Of a DNA stretch of 52,550 nucleotides, positions 1 through 52,550 are shown in pieces. This DNA comes from Candidatus Zhuqueibacterota bacterium. Its GTDB lineage: Bacteria > Zhuqueibacterota > Zhuqueibacteria > Oceanimicrobiales > Oceanimicrobiaceae. A program made the position numbers and the translations under genes. The stretch is from contig JAJDAD010000088.1 of assembly GCA_029262055.1 (NCBI GenBank), forward strand, positions 1-52,550, read 5' to 3'. Positions within the stretch are counted from its first letter, which is position 1. Each line of letters starts with the position of its first letter. The notes under the pieces were generated by a model, which did not search any database, was not told the origin of the DNA, and saw nothing but the letters and a program-made list of their open reading frames with translations.

Positions 1-178
1 TATTCTCTTTGTAAAAATGCACGGTTCTTGAGCGAGTTCGTAGAAAAAGCGTGCAACTCGGTGGCTAAAAATACGAAAATATTACAACTTAATCAACTGT
101 TCTTACACGCTTTATGTTAGTTTTTCAGTATGCCCTAAGTAAGTATAGGAGATTCGGGTAACTGACCGTCCAAGTACG
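1..178. mobile_element. Possible end of an insertion sequence (left window edge)
   Basis: This AT-rich stretch lies exactly where the next genes of the exporter operon (ABC-2 permeases) should be. On the plus strand, frame 1 is open from base 1 to a TAG at 118-120 (39 codons, C-terminal part FVEKACNSVAKNTKILQLNQ). It could be the tail of a protein entering from the left, for example a transposase, but I do not recognise the family. The junction with the exporter operon falls at about 160-178, inside the permease start. No target duplication or matching inverted repeat can be checked because the other end is outside the window. Confidence 0.25.
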
Positions 179-187
179 CTCATTCAT
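125..187 (-). pseudogene. Truncated start of an ABC-2 permease gene
   Basis: An ATG at 187-185, preceded by a good Shine-Dalgarno (AGGGGA, about 4 bases away), follows the ABC ATPase stop at 210 in the expected operon position. It starts with MNERTWTV, a plausible N-terminus for a YbhS/YbhR-type ABC-2 permease (from memory of the family, where such proteins start with a short charged segment before the first helix). The frame then runs into unrelated sequence and stops after 20 codons. I infer that the permease was cut by an insertion or rearrangement. An unrelated short leader peptide is the alternative. Confidence 0.4.
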
Positions 188-209
188 TTCGTCCCCTGTT
201 TCACTATTG

Positions 210-935
210 CTACCTCTCCACGAGGTGAATAAAAACATCCTGCATCGATTTCTTGCCGTACTCCTTCCTGAGCGCTCGCGGACTGTCAAGCGCGATGATT
301 TCTCCCTGAAACATGATGGACACCCGGTTGCAGTACTCGGCTTCATCCATGTAATGTGTGGTCACGAAAACAGTCTTCCCCGCGCCGGCCAGTCCATGAA
401 TCAAGTCCCAGAAATTTCGCCGGGCTTCGGGATCGACGCCGCCGGTGGGCTCGTCGAGAAAAATGATCTGCGGATCATGCAGCAGAGCACAACCGAGCGC
501 CAGGCGCTGCTTAAAGCCAAGCGGCATATCCCGGGTAAGGCGCCCGGCCTGCCGGGTCAGGCCAAGGCTGGCAAGCAACTCCTCCCGCTTTTCCTTTATC
601 AGGCTTCTGGGCAAGCCGTAGATTCCCCCGTAGAACTCGATGTTCTCAGAAAGGGTCAAATCATTGTAGAGCGAAAATTTCTGGCTCATATACCCGATAT
701 TTTGCTTGATCGCTTCGCTTTCTGCGAGGACATCGTAGCCGGCGACCCTGCCTGTGCCCGCGGTCGGCAGCAGCAGGCCGCACAGCATCCGAATGGCCGT
801 GGTCTTGCCGGCGCCATTCGCGCCCAGAAAGCCAAAAACCTCCCCACGTTTGACCGACAGGTTAAGATTTTTCACCGCGTAAAAGCTGCCGAAACGCTTG
901 TCCAGGTTTTCCGTAAAGACCGCGTAGTCGTTCAT
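210..935 (-). CDS. ABC transporter ATP-binding protein (YbhF C-half type)
   Basis: This is a 241-residue cytoplasmic ATPase of an ABC-2 exporter. Walker A is GANGAGKT (38-45), the Q-loop is YMSQ (82-85) and Walker B is IIFLDEPTGGVD (157-168). The signature is the degenerate MPLGFKQ (138-144) instead of LSGGQ, which I recall as typical of the second ATPase half of YbhF. The start overlaps the stop of the preceding ATPase gene (ATGA at 932-935), so the two are translationally coupled and probably form the heterodimer that in E. coli YbhF is one fused chain. It should energise efflux with HlyD- and TolC-type partners, but the permease that should follow is broken at the window edge. Confidence 0.9.
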   Translation of the reverse strand: MNDYAVFTENLDKRFGSFYAVKNLNLSVKRGEVFGFLGANGAGKTTAIRMLCGLLLPTAGTGRVAGYDVLAESEAIKQNIGYMSQKFSLYNDLTLSENIEFYGGIYGLPRSLIKEKREELLASLGLTRQAGRLTRDMPLGFKQRLALGCALLHDPQIIFLDEPTGGVDPEARRNFWDLIHGLAGAGKTVFVTTHYMDEAEYCNRVSIMFQGEIIALDSPRALRKEYGKKSMQDVFIHLVER

Positions 936-1858
936 TGCCCGGCTCCTTGCTGCATGAGTGCCAGGAAGGTGTCTTCAATTGTAGGAGGAATCGGCATGAG
1001 CGCAGTCAGCTCCGTCGGGCACTTCGCGCGCAGCGTCGCCAACTCGGTTTCGCCCAAATGCTCACTGAAGCTCACATGCAGGCGATCGCCGAAGATCTGC
1101 ACGGAGCTGACCCGGTGGTCGCCGGAGAAATACGCCGCCGTCTTGCGCAGATCACGCGTCCCGACTTCGTACAGGTTCTCGGAAAAATGTGTGTGTAACT
1201 TATCCGGCTCATCGCAGGCGAGCAACTGCCCGTGGTGCATAAAGGCGACGCGATCGCACAAACCGGCCTCGTCCATGTAGGGGGTCGACACCAGAATGGT
1301 GACCCCTTCCGAGCGCAGTTGGTGCAGAATCCGCCAAAACTCCTGGCGCGAAACCGGGTCGACCCCGGTGGTAGGTTCATCCAAAACCAGAATGCGCGGC
1401 GTGTGAATCAACGTGCAGGACAGGGCCAACTTCTGTTTCATGCCGCCGGACAGGTCGCGCGCCAGACGGCGCCTGAATGGTTCGAGTTTGTTGAACTCAT
1501 ACAGGCGGGCCAGGCGCTCCTCGTAGTCCTGTCCGGACACACCAAAGAGCTCAGCAAAAAACTTGAGATTCTGTGCAACTGAAAGATCCGGATAAAGCGA
1601 AAACCGCTGCGGCATATAACCCAGCAGAGAGCGAATCGCGATCACCTCGGCGGCAACGTCACGGTCGTCGACGAAAACCGTGTTCGGCGTGCAGGTCAGC
1701 AACGTGCAAATGATGCGCATGGTCGTGGTCTTGCCGGCACCGTCCGGCCCGATAAGTCCGAAAAGCTCGCCGGAACGGACGGTGAGCGAGAGGTTGTCCA
1801 CGGCACGCACGTCACCGTAGTCTTTGACCAGATTCCTGATGGCAATTTCGCCCGGCAT
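932..1858 (-). CDS. ABC transporter ATP-binding protein (YbhF N-half type)
   Basis: This 308-residue ATPase has Walker A GPDGAGKT (37-44), Q-loop YMPQ (81-84), signature LSGGMKQ (136-142) and Walker B ILVLDEPTTGVD (156-167). The C-terminal extension of about 80 residues after the H-loop is usual for drug-export ATPases of this group. The asparagine to aspartate change in GPDGAGKT is common in YbhF-type proteins. It starts at ATG 1858, 18 bases after the HlyD gene, and ends in a 4-base overlap with the next ATPase. It very likely pairs with that ATPase under the same TetR-controlled promoter. Confidence 0.9.
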   Translation of the reverse strand: MPGEIAIRNLVKDYGDVRAVDNLSLTVRSGELFGLIGPDGAGKTTTMRIICTLLTCTPNTVFVDDRDVAAEVIAIRSLLGYMPQRFSLYPDLSVAQNLKFFAELFGVSGQDYEERLARLYEFNKLEPFRRRLARDLSGGMKQKLALSCTLIHTPRILVLDEPTTGVDPVSRQEFWRILHQLRSEGVTILVSTPYMDEAGLCDRVAFMHHGQLLACDEPDKLHTHFSENLYEVGTRDLRKTAAYFSGDHRVSSVQIFGDRLHVSFSEHLGETELATLRAKCPTELTALMPIPPTIEDTFLALMQQGAGQ

Positions 1859-1876
1859 GAGTGGGATTCCGGAAAG

Positions 1877-2764
1877 CTAACGCAACGCCATAACCGCAAC
1901 CGCTGGCATGCCGTGCTTCAGGACGTGCTCGGGGTTGGCAATCGTGATTTTCACGGCATAGACCAGAGACATCCGGCTTTCCTCCGTCAGGATGGTCTTC
2001 GGGGTAAACTCCGCCTTCGCGCTGATCCATGCCACTTTGCCCGTCAGCGACTCCGCCGTTCCGTCGATGCGGATCTCCACATCGCCGCCGAGTTCAATGC
2101 CGGCGAGCAATCGTTCCGAGACATAGACTTTGGTCCACATCTCGTTCAGGTCAATCATTTCCGCGATCGGCAAACCGGGCGCCACCACTTCGCCCGCAAC
2201 ATGGTACTTGGTGGTCAGAACGCCGGCGATAGGTGCGACAACCCGCGTATCTTCGAGCTGGCGTTTCAGCAATTTGTGTTGGGCACGCAATCCGCGGGCA
2301 CGCGCCTCGACCGCCTTCAGGTTTTGCCTTGCATTATTCAGTTGCGCCGATGCAGCGTCAAACGCAGCGGAGATATCGTCCAGGGCCTGCTGCGAAGCCG
2401 ACTTCTTTTCAAAAAGCTCCCGGATTCTCCGGTGCTTTCTCTCAACATTGTCAAAGGCCGAGCGTGTCTGGCTTAAGGTATTGCGGCTGATCTCGTGCTG
2501 AACCGCAATCTCGTCGAGACCCGCTTCTATCTGCTCGCGTTGCAGAACGAGCTTCTCGCTGTCGAGCACGGCGATTGTCGCTCCAAGCTCGACATCGTCG
2601 CCCTCATCGAAGTCCATCTGTAAAATCTGCCCTCCTGTTTGAGCCGAGACCTTGACAACCGTGCCTTCGACAATGCTGCTGGCAGTGAAACTGCTTTCCT
2701 CCGTGCTTTCACAGGAAAAAACCAAAAGCACGAGCATCGCAAAAAACAAGCTTGGACGACGCAT
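1877..2764 (-). CDS. HlyD/YbhG-family periplasmic adaptor, lipoprotein
   Basis: A membrane-fusion protein of 295 residues linking an inner-membrane exporter to the TolC channel. The N-terminus is a lipoprotein signal with a lipobox ending in Cys18 (LLVFSC). A biotinyl-lipoyl-like half (about 30-75) leads into a long coiled-coil hairpin (about 80-175, rich in Q, E, R and A). The second lipoyl half begins at VVAPIAGVL, and a beta-barrel segment follows. Length and order fit YbhG/EmrA-like adaptors. The gene sits 12 bases after the TolC gene and ahead of the two ATPases. Lipid anchoring rather than a transmembrane helix is a notable but known variant. Confidence 0.88.
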   Translation of the reverse strand: MRRPSLFFAMLVLLVFSCESTEESSFTASSIVEGTVVKVSAQTGGQILQMDFDEGDDVELGATIAVLDSEKLVLQREQIEAGLDEIAVQHEISRNTLSQTRSAFDNVERKHRRIRELFEKKSASQQALDDISAAFDAASAQLNNARQNLKAVEARARGLRAQHKLLKRQLEDTRVVAPIAGVLTTKYHVAGEVVAPGLPIAEMIDLNEMWTKVYVSERLLAGIELGGDVEIRIDGTAESLTGKVAWISAKAEFTPKTILTEESRMSLVYAVKITIANPEHVLKHGMPAVAVMALR

Positions 2765-2776
2765 GACTTCTCCTAT

Positions 2777-4096
2777 TCAATTCTGTTCGGCGATGGACCC
2801 AACGGCTTTTCGCAGATCCGCAAGGTAAACCTGGTACTGAATTCGCGCCTGCTCTACCTGCAGTTCAGCGCGCGTGAGATCGATTTCGGCCGTGGTCAAA
2901 TCGTTTGTTGAGACAACTCCGCTTTCATGTTGTGAGACAACTATGCGGTAACGTTCCCGCTCCTGCTGCGCCAGCCGCTCAGCCAGGCCGAGTTGTTTAC
3001 GACTGAACAACAGGTTTTCGCGCGCCTCTGACACTTCAAACTCGATGCGATTGATTTGCTCTTGTTCTTCCAGAGTCAATTGCCGTCTGCGGACGATGGT
3101 TTGCTCAACTCTTTTCTGGTCACCGCCCCAGCGCCAGAGATTCCACTCCAGCCCGACGCCGGCGGAAAAATAATTCATCCATTCGTCCCGCACCGGATCC
3201 AAACCGGGTTTGGCATAGTGCCAACTGCCCTGGGCATAAACAGCGGGGAAATAAGCGGCGCGGGCCAGCTTCTTCTGCAGATCAGCGGTTTGTTGCACCA
3301 GCCGTACCTGGTGCAACTCGGGTCGCTTTGCAAGGGCGCGCTCATGCAGAACATCCAGGCCCTCAACCTCTTCCGTGGTAGTGGCGACGGCAATGGCGGC
3401 AAGCTCCGGTCGTTCCGGCAAGTTGAGCAGCCGCGCAAGTTGTAAGGCTACCAGCCGTTGTCTGCGCCGCAGATCCTCGCGTTCGATTTCAACCGCGAGC
3501 GCCTGGTTGTGCACCTGCAACGTATCGAACGCCATGACTTGTGCGGCATCGAACAGATTTCTGACATTGCGCATGACGACATGCAGCCGGTCCAGGCTGG
3601 CGTCGAGAATTTTCTCCTGGCTGGTCAACTTCCGGCTGGTATAAAAAAGGATGCAAACGCCGTGGATCACCTCGTTGGTCAGAACCTCCTGCCTGGTCTC
3701 CTGTTCCAGGGTCGCGAGCCTGGCCAAATCCTCTTTGGAGGTGAGCGCGAAACCGGTGAAAAGCGGCTGCCGCACGCCCAGAGCAAACTCCGAACGGTCG
3801 TGGCCGCCGAGGCGCACCCGGGCATTGGGGATGCCGGTCGCCCTGCGTAGATCGATCTGATTCACCTTTGACACATAACTGGTGGAAAACGCAAAATCCA
3901 GGGAAGGTAAACGAGCCGTTCGGTGGACTTCCTCCTCAAGTTCAGCGTAGGCTCTGCTCTCGGCCTGCATCAGGAGCACAAGGTTCTTTTGTCGCACCAG
4001 TTGCAGCGCTTCCTGCAGATCGAGAACTTCCCCGCCTGCCGCGGAATCAAAGCCCACCAAAAGGACGGCGATAATCACGTTTGTGCAGCGCTTCAT
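2777..4096 (-). CDS. TolC-family outer-membrane efflux protein
   Basis: A 439-residue outer-membrane channel protein. It has a cleavable signal peptide (MKRCTNVIIAVLLVGFDSAAGG) and then the two repeated outer-membrane-efflux-protein halves. These are mostly alpha-helical and heptad-rich, with the typical ALQLVRQKN opening and the ALAKRPEL motif starting the second half (about 250). The C-terminal half has the AELQVEQARIQYQVYLADL helix seen in the family. Only two bases separate it from the TetR gene upstream, so it is the second cistron of the exporter operon. It should form the exit duct for the HlyD-ABC pump. Confidence 0.9.
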   Translation of the reverse strand: MKRCTNVIIAVLLVGFDSAAGGEVLDLQEALQLVRQKNLVLLMQAESRAYAELEEEVHRTARLPSLDFAFSTSYVSKVNQIDLRRATGIPNARVRLGGHDRSEFALGVRQPLFTGFALTSKEDLARLATLEQETRQEVLTNEVIHGVCILFYTSRKLTSQEKILDASLDRLHVVMRNVRNLFDAAQVMAFDTLQVHNQALAVEIEREDLRRRQRLVALQLARLLNLPERPELAAIAVATTTEEVEGLDVLHERALAKRPELHQVRLVQQTADLQKKLARAAYFPAVYAQGSWHYAKPGLDPVRDEWMNYFSAGVGLEWNLWRWGGDQKRVEQTIVRRRQLTLEEQEQINRIEFEVSEARENLLFSRKQLGLAERLAQQERERYRIVVSQHESGVVSTNDLTTAEIDLTRAELQVEQARIQYQVYLADLRKAVGSIAEQN

Positions 4097-4098
4097 GT

Positions 4099-4716
4099 TT
4101 ACTCGCTCCTCAGTTTATCCCGGCTTTCATCGGTGAGCAGCCCCTCGAGCAGCAGGGTAAAAATCGCCTGGAATGCATCGTGTGAAGTGAAAGGAAGCTG
4201 GGCCAACGTTTCAGGGTTGATGATTCTTTGAATGGCACTGAAATAGACGAGCACCACCAGGTCCTGGCTGACATCATTTCGAAACGCGCCGGAACGCATG
4301 CCCTCGTCGATCAGGCGCGCAAAGCGGGTGTGAATCATTTCTTTGCGAAAAAACTCAATTCGTTCCCAGACCTCGGGGGCCGTGCGTTGCAAATCCCGCA
4401 GGAACGACTTCTGCAAAAACTTCGAAACCTGCATCCCCATGAAAGTGAGGACGGTCTGCAGCTTTGCCGTAAACTCCAAATTGCAGTCGGCAAGGATTTC
4501 TTCGAAACCATTTTTGAGACTGTCCAACGTGGTCTCAACTGCGGCATGCAGCAGGGCGATTTTGTTTGGGTAAAATTTATACAGCGTCTTCTTGCTCATC
4601 CCCAACTCGTACGCCAGCTCATCCATGGTCACTTTGGAAAACCCGCTGGAGAAGAAACGCTCGGCCGCAATTTTCACGATGCGGTCACCGGTGCTCATTT
4701 CTGTCAAAATATTCAT
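4099..4716 (-). CDS. TetR/AcrR-family transcriptional regulator of the exporter operon
   Basis: This 205-residue repressor has the N-terminal helix-turn-helix of the TetR family (about 12-58: AAERFFSSGFSKVTMDELA, then GMSKKTLYKFYPNK). The helical ligand-binding C-terminal half has no recognised ligand motif. It is the first gene of the operon, as in the E. coli cecR(ybiH)-ybhGFSR arrangement. It is probably autoregulated: an 8-bp inverted repeat and a sigma-70 promoter lie directly upstream, with the operator touching the ATG. Binding of a drug-like ligand would relieve repression, which is inferred from the family. Confidence 0.9.
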   Translation of the reverse strand: MNILTEMSTGDRIVKIAAERFFSSGFSKVTMDELAYELGMSKKTLYKFYPNKIALLHAAVETTLDSLKNGFEEILADCNLEFTAKLQTVLTFMGMQVSKFLQKSFLRDLQRTAPEVWERIEFFRKEMIHTRFARLIDEGMRSGAFRNDVSQDLVVLVYFSAIQRIINPETLAQLPFTSHDAFQAIFTLLLEGLLTDESRDKLRSE

Positions 4717-4745
4717 GGAAACTATTATCGTTTTCTAAGTTTCCA
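4716..4745. promoter_or_regulatory. Probable TetR operator (inverted repeat)
   Basis: The arms TGGAAACT (4716-4723) and AGTTTCCA (4738-4745) are a perfect 8-bp inverted repeat with a 14-bp spacer that holds a third similar half (GTTTTC). It spans the expected transcription start and reaches the -10 box of the promoter at 4745-4773, a typical position for TetR-family autorepression. Confidence 0.6.
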
Positions 4746-4773
4746 ATCTATGAAATGATTCCGCCGATGTCAA
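4745..4773 (-). promoter_or_regulatory. Sigma-70 promoter of the TetR-exporter operon
   Basis: On the minus strand a perfect -35 TTGACA (4773-4768) is followed after exactly 17 bp by TAGATT (4750-4745) as the -10. This places the transcript start near 4738, about 20 bases before the TetR start codon. Confidence 0.65.
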
Positions 4774-4866
4774 GGTGTTTTAAGACACAAAGCACATTGC
4801 TTTCGGCAACCCTGTCGGCGTTCGCACACAGGGAATATAATCCTATGGGGGGAAATCAGGAGCAGG

Positions 4867-6597
4867 TCAGCGGTTGCGCTGGTTGCGGAAGAAAGTTTCT
4901 ATTTCGGCCAGGGACAATGCGTTTAGGATATTCTCTCGCTGCAGCCAGCCTTTGCGCGCAATGCCGACGCCGTAGCGCATGTCGGACAATCCGTCGACGC
5001 TGTGCGAATCCGGGTTGATGCTGATGAGGACACCCTGGTCCCTGGCGTACTTGCAGTAGCGCCAGTCGATATCGAAGCGATAAGGGCTGGCATTTAGTTC
5101 AATGGACACGGAGTGCTCAGCGGCCGTATCGATTATCCGATGCATGTCGAGAGGCAGCCCCTCACGACCGAGAAGCAGCCTGCCGGTCGGATGTCCGAGA
5201 ATGCTGACATAGGGATTCTTAATGGCGCGCACGACTCGCGCGGTGGCGTCCTCCGCCGACATTCCCAAGTTGCTGTGCACGGACGCTACTACAAAATCAA
5301 AGGTGGCGAGCACCTCATCGGCATAATCGAGGGTACCGTCATTCATGATATCGCACTCAGTGCCCTTGAGAATCTTAAAGTCCGAGTACTGTTGATTCAG
5401 ATCGTCGATGAGCGCGTGTTGCTCCACGACGCGTTCCGGTTCCAGGCCGCGCGCATAAACGACCACCTGGCTGTGGTCGCAGATTCCGAAGTACTGGTGG
5501 TCCTTGGCGCGCACAGCATTGGCCATCTCCTCCAGCGTGTTGGCGCCATCACTAAAGGTTGAGTGGCAATGCAGTATGCCTTTGATGTCTTTCTCCGCGA
5601 CCAACTCCGGGAGCCCGTCGCCGGCAGCCGCCTCAAACTCGCCGTTATCCTCGCGCAGCTCGGGCGGGATGTAGGCCAGGCCCAGGGCCTCGAAAATGTC
5701 GGCTTCGGAGTCACACGGGATAAGCTCATCCTCATTTTTGAACAGGCCGTGCTCGCTCACTTTCATGTCCTTCTTTTTTGCCAGGCCGCGCATCGCCGTG
5801 TTGTGCTCTGCGGAGCCAGTCAGATGGTGCAGGATGTAGGGGAATTTTTCATCGGGCAGCACGCGCAGGTCAGCGCTGATGCCTTGCTGTAACACGACAG
5901 TCGACTTGGACTCTCCGCTGCCGACAACGTCCGCCACATCGGGTAGAGAAACAAAGAACTGCATGATTTCCCCGATGTCCTGCGGCTCAGCGCTTGCGAC
6001 GATGTCGACGTCTTTGATGGTCTCCTTCTTCCGGCGCAGGCTGCCGGTGAGTTCGGCGCGAATCACATTCGGATGACTTTGAATGGCCGCCAACAACGGC
6101 TGTGCTGCCGCCTCCGCCCGATGGAAGAGGTGCCTGCCGCTGTGCTGCTTCAGAAATGTGATGCCCTGCAGTATTTTCTCCTGCGTCTTCTTCCCGAATC
6201 CCTCCAGGTCCGAAAGGCGGTTCTCGCGGCAGGCATACTCAAGCTCTGCGACATTTTGAATGCCCAATGCGGTATAGACCTTGTTGACTTTCTTCGGGCC
6301 AAAACCGGGAATGCGTGTCATTTCGACCAGACCCGCCGGCACAGAGGCCTTGAGTTCGTCATAGTAGTCCAGCTTGCCGGTTGTCACCAGTTTGGTGATC
6401 TTGTCCTGCAACGCAGCGCCGATACCTTTGATGTTCTTGATCTCGCCCGATGCCACCAGTTCTTTCGGCTCCTTGCTCTGGGCCAGCATGGTACGGGCAC
6501 CCATCATATAAGCCCGGCTCTTGAACGGGTTTTCACCCTTGATCTCGAGCAGGGTACCGATTTCATCGAGAATCTTGCTGAGTTGTTTCTTTTCCAT
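4867..6597 (-). CDS. polX: DNA polymerase/3'-5' exonuclease PolX
   Basis: A family-X repair polymerase with a PHP nuclease domain, 576 residues (family about 570). The N-terminal HhH/8-kDa region (1-150) includes KGIGAALQDK and PGFGPKKV. The palm has GSLRR (185-189), the DVD metal ligands (D197, D199) and a third carboxylate in ADLRV (D243). The PHP domain (about 338-576) keeps HCH (343-345), DH (374-375), E414, H441, H469 and the closing NPDSH (528-532). All metal ligands appear intact, so both gap-filling and nuclease activities are expected. It is monocistronic between the exporter operon and a long intergenic region. Confidence 0.93.
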   Translation of the reverse strand: MEKKQLSKILDEIGTLLEIKGENPFKSRAYMMGARTMLAQSKEPKELVASGEIKNIKGIGAALQDKITKLVTTGKLDYYDELKASVPAGLVEMTRIPGFGPKKVNKVYTALGIQNVAELEYACRENRLSDLEGFGKKTQEKILQGITFLKQHSGRHLFHRAEAAAQPLLAAIQSHPNVIRAELTGSLRRKKETIKDVDIVASAEPQDIGEIMQFFVSLPDVADVVGSGESKSTVVLQQGISADLRVLPDEKFPYILHHLTGSAEHNTAMRGLAKKKDMKVSEHGLFKNEDELIPCDSEADIFEALGLAYIPPELREDNGEFEAAAGDGLPELVAEKDIKGILHCHSTFSDGANTLEEMANAVRAKDHQYFGICDHSQVVVYARGLEPERVVEQHALIDDLNQQYSDFKILKGTECDIMNDGTLDYADEVLATFDFVVASVHSNLGMSAEDATARVVRAIKNPYVSILGHPTGRLLLGREGLPLDMHRIIDTAAEHSVSIELNASPYRFDIDWRYCKYARDQGVLISINPDSHSVDGLSDMRYGVGIARKGWLQRENILNALSLAEIETFFRNQRNR

Positions 6598-7322
6598 TGT
6601 TCTGATTCTTGCGTGAAGGGTGCGGCAAACTTGACGAACTGAATAGGATTGTAGCTACGAGGCAAACGAAAAGCAAGCCGAAATTGTCGGGGAGGCACGT
6701 AGCTGCAAACGAGCCGAAGGACACGTACTATCCACTTCGATTCAAGGTCATGAAAGCCAATGTAGCGCGGACAGATCTTCCAGTGTCCTGGGAGATTCTT
6801 CGCACATCTTTACTGCCCGGCAGAAACACAGAAGTTGGGACCAGGTGCCCGGTGTGGCGGCTTTTCAGAACAAGGATTAACGATTTAGGATTTAAGAACT
6901 TTCTGTCGGGCCGGCACGATTTAGGCGGGTAGCACGGAGCGTGGACAATTCATGAATGTGTGTCTTGGGAACAAAATCGAACGATGGAAGCCATTCAGGA
7001 GGAATCTTTTGCGAACCGACCCGGCAGCACTCACCACGCCCGGATTCAACCCAAAAAGATCCTTCCAGGATGACCTGAAGAGACAGTTTGCTCACATTTC
7101 TCACTTCGATTCAGGGTCACTTCACACCCGAAGTGATGGATTCGGAGGGCACGAATACCCTGCAGCGCGAAAAGCCTTCGAGCGTCCAGGGAGATGGTTG
7201 GCACACCGGCACCCCCGGGTGGACACCCAAGGTTTGGAGACGCCATGCGCAGAACAACTTCCAAATAATTGTTTAGAAAATAGATATGCAAAGTGCAAAA
7301 TATGAGGTGCTGAGAAACCGCG
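6598..7322. other. 725-bp gene-free stretch with short repeats
   Basis: No convincing gene is present; the open frames here lack ribosome sites and conserved patterns. The stretch holds two near-identical 18-bp direct repeats, CACTTCGATTCAAGGTCA (6733-6750) and CACTTCGATTCAGGGTCA (7102-7119). It also holds a hairpin with arms TCACTTC (7117-7123) and GAAGTGA (7130-7136). It looks like decayed repeat or noncoding sequence. Confidence 0.4.
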
Positions 7323-7793
7323 TCAGCGCAGAAAAAGTGTCAAAAAGACCAGCAAGCCCCGGCAGCTCCAGCTAATCGTGCGAACCCAGTTGCTGGCAAC
7401 CAGAGACTGGTGGGTGCTTTGGTCATATTTTTCCGCGAGCCATTTGTGGCGCGGCGCTTGTAGGAACGCGCTGGACAGCCAAATAATGATCAGGAGCGCC
7501 AGCCCGGTTATGCCCAGCGGCAAGGCAAAATAATCAGGAGGACAACACACGAGGAACACGCCGCTCAGGAACTCGACCAACATCGCCGGCGCAACAACCC
7601 AGGTTGCCAGGCGCATATGCGTATGGTGATATGCCGCCGTCCGGTACTTGCTGACATCACCTAGTAACGGATAGTGGACCAGTTGGATGAACCAAATCAA
7701 TCCCACCATAAACCAGGTAGCGGAAAAGTGAATTAAGAAAATCGAGTCCGTGCTGTTTAGATTCTGCCAGTGCATTGCGTTCGCAGCGTTCAT
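7323..7793 (-). CDS. Small integral membrane protein with about four helices
   Basis: The protein has 156 residues and no family that I can name. Four hydrophobic segments are visible, at about 15-40 (FLIHFSATWFMVGLIWFIQL), 65-85, 90-112 and 135-155. Conserved-looking polar and histidine residues follow the first helix (QLVHYPLL and YHHTHMRLATW). The ATG at 7793 is used because the upstream codon is only TTG. There is no ribosome site of note and no partner gene nearby. The paired histidines could bind a cofactor, which is speculation. Confidence 0.65.
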   Translation of the reverse strand: MNAANAMHWQNLNSTDSIFLIHFSATWFMVGLIWFIQLVHYPLLGDVSKYRTAAYHHTHMRLATWVVAPAMLVEFLSGVFLVCCPPDYFALPLGITGLALLIIIWLSSAFLQAPRHKWLAEKYDQSTHQSLVASNWVRTISWSCRGLLVFLTLFLR

Positions 7794-7954
7794 CAAAGTT
7801 GACTTGATCGAGAGATAGCGCCGTGATCTGCGGGAAAACCAGATTGTCGTGCGGCGACAAACGGCTACTGCCCTCGAGCAAGCGGGTCTGTATTTGAATG
7901 TCGGTAGAAGTCTCAGAAACTCAAACTAAATGGGTGAGGCGAAACACCGTGGAA

Positions 7955-8533
7955 TCAATTTGCGAGCCCGGCTATTTCCTGATGGCGAAAACAAGTGACC
8001 ACGTGATCATTCACCATGCCGGTGGCTTGCATAAAAGCATAGCAGATTGTGGGGCCGACAAATTTGAAGCCCCGCCGCTTAAGCTCCTTGCTCATCGCCC
8101 CGGACTCAGCCGTCTCAGCCGGAAGTTCCTGCAGCGTCCGGAACTGGTTCTGCACCGGCTGTGCGCCGACGAACTGCCAAATGAATCTATCGAAGCTGCC
8201 GAACTCTTTTTGTACTTCCAAAAAAACACGGGCGTTTTGGATGGCTGCATTCACCTTGAGTCTGTTGCGAATGATCCCGGGATCACTTAGAAGCTCCCCT
8301 ACCCGCGCTTCATCGTAGCATGCGACCAATTCCGGCTCAAAATTGTCAAACAATCTGCGGTAGTTTTCGCGCTTGCGCAGCACGGTGATCCAACTCAGGC
8401 CTGCCTGGGCGCCTTCGAGAATGAGCATCTCAAATAGACGTCTGTCGTCGTGTTCCGGCAGGCCCCATTCTGTATCGTGGTACTGCTGGTACAGCGGGTC
8501 ATCACCGGGCCATTCGCAACGTTGTTTCATCAT
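7955..8533 (-). CDS. tag: DNA-3-methyladenine glycosylase I
   Basis: A base-excision repair glycosylase removing 3-methyladenine, 192 residues (family about 190). The zinc site of Tag is complete: C6, H19, H177 and C181. The N-terminal CEWPGDDPLYQQYHDTEWG motif and the substrate-pocket residues E40 and W48 match the E. coli enzyme as I recall it. The gene stands alone, 24 bases downstream of the nitroreductase stop on the same strand, so the two may be cotranscribed. Confidence 0.93.
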   Translation of the reverse strand: MMKQRCEWPGDDPLYQQYHDTEWGLPEHDDRRLFEMLILEGAQAGLSWITVLRKRENYRRLFDNFEPELVACYDEARVGELLSDPGIIRNRLKVNAAIQNARVFLEVQKEFGSFDRFIWQFVGAQPVQNQFRTLQELPAETAESGAMSKELKRRGFKFVGPTICYAFMQATGMVNDHVVTCFRHQEIAGLAN

Positions 8534-8557
8534 CAGGCTCTTTCGGGAAAAAACGCG

Positions 8558-9232
8558 TTAGGGCAAAAAAGTAGAAATCTCTGACAGAGACTTTCGGGAT
8601 ATGTCAGGTACCGTGGCATCCTCTGCCGGGAAGCCAACCACCAGCAGCAAGAAAGGGCGCTCGCTTGGGGGCCGTCCCAGAACCTTGTTCAAGAAACGCA
8701 TTGGACTTGGTGTGTGCGTCAGGGAAACGAGTCCCGCGTGATGAATTGCCGTAATCAACATCCCCGTCGCTATCCCCACGGATTCCTGCACATAGTAGTT
8801 CTTTTCTTTGTCACCTGAGGACTTGACGGAATGACTTTGGGCAAAAATAGCGATGAGGTACGGCGCGGTTTCCAGGAACGACTTGTCCGCGTCTGTCCCA
8901 AGGGGAGCAAGGGCGGCCAACCAGTCATCGGGCGCGCGGCCGCCATAAAACGCACGTTCTTCTTCTTCCGCCGCTGCACGAATCTGCTTCTTGATTTCCG
9001 GGTCGCTGACAGCGACAAAATGCCAAGGCTGACGATTGGCCCCACTGGGTGCGGTCCCGGCCGTGTGCAGGCAGTTCTCGATCAGTTCTCGCAGTACCGC
9101 CTGGTCGGAATAATGCCGAACCGTGCGCCGCCGGTTCAATTCGGTGTAGAACTCATCGGAACGACGACGCATTTCCTCGGTGGGATATCTGCGGTATCCC
9201 GGTAAAGGTAAAGACGGTATTTTCTTCGGCAA
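8558..9232 (-). CDS. Nitroreductase-fold flavoprotein, iodotyrosine-deiodinase-like
   Basis: An FMN-dependent oxidoreductase of 224 residues. The start chosen is TTG 9232, because a perfect AGGAGG lies 5 bases before it; the frame is open further upstream but without such a site. The FMN-binding [10 protein letters not shown] and [16 protein letters not shown] motifs are present, with a closing [11 protein letters not shown]. Unlike general nitroreductases, the lid residues of iodotyrosine deiodinase look conserved: Glu92 and Tyr96 (EEERAFY) and Lys117 ([10 protein letters not shown]). Reductive dehalogenation of halotyrosines is therefore plausible. A generic nitroreductase role remains possible. 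Confidence 0.85.
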
Positions 9233-9312
9233 AACTTCCTCCTCAAATTGAACAAAAATCAAAAAGCGGTACCAAAGCTATACCAACAACGGGATGACCT
9301 GTGATGTTGAAA

Positions 9313-10113
9313 TTAAAAAGTTCTCCCAGTCTCTTGCAAAATAGTGTCACCCACGTTACTGGACACCTTAACCTCCTTAAAATAGATTCGCGTTGTACTA
9401 CCGACAAAGGCTTTGTTTAACGCCAGCTTGACACCTCCAAAGTCCTGCCAGTCCTGCCACATGGCGCCGGTTCGCGCTCTTCCTTCTTCCCACCCTTCGA
9501 GAAAATACTCCCACTTCTTCATAAGGTGGCCCTGCTGGTCGATGAAAGCCCAGTAGGTGTCGCCTGGCGTAAGTCCGACCTGCTCGAAAGTCACCCTGAC
9601 CACATCATAGTTGTTTCCGTCCAACTCCTGCTCGCCGTCGTACGCCAGGACCACACCAGGATCTTTGAGCTTGAACGGCATAATCAGCCAGTAGGCGTCA
9701 TTAATGTAGCGCCCGTATGCATCTTCCAGCATTTTTGTTCGCGTCGAGTCGTCCGTTACCTGCGTTCCATCCAGATAAACATCCCCTTCTTTTGAAACGG
9801 TATTGAAAATCCCAACCCAGTGCTTCCCGTCCCGGTTGGTGCCTTCAACACGGTAGTTGTTTTGCACGCGATCCCAGTCGTGACGGTAATCGGCCACATC
9901 CTTGCCGTCACGTTCTACCACCCAGCGGAAACTAACGAAGCGTGCCTGACGCCAGGCAGTAAGCCCCATTGCTTGCTGCATCCGGTCGACGATCACCACG
10001 GCCTTTTCATCTGAGCTGCCGGCGGAGGACTCACCGTCCTGCTGGGCTTCCTGCTCGGGTTGCACACAACCAATAATAAATATCGAAAACAGCACCGCGA
10101 CAATTCTGTTCAT
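9313..10113 (-). CDS. Conserved lipoprotein, LolA/LppX-like fold suspected
   Basis: A 266-residue secreted protein with a lipoprotein signal (lipobox IIGC, Cys16), then an acidic Gln/Ser-rich linker (17-36). The remaining domain is rich in Trp and Tyr and in beta-strand pattern (for example HDWDRVQNNYRVEG and GDTYWAFIDQQGHLMKKWEY). The layout resembles outer-membrane lipoprotein-sorting-like proteins, but I cannot assign it firmly. A ribosome site (AAAGAGA) precedes the ATG. It is transcribed separately from its neighbours as far as spacing shows. Confidence 0.7.
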   Translation of the reverse strand: MNRIVAVLFSIFIIGCVQPEQEAQQDGESSAGSSDEKAVVIVDRMQQAMGLTAWRQARFVSFRWVVERDGKDVADYRHDWDRVQNNYRVEGTNRDGKHWVGIFNTVSKEGDVYLDGTQVTDDSTRTKMLEDAYGRYINDAYWLIMPFKLKDPGVVLAYDGEQELDGNNYDVVRVTFEQVGLTPGDTYWAFIDQQGHLMKKWEYFLEGWEEGRARTGAMWQDWQDFGGVKLALNKAFVGSTTRIYFKEVKVSSNVGDTILQETGRTF

Positions 10114-10211
10114 TTTGATCTCTTTCGGGTTTAGGGAGAGAAGTTACTCGGACGCGCCAAATATAAGACAACCGGGTTGAAAAAAAAAGAAATAAAGTAA
10201 AGCGGATGATG

Positions 10212-12224
10212 CTAGAGCTTGGTCAGGGAGTGCCGCCTGTGGATTGAAATCGAGTCGATGGTATCCCCCTCCTGGATAGCATCAACAATCTCCATTCCGG
10301 AAATCACTTGCCCGAACACCGTATAGCGCCCGTCGAGGTGAGGCTGCGGAGAATGCGTGATGAAAAACTGTGAACCCTCGGTATCTTTTCCTGCGCTGGC
10401 CATCCCCACTGTTCCGCGAGTGTAATTGCGCTTGTTAAACTCGGAACGGATAGCATAGCCGGGCGAACCCCAACCGTCGCCACGCGGGTCACCGGCCTGA
10501 ATCACGAAATTGGGCACGACCCGGTGGAACAAAACGGAATCGTAGAACCCGCTCTCTGACAATCTAACAAAGTTCAGAACAGTCAGGGGCGCATCGTCGG
10601 CGAACAAGCCGATCTCAATCTTGCCGCGCGAGGTGACAATCAGCGCCCTGGCATCAGCCAAATCGAAAATATCACTGTAATCGTAGCGTTTATTTGAGCT
10701 ACCCTGGACCTGCTTCTCTGCCAGGTCGGCGTTCCCGGTGATCTGCGTCAAAGCATCAGCAGCAGCCTGTCTGATAACCGGATCATCTGCCAGCAGAGCT
10801 TGCGTGAGCGCCGGAATCGCACTCTCCTCTTTTAAACTTGCAAGTGCACCAAAAATCGACTGCACAGCCTCGGAGTCGATTGGCTTTGGCAATCTTAAGT
10901 AGGCGTCGAGGATACGTTTACCATACTCCTTACTCGACAAAGAGTCCACGCCAAGGCCTTCAGCGGCCAGCCCAACTAAGACATGGTCATTCTCCTGCAA
11001 TGCCTGCAAAAATATACGCGAAGACGAAAGTGCTTTCATCTGGCTCAGCGACTGCAGGATCTCAATTTTGGCTCTGGCCGGTACACTTTCGTAATGCTGT
11101 TGCAGGAGGCGGGCGGCAGCAGGTGAATCAATGAGTCCCAAAGCCTGCATCGCTCGTGCCTGGACAATTGGACTGCCGTGACCAGCAAATTGTACCAGGG
11201 CTGTGATTCCGGCCTCGCCCATAAGTTGGGCGTAAGACACCAGAGCGTGGCCGATTTCGGGTTGTGTCCAGGTTGCAGATCCGTGGGCCAGGCCCATCAC
11301 CTGCTCAAGCTGCCCTCTGGCCCAGTTCAACTCGCGATTGTTTGCCCGAAAGCCGTCCGGTTCAGAAGTGGCACCTAGGCCGATAGCCTGAATAATTGCT
11401 ACACGGACCGGCTGCAATTGATCTAGCAAGGAAAGATAGTTCGAGGTCAACGTTAGTGGATACTTGCCAAGGACCTTGGCCGCACTGGCACGAACCCGCC
11501 AGTCCGGGTCATGGCGCAGTAAATCAGCAATCGGCTCCAGCAGTTTGTAACTCTGCAATCCCCCAAGCGCCTGGACCGCGTACATGCGCACGAGCGGTTC
11601 GTCATCGTTTAACGCTTGTTGTAGGCGCACGGGGTCGAGTCCTTCCGCAACCCGCATAAGAGCATACGCAGCCTGCCAGCGTACCCGCGCATTCGGATCC
11701 TGTAGCAGGGCTGTAACCGAGTCAGTCAAGGATTGCTCGGTGATTTGGCGCAAAGCAAATCTACCAACACTCAACGCCGCCTCGGCACGCAGGGCGGATT
11801 CCAGGGAAGACAACTGTTTGAGCAGCGTCGGCATACTGGCCTCGCTGCCGAGCTTGCCCAGCGCCTCCAACAGGCGGACCTTTACCGCAACGATGTCCTT
11901 CGCACGAATTTTCGTGATAAGTCGGGCTTCGGAATCAGGATTGCCGATTTGGCCGAGGGCAAACGCTGCCGCAGCCCTGACGTTGTGGTTGGCGTCGTCG
12001 AGCATCCTGTGCAAAGCGGGTGTGCAACCGGGCGTTTGTATCCGCCCAATCGCTTCGATGGCCCGGACCCGGACCCGTGGCTCAAGATCAGATAGGAAAG
12101 GCTCCAGTTGCTCGCAGGCGAGCCGCTGGTCCTCTGTTCGCAGGATTTGCTCGAATTGGCTCTCTTGTCTTACGCAGCCGGCGAGCAGCAGTAAAATCGT
12201 CCATCCTAGACGTCTTGTTTTCAT
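10212..12224 (-). CDS. HEAT-repeat lipoprotein with C-terminal cyclophilin domain
   Basis: This is a 670-residue envelope protein. A lipobox (LLLLAGC, Cys17 from the ATG at 12224; an upstream TTG is less likely) anchors it in a membrane. About a dozen HEAT-type repeats fill residues 35-500 (VRAAAAFALGQIGNP, VRASAAKVLGKYP, VRMYAVQALGGL and similar). The C-terminal 140 residues are a cyclophilin peptidyl-prolyl isomerase with active-site FHR (R568), QAGDP, SQFFIT and HLDGRYTVFG. It probably acts as a periplasmic chaperone scaffold, with the repeat solenoid binding clients and the cyclophilin isomerising prolines; that role is inferred. Confidence 0.88.
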   Translation of the reverse strand: MKTRRLGWTILLLLAGCVRQESQFEQILRTEDQRLACEQLEPFLSDLEPRVRVRAIEAIGRIQTPGCTPALHRMLDDANHNVRAAAAFALGQIGNPDSEARLITKIRAKDIVAVKVRLLEALGKLGSEASMPTLLKQLSSLESALRAEAALSVGRFALRQITEQSLTDSVTALLQDPNARVRWQAAYALMRVAEGLDPVRLQQALNDDEPLVRMYAVQALGGLQSYKLLEPIADLLRHDPDWRVRASAAKVLGKYPLTLTSNYLSLLDQLQPVRVAIIQAIGLGATSEPDGFRANNRELNWARGQLEQVMGLAHGSATWTQPEIGHALVSYAQLMGEAGITALVQFAGHGSPIVQARAMQALGLIDSPAAARLLQQHYESVPARAKIEILQSLSQMKALSSSRIFLQALQENDHVLVGLAAEGLGVDSLSSKEYGKRILDAYLRLPKPIDSEAVQSIFGALASLKEESAIPALTQALLADDPVIRQAAADALTQITGNADLAEKQVQGSSNKRYDYSDIFDLADARALIVTSRGKIEIGLFADDAPLTVLNFVRLSESGFYDSVLFHRVVPNFVIQAGDPRGDGWGSPGYAIRSEFNKRNYTRGTVGMASAGKDTEGSQFFITHSPQPHLDGRYTVFGQVISGMEIVDAIQEGDTIDSISIHRRHSLTKL

Positions 12225-12416
12225 AGCAGGCAATATAGTCGTTTCGCAAGGTTCGAGTCAACAACTTTGAAGAAGAAAAACCTTCCCTGCCATTGCGGGC
12301 CCACGGGCAGGCTCCGCGTTGGTCATGGTATGCACGTATAGCAGACTGTTGAAGTTGCTACCACAGCGAACCGGTCGCCCGGCCAGATTAAACGTTCTTT
12401 AAAGCTCAAAAAAACC

Positions 12417-12445
12417 TTGATATAGTAAGGAAGGATGCGTATTTT
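12417..12445 (+). promoter_or_regulatory. Candidate sigma-70 promoter for the sigma-54 activator gene
   Basis: TTGATA (12417-12422), a 17-bp spacer and TATTTT (12440-12445), about 60 bases before the GTG start at 12505. The leader that follows is very AT-rich. Confidence 0.45.
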
Positions 12446-12504
12446 TTGTAGTTTACCCAATAAGTCCTTATTTAATAAATATTAATACATAGCGGAGAGT
12501 TGCG

Positions 12505-13890
12505 GTGAGTCCGAAAGCTCCACGGCATTCGATTTTGGTTGTCGATGATGACAAAAACATTCTCAAGATGATTGAGATAAATCTAAGGAAAGAACGAACC
12601 TACGACATTCGGACCGCATCAAATGGTGAAGCCTGTTTGAAGGTCATTGGCGATGCAATGCCGGACCTGGTCCTGATGGACATTCAGATGCCGGGGATCG
12701 ATGGCATAGAGACGCTCAAGCGCATCAAAGAACGCGAGCCGCTTATCCCCGTGGTCATGATGTCGGCGCATGGTACAATTGAAAAGGCCGTGGAATCGAT
12801 GAAGCTCGGCGCTTACGATTTCATCAGCAAGCCATTTGCCAGCGATCGTCTGCTCGTAACCGTGAACAACGCTCTGATGAATTCCACTCTCAAGCGGGAA
12901 GTGGACGAACTCAGGCGCGAACTGAAAGACAAGTATCGGTTCAGAAACATCATTGGCCAAAGCGGTGTGATGCAAGAAGTCTTCGGTTCGATTGAAAAGG
13001 TGATCAACAGCAATGTGACGGTGTTGATTCAGGGTGAAAGCGGGACCGGCAAAGAACTGATAGCCAAGGCCATCCACTACCATAATAAGAAGCGCGGCAA
13101 TTATCCCTTTGTTGCGGTGAACTGCAGCGCCTTACCCGAGTCACTGCTGGAGAGCGAACTGTTCGGGCACGAAAAGGGCTCCTTCACCGGCGCAACGGGC
13201 CGCCGTATCGGCAAGTTCGAGATGGCCAATAACGGGACTATCTTTCTGGATGAAATCGGCGACATGACACCCGCGATGCAGGCAAAGGCTCTGCGGGTGC
13301 TGCAGGAAAGGGAGTTCGAACGCGTTGGCGGCAACGAACTGGTAAAGGTCGATACCCGTATTATCTCAGCCACCAACAAAAACCTGGAAGACGGCGTCAA
13401 GAACGATACATTCCGGGAAGATCTTTATTACCGCATATCGGTCTTCCCCATAAAGATGCCGCCCTTGCGCGACCGCAAGGAGGACATCCCATTGCTCGCC
13501 GCCCATTTTCTCACGAAGTATGCGAAGCAAGAGGAAAAGGATGAACTCGAACAGTTGTCGCCCGAGGCATTGGATCTTTTGATGGCGTATCACTGGCCCG
13601 GCAACGTCAGGGAACTGGAGAACGCGATTGAAAGAGCCGTGGTATTGGCAACTCCTCCCGAGATTGGCGCTAAGGATCTACCCGCTAACATACGTTCGCT
13701 CGGCGAGAAGAAAATCTATGAGTCCGACAACAAACTCTCAAGCTGGATAGAGCGCCTGGAAGAAGACGCACTGCGCCAGGCACTCCTTGAATGCGAGGGC
13801 AATATCTCCCAAACAGCCAAAAAGCTCGGTATCGGCCGGGCTACTATTTACCGCAAAGCAAAGAAGTACGGCCTCCCCATGTTAAAATAG
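12505..13890 (+). CDS. NtrC-family sigma-54-dependent response regulator
   Basis: A transcription activator of 461 residues. The receiver domain (8-125) has an intact phosphorylation site: acidic pair at 14-16, Asp59 (LVLMD), S87 and Lys109. The AAA+ domain (about 148-385) has Walker A GESGTGKE (177-184), the sigma-54-contacting loop GSFTGA (225-230), Walker B IFLDE and the arginine finger region. A Fis-type helix-turn-helix ends it (about 420-456, ISQTAKKLGIGRATIYRKAKK). The start is GTG 12505 with GGAGAG 5 bases ahead. No histidine kinase is adjacent, so it is an orphan. It is the only gene in this island with a canonical receiver. Confidence 0.93.
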   Translation: MSPKAPRHSILVVDDDKNILKMIEINLRKERTYDIRTASNGEACLKVIGDAMPDLVLMDIQMPGIDGIETLKRIKEREPLIPVVMMSAHGTIEKAVESMKLGAYDFISKPFASDRLLVTVNNALMNSTLKREVDELRRELKDKYRFRNIIGQSGVMQEVFGSIEKVINSNVTVLIQGESGTGKELIAKAIHYHNKKRGNYPFVAVNCSALPESLLESELFGHEKGSFTGATGRRIGKFEMANNGTIFLDEIGDMTPAMQAKALRVLQEREFERVGGNELVKVDTRIISATNKNLEDGVKNDTFREDLYYRISVFPIKMPPLRDRKEDIPLLAAHFLTKYAKQEEKDELEQLSPEALDLLMAYHWPGNVRELENAIERAVVLATPPEIGAKDLPANIRSLGEKKIYESDNKLSSWIERLEEDALRQALLECEGNISQTAKKLGIGRATIYRKAKKYGLPMLK

Positions 13891-13923
13891 TGCTTCCGCA
13901 AAAAAACCTCACAAAAAACGTAC

Positions 13924-13957
13924 AAGCCACTGTAGTTCTTACGGTGGCTTTGTGTTT
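13924..13957 (+). terminator. Hairpin terminator after the sigma-54 activator
   Basis: Arms AAGCCAC (13924-13930) and GTGGCTT (13944-13950), with inner GTA/TAC pairs and a 5-base loop, followed by the T-rich TGTGTTT. It lies 34 bases after the stop codon. Confidence 0.6.
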
Positions 13958-14090
13958 CAAGTCCAGTATCAGCCTGAGACATTTGTTTCAGCAATACACA
14001 GATTTACGGGACGGAATCCCGCTGCTGCCGCATCAGGCACAAATTCACGCAGGTATTGCGCGGCCAAACGTATTTCCCCTCTTCTGGAAG

Positions 14091-14107
14091 CTGGTATAGT
14101 ATTTGCT
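14091..14107 (+). promoter_or_regulatory. Candidate sigma-54 (-24/-12) promoter
   Basis: CTGGTATAGTATTTGCT has GG and GC with the required 12-bp offset and a perfect -12 TTGCT, 49 bases before the ATG at 14156. The -24 box departs from TGGCACG at three positions. A sigma-70 -10 (TATAGT) overlaps it, so the assignment is open. The neighbouring NtrC-type activator makes it plausible. Confidence 0.35.
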
Positions 14108-14155
14108 TAAAGCCAGTCGTCAACCAATCACAATCAGCAGGGGATAAGGCCAAAT

Positions 14156-15319
14156 ATGGAAACAGTCGTAAAAAGCGGTACTCTCCCGCAACTCGTCAAC
14201 AAGATATGTTATGGCACCTACAAAGAACCTGAGTTAACCGAATTCGTCAACCTGGTTCAGAAGATCTCTCTGAGCTATCTGAAGTACCAGGAAGTCATCG
14301 GTAAACACATACGCTGGGAACGTAACAAGAACATGGGCGAGCTGGATGACCTGGCGCTTGATTGTGTCGCCGGCCTCTTCATGAGAAATGAGAACGGCGA
14401 GTTCATCCAGTTTAGAAAGTACTTCCTTGGCGGACCGGCGGATATTGACTCGCTTGACGATGCAGAGATCCTTGTCCTCATGCGCAGACTCGTGATCAAG
14501 AAGACCAAGCAGGAACTCTCCAGAATATTCAAAGAGCGCGACCCTGAGGGAGCGAAGATTGTGCGCAACATTAAGGTTGCGATCAAAAGTTCGGAAGAAT
14601 TCAGCTCATTCAGAGAAATGGGCCGGGAGTATATCTACACGACCAACGGCAGAGAAAACGGGTTCCGGCTTGAGTTGCCAAACCTGAACGGCAATGGTCA
14701 CGACCGGCCTGCCCGTAACGGACAGGCAAGAGACAGCGAATCCAAGAACGGTGCCCTGCCGAAATATCTCAGAAGAGCGCAACCCGCAATTCCTGAAAGG
14801 TCTCTCAGAGGTGAGTACCTGAGCATGTATTGCCCCAAAGATCCGGTGTCAGCCGGTCTGCGCAAAATGCTCTGCGTGGTCAAAGAAGACCCAAGATATC
14901 AGAACTTCCTGCCTCTGGACATGGTCGCCAGAATCATGCGCAATACCAATCTGGAGATGGTGCGCGACAGGCTAAGCGCACAAGTGTCGGATGTATCACC
15001 GATAGACGCACTAAAACTGAAAGAAATAGAAAAACGCAAACTCGAAGTCCTGGAGCGAATCCAGAACAAGATTCAAAGCCAGTATGTTGATACCGACAAG
15101 ATCTCGCCCGAAAAGGGTAAGATCTACTACCTGACTCTGGCCGAGATTCTCGACGACATTAGCCAGGGCAAGAAATACGACTCTTATTATAAACACCTGA
15201 GACGCTTCATGCCCAATTTAAGTCAAAGGGCATACCGGGCTCAGGAACGAACAATTTTTGAATACCTGGGTAAGTTGATCAAGAAGTGGTTTCGAGAGTC
15301 GCTGATGGAGCTTTTGTAA
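14156..15319 (+). CDS. Unassigned regulatory protein, possible sigma-region-2-like N-terminal half
   Basis: A 387-residue soluble, helical, basic protein that I cannot assign. Residues 25-90 have a sigma-region-2-like pattern: a long helix (FVNLVQKISLSYLKYQEVIG), then MGELDDLALDCVAGLF and a following aromatic segment (FIQFRKYF). A low-complexity N/G/R linker (175-200) leads to a second helical half (205-387) ending in FEYLGKLIKKWFRESLMELL. A strong ribosome site (GGGGATAAGG) precedes the ATG. The next gene encodes an anti-sigma-like zinc-finger protein, which supports but does not prove a sigma-like role. A different DNA-binding or partner-binding function is equally open. Confidence 0.6.
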   Translation: METVVKSGTLPQLVNKICYGTYKEPELTEFVNLVQKISLSYLKYQEVIGKHIRWERNKNMGELDDLALDCVAGLFMRNENGEFIQFRKYFLGGPADIDSLDDAEILVLMRRLVIKKTKQELSRIFKERDPEGAKIVRNIKVAIKSSEEFSSFREMGREYIYTTNGRENGFRLELPNLNGNGHDRPARNGQARDSESKNGALPKYLRRAQPAIPERSLRGEYLSMYCPKDPVSAGLRKMLCVVKEDPRYQNFLPLDMVARIMRNTNLEMVRDRLSAQVSDVSPIDALKLKEIEKRKLEVLERIQNKIQSQYVDTDKISPEKGKIYYLTLAEILDDISQGKKYDSYYKHLRRFMPNLSQRAYRAQERTIFEYLGKLIKKWFRESLMELL

Positions 15320-15396
15320 AAGACCCTTAAGAATCAGAATAGTTTTCCGAGAACCAAGCTGCTTGTCGGTATAATATGGGTGAATTTAACAAAGTA

Positions 15397-15419
15397 ACCT
15401 TAAAGGCTTCCCTTAAGGT
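15397..15419. promoter_or_regulatory. Palindrome ahead of the zinc-finger gene
   Basis: Arms ACCTTAA (15397-15403) and TTAAGGT (15413-15419) with a 9-base loop, just downstream of a TATAAT (15371-15376). It could be an operator or an mRNA hairpin; no T-run follows, so it is not a terminator. Confidence 0.3.
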
Positions 15420-15449
15420 AATCACTCAGCCAAATATGGGGGCATCAGC

Positions 15450-15698
15450 TTGGAGAACAGAAAATCAAGGGGCTGCCTGGAGGATCATGAAATCGAGCTC
15501 TTCCTTCTGCAAAGAGAAATGCTCGACCCGATGCAAGAGTTCAAAGTCGCGTCACATGTGACAGGGTGCCCGTTTTGTTTCAGAAGGTATCTTGGGCTCC
15601 AGACTTTTCATCAAATCTTGACCTCAGAGTTGAAAAAGCCGATTTCGCGACAGATACGTACTCTGGTCAGAGGACTCCAAGACCACTATCAGGATTGA
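15450..15698 (+). CDS. Small zinc-finger protein, anti-sigma (ZAS)-like
   Basis: The protein has 82 residues. It contains the anti-sigma zinc-binding pattern HxxxCxxC (H36, C40, C43 in ASHVTGCPFC) preceded by a helix (EIELFLLQREMLDPMQEF), as in the ZAS fold. No transmembrane segment follows, so it would be a cytoplasmic anti-sigma or simple zinc-finger protein. The start is TTG 15450 with a GGGGG ribosome site 8 bases ahead; no in-frame ATG precedes it. It is placed between the possible sigma-like gene and a strong terminator, suggesting one transcription unit with the former. Confidence 0.6.
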   Translation: MENRKSRGCLEDHEIELFLLQREMLDPMQEFKVASHVTGCPFCFRRYLGLQTFHQILTSELKKPISRQIRTLVRGLQDHYQD

Positions 15699-15753
15699 AA
15701 ACTATGTTTTGACGGACTATCACAAAGATTTCGCATCATTCCCTTTCCCGAAG

Positions 15754-15791
15754 GCCGGTGTTCAAGAATTGTAACACTGGCTTTTTGTTTT
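15754..15791 (+). terminator. Intrinsic terminator
   Basis: Arms GCCGGTGTT (15754-15762) and AACACTGGC (15773-15781), 9 bp with one G-T wobble, a 10-base loop, then TTTTTGTTTT. It closes the 14156-15698 unit. Confidence 0.8.
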
Positions 15792-15811
15792 CCGGGGCCC
15801 GGGATTTTAGC

Positions 15812-15840
15812 TTGACATGAGAACCGATTTTGACTATATT
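15812..15840 (+). promoter_or_regulatory. Strong sigma-70 promoter of the DUF4388 regulator operon
   Basis: Perfect TTGACA (15812-15817), a 17-bp spacer, then TATATT (15835-15840), about 90 bases before the ATG at 15930. This is among the best promoter matches in the window. Confidence 0.75.
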
Positions 15841-15929
15841 CAAAATATATAGCAGGTTAGACCAACTGTTTCTTACAATTTTGACAAATTTCAACAATCG
15901 GTTTCAACATCCGTAACAAGGCAATAACA

Positions 15930-18296
15930 ATGGATAAGCCCAGAATCGTAGTCGTCGATGGGGATCCCAAAAACCTGCAGATTCTTCGTGAAAGTCTCGA
16001 ATCCGCTGATTTCGAGGTCACGACTTCAGGCAATGGTGAAGACGCCTGGACGATGATACAGACACGAAGGCCTGATATTATTGTTTCCGAGGTAGACATT
16101 CCCGGTATTGATGGATTTCAATTACTACAGAGACTGCAGGGAGACCCCGGAAGTTCAGCCATCCCGATGGTTTTCCTGACCAACCGGCGCAACCTCCAGG
16201 ATCGCATCAAAAGCCTGCGTACGGGTGTCAAAGACTACATGATCAAACCGCTGCATGTCAAAGAAGTGATTGCCCGGCTGCAGATGATTTTACGCAGACT
16301 GGAGTCGCTGCAAAACGACGACTCAGGCAACAATCGTAAAATCGTGGGCAGACTGGAAGATAGCAGTGTTGAAAAGCTTGTGGAAAGCTACGGGGCAGAG
16401 CAAAAGACCGGCGTTCTCTCCCTCTACGACCATCAAAATCGCAATGGTGAGATTTATTTCCGGAACGGTTCAGTGGTTAACGCTCGCCTGGATAGCTTTA
16501 GAGCAGAGAAAGCCGTCTATCAAATGCTGCCCTGGGATAACGGGCATTTCATAATGACGCTGAAAGACGTCAATGTTGAAGACGAGATTACGGTCAGCAA
16601 TCTCGGATTGCTTCTGCAAGGATTCAAGCGCTCACAAGAGCAGGAAAAACTTCTGGCCAAGCTGCCCTCCACCGATACGATATTGGTCAGGACCAGGCTC
16701 TTCGACCAGATTTTAAAGCGAAAAGCCGTCGGCACCGATGCGCTGCAATTCATCGCTCTTTTCGATGGCTATAAGCCGCTCGACGCCATCCTTACAGAGA
16801 GCAATTTTGATGAACTTAAAACACTGCAACGCGTTACCCGCCTCTACCAACAAGGTTTTATCGCACCGGTCGAAGATGAGCCCCAGGACACGCCCTTGCA
16901 TGATACAGAACAGACCCAAGCGCCGGATACTGCTCTAGAGCCCGGCCTCGATATGCCGGACATGGATACAAAGTGGAGCTATGAACCTCTGCATGCAGCC
17001 CCCCGGGACACCGAGCTGACGCAGCGTCCTGAAGATAGCAGCGACCAGGCGCCAGCTCCGGAGAGCAGCACCGAAGCCATGCAAGCCGACCCGGTTACGC
17101 CTGAGAGCGAGGAACGCACGGAAGACATCGCCAGCCCGGATGAGCCTTCCGAAAACATGAGTCGCCCGGTTTTTGAAGCCGAAGAAGCTGACGCTGAGGA
17201 CCTGATATTCGACGACACACAAGAAGACACGAGCACCCCCAAAGAAACCCGGACTTCCGAAGTGGGTGTCCAAAGCAGTGACGAGGATGCCAGCCACGAT
17301 GACGCGCCACTTTTCGAAATATCTGATGACATAGAGCTGGAACAACCGTTCGACCTTGAGACTGAAGAAATCGACTTGTCCGATCTGGAGGTCGAAAGCT
17401 CCACCCCGGAACCACTGCCCCTCGATACACCGGAGACGGAGGACGCAACGGCGGAACGCGAAAACGAAGAAGACACGGTATCCCCGTTGCCCGGCGGCAT
17501 TTTTGAAGAAACGCCATCTCACCAGCCGGTCCCGGACAAATACTTCAACGGGGTAGACAGCAGCGAGCCGGCGGAGCCCGAGTTTATCACGGAAGAGCCG
17601 GTCAGCGCGGACACGACGCCGGTCAGCCAGACGGAGCCGACGTTGAATGGCAATAAGGGTGAAGAATATTCTACCAACGGCAGCCACCAGGAAGTCGAAG
17701 CTACGCCTGTGGCAGAACCGAATCCGCTGTCTGCGGCCAGCATCAAACTGTGCCAGGCTCGCGGATTGAAAAAAGGGCAACTCGTCGTGCTCAGCAGCAA
17801 TCGGGAAGCACAGGAAAAATTGGTGGCGGCATTGACGGCAGATCAATTCTCGACCAGACAAATCGACAGCAGTAGCTCATTGCTCCTGGGTAAAATGGCG
17901 ACCGGCAATGATTATACAGTCGAAGTAGTCGGCCTGTCCACCGAAAAAAAGTTCCTGCAACTGCTGCATCAAGTCTCCGACAAAATGATAGGATGCATCA
18001 TACTCGTCGTTGGAGATAGCTCCACCGGCCTTGGGTATCTGGGATATTTGCTTAATTCGCTGAAGGGCACTCTCAAGGCACCGTCAGTAGTCGCGGTCTA
18101 CCAGCCTGAAGGTGAGAGAAGAGTTCCGTTGGAGTTCATCCGCTACTCGCTAAAGATGGATGAAGGCGAGCAAATTATGGAAATACATCTGACTGAACCT
18201 GATTCTCTGCAGCACATGCTTGCCCAACTGCAAGCTCCTGCATACAGCTCGACACACCTGGAAGATGTGTCCGGCGAAACCGGTGGGGACCAATAG
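15930..18296 (+). CDS. Multidomain regulator: atypical receiver, DUF4388, winged-helix-like, disordered linker, G-domain-like
   Basis: A 788-residue cytoplasmic signalling protein. Residues 4-122 are a receiver domain whose phospho-acceptor position is Glu54 (IIVSEVDIPG) instead of Asp; T84 and K106 are kept, and the acidic pair is DG. Residues 138-235 are a DUF4388 (PATAN-like) domain. Residues 255-312 form a small winged-helix-like unit (LFDGYKPLDAILTES, then LYQQGFI). Residues 315-600 are a long acidic, Pro/Ser/Thr-rich, probably disordered linker. Residues 603-765 look like a degenerate small-GTPase fold (SSNREAQEKL where the P-loop would be, CIILVVGDSS, then SVVAVYQPEG). Phosphorylation control appears lost. 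Its adaptor role is inferred. Confidence 0.8.
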   Translation: MDKPRIVVVDGDPKNLQILRESLESADFEVTTSGNGEDAWTMIQTRRPDIIVSEVDIPGIDGFQLLQRLQGDPGSSAIPMVFLTNRRNLQDRIKSLRTGVKDYMIKPLHVKEVIARLQMILRRLESLQNDDSGNNRKIVGRLEDSSVEKLVESYGAEQKTGVLSLYDHQNRNGEIYFRNGSVVNARLDSFRAEKAVYQMLPWDNGHFIMTLKDVNVEDEITVSNLGLLLQGFKRSQEQEKLLAKLPSTDTILVRTRLFDQILKRKAVGTDALQFIALFDGYKPLDAILTESNFDELKTLQRVTRLYQQGFIAPVEDEPQDTPLHDTEQTQAPDTALEPGLDMPDMDTKWSYEPLHAAPRDTELTQRPEDSSDQAPAPESSTEAMQADPVTPESEERTEDIASPDEPSENMSRPVFEAEEADAEDLIFDDTQEDTSTPKETRTSEVGVQSSDEDASHDDAPLFEISDDIELEQPFDLETEEIDLSDLEVESSTPEPLPLDTPETEDATAERENEEDTVSPLPGGIFEETPSHQPVPDKYFNGVDSSEPAEPEFITEEPVSADTTPVSQTEPTLNGNKGEEYSTNGSHQEVEATPVAEPNPLSAASIKLCQARGLKKGQLVVLSSNREAQEKLVAALTADQFSTRQIDSSSSLLLGKMATGNDYTVEVVGLSTEKKFLQLLHQVSDKMIGCIILVVGDSSTGLGYLGYLLNSLKGTLKAPSVVAVYQPEGERRVPLEFIRYSLKMDEGEQIMEIHLTEPDSLQHMLAQLQAPAYSSTHLEDVSGETGGDQ

Positions 18297-18302
18297 TTCG
18301 AT

Positions 18303-19517
18303 ATGGAACGAAAACGAATTCTACTTGCCGTCAATAACATAACCGAAATTGAGAAGCTAAGAAAGATCCTGATCAGTTCCGGCTACGAAGTGCAATGCGC
18401 AAGTGACGGTATCTCTGCTCTGCAATCGAGCCGGGAGTTTCGGCCGCACTTGATTCTGGCTGAGTTAGATCTGGCAAAAATTGATGCCCACCATTTTCTG
18501 CAGGAAATAAAATCCCGGGCAGCAACCAGAGCCATTCGTTTCGTCATCATGAGCAAGCACCGTTCTGTAAGCGAACGGGTCCACAGCATCAAGCTGGGTG
18601 TCGATGAATATCTTACTGTTCCTTTCGATATCAGAGAAGTCCTGGTCAGGTTCGAGATCATCCTCAACGAAGTCGGCAATGTAGAACCTGCCGCCGGCAA
18701 ACAGGCGAAAGGCTTTTCCGGTAAGCTCATCGACATGAATGCGGTAGAGTTGCTGCAAACCCTCGACATTTCCAAGAAGTCAGGGTCGTTGCGACTGTTT
18801 CATGGAGAGGAAGAAGGTCTTATTCTGATGCAACGTGGCGAAATTGTCGAAGCCAGCCTAGGCGATTTGTCCGCCCGCGAAGCACTTCTGCGCATGATTA
18901 CCTGGGAAGACGGCACATTTGAGTTTGATATCCATGAAATCAATCGACCCAGCAAATTCAAAGATTCGACCTCTAATATCATAAAAATGGGACTTCTCTA
19001 CCGGGATCGGTGGGACAGAGTGCGCAGCAGCCTGCCGCCCTTGCAAACCCGGTTTGAACGGTCTGAAGAAGACAAACCCGCGCCGGATTCGCTCTCTGCC
19101 GAAGAAACGCAAGTCCTGAGTTCCATCAATGGCAACTCGCGCATCGGCAACATCGTCAGAGAATCGAACCTGGACGATTTAAAGACGCTGGCAATCTTGT
19201 CCAGACTTTTCCACCAGGGCCGCTTGAAAGAACTGCCTCTGGAACAACAGGACTCCTCTGGCAATGGCGGCGCAAATGGGCACTCTGCCGTACGTTCGAT
19301 AGAAATTGCAGACCTCATTCAAAAATTCCTGCACCCGGACAACGGCACACCTGCAAAGCCCAGCCGTTTGAAGCTCGATCGGCGCAACAAGAAAGAACGG
19401 CGTAATCAGTTACGGCGTTCATCAGACCACCGGCAGGAAGAAAATCAGGTCTTTTTGGGAAGAAGCGAACTCCTTATTATCCGGCAGAAATTGGCCACCT
19501 GGACCAGTGATGCCTAG
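18303..19517 (+). CDS. Second DUF4388 regulator with a pseudo-receiver domain
   Basis: The 404-residue protein is a short paralogue of the preceding one, starting 6 bases after its stop. The receiver fold (4-122) has lost every catalytic position: NN11-12 replaces the acidic pair, Glu54 (LILAELD) the acceptor Asp, and Val106 the lysine; Ser84 remains. DUF4388 spans 138-235 (LLQTLDISKKSGSLRL, then LILMQRGEIVEA). The winged-helix-like unit follows (265-312: VLSSINGNSRIGNIVRES). A basic tail (355-380, Arg/Lys-rich) may bind nucleic acid or membrane. It cannot be a phosphorelay switch, so it probably works by protein contact with its operon partners. Confidence 0.8.
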   Translation: MERKRILLAVNNITEIEKLRKILISSGYEVQCASDGISALQSSREFRPHLILAELDLAKIDAHHFLQEIKSRAATRAIRFVIMSKHRSVSERVHSIKLGVDEYLTVPFDIREVLVRFEIILNEVGNVEPAAGKQAKGFSGKLIDMNAVELLQTLDISKKSGSLRLFHGEEEGLILMQRGEIVEASLGDLSAREALLRMITWEDGTFEFDIHEINRPSKFKDSTSNIIKMGLLYRDRWDRVRSSLPPLQTRFERSEEDKPAPDSLSAEETQVLSSINGNSRIGNIVRESNLDDLKTLAILSRLFHQGRLKELPLEQQDSSGNGGANGHSAVRSIEIADLIQKFLHPDNGTPAKPSRLKLDRRNKKERRNQLRRSSDHRQEENQVFLGRSELLIIRQKLATWTSDA

Positions 19518-20070
19518 CGCACCTGGCCCTGATCCAACACTCTCCGAAAAACAACATGAAAACAGCGCCACTTCACCTGAACCTGACACCATGAGGGTCG
19601 CTGAAGTCGCAGTGGTTGGCCCCAATGGGCAGACAAAGCACGAGTTCATCCGAACTGCCTGCGGCGCGGAGCCGGTTCAAACCGGAGATTTGACCTACGG
19701 CTGCTTACAAATAAATGAACAACTGGCTGTCCACCTCTACGGCCTGAAGAAAATTGAAGAAAAGAATCCCTCGTGGGAGTTGATTGCCAAGAAGCTGCTA
19801 GGTTATATCGTTTTGTTCGATTGGGATGACGTCCCTGCCATCGAAGTCGTCAAGAGCACAGTAGATGCAATCTCACTCCGGCATCGCATTCCGATAATCA
19901 TCGCTGCAAATGTGAAGCACCCACCGACTTCAATCCCAGTTCAACTGGCAGCGGAGAAATTTGATCTCGCTGAACAAAGCAAGCTGACTTTTTGCAATGT
20001 GTCAGATGAGCACAGTTCAAGAAATATCCTCGTTACTTTGATCGATTGTGTCCTTTATGCGTTAAAGTAA
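19510..20070 (+). CDS. Degenerate small-GTPase-like protein
   Basis: The protein has 186 residues, with the ATG at 19510 overlapping the end of the preceding gene by 8 bases (a GTG sits one codon earlier). After a disordered N-terminus (1-28) a Rossmann-like alternation follows: RVAEVAVVGPNGQTKHEF, in which the P-loop GxxxxGK is broken. LLGYIVLFDWDD comes next, then PIIIAANVKHPP where an NKxD motif would be, and LTFCNVSDEHSSRN in the SAK-like position. It resembles the small predicted GTPases (MglA/COG2229-like) but lacks intact nucleotide motifs. Overlap with the regulator gene indicates they are made together. The same fold seems to end the 788-residue protein. Confidence 0.6.
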   Translation: MPSAPGPDPTLSEKQHENSATSPEPDTMRVAEVAVVGPNGQTKHEFIRTACGAEPVQTGDLTYGCLQINEQLAVHLYGLKKIEEKNPSWELIAKKLLGYIVLFDWDDVPAIEVVKSTVDAISLRHRIPIIIAANVKHPPTSIPVQLAAEKFDLAEQSKLTFCNVSDEHSSRNILVTLIDCVLYALK

Positions 20071-20196
20071 ATCGATCAGTCGCCCTGCCGCCGGCTGGCT
20101 TCGCCTGTCATACAGTCAGACCAGGTTCTTCATGTCAAAAAGCGGTAGCTGGCCAGCCAACAATCCAACAATTCTTTGAAGCAGGAGCAACACAAC

Positions 20197-21567
20197 ATGA
20201 GTACCGGATACTTTAACAACATCCTAGAGACGGTAGGCAACACGCCGCTAATCAGATTGAATCGAGTGACTCGAGGCCTAAAGGCCACAGTGCTTGCAAA
20301 AGTCGAGTACTTTAATCCGGGCGGCAGTGTGAAAGACAGAATCGCCATTACAATGATAGAAGAGGCTGAAAAATCCGGCCAGCTGCGCCCGGGCGGTACC
20401 ATTGTGGAGTCAACTTCCGGCAACACCGGCGCAGGCCTGGCACTGGTGGCCGCACTCAAGGGCTACAAGGCGATTTTCACCATGCCCGACAAGATGAGTC
20501 AGGAAAAAGTACGAAATTTGCGGGCGTACGGCGCGGAAGTCATCGTGACCCCTACCTCGGTGCCGCCGGAGTCACCGGAAAGCTACTATTCGGTGGCCAA
20601 GAAAATCGTCAAAGATACGCCTAATTCCATCCTGGCTAACCAATACTTTAACCCGGTTAATCCTGAGACACACTACCGAAGCACGGGTCCCGAAATCTGG
20701 GAACAGACCGCCGGTAAGATTGACTACTTCGTCGCCGGCATGGGCACCGGCGGAACCATCAGCGGTACCGGCCGGTTTCTTAAAGAAAAGAACCCGGCGG
20801 TCAAGATCGTCGGTGCAGACCCGGTAGGCTCCATCCTGAAAGAATACTTCTATTCAAAGAAACTGAACGAGGCCAAACCATATAAAGTGGAGGGCGTGGG
20901 CGAAGACATTATCCCCGGCACCACACATTTCCAATACATTGATGACGTGTTCGATATTACAGACAAAGAATCCTTCAATATTGCCCGGCGAATGTCGCGG
21001 GAAGAAGGTATTTTTATCGGTGGCTCAGGCGGCCTTGCGGTGGCAGCAGCTTTGCAATGTGCCAGGGACCTCCCGGAAGACAAGCTGGTCGTCGTTCTCC
21101 TGCCTGATTCCGGCGCAAAATATCTCACCACCTTTTACTCGGATGACTGGATGCGGGAGAACCGCTTCCTCGATATCGAAGCCATCACGCTCGATCGTGT
21201 CCTTGCCACCAAGCCGGATGGCATCCTGGGAGTGATCTCGGTGCAACCGACAGATAGCGTCCGGACCGCCATTGCTCAGATCAAAGAAAACGATATTTCT
21301 CAAATCCCGGTTATCGATGATGGCAACTCAGTCGGCCGGATCGACGAGGGAGAAATCATGGGACAAGTCATCAATGACAGCGCGGTGCTCGACTTGCCGG
21401 TCAGCCAGGCCATGCAGGAGAGCCTCCCCGTAATAGCCGCGCAAAAGAACATTGAAGACGTCAAAAACTACCTCACCAAACAATTTCCGGCGGTCCTCGT
21501 AGAACGGCAGGGGAAAATTACGGGAATTATCACAAAATCAGATTTGCTGGAGTTCATCACCAAATGA
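20197..21567 (+). CDS. Cystathionine beta-synthase with CBS domains
   Basis: A PLP enzyme of 456 residues condensing homocysteine and serine to cystathionine. The start is ATG 20197, with AGGAG (20183-20187) 9 bases ahead; a TTG further upstream is disfavoured. The PLP lysine is K46 in NPGGSVKDR, the phosphate-binding region is STSGNTGAGLA and a GTGGTISGTGR loop follows. The C-terminal 110 residues are two CBS modules (SVRTAIAQIKENDISQIPV and a second ending ITGIITKSDLLEFI), which usually bind adenosyl ligands. It overlaps the next gene by ATGA. A cysteine-synthase role cannot be excluded from sequence alone, but the CBS domains favour CBS. Confidence 0.9.
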   Translation: MSTGYFNNILETVGNTPLIRLNRVTRGLKATVLAKVEYFNPGGSVKDRIAITMIEEAEKSGQLRPGGTIVESTSGNTGAGLALVAALKGYKAIFTMPDKMSQEKVRNLRAYGAEVIVTPTSVPPESPESYYSVAKKIVKDTPNSILANQYFNPVNPETHYRSTGPEIWEQTAGKIDYFVAGMGTGGTISGTGRFLKEKNPAVKIVGADPVGSILKEYFYSKKLNEAKPYKVEGVGEDIIPGTTHFQYIDDVFDITDKESFNIARRMSREEGIFIGGSGGLAVAAALQCARDLPEDKLVVVLLPDSGAKYLTTFYSDDWMRENRFLDIEAITLDRVLATKPDGILGVISVQPTDSVRTAIAQIKENDISQIPVIDDGNSVGRIDEGEIMGQVINDSAVLDLPVSQAMQESLPVIAAQKNIEDVKNYLTKQFPAVLVERQGKITGIITKSDLLEFITK

Positions 21568-22733
21568 AAGACAACAAACAGAGCGACTTTGCAACCAGGG
21601 CTGTGCATGCCGGACAATCTCCCGAACCTCTGAGCGGCGCCATCACCACGCCTATCTACCAAACATCGACCTACGTGCAACAGGCTCCCGGCGTACACAA
21701 GGGGTATGAATACGCGCGCACCGGCAATCCAACGCGCCAGGCGCTGGAAGACAATCTCGCCGCCCTCGAAAACGGGTCAGCGGCTTTTGCCTTCGGCTCC
21801 GGCATGGCGGCCACCTCCACCGTTATGGGCTTACTCGCTCAGGGCGACCACGTCATTGTGACCCAGAATGTGTACGGGGGCACCTTTCGCTACTTTCAAC
21901 AGGTCATGACCAACTACGGGTTGTCGTTCAGCTTTGTCGACACATCTGAAACGGACAACATCGCCGCAGCACTCCGCCCGGAAACCCGGATGGTTTTTCT
22001 CGAGACGCCCACCAACCCTTTGTTGCAGCTAACCGATCTGCGCCACACCGCCGACCTCTGCCGCAGCCATGATTTGCTCCTGGCAGTGGATAACACCTTC
22101 ATGAGTCCCTATTTTCAACGACCGCTCGACCTGGGGGCTGATATCGTTGTGCACAGCAGCTCAAAGTACATCAACGGCCATGCCGACATCATCGGCGGGA
22201 TTATCATCGTAAAAAGTGACAAACTGGCTGAACGGTTCGCCTTTTTGCAGAACGCTGTGGGCGCCGTCCCCAGCCCGTTCGACTGCTGGCTGACCCTGCG
22301 CTCGATAAAGACCTTGCCCCTGCGCATGCAGCAGCAAAACAGCAATGCCATCGCGCTCTCGGATTATCTCCTGAACCACCCCAAGGTCAACAAAGTCATC
22401 TATCCCGGATTGGCGAGCCACCCGCACCACGAACTTGCGTGCAAGCAACAACTTGACCCGTACGGCAAACCCGGCTTTGGCGGCATGATCTCCTTTGAGC
22501 TAAAATCAGAGAAAACGGGATCCAAAATGCTGGAGCAACTCCAACTGTTTTCGCTGGCCGAAAGCCTGGGGGGCGTCGAAAGTCTGATCAGCCAACCCGC
22601 CTCGATGACGCACGCATCGGTTCCGAAAGAGGAGCGTGAACGAATCGGACTGTCCGACAACCTCATTCGTATCTCAGCAGGAATTGAACACATCGATGAC
22701 CTCATCGCCGATCTTGCGCAAGCGCTAAAATGA
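21564..22733 (+). CDS. Cystathionine gamma-lyase/gamma-synthase
   Basis: A PLP-dependent Cys/Met-metabolism enzyme, 389 residues, full length. The PLP lysine is K201 in HSSSKYINGHADIIGG, the ring-stacking Asp is D176 in LAVDNTF, and the substrate-binding YEYARTGNPTR motif is at 48-58. The C-terminal SLGGVESLISQPASMTH motif is typical of the family. Following CBS with a 4-base overlap, it most likely splits cystathionine to cysteine (reverse transsulfuration), so the pair makes cysteine from homocysteine. A synthase direction is possible. Confidence 0.92.
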   Translation: MKDNKQSDFATRAVHAGQSPEPLSGAITTPIYQTSTYVQQAPGVHKGYEYARTGNPTRQALEDNLAALENGSAAFAFGSGMAATSTVMGLLAQGDHVIVTQNVYGGTFRYFQQVMTNYGLSFSFVDTSETDNIAAALRPETRMVFLETPTNPLLQLTDLRHTADLCRSHDLLLAVDNTFMSPYFQRPLDLGADIVVHSSSKYINGHADIIGGIIIVKSDKLAERFAFLQNAVGAVPSPFDCWLTLRSIKTLPLRMQQQNSNAIALSDYLLNHPKVNKVIYPGLASHPHHELACKQQLDPYGKPGFGGMISFELKSEKTGSKMLEQLQLFSLAESLGGVESLISQPASMTHASVPKEERERIGLSDNLIRISAGIEHIDDLIADLAQALK

Positions 22734-23656
22734 GTCCAGGGGGTTGCACGGCAGGAGTGCTCGTTCTTTTTATTAGCCTCCTAACCGCCAGTCGTCCATG
22801 CCATGGCAGCCAGTCAGAAAAAACCTGGCTGCGCCAATCGAACCCTTCCATTGACCTCTTTTATTTGCAGCCCGATCGCGTCTTCGTGGACGAAATCTCT
22901 GAACAGTTGCACATTGCCAAGCGCGATTTCTCGCAAAGACTGCATCTCGAAACGCATAGCCTGGTGTCCGTCTTTGTTTGTCCGACTCAGGCAATTTTCG
23001 ACAGTCTGACCCAACATTCGGTGCCGCACTGGGGCGCCGGCGTTGCCCAGGTCCGCAGAAATATCATCATTATCAAATCTCCTGGGTTGAGCAAGAACCG
23101 CGACAGGCTGTCTAAGCTGATCCGGCACGAAATGGCTCATATTTCCTGCGGGCAGCTCAACCCGCTGCTTCTGCAAGCACCTAAGTGGCTGATTGAGGGA
23201 TTGGCCATCTACCTGTCCACGGATGAAGCTTTTGCCGGCAAAGCGCTGTCACAGGCGTTCATCGGTAATTCCGTTATCCCCCTGGACGAGATCGACGACT
23301 TGCTGTCCTTCGGCGGTGCCAAGGCACAGCTCGCCTATGAAGAGAGCTACGCGTTTGTCTCCTATCTTATCGAGCGCTTCGGTTTCGACGAGGTTATCGG
23401 TCTCATACACGACCTGGACGGTGAGACTGAATTCTCCCTTATCCTCGCAAACAGGTTCGGGGTGGATATTTTTGATTTGGAAATGGACTGGTATGAACAG
23501 GCGAAGAAAACGTACCGCTGGCACTTCCTGCAGGATTTTAGCACTTACTTGTGGATTCTTATTCTTCTGCTGTTTATGATAGCGTTCGGGTTTATCCGTT
23601 TGCGTAACAGGAAGACACTGAAACGCTGGGAAGAGGAAGAACGGTTCACCCCCTAG
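22730..23656 (+). CDS. Membrane-anchored HExxH metallopeptidase (peptidase-MA-like)
   Basis: The protein has 308 residues. An N-terminal signal or anchor (8-25) is followed by an extracytoplasmic domain with the zinc motif HEMAH (133-137) and a downstream glutamate in WLIEGLAIYLS (E156), the gluzincin pattern. One transmembrane helix (about 268-287, YLWILILLLFMIAFGFI) and a basic tail close the protein. It starts inside the stop of the transsulfuration gene (ATGA, 22730-22733), so translation is coupled. Its link to cysteine metabolism is not obvious. It may simply ride on the operon, or process an envelope protein. Confidence 0.8.
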   Translation: MSPGGCTAGVLVLFISLLTASRPCHGSQSEKTWLRQSNPSIDLFYLQPDRVFVDEISEQLHIAKRDFSQRLHLETHSLVSVFVCPTQAIFDSLTQHSVPHWGAGVAQVRRNIIIIKSPGLSKNRDRLSKLIRHEMAHISCGQLNPLLLQAPKWLIEGLAIYLSTDEAFAGKALSQAFIGNSVIPLDEIDDLLSFGGAKAQLAYEESYAFVSYLIERFGFDEVIGLIHDLDGETEFSLILANRFGVDIFDLEMDWYEQAKKTYRWHFLQDFSTYLWILILLLFMIAFGFIRLRNRKTLKRWEEEERFTP

Positions 23657-23756
23657 CCTGACAAATGCGGGGATCTCGGTCGCAAACACAAAGGCTCCCC
23701 AGGCAGGGCCAATTCCCTTATCAACCAATTCTGCAATATAAATCAGGAGTTAATCT

Positions 23757-24260
23757 ATGGCTTCAAAATTCGGAGTGCTATTTGTCTGTTCGGGAAACAG
23801 TTGCAGAAGCCCCATGGCCGAAGGCATGCTAAGAAGCAAACTTCCCGAAGCGCTTGCGGAGTTTGTCGAGGTAAAGTCCGCCGGCACCCTGGGAATCGAT
23901 GGCAGTCCGGCCACGGAATTTGCCGTGCAGGCGGCCATGCGATTTGGTGCGGACATTTCTACCCACCAGTCACAGGGCGTGACAGCAGAGCTGGTAGAGG
24001 GCTCGGACATCATCTTTGGTTTGGCCCGGGAGCACGAGCATATCTTGCGTCAGAGGTATCCGTCGGTGCGGGATAATGTATTCCTGTTGCGCCGTTTTGC
24101 CATAGAACCGGCGCAGCAGGTATCGGACAACATCGAAGACCCCATCGGCTGCAGCTACGAGATCTATGAACAATGCGCCCGCACCATTAACGCCGAGCTT
24201 GATCGGATTTTTGCCCGTTTGACAGACCTGGCTGAGAACAAGAGAAAAGCTGCCGGGTAG
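23757..24260 (+). CDS. Low-molecular-weight protein-tyrosine-phosphatase family protein
   Basis: The protein has 167 residues. The phosphatase P-loop CxxxxxR(S) is C11-SGNSC-R17-S18 in the LMW-PTP form, and the general-acid Asp is D128 in IEDPIG. Family members dephosphorylate tyrosine in regulatory or capsule systems, and relatives reduce arsenate. The classic DPY near the C-terminus is DPI here, so arsenate-reductase-like or other phosphatase roles remain open. AGGAG lies 10 bases before the ATG, and the gap from the upstream stop is 100 bases, so it may be the last gene of that operon. Confidence 0.85.
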   Translation: MASKFGVLFVCSGNSCRSPMAEGMLRSKLPEALAEFVEVKSAGTLGIDGSPATEFAVQAAMRFGADISTHQSQGVTAELVEGSDIIFGLAREHEHILRQRYPSVRDNVFLLRRFAIEPAQQVSDNIEDPIGCSYEIYEQCARTINAELDRIFARLTDLAENKRKAAG

Positions 24261-24344
24261 GGGCACGCCTGACACAGACGCGAAGCGGACGCACAGACGA
24301 AGTACGTGTATGTCACGATTTTCGAATCATTCAGTTTGAGTTTA

Positions 24345-24510
24345 GGATGCCGCTCATTGCCACGCTCTGCGTGGTAACACATCCAGGACGCTCCGCGTCA
24401 AACCAAAATTCCGTATCGACCACAGCCCCACTGGCCTTTCCCGTTTATCATGAGACGTTGAGCGGCAAGCTGGACCTTCCCGCGCCGAGTGTGGGAACGA
24501 GGGCAAGATT
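24345..24510. repeat. Dispersed REP-like repeat element
   Basis: Two small hairpins in tandem, CCACGC-TCT-GCGTGG (24360-24374) and GACGC-TCC-GCGTC (24388-24400). A remnant of the same motif class (GTGTGGGAACGAGGG) lies at 24490-24503. I recognise this as a motif widespread between genes in many bacterial genomes. It separates the LMW phosphatase gene from the converging PEP carboxylase gene. Confidence 0.5.
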
Positions 24511-24528
24511 TCTAACCTTCTTTAAGGT

Positions 24529-27075
24529 TCAAGCAGAATTCCTGGCGGCGTTGATATTTCCATATAACGATCGTTTAACCATTTTATGGTAATTTTCGGT
24601 ATTGCCGGAATCATGTTCAATTTTTTGTAGAGCATATTGCTGGATAACCAGTAACGGTAAAACGATTCGCTCTCTAATCTCTATCGAATTTCTTGAAATA
24701 TGTTCTTCTTCCATGAGAGCGCTGTAATTTGAAATGAGCAGAACCATCTCTTTTGATAATTTATATTCTTCAAATAAGATGTTCCAAAAATCTTTGTATT
24801 CTTCATTTTTGGCAATGTAACTGGTCAATTCAAAATAGCACTTGGATAGTGACATCATGCTATTAAGTATGAGCGCCTTGAAAAATGGTATTTCCTCAAA
24901 TAACTCTACTAGTTCATCCTGCTTTCCATCTTTGATCAACGCCTGTATGGCCGTTCCGATACCGAAGTAGCCCGGAACATTCTGTCTTAATTGGCTCCAG
25001 GAACCCACAAACGGTATTGCCCGCAGATCTTTCAGTTCCAGTTTTTTCTTATTACCTCTTTTGCTAGGCCTGCTCCCAATGTTAGCCTTTCCATAATATT
25101 TGAGTGTACTCATGTTCTCCAGATACGGAACAAACATTGGATGATTTTTGAGGTCATTATATTTATAAAAACTGATTTGAGCTAAAGCATCAATGGTTTG
25201 TCTGGATTTCTCGGAAAGTGTGTTTTCTTTGTCAAACAGACTATTGGACAAACCGGCTGTGAGAAGTTGTTCGCAATTATGAATGAAGTGCGCTTTTGTT
25301 CCATATTTGCTGGTAATGGTCTGGCCCTGAATGGTTAACTGGATAGCGTGATTGGCAATCTTTTGACTTTGCGCTGCATAAAAACGGTGTGTCTTCCCTC
25401 CACCACGAGCAGGCGGTCCTCCACGGCCATCAAAAAATATGGCCTTGATACCATATTGCTCGCAAACAGCCGACAACTCCTCTTTCGTTGTGAAAATAGA
25501 CCAGTTTGCCTGCAGATACCCGCCGTCCTTCGTGCCATCGGAAAATCCTAACATTATGGTCTGTCTGTTTTTGCGTTGCGTTATGTGTGACCTATATTCC
25601 GGAATATCGAAGAGCTCTTGCATAAGCAATTTCGAGTTTTCCATGCCGTTCATTGATTCGAACAGAGGTATGATATCAAACGGTGTTTCCCGCTCATCCC
25701 AGCCACACCATCTGAAAAGTGCAAACACAAATAGGACCGAAAAGATATCCTCGGAATTACTGATAATATATCTGTTGCAGCCTTCTTCGCCATTTTTCAT
25801 CTGAATGGACTTGAGCTGCGTAATTGTTCGAATCGTATCTCTTAGGAGCTCATCTTCAAATTGTTCTGCATGTATGTCAATATCCTTGTGGATAAGAATC
25901 GAAATCAATTCATCTCTTGTCAATTCATCCAGGCTTTGTGAAATTAACCCTTCAGTCTTGAGTACTTCCTCTACGGTTTGTTGATGAACAGCATGGTTCT
26001 GTCGAATGTCCAAAGAGGCAAAGTGGGTCTTGAATATTTTGACTTTGTCAATGAGATTATCCAGTTCTTCGAGGTATAATCTGTTGTATTTACTTACCAG
26101 CGACTTTCTCACAGCATAAAGCGGCTCTAGTATCTGTTCAACTTTTATCAGTTTTTCCGGATCGAACATGGTTACGTAAAGCTGGTTTCTCAGGTCCGTA
26201 ATGATGTCTTCAACTTCCCTGAAAGTGAGTTTTTGCTGCAGATCTTTAATCTCATTATAATAACACTTCATTAAGGACATGCGCAGCTCATCGGCAACAG
26301 CCATTGTTGTGTCCGAAGTAACAAAAGGATTGCCATCCCGGTCCCCACCTGGCCAGAATCCAAGCTGAATAATATCCGGATTGTTGAAATTGCGACTAGG
26401 GATATTCTTTTTTATGTAGGAATAGAGTTCACCCACGGCATCATAATAGACGTTTCTCAGGAAGTAGATGATATTTTTGGCTTCATCGAGCGGCGTAGGT
26501 TTTTTGGAGTTTATTAAGGATGTCAATCCCAATTGCTGCAACGTCAGATCTATTTCATTGATATTGTTTTCAGTAATAAGTGTTCGCAATTTACCAATGA
26601 TATCCAGAACAGACGGAGGATAAAATTGTGTCGGGTGCGCTGTAAATACAATCCGCGTACTGAACGTTGCCAGCTTTTCTGCAATCCCGGCCCTGCCCTT
26701 TTTGTTCTCCGCAAAATGGATGAAATCTTTCAGGGATAAATGATCATCAAAGTTCAGAAGGTGTTTAAATGCGGCATCTTCAGCGCTGTCATAAAGTACA
26801 ATTTGCCGTTCAATATACTGTATCACTCTGAAGATAAAATCTATTCTATCTTGCTCCGATGTTATCTTCGCCTGTTCATCAAAAAATGATTCGAGAATAT
26901 CCAAAGGCTCGCTTCCGGATTCAAGCCCTTCTTTGCAAACATGGTGCAGCAAAGGGATAAACATTCCAGTGTTACTGATATTTTGAAAGGGTAGGTTCAA
27001 AAACAAGCTGTTATATACATTAAACTTGTTCTTTACCAGCTTTTCAAATTCTTTTTCGAGTACCGGTTTATTCAT
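24529..27075 (-). CDS. ppc: Phosphoenolpyruvate carboxylase
   Basis: An anaplerotic enzyme fixing bicarbonate to PEP to give oxaloacetate, 848 residues (bacterial forms about 850-930). Catalytic signatures are present in order: FTAHPTQ (catalytic His), FWPGGDRDGNPFVT, LGFSDGTKDGGY and FFDGRGGPPARGGG. FVGSWSQLRQNVPGYFG follows, and the conserved C-terminal end is NINAARNSA. The coding sequence is clearly AT-richer than the flanking genes, with many TTT/ATA/AAA codons, and looks Bacteroidetes-like, so acquisition by transfer is likely. It is monocistronic. A weak hairpin (AACCTT/AAGGTT, 24514-24529) overlaps its stop. Confidence 0.95.
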   Translation of the reverse strand: MNKPVLEKEFEKLVKNKFNVYNSLFLNLPFQNISNTGMFIPLLHHVCKEGLESGSEPLDILESFFDEQAKITSEQDRIDFIFRVIQYIERQIVLYDSAEDAAFKHLLNFDDHLSLKDFIHFAENKKGRAGIAEKLATFSTRIVFTAHPTQFYPPSVLDIIGKLRTLITENNINEIDLTLQQLGLTSLINSKKPTPLDEAKNIIYFLRNVYYDAVGELYSYIKKNIPSRNFNNPDIIQLGFWPGGDRDGNPFVTSDTTMAVADELRMSLMKCYYNEIKDLQQKLTFREVEDIITDLRNQLYVTMFDPEKLIKVEQILEPLYAVRKSLVSKYNRLYLEELDNLIDKVKIFKTHFASLDIRQNHAVHQQTVEEVLKTEGLISQSLDELTRDELISILIHKDIDIHAEQFEDELLRDTIRTITQLKSIQMKNGEEGCNRYIISNSEDIFSVLFVFALFRWCGWDERETPFDIIPLFESMNGMENSKLLMQELFDIPEYRSHITQRKNRQTIMLGFSDGTKDGGYLQANWSIFTTKEELSAVCEQYGIKAIFFDGRGGPPARGGGKTHRFYAAQSQKIANHAIQLTIQGQTITSKYGTKAHFIHNCEQLLTAGLSNSLFDKENTLSEKSRQTIDALAQISFYKYNDLKNHPMFVPYLENMSTLKYYGKANIGSRPSKRGNKKKLELKDLRAIPFVGSWSQLRQNVPGYFGIGTAIQALIKDGKQDELVELFEEIPFFKALILNSMMSLSKCYFELTSYIAKNEEYKDFWNILFEEYKLSKEMVLLISNYSALMEEEHISRNSIEIRERIVLPLLVIQQYALQKIEHDSGNTENYHKMVKRSLYGNINAARNSA

Positions 27076-27212
27076 TAACCTATTTCGTTTGTTTTGGATT
27101 GAAACGCATGACTGGCCAGTCTAAAAACTCTGTATCCCGAAGCGGTGTCCAAGTCTCACCATAGGTCGCGTTTGTGGGACCATCCCATGCGAAGATAGAG
27201 CATAATCTTGTC

Positions 27213-27340
27213 CTCTAACAAAATGCTCAGTGCGCCAAGGGTTTCAATTCACCTTAGCTTTGCTCAAACTGATGTTGGCAGTAAACTGACACTCAGAAAA
27301 TTCGCTACAGCCCTTGGCTCCACTGAAGCAAAAGTTAGAC
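27213..27340 (-). repeat. attC-like integron recombination site (128-bp imperfect palindrome)
   Basis: Read on the minus strand it opens with GTCTAAC (27340-27334, the R'' form RYYYAAC). TTTT and GCTTCAGTG (27329-27321) follow, then CCAAGGG (27317-27311). The mirror arms are CCCTTGG (27241-27235), CACTGAGC (27232-27225), ATTTT and GTTAGAG (27219-27213, R' form GTTRRRY except the last base). The one unpaired T in the first L arm is the kind of extrahelical base that orients attC sites, and its orientation fits the minus-strand gene just upstream. Length matches the long VCR class. The central 69 bases show no further strong pairing. Confidence 0.7.
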
Positions 27341-28066
27341 ATATGCCGTGCTAAACAGACTGCTACTGAAAACCCCACTTCAGCCAGGCAATGTAGTCAT
27401 CGATTAGAATCTGTCCTAGGTCTATAATTTCATTTGCCTGATTTTTGCTGACATCTATTCCATGAATTGCTGAATTAGATAAATTCAATATAGTCTGCAT
27501 GAAGTCGAACTGACGCTGATCTATCGCATCGGCTTGAAGCAGCTTCATCGTTTTGGCTCTAATAGACTCCTTCTCGCCAATATCAATAGCAAAACCTTTG
27601 GCCAAATTATTTAGCATCAACTCTAAATCAAGACGCAAACCAGCGAGCGCCAACCTTGGATCCTTTTCAGCTAGGTCCTTATAAAAATCAATTTCCAGTC
27701 CACTTGGAGAAGGTGATAATCCAAGCTCAAGCATTCTTTTATTGGCAGCTGAGTACTTTGGCTCTGCGCTAGGCCGTTTGAGCTTCTTTTCGTGATCGTC
27801 CCTTTTCTGACGGTGCACACTATCTTTTTTTACCTGTTGCCCTAACTCCTTCGCCCTTTCAAGTTGCTCATCAAACGTCTCAACGCTAATACCACCAGGA
27901 AGATTTATTCTCCTTGTTCGAGCCAGTAGAGCAAATAACTCGTTCCTGTAAACTAGCAGGATTGTGATCACGCTCGCAGGCCAAATGGTAGCTTTGATAT
28001 ACTCTAAAACAATTTTGGCGATTTCCATATCAGTTTGTTTCTCGCAATTTCATCCGTTCGTCTAAC
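27219..28066 (-). mobile_element. Single integron-type gene cassette
   Basis: The segment between a core GTTAGAC (28066-28060) upstream of the gene and the core GTTAGAG of the attC-like site downstream has cassette anatomy: one ORF close to the 5' core, no room for a promoter, and attC right after the stop. No integrase gene lies in the window, so it would be a solitary or CALIN-type cassette. The sequence is AT-richer than the core genome. Confidence 0.6.
27363..28028 (-). CDS. Cassette-borne membrane-anchored protein with DUF4145/HEPN-like C-terminus
   Basis: The protein has 221 residues. One transmembrane helix near the N-terminus (about 13-28, TIWPASVITILLVY) is followed by a basic, charged coiled segment (50-95) and a helical C-terminal domain (115-221). 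That domain runs LALAGLRLDLELMLNNLAKGF, then IRAKTMKLL, then ILNLSNSAIHG with a conserved-looking H189. This pattern recalls DUF4145/HEPN-type domains, which occur in defence and RNA-cleaving proteins, but the HEPN Rx4-6H is not exact. The ATG lies 32 bases from the cassette core, and the stop 23 bases before the attC-like site. Function is unknown; a stress or defence role is a guess. Confidence 0.65.
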   Translation of the reverse strand: MEIAKIVLEYIKATIWPASVITILLVYRNELFALLARTRRINLPGGISVETFDEQLERAKELGQQVKKDSVHRQKRDDHEKKLKRPSAEPKYSAANKRMLELGLSPSPSGLEIDFYKDLAEKDPRLALAGLRLDLELMLNNLAKGFAIDIGEKESIRAKTMKLLQADAIDQRQFDFMQTILNLSNSAIHGIDVSKNQANEIIDLGQILIDDYIAWLKWGFQ

Positions 28067-28114
28067 ATAAGATTAGCTGGAATAAATTCTGTGTTATACC
28101 ATGAAATTTATTCC
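28060..28114. repeat. Cassette 5' core site with adjacent inverted repeat
   Basis: GTCTAAC at 28060-28066 (GTTAGAC on the minus strand) is the 5' core of the cassette. Just outside it, GGAATAAATT (28079-28088) and AATTTATTCC (28105-28114) form a perfect 10-bp inverted repeat with a 16-base loop. This could be a degenerate neighbouring attC or an unrelated hairpin; a matching outer R'' box is not evident. Confidence 0.35.
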
Positions 28115-28493
28115 TCATAAACCCAAAGTCCAGCCACGAAATAAGGATGAAATGCCGCCAGAATGGCGGTGTAAGACATTGCGGCCCGAGTTTATTCCGC
28201 CAGAATACAAACCATGGATGGATTTCTGCATGGCAGCTCCGCAATTGCGATTCCTCTGGCGCTTTGACTTTCCGTGTACAGGAGCTTCGACTGGGAGGTA
28301 CCCGGAACTTCCGGAAGATAACCTTGCTTTGCGCAACAAGGTAAACGTGAGAGGCCACCGCACACACAATCAATAAAGGAATTCTCAGGGCCAGAAACAA
28401 GAAAAAGGTACAGCGGGTCTTCGAGGGGGAGCTGGAGGCAATCCGGACGAATTGGCGGAGCCGTCGCGAGCGCGACAAATCGTAATAAAAGAG
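28115..28493. other. Gene-free stretch beside the tRNA
   Basis: I see no credible gene. Open frames exist on both strands but none has a ribosome site or a family pattern. Small hairpins are present: CCGCCA-GAA-TGGCGG (28154-28168) and GTCGC-GAGC-GCGAC (28463-28476). No copy of the tRNA 3' end was seen, so there is no sign of a tRNA attachment site. Confidence 0.4.
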
Positions 28494-28568
28494 TGGGCGA
28501 TACTGGACTCGAACCAGTGACCCCCTGCTTGTAAGGCAGGTGCTCTAAACCAACTGAGCTAATCGCCC
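28494..28568 (-). tRNA. tRNA-Val (anticodon TAC)
   Basis: A 75-nt cloverleaf on the minus strand: acceptor GGGCGAT/ATCGCCC with discriminator A. The D-arm is GCTC/GAGC, the anticodon arm CCTGC-CTTACAA-GCAGG with anticodon TAC (28533-28531), and the T-arm ACTGG-TTCGAGT-CCAGT. CCA is not encoded. Confidence 0.95.
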
Positions 28569-28819
28569 GCATTTTTGACAGAGAGTGAATTTAGAAATTC
28601 CTGGGAAAAAGTCAACAACTTGTTGTTTGCATCTTGCGCCATCCCGGACAAGCGTTGCGGCCATGTCATTACGGCAGTCCAAAACCGGAAGGCTGTGACG
28701 AAATTGCACTATGCTGTGTCCCAAAACCGCCAGCCCGGTAAATCCAGCCGGGATGCCTACCGCAGCTACTCCTCTGTTTCTTCAATCTTTACATCCATCC
28801 GGAGAGCCATCCATCGAGT

Positions 28820-28836
28820 TTGGCATGAAATTAGCA
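28820..28836 (+). promoter_or_regulatory. Candidate sigma-54 promoter
   Basis: TTGGCATGAAATTAGCA has GG and GC at the required 12-bp offset; it departs from TGGCACG/TTGCA at two places. It lies 54 bases before the small sigma-region-2-like ORF at 28891. The 28569-28890 interval otherwise holds no convincing gene. Confidence 0.3.
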
Positions 28837-28890
28837 CATCTGCAGGGCAATACCCACTCATTTTCGTGATAACTTAACGGGGACTTTCAG

Positions 28891-29154
28891 ATGACGAAAG
28901 CAGACACGCAAAGCAAAACCAGGCCGGGCAGCGAATTCAACCTGCATTTCCATCCATTCTCGGGTCGCGTCTATCGCACCGCCCTCCTGTTAACTCAAAG
29001 CCCGCAAGCCGCCAAGCACCTCGCCGGGGAAATCTATACCTGCGCCAGAAGAAAATACGAACAACGCCTAGGGACCAGCGACTTCAGACAGTGGCTGGCG
29101 TACACCATCCACAGCAACTTTGTCAGCGAGACAACCTATCCCACCTCCTGTTGA
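28891..29154 (+). CDS. Small protein resembling ECF sigma factor region 2 only
   Basis: The protein has 87 residues. After a charged N-terminus, residues 20-80 read like ECF sigma region 2: HPFSGRVYRTALLLTQSPQA, then AKHLAGEIYTCARRKYEQ, then FRQWLAYTIHSNFV (the family pattern is AxxLTGsxxxAEDLvQetf then WLxxIaxN). The acidic EDL is replaced by KHLAGE. There is no region 4. A GGGGA ribosome site sits 9 bases before the ATG. It could be a truncated sigma factor, a sigma-domain regulator or a remnant. The real lepA promoter lies downstream of it. Confidence 0.5.
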   Translation: MTKADTQSKTRPGSEFNLHFHPFSGRVYRTALLLTQSPQAAKHLAGEIYTCARRKYEQRLGTSDFRQWLAYTIHSNFVSETTYPTSC

Positions 29155-29261
29155 CTGGGGCGAAATGTTCCCTCACCCGGGATTGATCCTGCAGTGAAGA
29201 AACAGTGGACATTCGAATGCGTTTTTAGAAAATACCGGGCGGCAACTCGCTGACTTTGATG

Positions 29262-29290
29262 TTGACTAAAACGCATTAATTCCATACATT
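29262..29290 (+). promoter_or_regulatory. Sigma-70 promoter of the lepA-lepB-hemW operon
   Basis: TTGACT (29262-29267), a 17-bp spacer, then TACATT (29285-29290). The predicted start near 29297 gives a leader of 60-110 bases. Confidence 0.6.
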
Positions 29291-29408
29291 TCTTGTCGAT
29301 CTAATATCAAGACTCTAGTAGTTCAGAGGGGCTGTTTTTGAAGGTCCTGCTCGCTTGAGAGCTAGTTCACCTTTGCGCAGCCCTTTTTCACGCACAACAC
29401 AGGCAAAA

Positions 29409-31202
29409 GTGTCAACCCAACACATTCGCAACTTCTGTATTATTGCCCACATCGATCATGGCAAGTCGACCCTAGCTGATCGCATGCTGGAAAAAACCGG
29501 CACACTCAGCCGGGTAAATGTCGACCAGGTTCTGGATGACATGGATCTGGAACGTGAGAGGGGTATTACCATCAAAGCCCATTCAGTGACCATGAGTTAC
29601 AAACACACTGCTGGCAAAGACTACACGCTCAACCTGATCGACACGCCGGGGCATGTCGATTTCACCTACGAAGTCTCGCGCAGCCTAGCCGCTTGCGAAG
29701 GCGCTGTTCTGGTGGTCGACGCAGCGCAGGGCGTGGAGGCGCAGACCATCAGCAACCTCTACCTGGCCCTGGAAAACGATCTTACCATCATTCCCGTTTT
29801 AAACAAAGTCGACTTAAAAAGCGCCCAGGTTGAAGCGGTCTCGCAACAGGTAGTCGACATTCTCGGCATCGACAAGAGTGAAATCATCCTGAGCAGCGCC
29901 AAAGCCGGCCAGGGCGTCGATGAAGTGCTGGCGGCGGTCGTGGATAGAATTCCACCGCCGGCAGACAACCCGGACCAGCCTCTGCGCGCGCTCATTTTTG
30001 ACTCCATTTTTGACTCCTATCGGGGGGCCATCGCCTATATCCGGGTTTTCGAAGGGCAGATAGTCCCGGGCATGGAGATCAAGTTCTTTTCCACCGGCAA
30101 GAAGTTCGAAGTCGCGGAAGTGGGCGTGTTGCAGCTAGACAAGCTTAAGCGCAAAAAGCTGGCCGTCGGCGAGGTAGGCTACTGCATTCCCGGCGCCAAG
30201 CAAGTAGAAGACACCAAGGTGGGCGACACCATTATTTCGGCCAGCAATCCTGCGACCGAACCGCTGCCCGGATACCAGGAAGTCAAGCCCATGGTATTCA
30301 GCGGCCTGTTCCCCACCGAAAACGAGGACTATGAGGAGCTGCGCTCTTCCCTGGAACGACTTAAGCTCAACGACTCCTCGCTCATGTACGAGCCCGAAAC
30401 CTCGCAGGCCCTGGGCTTCGGTTTTCGTGCAGGCTTCCTCGGGCTGCTGCACATGGAAATCATCCAGGAGCGCCTGGAACGCGAATACGGCCTCGACATT
30501 CTGACCACTGTTCCCAACGTTGAATACAGAGCGTACACGAAAGCCGGTGAATTGGTTTTGGTCGACAATCCGGCTCTGTTGCCGGCTTTGGGGGTGCTCG
30601 ATTATATCCAGGAACCCTACATTTCCGCCGACATTATCACGCCCACCGAGTATATCGGGAACATCATGAAACTTTCACAAGATCGGCGTGGTATTTATAA
30701 AAACACTGAGTACATTGACCAGACCCGGGCCAGCCTGCACTACGATTTTCCGCTGGCTGAAATCATTTTCGACTTTTATGACAAACTCAAATCTCTCACG
30801 CGCGGATATGCCTCCCTTGACTATCACTTTGACGACTACCGCCGTTCAGACCTGGTAAAGCTAGACATCATGCTGAACAACGAACCGGTCGATGCCCTCT
30901 CCTACATCATTCACAAGGACAAAGCCTTTGAATGGGGCCGCAAGATCTGCAGCAAACTCAAGGAGCTGATTCCACGTCAGCTCTTCGAAGTAGCGGTACA
31001 GGCTGCCATCGGCAACAAGATAATCTCGCGTACAACCGTAAGAGCCCTGCGTAAGAATGTGACCGCTAAATGCTATGGCGGCGACATCAGCAGGAAACGA
31101 AAACTGTTGGAGAGGCAAAAAGAAGGCAAGAAAAGAATGAAGCAAGTGGGCAAAGTGGAATTGCCGCAGGAAGCATTTCTCGCTGTGCTAAAAGTTGAAT
31201 AA
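29409..31202 (+). CDS. lepA: Elongation factor 4 (LepA)
   Basis: A ribosome-associated translational GTPase that back-translocates stalled ribosomes, 597 residues from GTG 29409. An in-frame TTG at 29355 with GAAGGT ahead would add 18 unconserved residues. G-motifs are intact: [25 protein letters not shown] and a SAKAGQGV. LepA-specific regions follow ([27 protein letters not shown]), with a C-terminal domain ending [19 protein letters not shown] and [12 protein letters not shown]. It heads an operon with signal peptidase and HemW, a common linkage in bacteria. Confidence 0.96.
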
Positions 31203-31248
31203 AGACGACTTGCGTAAGGTCAAAAACATGACAATCCAGGAGCTCTAG

Positions 31249-32199
31249 ATGGCAACCAAAAGAAGCGGAGTCTCGGCAACGCAAAACCGTGCCCAACGCC
31301 GGCAGAGGATCACTGCAACCGGCTCTACCCGATCCGCAAAGGGCAAAAACAGTTTCCGGGAAACCACAGAGGCCATTCTCATTGCATTGCTTGCCGCACT
31401 TATTCTGCGAGCCTTTGTTGTGCAGGCATTTCGCATCCCCACGGGCTCGATGAAAGATACGTTGCTGGTAGGGGATTTTCTGCTGGTAAACAAGTTCGTT
31501 TATGGTGTGCGCACCCCCGACCGGATTCCGGTTATAGATGCGCAGATTCCATTTTTCAGGCTCCCCGCCTTCAAGCAACCGCACAACGGCGACGTTGTGG
31601 TGTTTAAGTATCCCCTGGACAAATCGCTGGACTATATCAAACGATGCATCGGTGTCGCCGGTCAGACCATAGAAATCCGTGACGACGAGGTTTTCATCAA
31701 CGGGGCGCCTGAAGGGAGAAAGGTCGACCTTGGCAGGACATTCGATGCAGAAGACGGGCGCCATGTGCAGCTGGACCAGATAACCAGCACGTTTGGTAAG
31801 AAATATACGATTAGACACTATCCTGACGATGGGGGACCGTACCATTTGCCCGAGATAAAAATCCCACACGCAGGCATGACCATCGCGGTCAACCAACGGA
31901 CGCTGGCGCAGTACGGGGCGTTGATCACGCAGTACGAAAACAAGAATGCTGCCATAAGGGGAGGCGCACTCCTTATCGATGGTAAGCCGATACCGGAATA
32001 TACTTTCAAGAGCAATTACTACTTTATGATGGGTGACAACCGGGACAATAGTTCCGACAGCCGCGTTTGGGGCATGTTGCCGGAGTCAAACATAGTTGGT
32101 GAAGCGCTCCTCATTTATTTCTCGTGGGATAAAGCGAGTGACTTCTGGAACCTGTTGCAGAGTGTTCGTTGGTCAAGGGTTGCGAACCTAATCCGCTAG
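31249..32199 (+). CDS. lepB: Signal peptidase I
   Basis: A membrane serine protease cleaving secretory signal peptides, 316 residues. A basic cytoplasmic N-terminus (1-38, unusually long and Arg/Lys/Thr-rich) precedes one membrane helix (40-58). The catalytic Ser67 is in PTGSMKDTL and the general-base Lys131 in DYIKRCIG. Box E is GDNRDNSSDSRVWG. A large insertion between boxes D and E (about 150-235) enlarges the periplasmic domain relative to minimal enzymes. AGGAG precedes the ATG by 8 bases. It lies 46 bases after lepA. Confidence 0.95.
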   Translation: MATKRSGVSATQNRAQRRQRITATGSTRSAKGKNSFRETTEAILIALLAALILRAFVVQAFRIPTGSMKDTLLVGDFLLVNKFVYGVRTPDRIPVIDAQIPFFRLPAFKQPHNGDVVVFKYPLDKSLDYIKRCIGVAGQTIEIRDDEVFINGAPEGRKVDLGRTFDAEDGRHVQLDQITSTFGKKYTIRHYPDDGGPYHLPEIKIPHAGMTIAVNQRTLAQYGALITQYENKNAAIRGGALLIDGKPIPEYTFKSNYYFMMGDNRDNSSDSRVWGMLPESNIVGEALLIYFSWDKASDFWNLLQSVRWSRVANLIR

Positions 32200-33434
32200 C
32201 CGGGGAGACGGCGACACCCGGCATCGGCCCGCAGCAGAAACCCGCGGGCCTCTACATTCATATTCCTTTCTGTGACATCCGGTGCGGCTACTGTGATTTT
32301 TTCACTCTTGCCGACCGTCACGAACAAATTCCCGCATATCTGTCGGCCCTCCACAAAGAACTGGACTCTTACGCTGCCACGACGCCTTTTGGTCAGGCCG
32401 AGTTTGATTCGATCTTTCTGGGTGGTGGCACACCGTCGTTGTTAAATCCGCACCAAGTCGATTCCCTGCTCAGTTTTATCCATAGCCGCTTCACAATAAG
32501 CGTCGACACGGAGATTACGCTAGAAACAAATCCCGGAACCGTTGATCTGGCAAAACTGCGCGATCTGCGCTCGGCGGGGGTCAACCGGCTCAGTCTCGGT
32601 GTCCAGTCCTTTCGCCCCGAAGAATTGCTTTTTCTCGATCGTGACCATTCGGTTGATGATTCAATACGCTGCTATGACCATGCGCGCAAAGCAGGATTTG
32701 ATAATATCAATTTCGACCTCATCAGTGGCCTACCTTCGCAATCTGTGCAAGAGTGGCAATTCAACCTGCAGACGACTATCGAGCTGGGTCCAAATCACAT
32801 CTCGGCCTACAACCTGACTTTTGAAGACGGGACGCCCCTGACTGCCCAACTGCGCCGTGGCGTTTTCCGGAGGCCGCCAACCGAAACCGAACGCCGCATG
32901 CTCCTCCTGACCGTTGAAATGCTCGCGGCGCATGACTACCCACAATACGAAATCTCTAACTTCGCTCACCCGGGAGCAACCTGCAGACACAACGAGAAAT
33001 ACTGGAACGGCAATCCATATCTGGGTGTGGGCGCATCGGCGCATTCCTATGTATCTGGAAAACGCTTTTGGAATGTCAGCAACCTCAAAGCCTATTTGGA
33101 GGGTCTGGAACAGAAGCAAGCGCCAATCGCCGGGGAAGAGGTCCTCACCAACAAAGAGCTCGACTTTGAAAGAGCCTACCTGGGACTGCGCCAACGCAGT
33201 GGGATCAATCTCCGTCACTTCGAAGCAGAGCGGGGCGTCTCTGTCTTCACCCGCTATGCCTCGACCCTGCACAAGTTCTTTTCGCTCACGTTTGAAGACC
33301 CCTGCCTGAATGAAGCGTACACCAATGGCAACCGCTCACTGCAAGGCAAACATCTCTGCCTGCAGGATGGCCACTTACGCTTGACCAGAGAAGGCGTGCT
33401 TGTCTGCGACGCGATTTGCTCGGAATTTGTTTGA
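32169..33434 (+). CDS. hemW: HemW-like radical SAM protein (heme chaperone family)
   Basis: The protein has 421 residues. The radical-SAM cluster motif is C35xxxC39xxC42 (PFCDIRCGYCDFF), with Phe after the third Cys as in HemW rather than the extra Cys of HemN. The family signature GGGTPSLL and the ETNPGTVD, SLGVQSF and ISAYNLTFEDGTPL motifs follow. The start is TTG 32169 inside the end of lepB (31-base overlap); no better start is visible, so the first 25 residues are uncertain. HemW transfers heme to respiratory proteins and is not a coproporphyrinogen oxidase, by family knowledge. Confidence 0.92.
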   Translation: MVKGCEPNPLAGETATPGIGPQQKPAGLYIHIPFCDIRCGYCDFFTLADRHEQIPAYLSALHKELDSYAATTPFGQAEFDSIFLGGGTPSLLNPHQVDSLLSFIHSRFTISVDTEITLETNPGTVDLAKLRDLRSAGVNRLSLGVQSFRPEELLFLDRDHSVDDSIRCYDHARKAGFDNINFDLISGLPSQSVQEWQFNLQTTIELGPNHISAYNLTFEDGTPLTAQLRRGVFRRPPTETERRMLLLTVEMLAAHDYPQYEISNFAHPGATCRHNEKYWNGNPYLGVGASAHSYVSGKRFWNVSNLKAYLEGLEQKQAPIAGEEVLTNKELDFERAYLGLRQRSGINLRHFEAERGVSVFTRYASTLHKFFSLTFEDPCLNEAYTNGNRSLQGKHLCLQDGHLRLTREGVLVCDAICSEFV

Positions 33435-33503
33435 ACCTCGCTTTCTGCGAGTAAAGACGGGCAGTTCGTCCGGTTTTCTACCATCAGAGCAAACTGCATC
33501 TCG

Positions 33504-35438
33504 TCAGGGTTCCTGCACCGCCTGATAGACGCCCTCAACGTATGCCTCACCAAAACGTGAATATCCCAACGAGATGCCTTTTTCAAGATGCTCTAACGCC
33601 CTGGTATCATCCCCCAAAAGCTCGTGGTACAACAGTCCGACAGCAAGGTAGACATCCCCGTCCCTCGAGTCGTTTTGCAGTAATTGTTCCTCAACCTGAA
33701 AAACAGCGCCATTGAACAGCGGCTTGTTCAAGCGCGGGTAATTCTTGATATACCAGTCCACCGCATGATCCGGCTTGTCAGCCAGCAACTCCCGGAAGAG
33801 ATCAACTGCGCGGTAGACGGATGCTTCGGTTTGCTCATCGTAGGCAACCAGGCAATAGGCCGAGAGCAGATTCGTGTACGAAAGCCCCAAGGTGGAGTCC
33901 GCCGATATCGCACGTTGAAAGGCTGTAACTGCGGCGTCCAGTTCTCCCCGGTTCAGGCAAAGAATGCCGTAATTGTTGTTGGCGCGTGTTTTGACCGGCG
34001 ATTTGAGCGCGGCCTCCTGCCAGAGTGTGTACGGGTCCTGCCAAACGATATTGCGCTGAAACGATCTGACGGAGTAGATTCCAATCAGAATCGCGAAAGA
34101 AACCGGCACAATCATTTTATATTTGCGCAGCCCGCCGAACCGGTCGGTCAGGTAACCCAAACCGTGATAAAGCGCCACCGTCAGAAAAATGAAAAAACCG
34201 ATCGCGGGAATATACAGGCGTCTCTCCACAAGCACGTCCGGCACAGGTTGCACCACAAACAGCGCCATGGTAATAAAAAACCACAAAATGCCGAATGCCA
34301 TCACTTTGTACCTTCCCGATTTACGCGACAAGACAGACGCCAGAGCCAGAACCGCCAACAAGATTACCATTGCGGCCACAACCGCCAGCTCCGAAATACT
34401 GCGGGAGATGGTGTAGCCCCAATCCGCGCTCTGCCGAATCGGGAAAATCAGCAGTTTGAGATAGTCCACAAAAGCCCGGCTTTGCGTCAGGATATTCTCC
34501 GTGAATGTGAGAGACGCACCCACGAAGAATTCACTGAAAAAGAAAGTCCCAACCTCCGAAACAGCCGTCCATTGTGACGGATCGGAACTTCCCGGGGCCA
34601 GAAGCTCCCGAAGGGGAGGCAGATAAAGATACGCCAAAGCTCGCAGCAACGCGATGGCTAGAAAATAACTGTGGATGGTCGCAGCCTGCCTGAAAAACCG
34701 ACGATGATCTGCTTTTGAGATGAAGAAATAATCATACAACAAAAGCACCGCCGGCAGCGAAATGGCGATGACTTTCGCGCCCAATGCCAGAAAAAAAGAC
34801 AGCGCGGCGCCCACCAGATAGAGGGGTCTCTTCGGAATGCCCAAACGTTTGGTCTTAACCAAGGCCGAATTCGGCGTGGCGGCTTTGACAAAAAGCAGAA
34901 TGGCGGACAGGTAGAACAGTCCGGCCAGCACAGCCGAACGGCCCCAAATGTAGGTCACTGACTCCGTTTGTATCGGATGGCTGATGAAGATCAAGGTCGC
35001 CGCCAGAGCGACGCCGATCTCCGCGCTCGGCTTATTTTCCGACCTAACGTTTCTCAAGGTGTTCACCAGAATAAAAAAGAGCAGAATCCCGTTGGCGATG
35101 TGCAAAAGGAGGTTGACGACATGGTAGCCAAACGTATCCGCGCCGCCAAAGTAATAATTCATTGCAAAGGAAAATGCCAGCACCGGGCGAGGAATGGGCC
35201 AGGTGCTCAACAGCTGCGGCAAATCTCCGAGGTCTCTAAGGTCGGGATTGTCGAAAACATGGGTGTCATCAAAGAAGGCGGGGACGTTCAGGGAGTTCTG
35301 GTAGACCAGAAGAGCCAGGAGCGCAATCGCCAGCACCGAAAAGACGTATTGCACTCGAGTATTCTTGAAGACCGGCGGACGCTGGTTTTCCTGGCGCGAC
35401 TTTTTGGATTTATGTTTGCTTTTACGTTTCTTTGACAT
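33504..35438 (-). CDS. TMTC/O-mannosyltransferase-like membrane protein with TPR repeats
   Basis: About 644 residues from ATG 35438 (MSKKRKSKH); an ATG at 35483 would add 15 residues encoded by repeat-derived sequence. A Lys-rich N-terminus precedes about eleven membrane helices. The acidic FDD motif lies in the first periplasmic loop (NSLNVPAFFDDTHVF), as in GT-C transferases. TPR-like repeats fill the C-terminal 170 residues (NNYGILCLNRGELDAAVTAF, SAYCLVAYDEQTEAS and following). The domain order matches bacterial TMTC-like (DUF1736) proteins, which probably move a lipid-linked sugar to protein. It is the last cistron of the minus-strand glycan locus. Confidence 0.8.
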   Translation of the reverse strand: MSKKRKSKHKSKKSRQENQRPPVFKNTRVQYVFSVLAIALLALLVYQNSLNVPAFFDDTHVFDNPDLRDLGDLPQLLSTWPIPRPVLAFSFAMNYYFGGADTFGYHVVNLLLHIANGILLFFILVNTLRNVRSENKPSAEIGVALAATLIFISHPIQTESVTYIWGRSAVLAGLFYLSAILLFVKAATPNSALVKTKRLGIPKRPLYLVGAALSFFLALGAKVIAISLPAVLLLYDYFFISKADHRRFFRQAATIHSYFLAIALLRALAYLYLPPLRELLAPGSSDPSQWTAVSEVGTFFFSEFFVGASLTFTENILTQSRAFVDYLKLLIFPIRQSADWGYTISRSISELAVVAAMVILLAVLALASVLSRKSGRYKVMAFGILWFFITMALFVVQPVPDVLVERRLYIPAIGFFIFLTVALYHGLGYLTDRFGGLRKYKMIVPVSFAILIGIYSVRSFQRNIVWQDPYTLWQEAALKSPVKTRANNNYGILCLNRGELDAAVTAFQRAISADSTLGLSYTNLLSAYCLVAYDEQTEASVYRAVDLFRELLADKPDHAVDWYIKNYPRLNKPLFNGAVFQVEEQLLQNDSRDGDVYLAVGLLYHELLGDDTRALEHLEKGISLGYSRFGEAYVEGVYQAVQEP

Positions 35439-35483
35439 TGTTAGTTTTTCTGAAATCCACGAACCACTCGTGTTGAGAATCAT

Positions 35484-35734
35484 TTAGCCACGGATTGACC
35501 CAGCGCGTCGAATCCGCAACCAAAAAAATGAAACGCAGAGCACGCAAAGTTCGCAGAGGACCGCAGAGTTTTAAAAAACTGAACGGTGTTTGTTCTTGTT
35601 CACTTGAAAACCCTAAACTCTCTGCTTTTCTCTGCGCCTCCGCGTTAATGTTTTTGATTGTGTGAAGAATATGTCAATCAAGCGCACAACTCGATCACGT
35701 AGCCCTTCTTCGTGTCCTTCGTGCCCTTCGTGGT
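35484..35734. repeat. Intergenic dispersed repeats
   Basis: This holds remnants of three short families: AGCCACGGATT (35486-35496), CGCAGAG-type units (35532-35570 and their inverted form at 35620-35647), and a CTTCGTG tandem ending TTCGTGGTTTA (35707-35738). The same units recur at 36912-37068, 38975-39015, 40650-40690 and 48601-48728. No gene is present. Confidence 0.6.
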
Positions 35735-36913
35735 TTAGTGATTCTTCAGGGTTTTGGCGTTGTATTCTGTCAGCTCCAGAACCTCGATCAATTTCTCGGT
35801 GGCTTTTTGCCAGGTAAAATGTTTTGCTAAATGAGCTTGGGTCGCTCCGTTTCGCTTGATGCCGCCCTTTGTTATGGCACGACGAATGTACTGCGCTGCC
35901 GCATCCTCATCCGGCTGCCACCAGTTTGCCCCTTGAAAGAATTTATGCAGGCCATAAGCCCAACGGAATTTGGCCGGAACCGCTCGGCACGGGATCATGT
36001 CCGCCAAATCAGAATTCAAATAAGTGGCATAGGCCGAATGTTCCGGCGCAATCAGGTGTAATCCGGCTGCCCCGGCTTCCATCATACACAGGTCCCAGCC
36101 CTCGCCGAACGACATACTCCAGTAATGCGTGGCTGTGGCATAAAGACGGGGCATCTCCGCATCGCTCAAACGCCGGTTAATGAGAAACAACACCGGCGCC
36201 GCGTCTTTGCGCGATTTGCCGATCTGCCTTTCCATAAGCTTGACATCGAGAAAGAATTTCAGCAGCCACCGACGCCAGAGGCAGTTGATTTTTATGATCA
36301 AGATGGCATCGTCTGACTTTGAGGTCGCTTGTATCCAGGTGCGCAGCAGTCCGAGCAAGTTCTTGCGCGGAGTCAGCTCCGAAATATTGAGCACCCGGGT
36401 CAAATAATCCGCGACCGGCCGGCCGCAATCATCTTTGAGCGGTAGCGGTTGCACCTGCTGCTGAAACAGCTCCGCATCCACGCCCAAGGGGCACAAGCGG
36501 ATACGCTCTTCCGGGTAGCCGCTGTTGATCCACGCCTGTCGCGAGGATTCCGTCGGCACGATCACCCGGTCGTGTCGCAGATTGTGCTGCAACCAATCTG
36601 TGGGAATGCGGTCGGCTTCGAACATCGTAAAATTGATATTGCGCTGATTTTGGGCAATTTCCACTTGTGGCGGCATCACAAAATGCAGTCGGACGTCGGC
36701 ATCCACCGGACGGTGCAGGGAATCCAACCTCGTCCCTTGCTGCTCTGTCGTCAGTTTCGGCGTACTCCATTCGCCGAATTCAAGCAACTGCACTGCAACG
36801 TCCTGGCGCACCAACTCGCGGGTGAATTCCCGTACATGATGGTCGTAACCGGTGTGGCCCTTGTACGGGCCTGTGATACTTAGCGATTTCATGGCTTCAT
36901 TGTTCAAATTCAT
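35735..36913 (-). CDS. GT4-type glycosyltransferase
   Basis: The protein has 392 residues (385 from a second ATG at 36892, which avoids repeat-derived codons). It has a GT-B fold: the N-terminal domain with SITGPYKGHTGYDHHVREF (glycine loop), the linker RVLNISELTPRKNLLGLLRTW and the C-terminal donor site MSFGEGWDLCMMEAGAAGLHLIAPEHSAY, which has the family's EGxxxxxxEA pattern. It is probably an inverting or retaining hexosyltransferase on the growing surface glycan. It sits within the same-strand glycan locus; flanking spacers are occupied by repeats, so it may be transcribed separately. Confidence 0.85.
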   Translation of the reverse strand: MNLNNEAMKSLSITGPYKGHTGYDHHVREFTRELVRQDVAVQLLEFGEWSTPKLTTEQQGTRLDSLHRPVDADVRLHFVMPPQVEIAQNQRNINFTMFEADRIPTDWLQHNLRHDRVIVPTESSRQAWINSGYPEERIRLCPLGVDAELFQQQVQPLPLKDDCGRPVADYLTRVLNISELTPRKNLLGLLRTWIQATSKSDDAILIIKINCLWRRWLLKFFLDVKLMERQIGKSRKDAAPVLFLINRRLSDAEMPRLYATATHYWSMSFGEGWDLCMMEAGAAGLHLIAPEHSAYATYLNSDLADMIPCRAVPAKFRWAYGLHKFFQGANWWQPDEDAAAQYIRRAITKGGIKRNGATQAHLAKHFTWQKATEKLIEVLELTEYNAKTLKNH

Positions 36914-36989
36914 TAGCCACGGATTAGCACTGATTGAACACGGATTCTTATTGTTAGTCTAGTCAAGTTCAAAACCGAAAGAATTCAGA

Positions 36990-37068
36990 AACCACGAAGC
37001 GCACGAAAGACACGAATCGTCACAGACTAAAGTTTTTTGTCTTCGTGAACTTCGTGCGCTTCGTGGTT
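36990..37068. repeat. Inverted-repeat (MITE-like) element
   Basis: AACCACGAAGCGCACGAA (36990-37007) and its exact reverse complement at 37051-37068 form a perfect 18-bp stem. A further partial pairing (AGACACGAA with TCTTCGTG) extends it, around a 20-30 base loop. Shorter versions occur elsewhere in this locus. Confidence 0.75.
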
Positions 37069-37134
37069 AAATCGCCCTTCCACGATGCTCAACATTCTTT
37101 GAACCGTGCTGTCTGTTTGTCATTTTGACTGGAA

Positions 37135-37956
37135 TCACTTGTGTCTGACCTCCAAATTGGGCATACCCCAGCAAGTGTATCCCATGTCATCGGCCATGAT
37201 GCCAAATCCCTCGGTTTCGATTTCTCCGCGATGGCTGCCGTTGCGAATATGTTCCGGAACGCGGTTCAGCTCGGTGACCATCTCTTTGCGATTGGCGAAA
37301 AAGAAATTTGTGCGACGAATCCGTTTGTTTGCCGTGCCGTACAAGAACGGCGGAAAAACCAGGCCGTCGCGGTGCACATCCGCGTTGACCAGCAACATGG
37401 TGCCGCCCACGGCGTGCAGTTCCACCAAATCGCCTTCGCTGCGCAAATCGTGCAGGTGATATCTTTTCCTGTCCCGCCAGGCGTTGAGATCGTAACTTGG
37501 CCCGCCGTACTCGCACACACAGTTCGGGTGCACGATCTTCTTTCCGGTCGCTAACAATTGCTGTATGACGTCTGCCGGATACGCCTCAACATCCACATCC
37601 AGCCAGAGCACCCAGTCTTCATCACTTAGAGCGCGGAAGAGCAAGTGGTTGCGGCTTTTGGCGAGAATTTTTCTACGCTCCATTTGAACTTTGCCGGCCC
37701 AGCGTGGCGTGTTCTCAGGAATATGAAAGTCGAAATCTTTTTTCCAGACGCCGGCTTTGCGGAATCGTCGCTGCAGCTCCGGTAGCTTCTCTTGCAGCAT
37801 GGCAAAGGTGTTATCCCGGCTATCGCTTTCCAGCAAGCCAACGGAAATAAGCTGTTGCGGATAAGTGAGCCTGGCCAAATTTTCGAAATAGGTTTCCAGG
37901 CTCTCTGCCGCATCTTTTACCGGAGTTAAGATGAGAATGTTGTCTCGCTTTTGCAT
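37135..37956 (-). CDS. GT62/Anp1-like glycosyltransferase
   Basis: A 273-residue GT-A enzyme. The order of motifs matches the Anp1/Van1/Mnn9 family known mainly from fungi: LLESDSRDNT (43-50), WVLWLDVDVEAYP with the DxD at 120-122, and IVHPN (141-145). GGTMLLVNADVHRDGLVFPPF (184-204) follows, then IETEGFGIMADDMGYTCWGMPN (246-267). In fungi these are alpha-1,6-mannosyltransferases of mannan polymerase, so mannosyl transfer is a reasonable guess here. There is no transmembrane anchor, unlike the fungal type-II proteins. Its start overlaps the end of the preceding GT2 gene by 31 bases. Confidence 0.82.
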   Translation of the reverse strand: MQKRDNILILTPVKDAAESLETYFENLARLTYPQQLISVGLLESDSRDNTFAMLQEKLPELQRRFRKAGVWKKDFDFHIPENTPRWAGKVQMERRKILAKSRNHLLFRALSDEDWVLWLDVDVEAYPADVIQQLLATGKKIVHPNCVCEYGGPSYDLNAWRDRKRYHLHDLRSEGDLVELHAVGGTMLLVNADVHRDGLVFPPFLYGTANKRIRRTNFFFANRKEMVTELNRVPEHIRNGSHRGEIETEGFGIMADDMGYTCWGMPNLEVRHK

Positions 37957-38792
37957 AAGACCTTATCATTTTCCTGGTTTAAGTTCGGTTCTTGTAAAAC
38001 AGATTGTCCCATGTCCGAAGACTCTTTTTTAACAAATCTCTCTTCCCAATACTTAGTGTAGGAGACGAAATAGTACAACGAACTAAAAGCTCCCACTAAA
38101 AATCCGGCCATGCCGTCTTTCCACCCCTTCCCAAGAATGTACAGCGATACAAACGTCTGCGCCGGTTTCAAAAGCATTTTGAGAACAAGCCGCGATCTTG
38201 ACAAGTCAGGTTCACAGGCCAGATAGTCCATTGCCTGCTGGGTTGTATAAGCATTAAATTTTTCAAAATAGATCTCAACGGATTGATAGCCGTGATGGTA
38301 TATGATCCCTGTCAGTTTCTTGAAATGGCTTCCCTCGCATATCACGCCTTCATGCACATGAGCCTGAACAACCTTGCTGAGCGTTGTTTTCATCAACCTG
38401 CCTTTGTAATCCGGGAACCACCATCCACAATGTCTGATCCAACCCGAAACGAAATAATGCTGCATCGGGATAAGACAGCCGTCAAATGTCCCGGGATTTT
38501 CTAAGAACCCACAGATTTCATCTCGAAGGTTACTGCTCACTTCTTCATCGGCATCGATCACGAAGAGCCATTCTGAGCTAACATGCTGCAGGCTCACCTG
38601 GCGCTGTTGCGATCGTCCACCTCTCACATTTTCAATGACGGTTGCCCCCAAATCGCGGGCAATGGCCACGGTTTGATCGCTGCTGCCGGCGTCCACCACG
38701 ACGATTTCATTGCAAAACGACACGCTGCGCAGACAGCAGGCGATATTCTCTTCTTCATTTAAAGTGATAATAACTGCGCTAATACTTTCCAT
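37926..38792 (-). CDS. GT2-family glycosyltransferase (WaaE/KdtX-like)
   Basis: A 288-residue GT-A protein. The nucleotide-binding N-terminus is MESISAVIITLNEEENIACC, GSSDQT (37-41) follows, and the DAD metal site is at 80-82. The second half has WIRHCGWWFPDYKGRL and HVHEG, typical of LPS core beta-glucosyltransferases of the WaaE type. A hydrophobic pair (205-250) suggests membrane association. Its first 60 codons are duplicated at 40273-40467. The C-terminal tail of about 30 residues is polar and unconserved and overlaps the next gene. Confidence 0.88.
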   Translation of the reverse strand: MESISAVIITLNEEENIACCLRSVSFCNEIVVVDAGSSDQTVAIARDLGATVIENVRGGRSQQRQVSLQHVSSEWLFVIDADEEVSSNLRDEICGFLENPGTFDGCLIPMQHYFVSGWIRHCGWWFPDYKGRLMKTTLSKVVQAHVHEGVICEGSHFKKLTGIIYHHGYQSVEIYFEKFNAYTTQQAMDYLACEPDLSRSRLVLKMLLKPAQTFVSLYILGKGWKDGMAGFLVGAFSSLYYFVSYTKYWEERFVKKESSDMGQSVLQEPNLNQENDKVLCKSETTFSS

Positions 38793-39373
38793 AACCTCAA
38801 ACCAAGAACCTTGTGTTTTCCTGACAAGAATAACCGTGAACTGTTACATCTTTGTACAAGACACTTTTGGAGTGAATTGACTGCGTCAATTCATGTATCG
38901 ACACAGTCGATCCACTCCAGATTGCGGTTTGCCGCGCCAAGAATCATGTCTCCCTGGAACACAGAGATTGCAAGCTCATTCTATCCGTGTTTAATCGGTG
39001 CAAATCCGTGGCTCTCGATGATTTCTCCAGCCTTGGCAGGGCTTTCCTGGTAACCATTGCCGTTTTATTGTTTGTTCTGTAAAAACTCAGCCACAACCTC
39101 CCGAATTTGATGCATGAATTTTTCCGTGCTGAACAAATCCCCTCTGGAGGCGAGATGCTTAAGCAAGGCTTGCTGCTCCTTTGGATGTTTTAAGACATCC
39201 AGAATTTTTTCGACCGCTTCGGCGTCGCTGCCATAAAGCAAGCGCGGCTCTCTGCCAACGATTTCAACCTGGCCGCCGCTGTCCGGCACAAAGGGAATGC
39301 ACCCAGCCCGGATCATTTCCGCTACGGCAATACCGAAGTGCTCGTCTTTCGTGCCATGAATGCCGTAGCGATG
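38616..39373. repeat. Direct repeat, copy 1 (about 750 bp)
   Basis: This copy contains the 5' part of the GT2 gene, the intergenic stretch 38793-39064 and the 3' part of the GT4 gene. It aligns without gaps to 40291-41048 (constant offset 1675). In the 290-base intergenic part I count about ten differences. The ends are approximate. The intergenic part includes the CCGTGTTTAATCGG/AATCCGTGGCT dispersed repeat and no gene. Confidence 0.85.
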
Positions 39374-40276
39374 CTTGCAAACCAGCTCGATCAATTCGTT
39401 CCGGGATGGATTTTCTTCCAAAAAGACCCATGCGGCATGCTCAGCCACTTTCTTTTTTACCCGCTGGTAGTAACCCTCGTTGTAAGACACTTTTGAACCG
39501 ATGATGTGCAGATGAATATCCGGAACATGGGGCCTTACATGCGCGAGAATATCGATGACTTCTTCCAACCGTTTTTCACCGGAGATTCTACCAATGCACA
39601 CAAATCCATTTTCCTTTTCATCCCAGGGAGCTTCCGGGAACTCTCCTGGAACTGGGGGATAAACCGTCAATGCTGGTGACCTGTAGAATCCTCTGAATTT
39701 TTCACCAGTCCAATTCGAATTGACTAGCGTCCGGTTCTCAAGCATCCGTTCTGCAGAAAAGTCCAAGAGTCCACACCAGGGTTGGTTGCCTGACTTCAAA
39801 TCGTTTAGCCAACGCCAAATCCCTGCTTGCCTTGTATCTAAACACTGTTCACGAAAGCGCTTTAAAACCCGATGTGGATAGTGAACGTACTGGATCCCTT
39901 TCTTTCCAAAATCAAGCTCATTATATGCCGTCAGGATAACGTCATATCGCTTTCTAACGATTTTACACCATCTAATGAGAATGCTCAACTTTCTAATTTC
40001 GTGAAAACCCGGTAGAATAAAGACTAGAAAACGGAATAACAAGGGAACGTGAAGTGCCTTGAATTCCGCCTTCTTAAACCCTGTGCCGTAATTCCGATTA
40101 AGTGCGTTTAGCTCAAAAGGCATCCAAGTCATGACTGAGAGATCATAATCGCTTTTTAGCGCTTCTATCATCCAAACCGCGACTGTATTCCCGCCACCGT
40201 GCACTTGTAGGTCAGGTTGAATCAATAGAGCTTTCTTTAATGCCGCTTTTTTACCATTTGTATCAAAGTTATTCAC
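39065..40276 (-). CDS. GT4-type glycosyltransferase, duplicate A
   Basis: A 403-residue GT-B protein. The acceptor domain begins ALLIQPDLQVHGGGNTVAVW, the linker is ENGFVCIGRISGEKRLEEVIDIL, and the donor site is RYGIHGTKDEHFGIAVAEMIRAG (the E/H-F-G-xxxxE pattern). It is about 40% identical over its first two thirds to the upstream duplicate B but near-identical over the last 100 residues, a sign of gene conversion. The start is GTG 40276, overlapping the stop of the GT2 remnant (GTGA), so translation may be coupled to it. It ends in a TAA that duplicate B lacks. Confidence 0.87.
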   Translation of the reverse strand: MNNFDTNGKKAALKKALLIQPDLQVHGGGNTVAVWMIEALKSDYDLSVMTWMPFELNALNRNYGTGFKKAEFKALHVPLLFRFLVFILPGFHEIRKLSILIRWCKIVRKRYDVILTAYNELDFGKKGIQYVHYPHRVLKRFREQCLDTRQAGIWRWLNDLKSGNQPWCGLLDFSAERMLENRTLVNSNWTGEKFRGFYRSPALTVYPPVPGEFPEAPWDEKENGFVCIGRISGEKRLEEVIDILAHVRPHVPDIHLHIIGSKVSYNEGYYQRVKKKVAEHAAWVFLEENPSRNELIELVCKHRYGIHGTKDEHFGIAVAEMIRAGCIPFVPDSGGQVEIVGREPRLLYGSDAEAVEKILDVLKHPKEQQALLKHLASRGDLFSTEKFMHQIREVVAEFLQNKQ

Positions 40277-40467
40277 GATGCATTTGCTCTCCCGCCGTGT
40301 ACATTTTCGATGACCCTCGCGCCCAGATCGCGGACAATGGCCACGGTTTGATCGCTGCTGCCGGCGTCTACCACGACGATTTCATTGCAAAACGACACGC
40401 TGCGCAGACAGCGGGCGATATTCTCTTCTTCATTTAGAGTGATAATAACTGCGCTAATACTTTCCAT
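40273..40467 (-). pseudogene. Truncated GT2 remnant (first about 60 codons)
   Basis: The 64-codon frame repeats residues 1-60 of the intact GT2 at 37926-38792 with four changes, then runs out (GGRANAS and stop). It lacks the DxD and acceptor regions and cannot be an active transferase. Its stop overlaps the GTG of the next GT4 gene, so it may persist as a leader that couples translation. Confidence 0.85.
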
Positions 40468-41048
40468 AACCTCAAACCAAAAACCTTGTGTTTTCCTGAC
40501 AAGATTAACCGTGAACTGTTACATCTTTGTGCAAGATACTTTTGGAGTGAATTGACTGTGTCAATTCATGTATCGACACAGTCGATGCGCTCCAGATTGC
40601 GGTTTGCCGCGCCAAGAATCATGTCTCCCTGGAACACAGAGATTGCAAGCTCATTCTATCCGTGTTTAATCGGTGCAAATCCGTGGCTCTCGATGATTTC
40701 TTCAGCCTTGGCAGGGCTTTCCTGGTAACCATTGCCGTTTTGTTGTTTGTTCTGTAAAAACTCAGCCACAACCTCCCGAATTTGATGCATGAATTTTTTT
40801 GTGCTGAACAAATCCCCTCTGGAGGCGAGATGCTTAAGCAAGGCTTGCTGCTCCTTTGGATGTTCTAAGACATCCAGAATTTTTTCGACCGCTTCGGCGT
40901 CGCTGCCATAAAGCAAGCGCGGCTCTCTGCCGACGATTTCAACCTGGCCGCCGCTGTCCGGCACAAAGGGAATGCACCCGGCCCGGATCATCTCCGCCAC
41001 GGCAATACCGAAATGCTCGTCTTTCATACCGTGAATGCCGTAGCGATG
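40291..41048. repeat. Direct repeat, copy 2 (about 750 bp)
   Basis: The second copy of the unit at 38616-39373, covering the end of GT4 duplicate B, the spacer and the GT2 remnant. A single base (TAA to CAA at the position matching 39067) removes the GT4 stop in this copy. Confidence 0.85.
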
Positions 41049-41924
41049 CGCGCAAAGTAGCTCGATTAGTTCATCCCGAGATAAATTTTCTTCAAGAAAG
41101 ATCCATGACGCATGCTCAGCTACTTTCGTCTTTAGTCGCGGGTAGTAATCCTCATCGTAGGTCACTTTGGAGCCGATTATGTGCAAATGAATGCCCGGAG
41201 CATGTTTTCGCACCTGGGCAAGCATATCGATAATTTCCTCGAGCTTTTTCTCGCCTGAAAACCTTCCGATGCAGACAAAGCCGTTTTCCTTTTCTTGCCA
41301 GTCTATTTTGGGGAAATCTCCCGGTACCGGCGGGTAGATGACCCGAGCCTGGGCGTCATACGCTCTTTGGAAATAGCCGCCGGTCCACTCCGAATTGACC
41401 AGGGTGAGATTCTCTTTCATAGCCGGAAAGGAAAAACCGGATAACAGGCGCCATGGGCGCAGGCGCGTATCAAGAAATCTGAGCATGTTGACATACCAGT
41501 CATTTCTTTCATAGAGCTGAACTTCTCTGCTATAATTTCCACGAGCATAAGGGAAGTGCACGTACTGAATACCTCTTGTGCCAAAATCCGTTTCGCTGTT
41601 CGCGGTCATGACCAGTTCATATCGGTGTTGGATCATCCGGCACCAACGCATTAACGCACAATAGCGTAAGTAGTGCCAGGGATCTTCGGAAAGCCGTCCA
41701 ATCAGAAATCGAATCCCCGCAGGCAGGACCAGGCTGTTCAAATCCGTTTGTTGCAGCGAAGTACCGTAGTATCGATTGACCTCGGAAAGCTCGACTTGTG
41801 TGCCGGTAAGCGTGGTAATATCGTACTCACCCTTCAGGGCTTCCAACATCCAGGCCGTCACGGTATTGGCGCCTCCGGGCGGCTGCAGAGTGGGCTGCAG
41901 AAAAAGTATTTTTTTCTTAACCAT
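40656..41924 (-). CDS. GT4-type glycosyltransferase, duplicate B
   Basis: 422 residues from ATG 41924, which follows GGAAACCGGAA and overlaps the methyltransferase stop by 8 bases; the frame is open further upstream. GT-B fold: ILFLQPTLQPPGGANTVTAW, the linker ENGFVCIGRFSGEKKLEEII and the donor site KDEHFGIAVAEMIRAG. Compared with duplicate A its C-terminus is longer by 28 residues (QNGNGYQESPAKAEE onward). These are read from what is spacer in copy A, including dispersed-repeat sequence, after loss of the stop. The enzyme is probably still functional. Its substrate presumably differs from that of A, given the divergent acceptor half. Confidence 0.86.
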   Translation of the reverse strand: MVKKKILFLQPTLQPPGGANTVTAWMLEALKGEYDITTLTGTQVELSEVNRYYGTSLQQTDLNSLVLPAGIRFLIGRLSEDPWHYLRYCALMRWCRMIQHRYELVMTANSETDFGTRGIQYVHFPYARGNYSREVQLYERNDWYVNMLRFLDTRLRPWRLLSGFSFPAMKENLTLVNSEWTGGYFQRAYDAQARVIYPPVPGDFPKIDWQEKENGFVCIGRFSGEKKLEEIIDMLAQVRKHAPGIHLHIIGSKVTYDEDYYPRLKTKVAEHASWIFLEENLSRDELIELLCAHRYGIHGMKDEHFGIAVAEMIRAGCIPFVPDSGGQVEIVGREPRLLYGSDAEAVEKILDVLEHPKEQQALLKHLASRGDLFSTKKFMHQIREVVAEFLQNKQQNGNGYQESPAKAEEIIESHGFAPIKHG

Positions 41925-42879
41925 TTCCGGTTTCCTTTGGCAGCAGCAAGATGTCGGTGATCCCATCCTCTATCCTTTGCAGCTCTTCGATAAGCGCCGG
42001 TAATTCCGTCACCGAACGCAGGGGAGCTTTGACGCCATATTGAATCAGGTCTCGGCTTTCCACAAAGCGGTCAAAATACCGGGCAATAACGGCCGGTGTC
42101 GTGTCCAATTGAGCTTGATCTGCCAGTGCGTTGGGAAAGAGTTCCATGTAAAGGGGGACGCCGCACAGCCAGAGCGATTCCCCTGTTTCGATGACTACAG
42201 CTTCTGAGCCTTCGGTATCGCACCAGACAAAAACGATCTGGTCGGTCTGGATTGATTGCTCAGCGACAATGTTCTCCAACGTATCTGCCGGAACACTCAC
42301 GGTCTCACGTATTCCAACCCGCAACCGCGTTTGACCATTTTGCTTGGGTGATTTGATAAATGCGCCACCGCAATTAAGATCGGGAAGAAGCATCTCAATC
42401 TCTGCCGGATGATTGAAGACGGCTTTTTGAACACAGGTAATTCTATCATCCAACCCGTTTTGGGAGATATTTTTTTTCAGCAGTTGGAAGTTTTCCGGCA
42501 CCGGTTCAATGGCCAAAATATGACAGGGAGTTTGTTGTGCAAAGGGAATGGCGGTAGTTCCGATGTTTGCGCCGACGTCCAGGATGACGTTTCGTGCCGA
42601 GGTTATGCGATTGCGATGTTTCAGCCATGAAGCCAATGCCTCTATATCGGAGATCTGATAACTTCCGCGAGTGAACAGCATCGGCATGATGCAGGAGTCC
42701 CAGGTGCTACCAGTCCACATGGTCTGACCGCGGCGAAAGGTCACCTGGTCGGCCTCCTGTTGCAGCAATCGCCAGGCGAAGGCCCGGCGGTCTTCGGTGC
42801 GCAGCCTTTGGCTGATGCGCCATAGTATATCGAAGTTGAAATAGCGACTGAGATCGCTTAAGAGCTTAATGATTGGCAT
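41917..42879 (-). CDS. FkbM-family methyltransferase
   Basis: 320 residues from ATG 42879, which has AAGGA ahead; a GTG at 42906 is an alternative. The SAM-binding motif VILDVGANIGTTAIPFA is followed by ILAIEPVPENF (acidic ribose-binding residue) and the FkbM-type VWCDTEGSEAVVI. Family members O-methylate sugars or glycan-linked groups, so it probably caps or decorates the glycan made by the neighbouring transferases. It lies between two glycosyltransferase genes with short overlaps on both sides, so it is in one operon. Confidence 0.88.
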   Translation of the reverse strand: MPIIKLLSDLSRYFNFDILWRISQRLRTEDRRAFAWRLLQQEADQVTFRRGQTMWTGSTWDSCIMPMLFTRGSYQISDIEALASWLKHRNRITSARNVILDVGANIGTTAIPFAQQTPCHILAIEPVPENFQLLKKNISQNGLDDRITCVQKAVFNHPAEIEMLLPDLNCGGAFIKSPKQNGQTRLRVGIRETVSVPADTLENIVAEQSIQTDQIVFVWCDTEGSEAVVIETGESLWLCGVPLYMELFPNALADQAQLDTTPAVIARYFDRFVESRDLIQYGVKAPLRSVTELPALIEELQRIEDGITDILLLPKETGNG

Positions 42880-42902
42880 CCTTTTTCCTTGTCTGCTATA
42901 GA

Positions 42903-43973
42903 TCACACAGGATTGACTGTTTCGAGATAATTTCTGTGCGACGTACTCTCAATTTCGTTACGCTCAATCATATCGATGAACTTTTGAAGCGCCGCAATAT
43001 CTCCACCGTAAAAATCAGAATCGTAATGTTTGAAATTATCCAAAACTCTCTGTGGATCGTAAGAATCCTTGATTCTATCTATTTCTGCAATAAGTTTATA
43101 CAGATCATTGTGATAAACGATAAAGTTGGGTGAGAGAGTACCGAGGCCGGAAACAGTCAAATCCTTTTTGTGCCCGTGTGCGTAACACCAATCCGGATAT
43201 GGAGTGAAAACATGGCTGCCACACGCCTGAAGCTCGCATATTGGCAGACCAAAAGCTTCCTCGCAGGCCACAAAATAGATGCTGCATTTTCGATAAATTT
43301 CCCTGATAGCTTTTATCGAGTAGTTACCTGATAATACAATATATTTAGTGTTTGTTTTCTCCAGAGCCTGGATTTGAATAGCTCGCGCCTCCATTTCCGA
43401 CGACCTCTCAAAATCGACCAAAGCGATAAATTCACTCCCTTGCTCTGGGAAGAGCGTACCGTCGTTAATGTTGACGCCTATTCGTGAATAGGGTTGATGT
43501 CCTTCCGGCATCGGCCTTTCCCACACATCCGAAGCACAGAGATACCAATCATACTTCTCCAAACCATGATGCAGCTCTTTCTTAAATTCAAACACGCTCC
43601 ACATGTCCAGGTGTCTGGGGCAATAGTCGAGATCATACAGAACTATCGGTTTCTCAGGAAATAATTTCCTGATTGTTTCTACCCCTAATGACTTCAAGAA
43701 TATGTCGGGTTTGGCTTGTATGATAATAATTACGTCGTAGCTCTTTAATTGCATTAGATATGGACAACGGAGCAGCTTCTTTATGAGTGTTTTGACAATA
43801 TGCGGTTTATAGGTGCCCATGAATTCCCCGGCACGAGAGGATTGGTTTAATACCGGTATTCCATAATAGAAAACCTGGGATTTAATATTTATCGCTTCAA
43901 ACATTCTTTTCAACCCCTGCGCCATCGGAGGCACAAAGCTGTTGGCCGTATTGGCCAAAATTGCTATTCTCAA
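42903..43973 (-). CDS. Glycosyltransferase-like protein (GT-B fold)
   Basis: A 356-residue protein starting at TTG 43973 (MRIAILANTANSF) with a weak AGG upstream. The N-terminus is Rossmann-like. The C-terminal half has KYIVLSGNYSIKAIREIYRKCSIYFVACEEAFGLPICELQACG, the donor-site helix pattern (ExFGLPxxExxACG) of GT1/GT4-like enzymes. It is AT-richer than its neighbours, suggesting separate acquisition. The stop overlaps the alternative start of the FkbM gene. Confidence 0.78.
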   Translation of the reverse strand: MRIAILANTANSFVPPMAQGLKRMFEAINIKSQVFYYGIPVLNQSSRAGEFMGTYKPHIVKTLIKKLLRCPYLMQLKSYDVIIIIQAKPDIFLKSLGVETIRKLFPEKPIVLYDLDYCPRHLDMWSVFEFKKELHHGLEKYDWYLCASDVWERPMPEGHQPYSRIGVNINDGTLFPEQGSEFIALVDFERSSEMEARAIQIQALEKTNTKYIVLSGNYSIKAIREIYRKCSIYFVACEEAFGLPICELQACGSHVFTPYPDWCYAHGHKKDLTVSGLGTLSPNFIVYHNDLYKLIAEIDRIKDSYDPQRVLDNFKHYDSDFYGGDIAALQKFIDMIERNEIESTSHRNYLETVNPV

Positions 43974-44184
43974 ACCTATTATGATCCTTTAGTTGTTCTT
44001 AGGCGATAGGTTATCTTCTCGATGTCTAAACGAGAGGGACAAAATGCTGCCATTGTCTCCTGATGATAGACATGGGGCGAAGAACACTTAGGGGTTCATG
44101 AGTATTATTCGTAGCGCTTGCACCAGGAGCCAGCACCTCATTCCAGTAGTTATTGAACATCATCGGGCCACAGGAACTGAAATC

Positions 44185-45990
44185 TTATTGCGCTTGCACG
44201 AGGTCAAAATACTCCTTCTCATTCTTTAATAATTGTTGAGGACTTCCTTTCTCAACAACCCTGCCATTATGAAAGACGATCGCCTGCCCGGCATGCTGTA
44301 TCGTCGAAAAACGATGCGCAATGATTATCACCGTCCGGTTATGGCACAGCTCTTTCAGGGCTTGTTGAATGGCTCGCTCCGTAATCGCGTCGAGCTCGTT
44401 GGTGGCTTCATCCAGAATCAGGATTTCAGGGTCTTTCAGAATTGCTCGGGCAATGGAAATGCGCTGACGCTGGCCGCCGGAAAGTTTCACACCACGATCC
44501 CCCAAGGTAGTGTCGTAGCCATTGCGCAAGCCCACAATAAACTCATGCGCCCCGGCCTTTATGGCAGCGTCTATGATGCTTTCGTCTGAAACGGGCTCCT
44601 CGGCGCCAAATGCAATATTCTCTTTCACAGTCTGGTTGAAAATAAACGTGTCCTGGCTGACGATGCCAACATTCTGCAGATAGGAGGCCAATTGAAAATC
44701 TGCCAGCGGCACATCGTCGAGCAGGATAGAGCCATCTTGTGCTTCAAACAACCTCAAGAGCAACTTTGCCACGGTCGATTTTCCGGCTCCGGATTTGCCG
44801 ACGATGGCGGTGGTTACTCCCTTGGCAATGGTAAAACTGACATCTTTTAGCGCCGGTTTTTTGCCGCTTTGATCGTAAGAGAACGAAACCGAATCAAACA
44901 CAACCTGGCGCTGTAAACATTTGTACCGACGTCGACCATCCGCAATGACGGCCTTATTGTCTAAACGAACCAGTTCGGAAAGCGACTTCAGGTAGGGCAA
45001 GTTTCGTTGAATGAGGCCGAGAGAGCCCGTCAAAAATCTCAGCGAACCGGTAACGCGTACAATAATGTAAAAAAACGGAATAAGTCGGCTCAATAACGTG
45101 CCATCATTCGGTGAGATGTAGAGCGACGCGGCCGCCAGCAGCACACAGATCGAAATCACGCCCAGGGCCTCGGTGAGCGGTTGAACCTGAACCAGCCGAA
45201 AGGCCACCCGGTTGGAAGCAGCTTTGTGCACGTTGATCTTGTTCCGGATGTTGGCCAGTTGTTTAAGTTCCCTGTGAAAGGACTTGATAAGCGCAATGGC
45301 CTGAAAATTTTCCTGTACCGTGTGGCTTAACGTTCTGCCGGCTTGCTCCTCCTGCTCTGCAAGTCCGGATAAACGCTTAAGGTAGCCTTTCATAATAACT
45401 GCACAAAAACTGCCGATCATGATTGCCAGCAAACTCAACTGCCAGGAAAGCAAAAACAGCAACGTCAGCAAAATCAATATTGTGAAAGACTGGATGATGA
45501 ATTCCGCTAGATGGATCACCAGCACTTGCAGTAGCTGCGGATGGTTTACGGTCTGTTCAATCAGCTCGCCCCTTTTGGCGTTGTTATGAAACTCGATGCC
45601 TGCTGTTAGAACCGTATCAACAGCCTGCAACCGTAAATCAGCTCTAATTTGAGTGGACAGCCACTCACCCTTACGCATCGTTAAAGCCAGCATCACATTT
45701 TTGAGCAACACCGCGATAGCAACACACCCCACCGATAGCAGCAACTTTGTCTCGATATCATATCTTGCCAGACTATTCGCCAGCCACTGCAGGGGGCCGG
45801 GTAAGCCGGCAACGCCAGGCGAACCCTGTAAATAATCCAGCAAGGGAACCAGCAAACCAATGGAAATGCCGTCGAGCAACGTCGCCAGCAGTGAGCCGGC
45901 CAGAAACAATCCGATGACCACTTTGTAGGGTTTGAAGGCAGTGAGAAGAAACTTCTGTTCTGCCTTCAAAGCAAAGCGTCCCATTTTCAT
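44185..45990 (-). CDS. MsbA-like ABC exporter (fused permease-ATPase)
   Basis: 601 residues from ATG 45990 (CGGAA ahead); a TTG start at 46011 adds 7. Six membrane helices lie within 25-330. The ATPase has Walker A VGKSGAGKST (about 397), signature LSGGQRQRISIARA (about 503), Walker B LILDEATNELD and the H-loop AHRFST. It is likely a homodimeric flippase for a lipid-linked glycan or lipopolysaccharide precursor, given the glycosyltransferases on both sides. The 211 bases after it (43974-44184) hold nothing recognisable. Confidence 0.93.
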   Translation of the reverse strand: MKMGRFALKAEQKFLLTAFKPYKVVIGLFLAGSLLATLLDGISIGLLVPLLDYLQGSPGVAGLPGPLQWLANSLARYDIETKLLLSVGCVAIAVLLKNVMLALTMRKGEWLSTQIRADLRLQAVDTVLTAGIEFHNNAKRGELIEQTVNHPQLLQVLVIHLAEFIIQSFTILILLTLLFLLSWQLSLLAIMIGSFCAVIMKGYLKRLSGLAEQEEQAGRTLSHTVQENFQAIALIKSFHRELKQLANIRNKINVHKAASNRVAFRLVQVQPLTEALGVISICVLLAAASLYISPNDGTLLSRLIPFFYIIVRVTGSLRFLTGSLGLIQRNLPYLKSLSELVRLDNKAVIADGRRRYKCLQRQVVFDSVSFSYDQSGKKPALKDVSFTIAKGVTTAIVGKSGAGKSTVAKLLLRLFEAQDGSILLDDVPLADFQLASYLQNVGIVSQDTFIFNQTVKENIAFGAEEPVSDESIIDAAIKAGAHEFIVGLRNGYDTTLGDRGVKLSGGQRQRISIARAILKDPEILILDEATNELDAITERAIQQALKELCHNRTVIIIAHRFSTIQHAGQAIVFHNGRVVEKGSPQQLLKNEKEYFDLVQAQ

Positions 45991-46029
45991 TTTGATTTCC
46001 GTGAACTCCAAATCATAAGCTTTTCAGAC

Positions 46030-47223
46030 TCAATGATGTTCTTCGAGAACCTCAGTTTTCTCATGAGGTCGATAAATCTCAGATAAATGTGCCGCAATTG
46101 AACCCCAGGAATATTTCTCAATGTTGCTCAGAATCTCAGCAGAAAAGAGCGTCTTGCGTTGCAACGCCGCAGCAAATTCATCCGGCTCAGCCAGCGTCAC
46201 AAGGCGCTTCAAATCATCAAATCCCCGCATGCCAAACTCCGTGGAAACCACCGGTAGCCCGTGCGCCAAATAATCCAGTACTTTCAGGGAGGTGCCCGAG
46301 CCCTGCATCACCGGATTGAGGGCAACCGTGCATGCCTCCGCATACGGGCCGACATTTCCGAATTCGCCATCAAAAAAAACATTTTCGCGAGCATGCTCCC
46401 GAAAATGGTTGCCGCACTGCCCCTTGATGACGAAAGCGCATTCCTTCTCCAGGCGTGGCGCAACAGACTCGATGAGAAATCGTACCGCGGCTCGATTATG
46501 GGCAACGTCGCTGCCGCTAAAAATCGCCCGCTGCGGGAAATCCATCAGTCTGGGAAATTTGCGGCCGACATCCTCATTTGACAAAGCAGGTGATCCTTTG
46601 CGTAAATGAATGCCGTTGGGAATTACCGTGCACTTGTCAGGTCTAATGTCATAAAGTTCAGTCAGGCGCTCAGCGTCGTTAGACGAGCAAGTGAGAATTC
46701 GATCTGCTCTTTGTGTGATTTTTTGCTCCAGCCGCCGAATCCGTTGTACGGAAATGTTGCGCACCCACGGCCGGTTGGTTTCTGAGCGGGCATAATCATA
46801 TTCGACATTGTGGGCATCATAAACGATTTTCTTCGAGCGAGAAATGTGATCCAACAAGCCGGCAAAGCTCACCCCTTCGAATTGAATGATGTCAAACGAT
46901 TCGAAAAACCTCTTCATCAAATACCGAAGGCCGGGATGAAGAGAAATCAAGTATGAGTACGAGAAAGGCTTACCCGTAAACAAAAACGGCAGTACAAACG
47001 GATACGGAAAGACCTCAATCGCCATCCTCTTGTTGATGTCCGTTCGCGTGTACTTTGCCGGACTCATTGGCATCAAGACAGTGACTTGAATATTGTTCTC
47101 CGAAACTCCTCTGGCCAATTCAAAGACTCGTATCTTCCCCCCGGTATCTGCGGGAGTAATCCGATACGGAGCGAGCATGAGTACACGCGGCGATAATTCC
47201 TGATTTTGAACTTTCAAGGACAT
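46030..47223 (-). CDS. GT4-family glycosyltransferase (EpsH/PEP-CTERM-system style)
   Basis: 397 residues from ATG 47223; a TTG at 47232 is less likely. The acceptor-side N-terminus is RVLMLAPYRITPADTGGKIRVFEL, the linker is FSGSDVAHNRAAVRFLIESV and the donor site is LNPVMQGSGTSLKVLDYLAHGLPVVSTEFG. The SGTSLKVLDYLAxGLPVVST motif is characteristic of a group of exopolysaccharide transferases. The first helix is not hydrophobic, so it is probably peripheral. It lies 39 bases upstream of the ABC exporter gene and 16 bases after the GT2 gene, so the three form one unit. Confidence 0.88.
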   Translation of the reverse strand: MSLKVQNQELSPRVLMLAPYRITPADTGGKIRVFELARGVSENNIQVTVLMPMSPAKYTRTDINKRMAIEVFPYPFVLPFLFTGKPFSYSYLISLHPGLRYLMKRFFESFDIIQFEGVSFAGLLDHISRSKKIVYDAHNVEYDYARSETNRPWVRNISVQRIRRLEQKITQRADRILTCSSNDAERLTELYDIRPDKCTVIPNGIHLRKGSPALSNEDVGRKFPRLMDFPQRAIFSGSDVAHNRAAVRFLIESVAPRLEKECAFVIKGQCGNHFREHARENVFFDGEFGNVGPYAEACTVALNPVMQGSGTSLKVLDYLAHGLPVVSTEFGMRGFDDLKRLVTLAEPDEFAAALQRKTLFSAEILSNIEKYSWGSIAAHLSEIYRPHEKTEVLEEHH

Positions 47224-47239
47224 CAGATTCAATCGACGA

Positions 47240-48151
47240 TTAATGATAGTATCTATGTTTCAGCGCGCCCCAGACAAAGCCGGCAGTATTGCTCAACTGC
47301 CACAACGTCATCAGGGCAGAAGCGGTCCATGCTTGCCTACCTTTGAGGTGCTTGAACGGATAAAACAACCAGTTTCCGACGTTCGCGTGAAAACCAACTT
47401 CTTCTTGCGGGGTACCGGAATTTCGGAGCGCCCGAATCTTGTGATAGCGATAAGCTCCCTGGCCGTAAGCGAAGTAGCGTTTGCAAAAGCCGGCCATGCT
47501 CGCCAAATAATCGTTGTGATAGTTAATGGCCTCCGGCGCGTAAACCATTTGATGCCCACGGGACAGCCAGCGGTCGCACAGCTCCCGGTCTTCGGAAATG
47601 CGAAAGGCCGGATCAAACCCCCCAAGATCCAGAAACAGCCGGGCCTGTACCGCAAAATTACAGGCTGAGAAAAAACGAGCCCGGTTAGCCGCACGGTTGT
47701 AAAGCTGGCACACCATATCGATGATCAACTGGCTGGTGGTCGCATAGACATTGCTCGACCTTTGGTTGCTGATGCGCCCGCCGATCAGGCACTCCGGTGT
47801 TTCTGAAAAGCGCTGGGCATAAGCCGATAACCAGTTTACCGCCGGCGCGCAATCGTCGTCCGTAAAAGCCAGAAATGTGCCATTGGCCTGTCCCGCACCG
47901 GAATTGCGAGCGGCTGCCGGGCCGGCATTCTCTTGATTCAACAGACGGATATTCAGAAGACTTTTGAATTTGTCGACGACTTCCTCTAATGCTCTTTCGC
48001 CACCATCATTCACGACAATCACCTCAAAACGTTCGCGGGGATAATCCAAAGCTGAAAGCGCCCCCAGGCAGCAGTCTAATTGTCGCGGCCGTTTACAGGT
48101 TGGAACAATGACCGAGAAGAAAGGATATTTTGTTTTATCTTTGTCTTGCAT
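47240..48151 (-). CDS. GT2-family glycosyltransferase
   Basis: A 303-residue GT-A enzyme: FSVIVPTCKRPRQLDCCLGAL, the VVNDGG loop, the metal site DDD in FLAFTDDDCAP (about 98-100), and the acceptor-loop ISEDRELCDRWL (ED motif). A C-terminal amphipathic or membrane helix (about 275-295) suggests attachment to the inner membrane. It is probably an early or chain-extending transferase of the glycan. The catalytic residues look complete. Confidence 0.9.
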   Translation of the reverse strand: MQDKDKTKYPFFSVIVPTCKRPRQLDCCLGALSALDYPRERFEVIVVNDGGERALEEVVDKFKSLLNIRLLNQENAGPAAARNSGAGQANGTFLAFTDDDCAPAVNWLSAYAQRFSETPECLIGGRISNQRSSNVYATTSQLIIDMVCQLYNRAANRARFFSACNFAVQARLFLDLGGFDPAFRISEDRELCDRWLSRGHQMVYAPEAINYHNDYLASMAGFCKRYFAYGQGAYRYHKIRALRNSGTPQEEVGFHANVGNWLFYPFKHLKGRQAWTASALMTLWQLSNTAGFVWGALKHRYYH

Positions 48152-48192
48152 CGCGTTTCAGTTCATTAAGTCCTAAACATGCGGTCTACCCT

Positions 48193-48510
48193 TCATTTTC
48201 CCCGAATTCGCCAATCAACGACCTTGTTGTAGATCAGCCCGATTGCCCAGCCGGCAATTCCGCCGATGAGCATGCCATAAAACATACCGACAAAGCTGCC
48301 GCTCCAGGACACGGAATAGCCCGGAAAGTAATTCCCCAACAGACTCAGATGCTCGCCGACGCTTTGACCGCCCTTGATGAGCAGCCAGGCTGTCATTGCA
48401 AATAGCATCAAACCGCTGAAAGCAGCTAGAACAAAGCCCCAGATGCCCGCCTGAATGCGGACAATGTTCTTGGGGATCGCTTGAGATTCCTGCAATATTG
48501 GCATTTTCAT
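48193..48510 (-). CDS. Small two-helix membrane protein sharing a domain with the adjacent flavoprotein
   Basis: The protein has 105 residues and two strong membrane helices (about 22-46 and 72-95), joined by a conserved extracytoplasmic loop. Its core (about residues 43-71) has the pattern KGGxxVGxxLSLLxxxxPGxxVSWxG. The same pattern ends the flavoprotein at 48762-50648; I count 17 identities over 29 positions. The ORF is preceded by dispersed-repeat sequence. Function is unknown. The conserved loop suggests a specific partner in the glycan machinery. Confidence 0.75.
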   Translation of the reverse strand: MKMPILQESQAIPKNIVRIQAGIWGFVLAAFSGLMLFAMTAWLLIKGGQSVGEHLSLLGNYFPGYSVSWSGSFVGMFYGMLIGGIAGWAIGLIYNKVVDWRIRGK

Positions 48511-48600
48511 GAACCTATCTTCTTAACTGTGACGTGTATCGATAAACTCTGTCTATATTCCCGATCTGACCAATAGAACTCATCTGAAACTGAATTTCTT

Positions 48601-48728
48601 ACCACGAAGGACCCGAAGACGAAAAGAAATTCAAAATCAGGTTGCTTCACTTGGACACAAGACATATAATAACAAATACTTAAATGATTTACTTAGCCAT
48701 TATTGTCTCTCTTCGTGAGCTTCGTGGT
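48601..48728. repeat. Inverted-repeat element (ACCACGAAG family)
   Basis: ACCACGAAG (48601-48609) and CTTCGTGGT (48720-48728) are a perfect 9-bp inverted pair framing AT-rich spacer, with further CGAAGAC/CTTCGTG units inside. It is a looser relative of the element at 36990-37068. No gene lies in 48511-48761. Confidence 0.6.
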
Positions 48729-48761
48729 TCATAGTTCATGAATTACCCAAGCTACCCACAC

Positions 48762-50648
48762 TTAGATCTTATCAAGAATATCCGGATTCTCTTCCGCTTC
48801 GGCGCGTCGCCGTACGATACCGGCGTAGGCAAACATCAGCCCGTTCCTTAGACGAGCAGCGATATTTCCCAGAACAAAACCACCGACCCCGGCTTCTACG
48901 AAGCCCAGAAATACCCCGGGCCAACTCACTGTAAAACCGGGTAAGAAATGGCGCAAAAGAGACAAATTGGGTCCGACAGTCTCCCCTCCTTTTAGAAGCA
49001 AAAGCACGCCCGCCAGGAATAATCCAAATCCGCAGACCAGTCCCACTGCCAGCCCAAGCGCCAACGGGTCCAAAAGGGCAAATGCTTCTTCGAGGATTTG
49101 TTGCCGTCCGGCAGCATTCGTACTCTCTAAAGCAGATACCGGTAAGGAGGAACTCTCCGGCGGCCCGCCAACTGGAACCAGACGGTCTCCACCGGACTGT
49201 GTCTCGCCCTGCAAAATGCCGTTTTCGTGATACTCTTTTTCCGTATTTACTGACCAGAGATCATGCTTTTCACCCATGATATTCCGGGCCGCATACACGC
49301 CGGTCAGCATGGAGTGGTCCTGGTTATTGTAGCGGTGCAACCCGTTGCGGCCGATGGTTTGCAGGTTCGTAAATCTCGCCAGATATTGGCGAATAATCTG
49401 CAAGGACCGATGATAATTTTGATCGTAAACCGGGTAAGCTTTCTTCATTCGAACCACTGTGCCGTCCTCGACCTCTTCCGGCTGAATCAGGCCGATTTGG
49501 GCACACTCGCGGATGCCGGTTTCGATGAGCCGTTCATCCGGCCAGCGCCATTCTTCATCCTGCTCCCACAAAAAATACTCCAGACCCAGGGCTGTTTTGC
49601 AAGAGTCCGGCACCATCTCCGGGCTCCAGTTCTTATAGTTCTGGACGCGTCCCAGTTTGACTTCAGGGGTGTGCACGTAAATCCAGTTGTCGGGGAAAAT
49701 GTTTTCACGATTGACCACCAGAACGACCGTCAGGTAGTCCCGGTAGCGCAGGCTTTTTGCGGCCTGCAGCACCTGGTCCGGCGGCGGCGGGTCCAGTCCC
49801 AGAATCAACTCTTTGAGCGACATCGACGAGACATAATTAGAGCCATCGTATTGCGTTTTTTCTCCGGCCTGATTTTGAGATGAGATGCATTCGACAAAGC
49901 CGCTTTTGTGCCGAATCCCTGTCACTCGCTCGCCGAAAACGGTTGGGCTATTTTTTCTCGCCAGGACTGTCTTACAGTTTTCCCACATCATTCCCGGCCC
50001 CAGGCGGGGATAGTGAAATTGCTCGATTAACGAGGTGATGAGTTTGCCTTTCCGAGTGTGGCCATTATTGAAGATGGCATTGTAAAGCGCTTCCCGCAAA
50101 GAAAGATTTTTGATACGTTGCGCGGCCCAATCCGCGGAGATTGTATGGCAGGGCATGCCCCAGACTTTTTCCGTGTAGGTTTTAAAAAAGATGCGATAAA
50201 GCCGGTGCCCGAAACGATTGGCGATCCACTGCTCGAAATTATCGTCTTCTGCGCTGGGCAACAATTTGGCTTTCGAGTAACTAAAGCAGACCAGCAACGC
50301 TTCCACCAACCCCAGCCCAGCCAGGGCGTTGGTGACTTTCAGGGGATAATCAAAGAAATGTCCCTGGTAATGAATGCGCGACAGACGGGGGCGGAGCAAG
50401 AAACCTTCCGGCAAGATCTCTTGCCAGAGTTCGTTGATATACGGAACCTTGGAAAAGAACCGGTGTCCGCCGATATCAAACCGGTATCCCCGGTAACTGA
50501 CCGTGCGGGAAATGCCGCCGACAGTATGGTCTGCCTCCAGAATAACAGCGTTCTCGCTGAATTTAGAAAGTTCGTAACCGGCAGTGAGTCCCGCCGGTCC
50601 TGCGCCAATGATGACTGTCGGTCGGTTATTTTTCGTTGTCTTATCCAA
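48762..50648 (-). CDS. UDP-galactopyranose-mutase-like FAD oxidoreductase fused to a membrane domain
   Basis: The protein has 628 residues, starting at TTG 50648 (no ATG in range). The FAD Rossmann motif is GAGPAG (15-20), with the trailing E in VILEADHTVGG. The GYRFDIGGHRFFSK and YTEKVWGMPCHTIS motifs are typical of the UDP-galactopyranose-mutase/protoporphyrinogen-oxidase-like amine-oxidase superfamily in glycan loci, and GVYAARNIMGEKHDLWSVNTE closes the domain. From about 520 on there are two membrane helices and the KGGxxVGxxLSLL loop also found alone in the adjacent 105-residue protein. Such flavoproteins are often encoded with glycosyltransferases; the exact substrate is unknown. Confidence 0.85.
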   Translation of the reverse strand: MDKTTKNNRPTVIIGAGPAGLTAGYELSKFSENAVILEADHTVGGISRTVSYRGYRFDIGGHRFFSKVPYINELWQEILPEGFLLRPRLSRIHYQGHFFDYPLKVTNALAGLGLVEALLVCFSYSKAKLLPSAEDDNFEQWIANRFGHRLYRIFFKTYTEKVWGMPCHTISADWAAQRIKNLSLREALYNAIFNNGHTRKGKLITSLIEQFHYPRLGPGMMWENCKTVLARKNSPTVFGERVTGIRHKSGFVECISSQNQAGEKTQYDGSNYVSSMSLKELILGLDPPPPDQVLQAAKSLRYRDYLTVVLVVNRENIFPDNWIYVHTPEVKLGRVQNYKNWSPEMVPDSCKTALGLEYFLWEQDEEWRWPDERLIETGIRECAQIGLIQPEEVEDGTVVRMKKAYPVYDQNYHRSLQIIRQYLARFTNLQTIGRNGLHRYNNQDHSMLTGVYAARNIMGEKHDLWSVNTEKEYHENGILQGETQSGGDRLVPVGGPPESSSLPVSALESTNAAGRQQILEEAFALLDPLALGLAVGLVCGFGLFLAGVLLLLKGGETVGPNLSLLRHFLPGFTVSWPGVFLGFVEAGVGGFVLGNIAARLRNGLMFAYAGIVRRRAEAEENPDILDKI

Positions 50649-50673
50649 ATTATAGACTCTCAGGTCGTGCTTT

Positions 50674-51954
50674 CTACCGCTCTTTAGGCACGGCCACCTT
50701 CACCACAGATGGCATCTGCACGGTCGACGCCTCTCCCGCCCTGGTTACGTGTCTCGCCAGGGCGACTAGAAAAAACAAGTCACAGATCCAAATGAGGGCC
50801 TGCAGGTTCACATAAATTTGACTCCACGGTGGCGGCAATAAATACAATCCTCCCGGAGCAATCATAAAAACCAAAGTGAGGGCAAACAAAATAGCTGCGA
50901 TGAATCTTTGGTCGGAAGATGCAATGCTCTGTTTAGCAGTTCGAAACAGCGCAATCAATGGCAGTAGAATGAGAAGGTCGTCATACCACCTGTGATACGT
51001 CAGGAAACGGGTAACGAGCGCTGCTACGCCAATAAGAATCCAAAGCTCGGCTCGCCGGTGAAAATAGGTCCAGAGTCCCAAAGCCATCAGCAGAATGAAC
51101 GAGAACACCGTATTGCCAGGCAGCATCCCCTGCAAATTCAGCCAGCCCGCCAGGTTGTTATGCCCGCCACCGCGTTGTGCACCCCAATCAACTCCGGCTC
51201 TGGCCAGCACTTGCCAATCATACAGAAGTTGAACGGGATCGTGCTGCTGAAATACTGAAGCCAGGCAAGTCAGACCAACATAGCCGAGCACAACAAATAC
51301 CGCAGGCCGCAATCTGCCAGGCGCCAGGAGGACAAGCCAAAAGAAGGGCGCGGCCATACTCGGCTTAATCAGCGCAATTAGAAACAGAGTTGCAGCAAGA
51401 AGATCTTTGCGCCAATTGCCAGGCTCCTGTCGCAACAGGGTCAGGCCGGCCACCAGGAGAGGTAAAATGTGAACAGGCAACTGGCCGTTGCCGATGGTTG
51501 CCCCGGTCGGATAAATAGACAAGGGAATGAGCGCGGTAAAAGCAACCATCAAACGGGTTTTCGCACCGCATTCACGAACGCTTAGCCAAACCAGCCAGGC
51601 GAGCATGCCGAGACTACTTACAGCCCACAACCAGCGCGCCGCTGTCGTCCCAAGCCATCCCAGGTGAGACCACAAAATGAGATAGCTCGCCGGTGGATAC
51701 ACTGCCGTTCCCCTCGTGCGGTAGATCGGCTTTCCGGCAAACCAATCCTGCACTTCATGCTGCCGCTGCACAAGATCAAGCGCGCCCATTGGAGCTGTTT
51801 GAAAAAGCAAGCGCCAAAATTCATAACCCAGCCAAATGAGTGCTACAAACGACATGAGAAAAATGGCCAGGCGTAACACGGTTTTATCATGTCGACCCCA
51901 GAATCCAACGACCATCACTTTGCTCATCTGGCGCCACTTTGCGATAGGAGGCAT
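50674..51954 (-). CDS. GT87/DUF2029-like polytopic mannosyltransferase
   Basis: About 426 residues from ATG 51954, chosen because it starts 11 bases after the preceding stop; a later ATG is at 51927. It has roughly ten membrane helices. The first periplasmic loop has DLVQRQHEVQDWFAGKPIYR and YPPASY, the region where GT87 (DUF2029) enzymes carry the catalytic acidic residue and the conserved PP. The family uses polyprenyl-phosphate-mannose, so it probably adds sugars on the periplasmic side. The C-terminal tail is soluble and basic. Confidence 0.78.
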   Translation of the reverse strand: MPPIAKWRQMSKVMVVGFWGRHDKTVLRLAIFLMSFVALIWLGYEFWRLLFQTAPMGALDLVQRQHEVQDWFAGKPIYRTRGTAVYPPASYLILWSHLGWLGTTAARWLWAVSSLGMLAWLVWLSVRECGAKTRLMVAFTALIPLSIYPTGATIGNGQLPVHILPLLVAGLTLLRQEPGNWRKDLLAATLFLIALIKPSMAAPFFWLVLLAPGRLRPAVFVVLGYVGLTCLASVFQQHDPVQLLYDWQVLARAGVDWGAQRGGGHNNLAGWLNLQGMLPGNTVFSFILLMALGLWTYFHRRAELWILIGVAALVTRFLTYHRWYDDLLILLPLIALFRTAKQSIASSDQRFIAAILFALTLVFMIAPGGLYLLPPPWSQIYVNLQALIWICDLFFLVALARHVTRAGEASTVQMPSVVKVAVPKER

Positions 51955-51965
51955 ATTATGGCTCT

Positions 51966-52550
51966 TCACGCCGGCTTGCGGTAATGTTGGTGACTTGTGG
52001 TCCGGATAAACACGAATCGAACCAGGCCGACCCCGAAAGCCAGACCGCTGTAAAAGAAATATAACCAGTGCCATGGGATCACTTTAAGCGCAAACCAACT
52101 CCCGCGTTTGTTTCGAAAAAACCGGTACAGGGGCCAATTCAAGAGTGCCAGTAGGATTCCGCAAACCAACGTCCCCTGCAAAAAACCCGGTTGCCAAATC
52201 GCTGCTGGCAAAGTCGTAAAAAACAGGAATATCAACGCAACACTGAACCGGCTGCTTGTGTCCGTGTTCAAATCGTTCAGGAAACGGCGGTCACGCAGGA
52301 TCAGCTCTGTCCAGGGCAGCGCGCGCCGGAAAAAATCCGTTCTGAGCATGGAAAGCGCGCTCCAGCGTTTCAGATGCTTCACCTGGATGTCTTTGCACAG
52401 ACGAATCCGGTGGCCGGCCTTGTTTAAACGATAACCCAGCTCGACGTCTTCGATTTTGTCAACCCGTTTTTCATCAAGACCGCCTACCTCGAAGAAAATC
52501 TCCCGCCTGATCGCGCCACAGCCGCTCCAGAAAGTAGAGGCGTCTTCCTT
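51966..52550 (-). CDS. GT2-family glycosyltransferase, C-terminal part (runs off the window)
   Basis: The frame is open to the right edge, so only the last 194 codons are present. It starts within the acceptor-binding region: STFWSGCGAIRREIF, then GGLDEKRVDKIEDVELGYRL, the ED motif of GT2 enzymes. KHLKRWSALSMLRTDF follows, then three hydrophobic helices in the C-terminal 110 residues that anchor it in the membrane. An internal ATG at 52382 is not the true start. It is probably an upstream transferase of the same locus. Confidence 0.85.
   Translation of the reverse strand, partial: KEDASTFWSGCGAIRREIFFEVGGLDEKRVDKIEDVELGYRLNKAGHRIRLCKDIQVKHLKRWSALSMLRTDFFRRALPWTELILRDRRFLNDLNTDTSSRFSVALIFLFFTTLPAAIWQPGFLQGTLVCGILLALLNWPLYRFFRNKRGSWFALKVIPWHWLYFFYSGLAFGVGLVRFVFIRTTSHQHYRKPA

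Follow-up and report, generated by a model that had tools for sequence, protein, structure and literature searches.

Organization of the locus

The analysed window, a stretch of 52,550 nucleotides from a Candidatus Zhuqueibacterota bacterium (contig JAJDAD010000088.1), harbours three genes, here called A, B and C, which form an operon that is kept across much of the phylum. The following features were assigned, all of them on the plus strand:

12505..13890: sigma-54 activator with a canonical receiver (Asp kept), an upstream neighbour kept in many genomes of the class
14156..15319: protein U, conserved, 387 aa, between the sigma-54 activator and A
15812..15840: sigma-70-like promoter match TTGACA-17-TATATT, about 90 bp upstream of A, a consensus match only
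15930..18296: ORF A, 788 aa, class-wide Glu54 pseudo-receiver protein, comprising the Glu54 pseudo-receiver (residues 1-120), a DUF4388/PATAN-type domain (about 136-243), a winged-helix-like unit (about 250-315), an acidic linker (about 325-556) and a Ras-like pseudo-GTPase domain (about 590-781)
16089..16091: codon 54 of A, GAG (Glu), the phospho-acceptor position
16905..17596: low-complexity acidic linker of A, 31% D+E and 4% K+R, not present in the orthologues of sister lineages
17703..18284: C-terminal Ras-like domain of A without a P-loop (SSNREAQEK where GxxxxGK[ST] is expected)
18303..19517: ORF B, 404 aa, degenerate receiver (V10, N11, E54, S84, V106), DUF4388 and winged-helix-like unit
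18462..18464: codon 54 of B, GAG (Glu)
19507..20070: ORF C, 187 aa, Ras-fold pseudo-GTPase without G1, G3 and G4 motifs, its start overlapping the end of B

Pfam detected a receiver (Response_reg, PF00072) and a DUF4388 domain (PF14332) in A (80.7 bits, 1.1e-22 and 49.2 bits, 6.8e-13) as well as in B (46.4 bits, 5.2e-12 and 57.2 bits, 2.1e-15), the curated cut-offs being 30.2 and 25 bits, respectively. DUF4388 is taken by us to be equivalent to the PATAN domain. The succession of DUF4388 and a winged-helix-like unit, which had been proposed in a sequence-only reading of this DNA, was supported for DUF4388 by the Pfam matches in both proteins and for the winged-helix-like unit by the predicted structure of A, in which helices at residues 256-264, 269-275, 284-290 and 295-307 make up the latter. 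This reading had overlooked ORF C and the Ras-like domain of A.

The receiver pockets of A and B

According to the sequence-only reading, both receivers carry a Glu at the same residue number, 54, where a phosphorylatable Asp is expected. Both codons are indeed GAG, and the alignment puts the two residues opposite the Asp that is phosphorylated in CheY and opposite its counterpart in the neighbouring sigma-54 activator. The modelled strands beta-3, beta-4 and beta-5 of A terminate at residues 53, 84 and 105, respectively, which places E54, T84 and K106 in the canonical pocket positions. The modelled receiver matched those of PhoB (BeF3-PhoB), VicR and RstA at about 1 A (Foldseek). The aligned pocket residues of A are D10, G11, E54, T84, Y103 and K106, as had been read before for the DG pair, Thr84 and Lys106. 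In B, the pocket consists of V10, N11, E54, S84, Y103 and V106; here the earlier reading had Val106 right, but the reported NN pair (N11, N12) was read one residue late. Neither protein possesses the full phospho-pocket, i.e. the Asp, two metal-binding acids, Thr/Ser and Lys. Both show the receiver fold without the phospho-Asp and hence belong to the Asp-less receivers (pseudo-receivers); for A, this holds in 53 of the 55 proteins of the class. Asp56 and Asp61, which had been named as possible acceptors, were rejected on the basis of alignment, model and variability: Asp56 occurs in only seven of the 55 proteins, and position 61 lies in the usual PGxDG loop (41/55).

Apart from A and B, the receiver of the sigma-54 activator was the only one found in the window. 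It had already been recognized as the sole canonical receiver nearby, and all 23 homologues whose receiver is intact retain the Asp.

Position 54 in the evolution of A and B

The conservation analysis covered 13 families of the window's class with a total of 55 A proteins (median pairwise identity 41%, 328 columns). At position 54, Glu was found in 52 proteins, Asp in two and Ala in one, which shows that E54, whose fixation in the clade was to be checked, is fixed there and rules out that this residue arose by chance or local decay. Other pocket columns revealed K106 in 55/55, D10 in 54/55, T or S at 84 in 53/55 (Ala in two members of family f3) and Y or F at 103 in 51/55 of the proteins. By entropy, column 54 was the 23rd most conserved of the 328 columns; column 11 was among the most variable ones (rank 289). 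Glu54 is encoded by GAA (35 codons) and GAG (16 codons). Asp is only one third-base change away, and both Glu codons are used; that Asp is nevertheless so rare suggests that selection maintains Glu54.

A different picture emerged from six A proteins of four families outside the class (L215-L220; f14-f17). All of these sister proteins possess Asp54 and Lys106, and five contain the acidic pair DD, one of the five with Ser instead of Thr, so that the full DD-D-T/S-K set is present in five of the six. The possibility that homologues mostly carry Asp at this position, which would have spoken against a Glu receiver, thus applies outside the class (6/6) but not inside it. On the tree, the six sister proteins were separated from the 55 class proteins by a branch with an SH-aLRT value of 100, and within the class Asp was later regained once and Ala acquired once; with B as outgroup, sister A and B each formed one group. 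As the sister lineages have a complete canonical pocket, Asp is probably the ancestral state, and the sequences indicate that a phosphorylatable receiver of A became Glu-locked along a single branch. The only genus in which A has regained Asp54 is g35 (L070, L071), where the second acid is still missing; it may be regarded as a natural intermediate. From this reversion it can be inferred that Glu54 is not indispensable. On one sister contig (L215, positions 2838-5177, genome G060), a continuous frame of 779 residues covers both A and B and contains a truncated Ras-like domain, which could reflect a fusion, a deletion or an assembly error.

Treating A and B alike was not justified, as B is far more variable. 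Among 62 B homologues, Glu54 was found in about 40, Asp in nine and other residues in the remainder, these values being approximate since a few divergent rows were poorly aligned and three rows were wrong ORFs. Within the window's family, position 106 of B holds V, L, T or I instead of Lys. The B proteins of the sister lineages already lack Asp54, and B is thus an older and looser pseudo-receiver.

Ras-like domains of A and C

The predicted structure of C shows a Ras-like alpha/beta fold (pLDDT 90.4) matching structures of the Ras family (RhebL1 at 1.6e-8, also Rap2A and Rab11; Foldseek). A profile of C reached Rab3 sequences at 5e-4 and also an intact bacterial GTPase of the same type in a relative (L191; GPFGSGKT, GTPGQ, NKQD), which is encoded beside proteins that were assigned as Roadblock-like by reading their sequences. 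None of the motifs P-loop, GTPGQ/DxxG and NKxD was detected in C and its aligned homologues. Homology to C was also found for the C-terminal part of A, about 190 residues in length (hhalign 98.9%, E 1.2e-17). Here, the G3 and G4 motifs are replaced, and no nucleotide motif was seen in the A protein of the window. By the measures applied to small GTPases, C itself and, by homology, the C-terminus of A have the Ras-like fold and lack the P-loop GxxxxGK[ST] and G3/G4. Since both the C-terminal domain of A and the separate protein C are Ras-like and devoid of nucleotide motifs, the unit is, judging from these sequences, wider than the pair of receivers.

At the homologous site, a strict P-loop was found neither in C nor in any aligned A protein of the window's class. 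The sister A proteins contain GTSESGKS, GTASSGKS, GTVGSGKS, GTANSGKG, GVSASGKN and GSARSGRS at this site, i.e. GxxxxG[KR] in all six and a strict GK[ST] in three. Families f2 and f3 of the window's class mostly possess GxxxxGR-type remnants, which could still weakly bind nucleotide, and the remaining families of the class have unrelated sequence there. Even the sister Ras-like domains are without clear G3 and G4 motifs, so that this domain of A was perhaps at no time a normal GTPase. The segment that links the winged helix to the Ras-like domain is absent from the sister proteins, comprises 3-33 residues in f2 and f3 and 14-420 mostly acid-rich residues in the other families; in the A protein of the window it has a length of about 231 residues with 31% D+E. 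It was in one and the same lineage that the phospho-site was lost, the P-loop decayed and the acidic linker grew. As this is essentially one evolutionary event, the coupling of switch and P-loop is a correlation and not a proof. Elsewhere, the source genome encodes an intact MglA-like protein (L233), and in genome G017 (L234, positions 3734-4318) an intact MglA/Rup-like GTPase gene is located beside genes that were judged by eye to code for several Roadblock-like proteins and one globin-like protein.

Gene neighbourhood and distribution

In the first 48 loci, several of which end at contig edges, A and B were adjacent in 47 and A-B-C in 44 cases. The upstream region contained protein U in 32 of these loci and the sigma-54 activator in 26. 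A search of the phylum yielded a match at 1e-30, mostly to a full-length A, in 74 of 82 genomes. Outside the group, the best among the matches listed, from a scan with one short pattern, was a REC-DUF4388 protein of a Deltaproteobacterium with 26% identity. Protein U is very strongly conserved, the sequence TKQELSRIFxERDPEGAKI being nearly invariant, and gave no notable match in Pfam, NCBIfam or PDB; inspected by eye, it bears a faint likeness to a sigma-factor-like helical protein. In sister lineages (L216, L218, L219), A-B-C lies in a housekeeping neighbourhood without the sigma-54 activator and U. By eye, the upstream neighbours there resemble hisS and genes for an rRNA methyltransferase and a SpoIID-like protein, and the downstream neighbours (L216, L219) resemble tig-clpP-clpX-lon.

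Other REC-DUF4388 proteins also exist in these bacteria. A canonical, Asp-bearing paralogue is encoded in the source genome beside a histidine kinase and an NtrC-type regulator (L082), and a further family of the phylum (L193-L207, L229-L232) consists of short proteins of about 245 aa whose receivers are degenerate at almost every pocket position. The type IV pilus motor, an idea taken from the cyanobacterial PATAN proteins, was considered as output and found unsupported because PilT does not track the operon: it is present in genomes without A (e.g. G007, G044, G068) and was not detected, at the threshold used, in three near-complete f2 genomes carrying A-B-C.

Mechanism and alternative explanations

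We propose that A-B-C constitutes a signalling scaffold which lost both classical switches during evolution. The receiver of A would descend from a normal phospho-receiver in which, on the branch leading to the class, Glu took the place of Asp54 and the second of the metal-binding acids disappeared. With both of these gone, phosphotransfer to this receiver is very unlikely. The earlier suggestion that the assembly no longer uses phosphate is in this respect supported for A, given the Asp54 pocket of the sister lineages versus the Glu54 pocket of the class. Glu54 might be retained through presumed contacts with the invariant Lys106, and with Thr84 and Asp10, and may lock the receiver in a single conformation, probably an active-like one, in which DUF4388 is offered to binding partners. 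Since A lost its P-loop and C is without G motifs, their Ras-like domains would be binding folds instead of GTPases. B could act as a second, more degenerate pseudo-receiver, probably paired with A, and the signal would then stem from protein-protein binding or from the expression level instead of phosphate or GTP. Taken as a whole, a scaffold of A, B and C that is independent of phosphate and nucleotide and has A in an active-like state is, in our view, reasonably probable.

The active-like state itself is given no more than moderate weight. In Asp-less receivers, Glu is the commonest replacement (26%; PMC4395418) and a possible mimic of the phosphorylated Asp (PMC12632262, PMC4395418), and the retention of T84, Y103 and K106 in A is suggestive of such a role. 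However, a change from Asp to Glu often fails to activate receivers, and activity does not always stem from the Glu: ChxR keeps its constitutive DNA binding after replacement of this residue by Asp or Ala (PMC4395418). The assumption of constant phosphorylation mimicry, originally made for both receivers, is accordingly plausible for A and suits A better than B; for B it appears weak since the receiver in the window lacks Lys106 and both acids, and only some two thirds of the homologues, the approximate 40 of 62 given above, have Glu.

The same ChxR result would fit Glu54 being a structural leftover in a folded, inactive dimerization module, where it packs with Lys106 and no active-like state exists. 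A simple salt bridge would explain the invariant K106 beside E54, Thr84 is replaced by Ala in two f3 proteins, and B, with the same domain layout, accommodates many residues at position 54. On the other hand, the Tyr and Thr switch residues of A are kept in 51/55 and 53/55 of the proteins, beyond the need of a bare scaffold, and Asp would also bridge to Lys106, yet it is avoided. We regard this explanation as rather unlikely, though it is the one to be taken most seriously besides the active-like scaffold. The strongly conserved D10, E54 and K106 leave an acidic pocket that might still be regulated by another modification or ligand, e.g. methylation of Glu, which has been listed as a possibility for such receivers (PMC4395418), a metal or a small molecule. 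The operon shows no association with a modifying enzyme, though, and the free variation of the second acid argues against metal binding, making regulation of this kind improbable. Still less probable is phosphorylation of A on another residue or on Glu54 itself: Asp10, Thr84 and Lys106 are retained and D61 is nearby in many members, but Asp56 is rare, position 61 is an ordinary loop residue and the second metal ligand is lost.

A more far-reaching view can be put forward only tentatively, being somewhat more doubtful than not. A phosphate- and nucleotide-gated hub would have been converted on one lineage into a permanently 'on' double pseudo-enzyme, and strong selection would then have preserved it throughout the class at the centre of an assembly that needs neither phosphate nor GTP and also includes a second pseudo-receiver and a pseudo-GTPase.

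Comparison with known systems and significance

Pseudo-receivers, pseudo-GTPases, clade-wide Glu receivers and PATAN proteins near MglA are already known. With RitR, ChxR and FrzS, A shares the receiver fold without a phospho-Asp, and exactly like A, pseudo-receivers usually keep the first acid and the Lys and lose the second acid (PMC4395418, PMC12632262). What separates A from these three proteins is a Glu fixed class-wide with sister orthologues possessing a full phospho-pocket, and the junction to DUF4388 and a Ras-like domain that has lost its P-loop as well. A clade-wide Glu at the Asp position also occurs in the receivers of ascomycete Rim15, which has canonical relatives elsewhere, and of plant PRR proteins (PMC12632262); these are, however, eukaryotic, with other output domains and no linked pseudo-GTPase. 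The cyanobacterial PATAN regulators PixE, PixG and LsiR resemble A in joining a receiver to a PatA-like/DUF4388-type domain and in their proposed mode of action, the binding of other proteins such as PilB1 in the case of PixE (PMC7690835). A differs from them by its winged-helix unit, acidic linker and Ras-like domain, and a pilus partner is unsupported. Finally, C and the C-terminus of A correspond in fold and sequence profile to the MglA/Rup small GTPases, which are associated with Roadblock proteins and response regulators (PMC4316618), and PATAN proteins are sometimes encoded near MglA of Groups 1 and 5 (PMC4316618). By contrast, C and the A proteins of the window's class have no G1, G3 and G4, and the A-B-C operon contains no Roadblock protein. 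A class-wide double loss in a receiver and its attached Ras-like domain, with intact sister orthologues, was not found in the open-access literature subset searched; this coupled conversion is the new part of the present findings.

The mechanisms by which bacterial pseudo-receivers are activated 'remain a mystery' (PMC12632262). Here, one conserved operon offers a natural series of A orthologues: Asp is present in the sister lineages, Glu in the class and Ala in one member, and one genus has recovered Asp but not the metal ligand. The idea of Glu as a permanent phosphate can hence be tested directly by swaps between natural orthologues. At the same time, A-B-C provides a linked case of bacterial pseudo-GTPases.

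Follow-up and report, generated by a model that had tools for sequence, protein, structure and literature searches.

A probable lone integron gene cassette with a predicted membrane HEPN gene in a Zhuqueibacterota draft genome

An imperfect palindrome lies beside a single minus-strand gene in the window, a stretch of 52,550 bases that constitutes the entire contig C101, one of 114 in a draft genome of 5.7 Mb, and the question is whether the two together make up an integron gene cassette that stands outside any integron. The sequence-only reading of this DNA described a palindrome at 27213–27340 with the order R''/L''/L'/R', ends of GTCTAAC and GTTAGAG, and matching arms with one extrahelical T, and all of these elements are present in the sequence at these positions. 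Read on the minus strand, the site is 128 nt long including R'. The R'' box GTCTAAC (27334–27340) is followed by the spacer TTTT, the L'' box GCTTCAGTG (27321–27329) and the dinucleotide GA. An 8-bp inner stem is formed by the arms GCCAAGGG (27318–27311) and CCCTTGGC (27241–27234), which enclose a loop of 69 nt. After a single G come the L' box CACTGAGC (27225–27232), the spacer ATTTT and the R' box GTTAGAG (27213–27219), with the putative crossover after the G at 27219. When one T is deleted from L'', the remainder, read directly, is the exact complement of L'; this base is also unpaired in the fold and sits at the place in L'' that is usual for attC sites. Folding of the minus-strand DNA yields the attC stem (z = −2.0). 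The order of the boxes and the unpaired L'' base are thus those of an attC site. The site is atypical in having short, AT-rich spacers and an R' box that ends in G rather than Y.

The relation of this site to the DNA at the other end of the gene is of particular importance. A second core, GTTAGAC, is located at 28060–28066 on the minus strand, and the R'' box is its exact complement (7/7), whereas R' of the same site matches at 6/7 positions and differs at the last base. Integron crossover takes place between the G and TT of the core. A match of R'' to the upstream core, and not fully to its own R', is expected from insertion of a circular cassette through such a crossover, and nothing would make a hairpin formed by chance obey this rule. 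In an array from Gemmatirosa used as a control, all the R'' boxes examined are perfectly complementary to the core before them, which forms the 5' terminus of their own cassette. A short array on contig C22 of the same genome follows the rule with different letters, pairing an R'' of ATCTAAC with an upstream core of GTTAGAT. The cassette as integrated, from the T of the upstream core to the G of R', spans 27219–28065 on the minus strand (847 bp). Its only gene (27363–28028, minus strand, 221 aa) has the orientation of the attC site and fills the space between the cores, as had been proposed, with the stop codon 22 bases before R''. The GTTAGAC core was also correctly placed in the sequence-only reading, but the gap between it and the ATG at 28028 is 31 bases and not 32. 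A seven-codon frame, MKLRETN (28030–28053, minus strand), begins just inside the cassette; a single base separates its stop from the ATG of the cassette gene, and the two could be coupled in translation.

A different explanation is that the palindrome is a transcription terminator or a chance hairpin and that the cores are coincidental, so that no cassette exists. This was weighed with an architecture scan that requires pairing of R'' with R' and of L'' with L' (one bulge, in L'') and lengths as in known sites. The scan recovers known arrays (11 sites in one Gemmatirosa array, for example) and gives one match in the window, at 27213–27340. In simulated sequence with the same dinucleotide make-up, matches with 6/6 paired bases in R and 8/8 in L with one bulge occur about 5 times in every 30 Mb (0.01 expected in a stretch the length of the window), and adding the inner stem (7/7) leaves no match in 120 Mb. 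At full stringency, the only other match in the 1.66 Mb of the genome that was scanned is an evident attC site, C22:369–494. The palindrome also lacks a terminator-like pattern, and the upstream core is exact. The presence of only a single site and the modest covariance scores described below fit a hairpin better, but taken together we consider a terminator or chance hairpin very unlikely.

Three attC covariance models (R1, R2, and R3) were trained on sites outside the window, with a 60-base neutral loop in R2 and R3 and a short loop in R1. In unfiltered searches of the window, both R2 (11.6 bits, E 0.19) and R3 (15.6 bits, E 0.067) rank 27213–27340 on the minus strand first, with exact coordinates. 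The plus strand of the same region scores −0.1 with R2, so the orientation of the site agrees with that of the minus-strand gene, as had been claimed from the extrahelical T. Most control attC sites score 20–63 bits, far above the window site. With default filters the model runs over the window did not recover the attC site at 27213–27340, and the site is absent from the list that R2 gave for the whole genome with fast filters, which are insensitive to long sites. Model R1 cannot reach sites longer than about 100 nt and misses even its own training sites of 130 and 134 nt, so its silence on the window is uninformative. The sequence-only reading had named the lack of any attC model match as grounds for rejecting the site; a match is present, the best in the window, at a moderate score. 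Its architecture and the core rule carry the case for the attC site; the models play a supporting role. On this combined evidence, which bears out the proposed integron-type cassette, 27219–28065 on the minus strand is very probably one integron gene cassette, in which the 128-nt attC site comes after a gene for a WP-type transmembrane HEPN/DUF4145 protein.

The mechanism suggested by this arrangement is that the circular cassette was recombined with a target, through the folded bottom strand of its attC site, by an integron integrase of either this cell or a donor. After a crossover between G and TT, the 5' junction would read GTTAGAC, and the integrated site would carry the R' box GTTAGAG, with its last six bases contributed by target DNA. 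The cassette would now reside, with neither attI nor array, next to a phosphoenolpyruvate carboxylase (PEPC)-like gene and a tRNA-Val gene, in a tract rich in AT. With no integron promoter near, expression of the cassette gene would need a local promoter.

The cassette does not belong to a complete integron with adjacent intI and attI, as an integrase-family search gives no match on the contig. The earlier statement that no integrase is present therefore holds for the contig but not for the genome, in which a search for integron integrases and further attC sites, as had been recommended, revealed an intact integrase gene, a truncated one and the C22 array. The intact gene (C60:280–1623, 447 aa) scores 364 bits against a cut-off of 265, has the catalytic motifs GLR, HTFRH, GH, and IYTH, and carries an N-terminal extension of roughly 100 residues. 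Among 316 candidate relatives of this long type in public genomes, members adjoin attC sites in at least three genomes (L050, L059, and L089), and the C60 type is for this reason probably a working integron integrase. Its cassette side runs off the contig end. The second gene (C46:5743–6174 in the integrase search, within a locus at 5713–6183) encodes the C-terminal part of a canonical integron integrase without the first ~170–180 residues, and it ends near a gene for a REP-associated transposase. The C60 integrase likewise has such a transposase gene, a partial one, at its side, but such neighbors as a general trait of integron integrases were rejected, being found at 1 of 100 other integrase loci. 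The C22 array occupies 138–1910 at the contig start, with no integrase seen nearby, and comprises three minus-strand attC sites (1619–1498, 1238–1116, and 494–369) and two minus-strand genes (1093–515 and 344–138). Model R2, whose training set left them out, gives these sites 28.9, 19.9, and 19.5 bits; the first two lie within near-identical repeats (92%). Given the C60 and C46 integrases and the C22 array in one genome, integron machinery belongs to the organism's own equipment, or did so until recently. Of the 63 genomes of the class, 27 have a canonical or long integrase above the cut-off. Further cassettes may lie elsewhere in the genome, since the architecture scan covered about 1.66 of its 5.7 Mb and the filtered whole-genome model search is insensitive to long sites.

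The surroundings of the cassette bear on how it came to its present position. On one side is the PEPC-like gene (24529–27075, 848 aa) and on the other the tRNA-Val gene (28493–28568). The region had been described as AT-richer than its neighbors, which is correct relative to the wider flanks (42.5% GC in the cassette compared with about 53%) but not relative to the PEPC-like gene (40.0%); as this neighbor is equally AT-rich, the low GC content is not specific to the cassette. The PEPC-like gene is missing from genomes of the same family, and its nearest relative, 71% identical, is found in another family (G050). No attC site follows it, and it was rejected as a second cassette. The genes for a low-molecular-weight (LMW) phosphatase and LepA are unlinked in relatives. 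In one genome of the same family (G007) the tRNA-Val and LepA genes are adjacent, with a phage-type integrase fragment (L172, G007:C208, 640–1143) beside the tRNA, and tRNA-Val looks like an integration hotspot in the family. Considering this fragment and the absence of the PEPC-like gene from same-family genomes, the tract at 24.5–28.1 kb is a variable, AT-rich segment beside the tRNA.

Two routes to the present position, both raised in the sequence-only reading, were compared within the cassette reading. In the first, to which we give an even chance, an integron integrase inserted the cassette directly at a non-integron, attG-like site beside tRNA-Val. The contig contains neither a second attC site in the scan nor an integrase in the family search, and insertion at attG sites is an already described process (PMC12901181). 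When the flanks are joined, TAATCTT-ATGTTAGAGGAC-AAGATTA forms a 7-bp inverted repeat around GTT; with a chance probability of ~0.02 and having been noticed post hoc, this repeat is a slight hint in favor of direct insertion. No convincing open reading frame interrupted by the cassette was identified, the longest frame that spans the junction of the two flanks (160 aa) reaching back into the region of the tRNA gene. Against direct insertion, the empty site, CTTATG joined to TTAGAGGAC (CTTATG/TTAGAGG), was not found, no relative carrying the flanks, and the tract has been rearranged anyway, as the missing PEPC-like gene and the unlinked phosphatase and LepA genes indicate. In the second route, a real possibility that nevertheless falls short of an even chance, the cassette is the last survivor of a decayed array, perhaps brought by an island at tRNA-Val. 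The AT-richness of the whole tract, the phage-type integrase fragment beside the same tRNA in G007, and the survival of another short array at C22 are consistent with such a history, but no attC remnant is present after the PEPC-like gene or upstream of the cassette.

Of the 81 other phylum genomes, 80 lack the cassette gene, and this near-absence was counted as a sign of foreignness. Phylum-wide conserved synteny of gene and palindrome, the other ground on which the cassette was to be rejected, is thereby excluded. The sole homologue in the class (G052, 40% identity) lies at a contig end, and no attC site was found beside it. DUF4145 relatives of the cassette gene were also sought in plasmids, phages, viral contigs, and genome contigs, and none were found. 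DNA matches to the attC site in G033 and G048 were rejected, the likeness being 34 bp long, probably due to chance and situated where a coding region with a Tat-like signal begins.

The 221-residue protein consists of an N-terminal transmembrane helix that carries WP (TIWPASVITILLVY) and a DUF4145 (HEPN) domain. It matches PF13643 (DUF4145) in Pfam with 28.2 bits over a cut-off of 23.1 (E 2e-6), and the best structural matches of its predicted fold (mean pLDDT 73.6) are HEPN proteins, with Z scores that reach at most 10.1, for 2hsb (2.7 Å over 117 residues). The Pfam match and the helical HEPN fold place it in the HEPN superfamily. Its expected location is the inner membrane, with the HEPN domain facing the cytoplasm. 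In the Rx4-6H motif of catalytic HEPN RNases the usual arginine is replaced by Asn-182, with His-189 kept, and judged from these residues RNase activity is doubtful and catalysis uncertain. PADLOC gives only a weak match, to a candidate defense protein. Since integron cassettes have been reported to be rich in anti-phage genes (PMC12409362), a defense role may be guessed by association, and a membrane HEPN cargo fits those reports.

The cassette is a clear case of one that is not part of an array, found in a phylum that has been sparsely sampled and in which many members have integron integrases, and standard single-attC filters would discard it. It is an ordinary, if isolated, integron cassette, covered by two categories already described, single attC sites without an integrase and attG insertions. 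That the lineage with the N-terminally extended C60 integrase scatters single cassettes through the genome, producing lone chromosomal genes instead of arrays, seems to us unlikely. The encoded protein shares its single N-terminal transmembrane helix with WP and its DUF4145 domain with the WP-TM DUF4145 group of the HEPN superfamily, in which the WP is conserved and for which membrane stimulus sensing and action on RNA were proposed (PMC3710099), but differs from that group in having Asn-182 in place of the Rx4-6H arginine, whereas the G052 homologue retains Rx6H. With the single attC and CALIN elements of IntegronFinder (PMC9024848), the cassette shares an attC site and a cassette gene without a neighboring integron integrase. 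It differs in having one attC site in the window, under the default CALIN threshold of two close together, although a single attC can still be a true positive according to the same work. The cassettes at attG sites (Loot et al. 2024, as cited in PMC12901181) differ from the window cassette, for which no empty site was found, and resemble it in being lone cassettes in an ordinary chromosome with GTT at the crossover.
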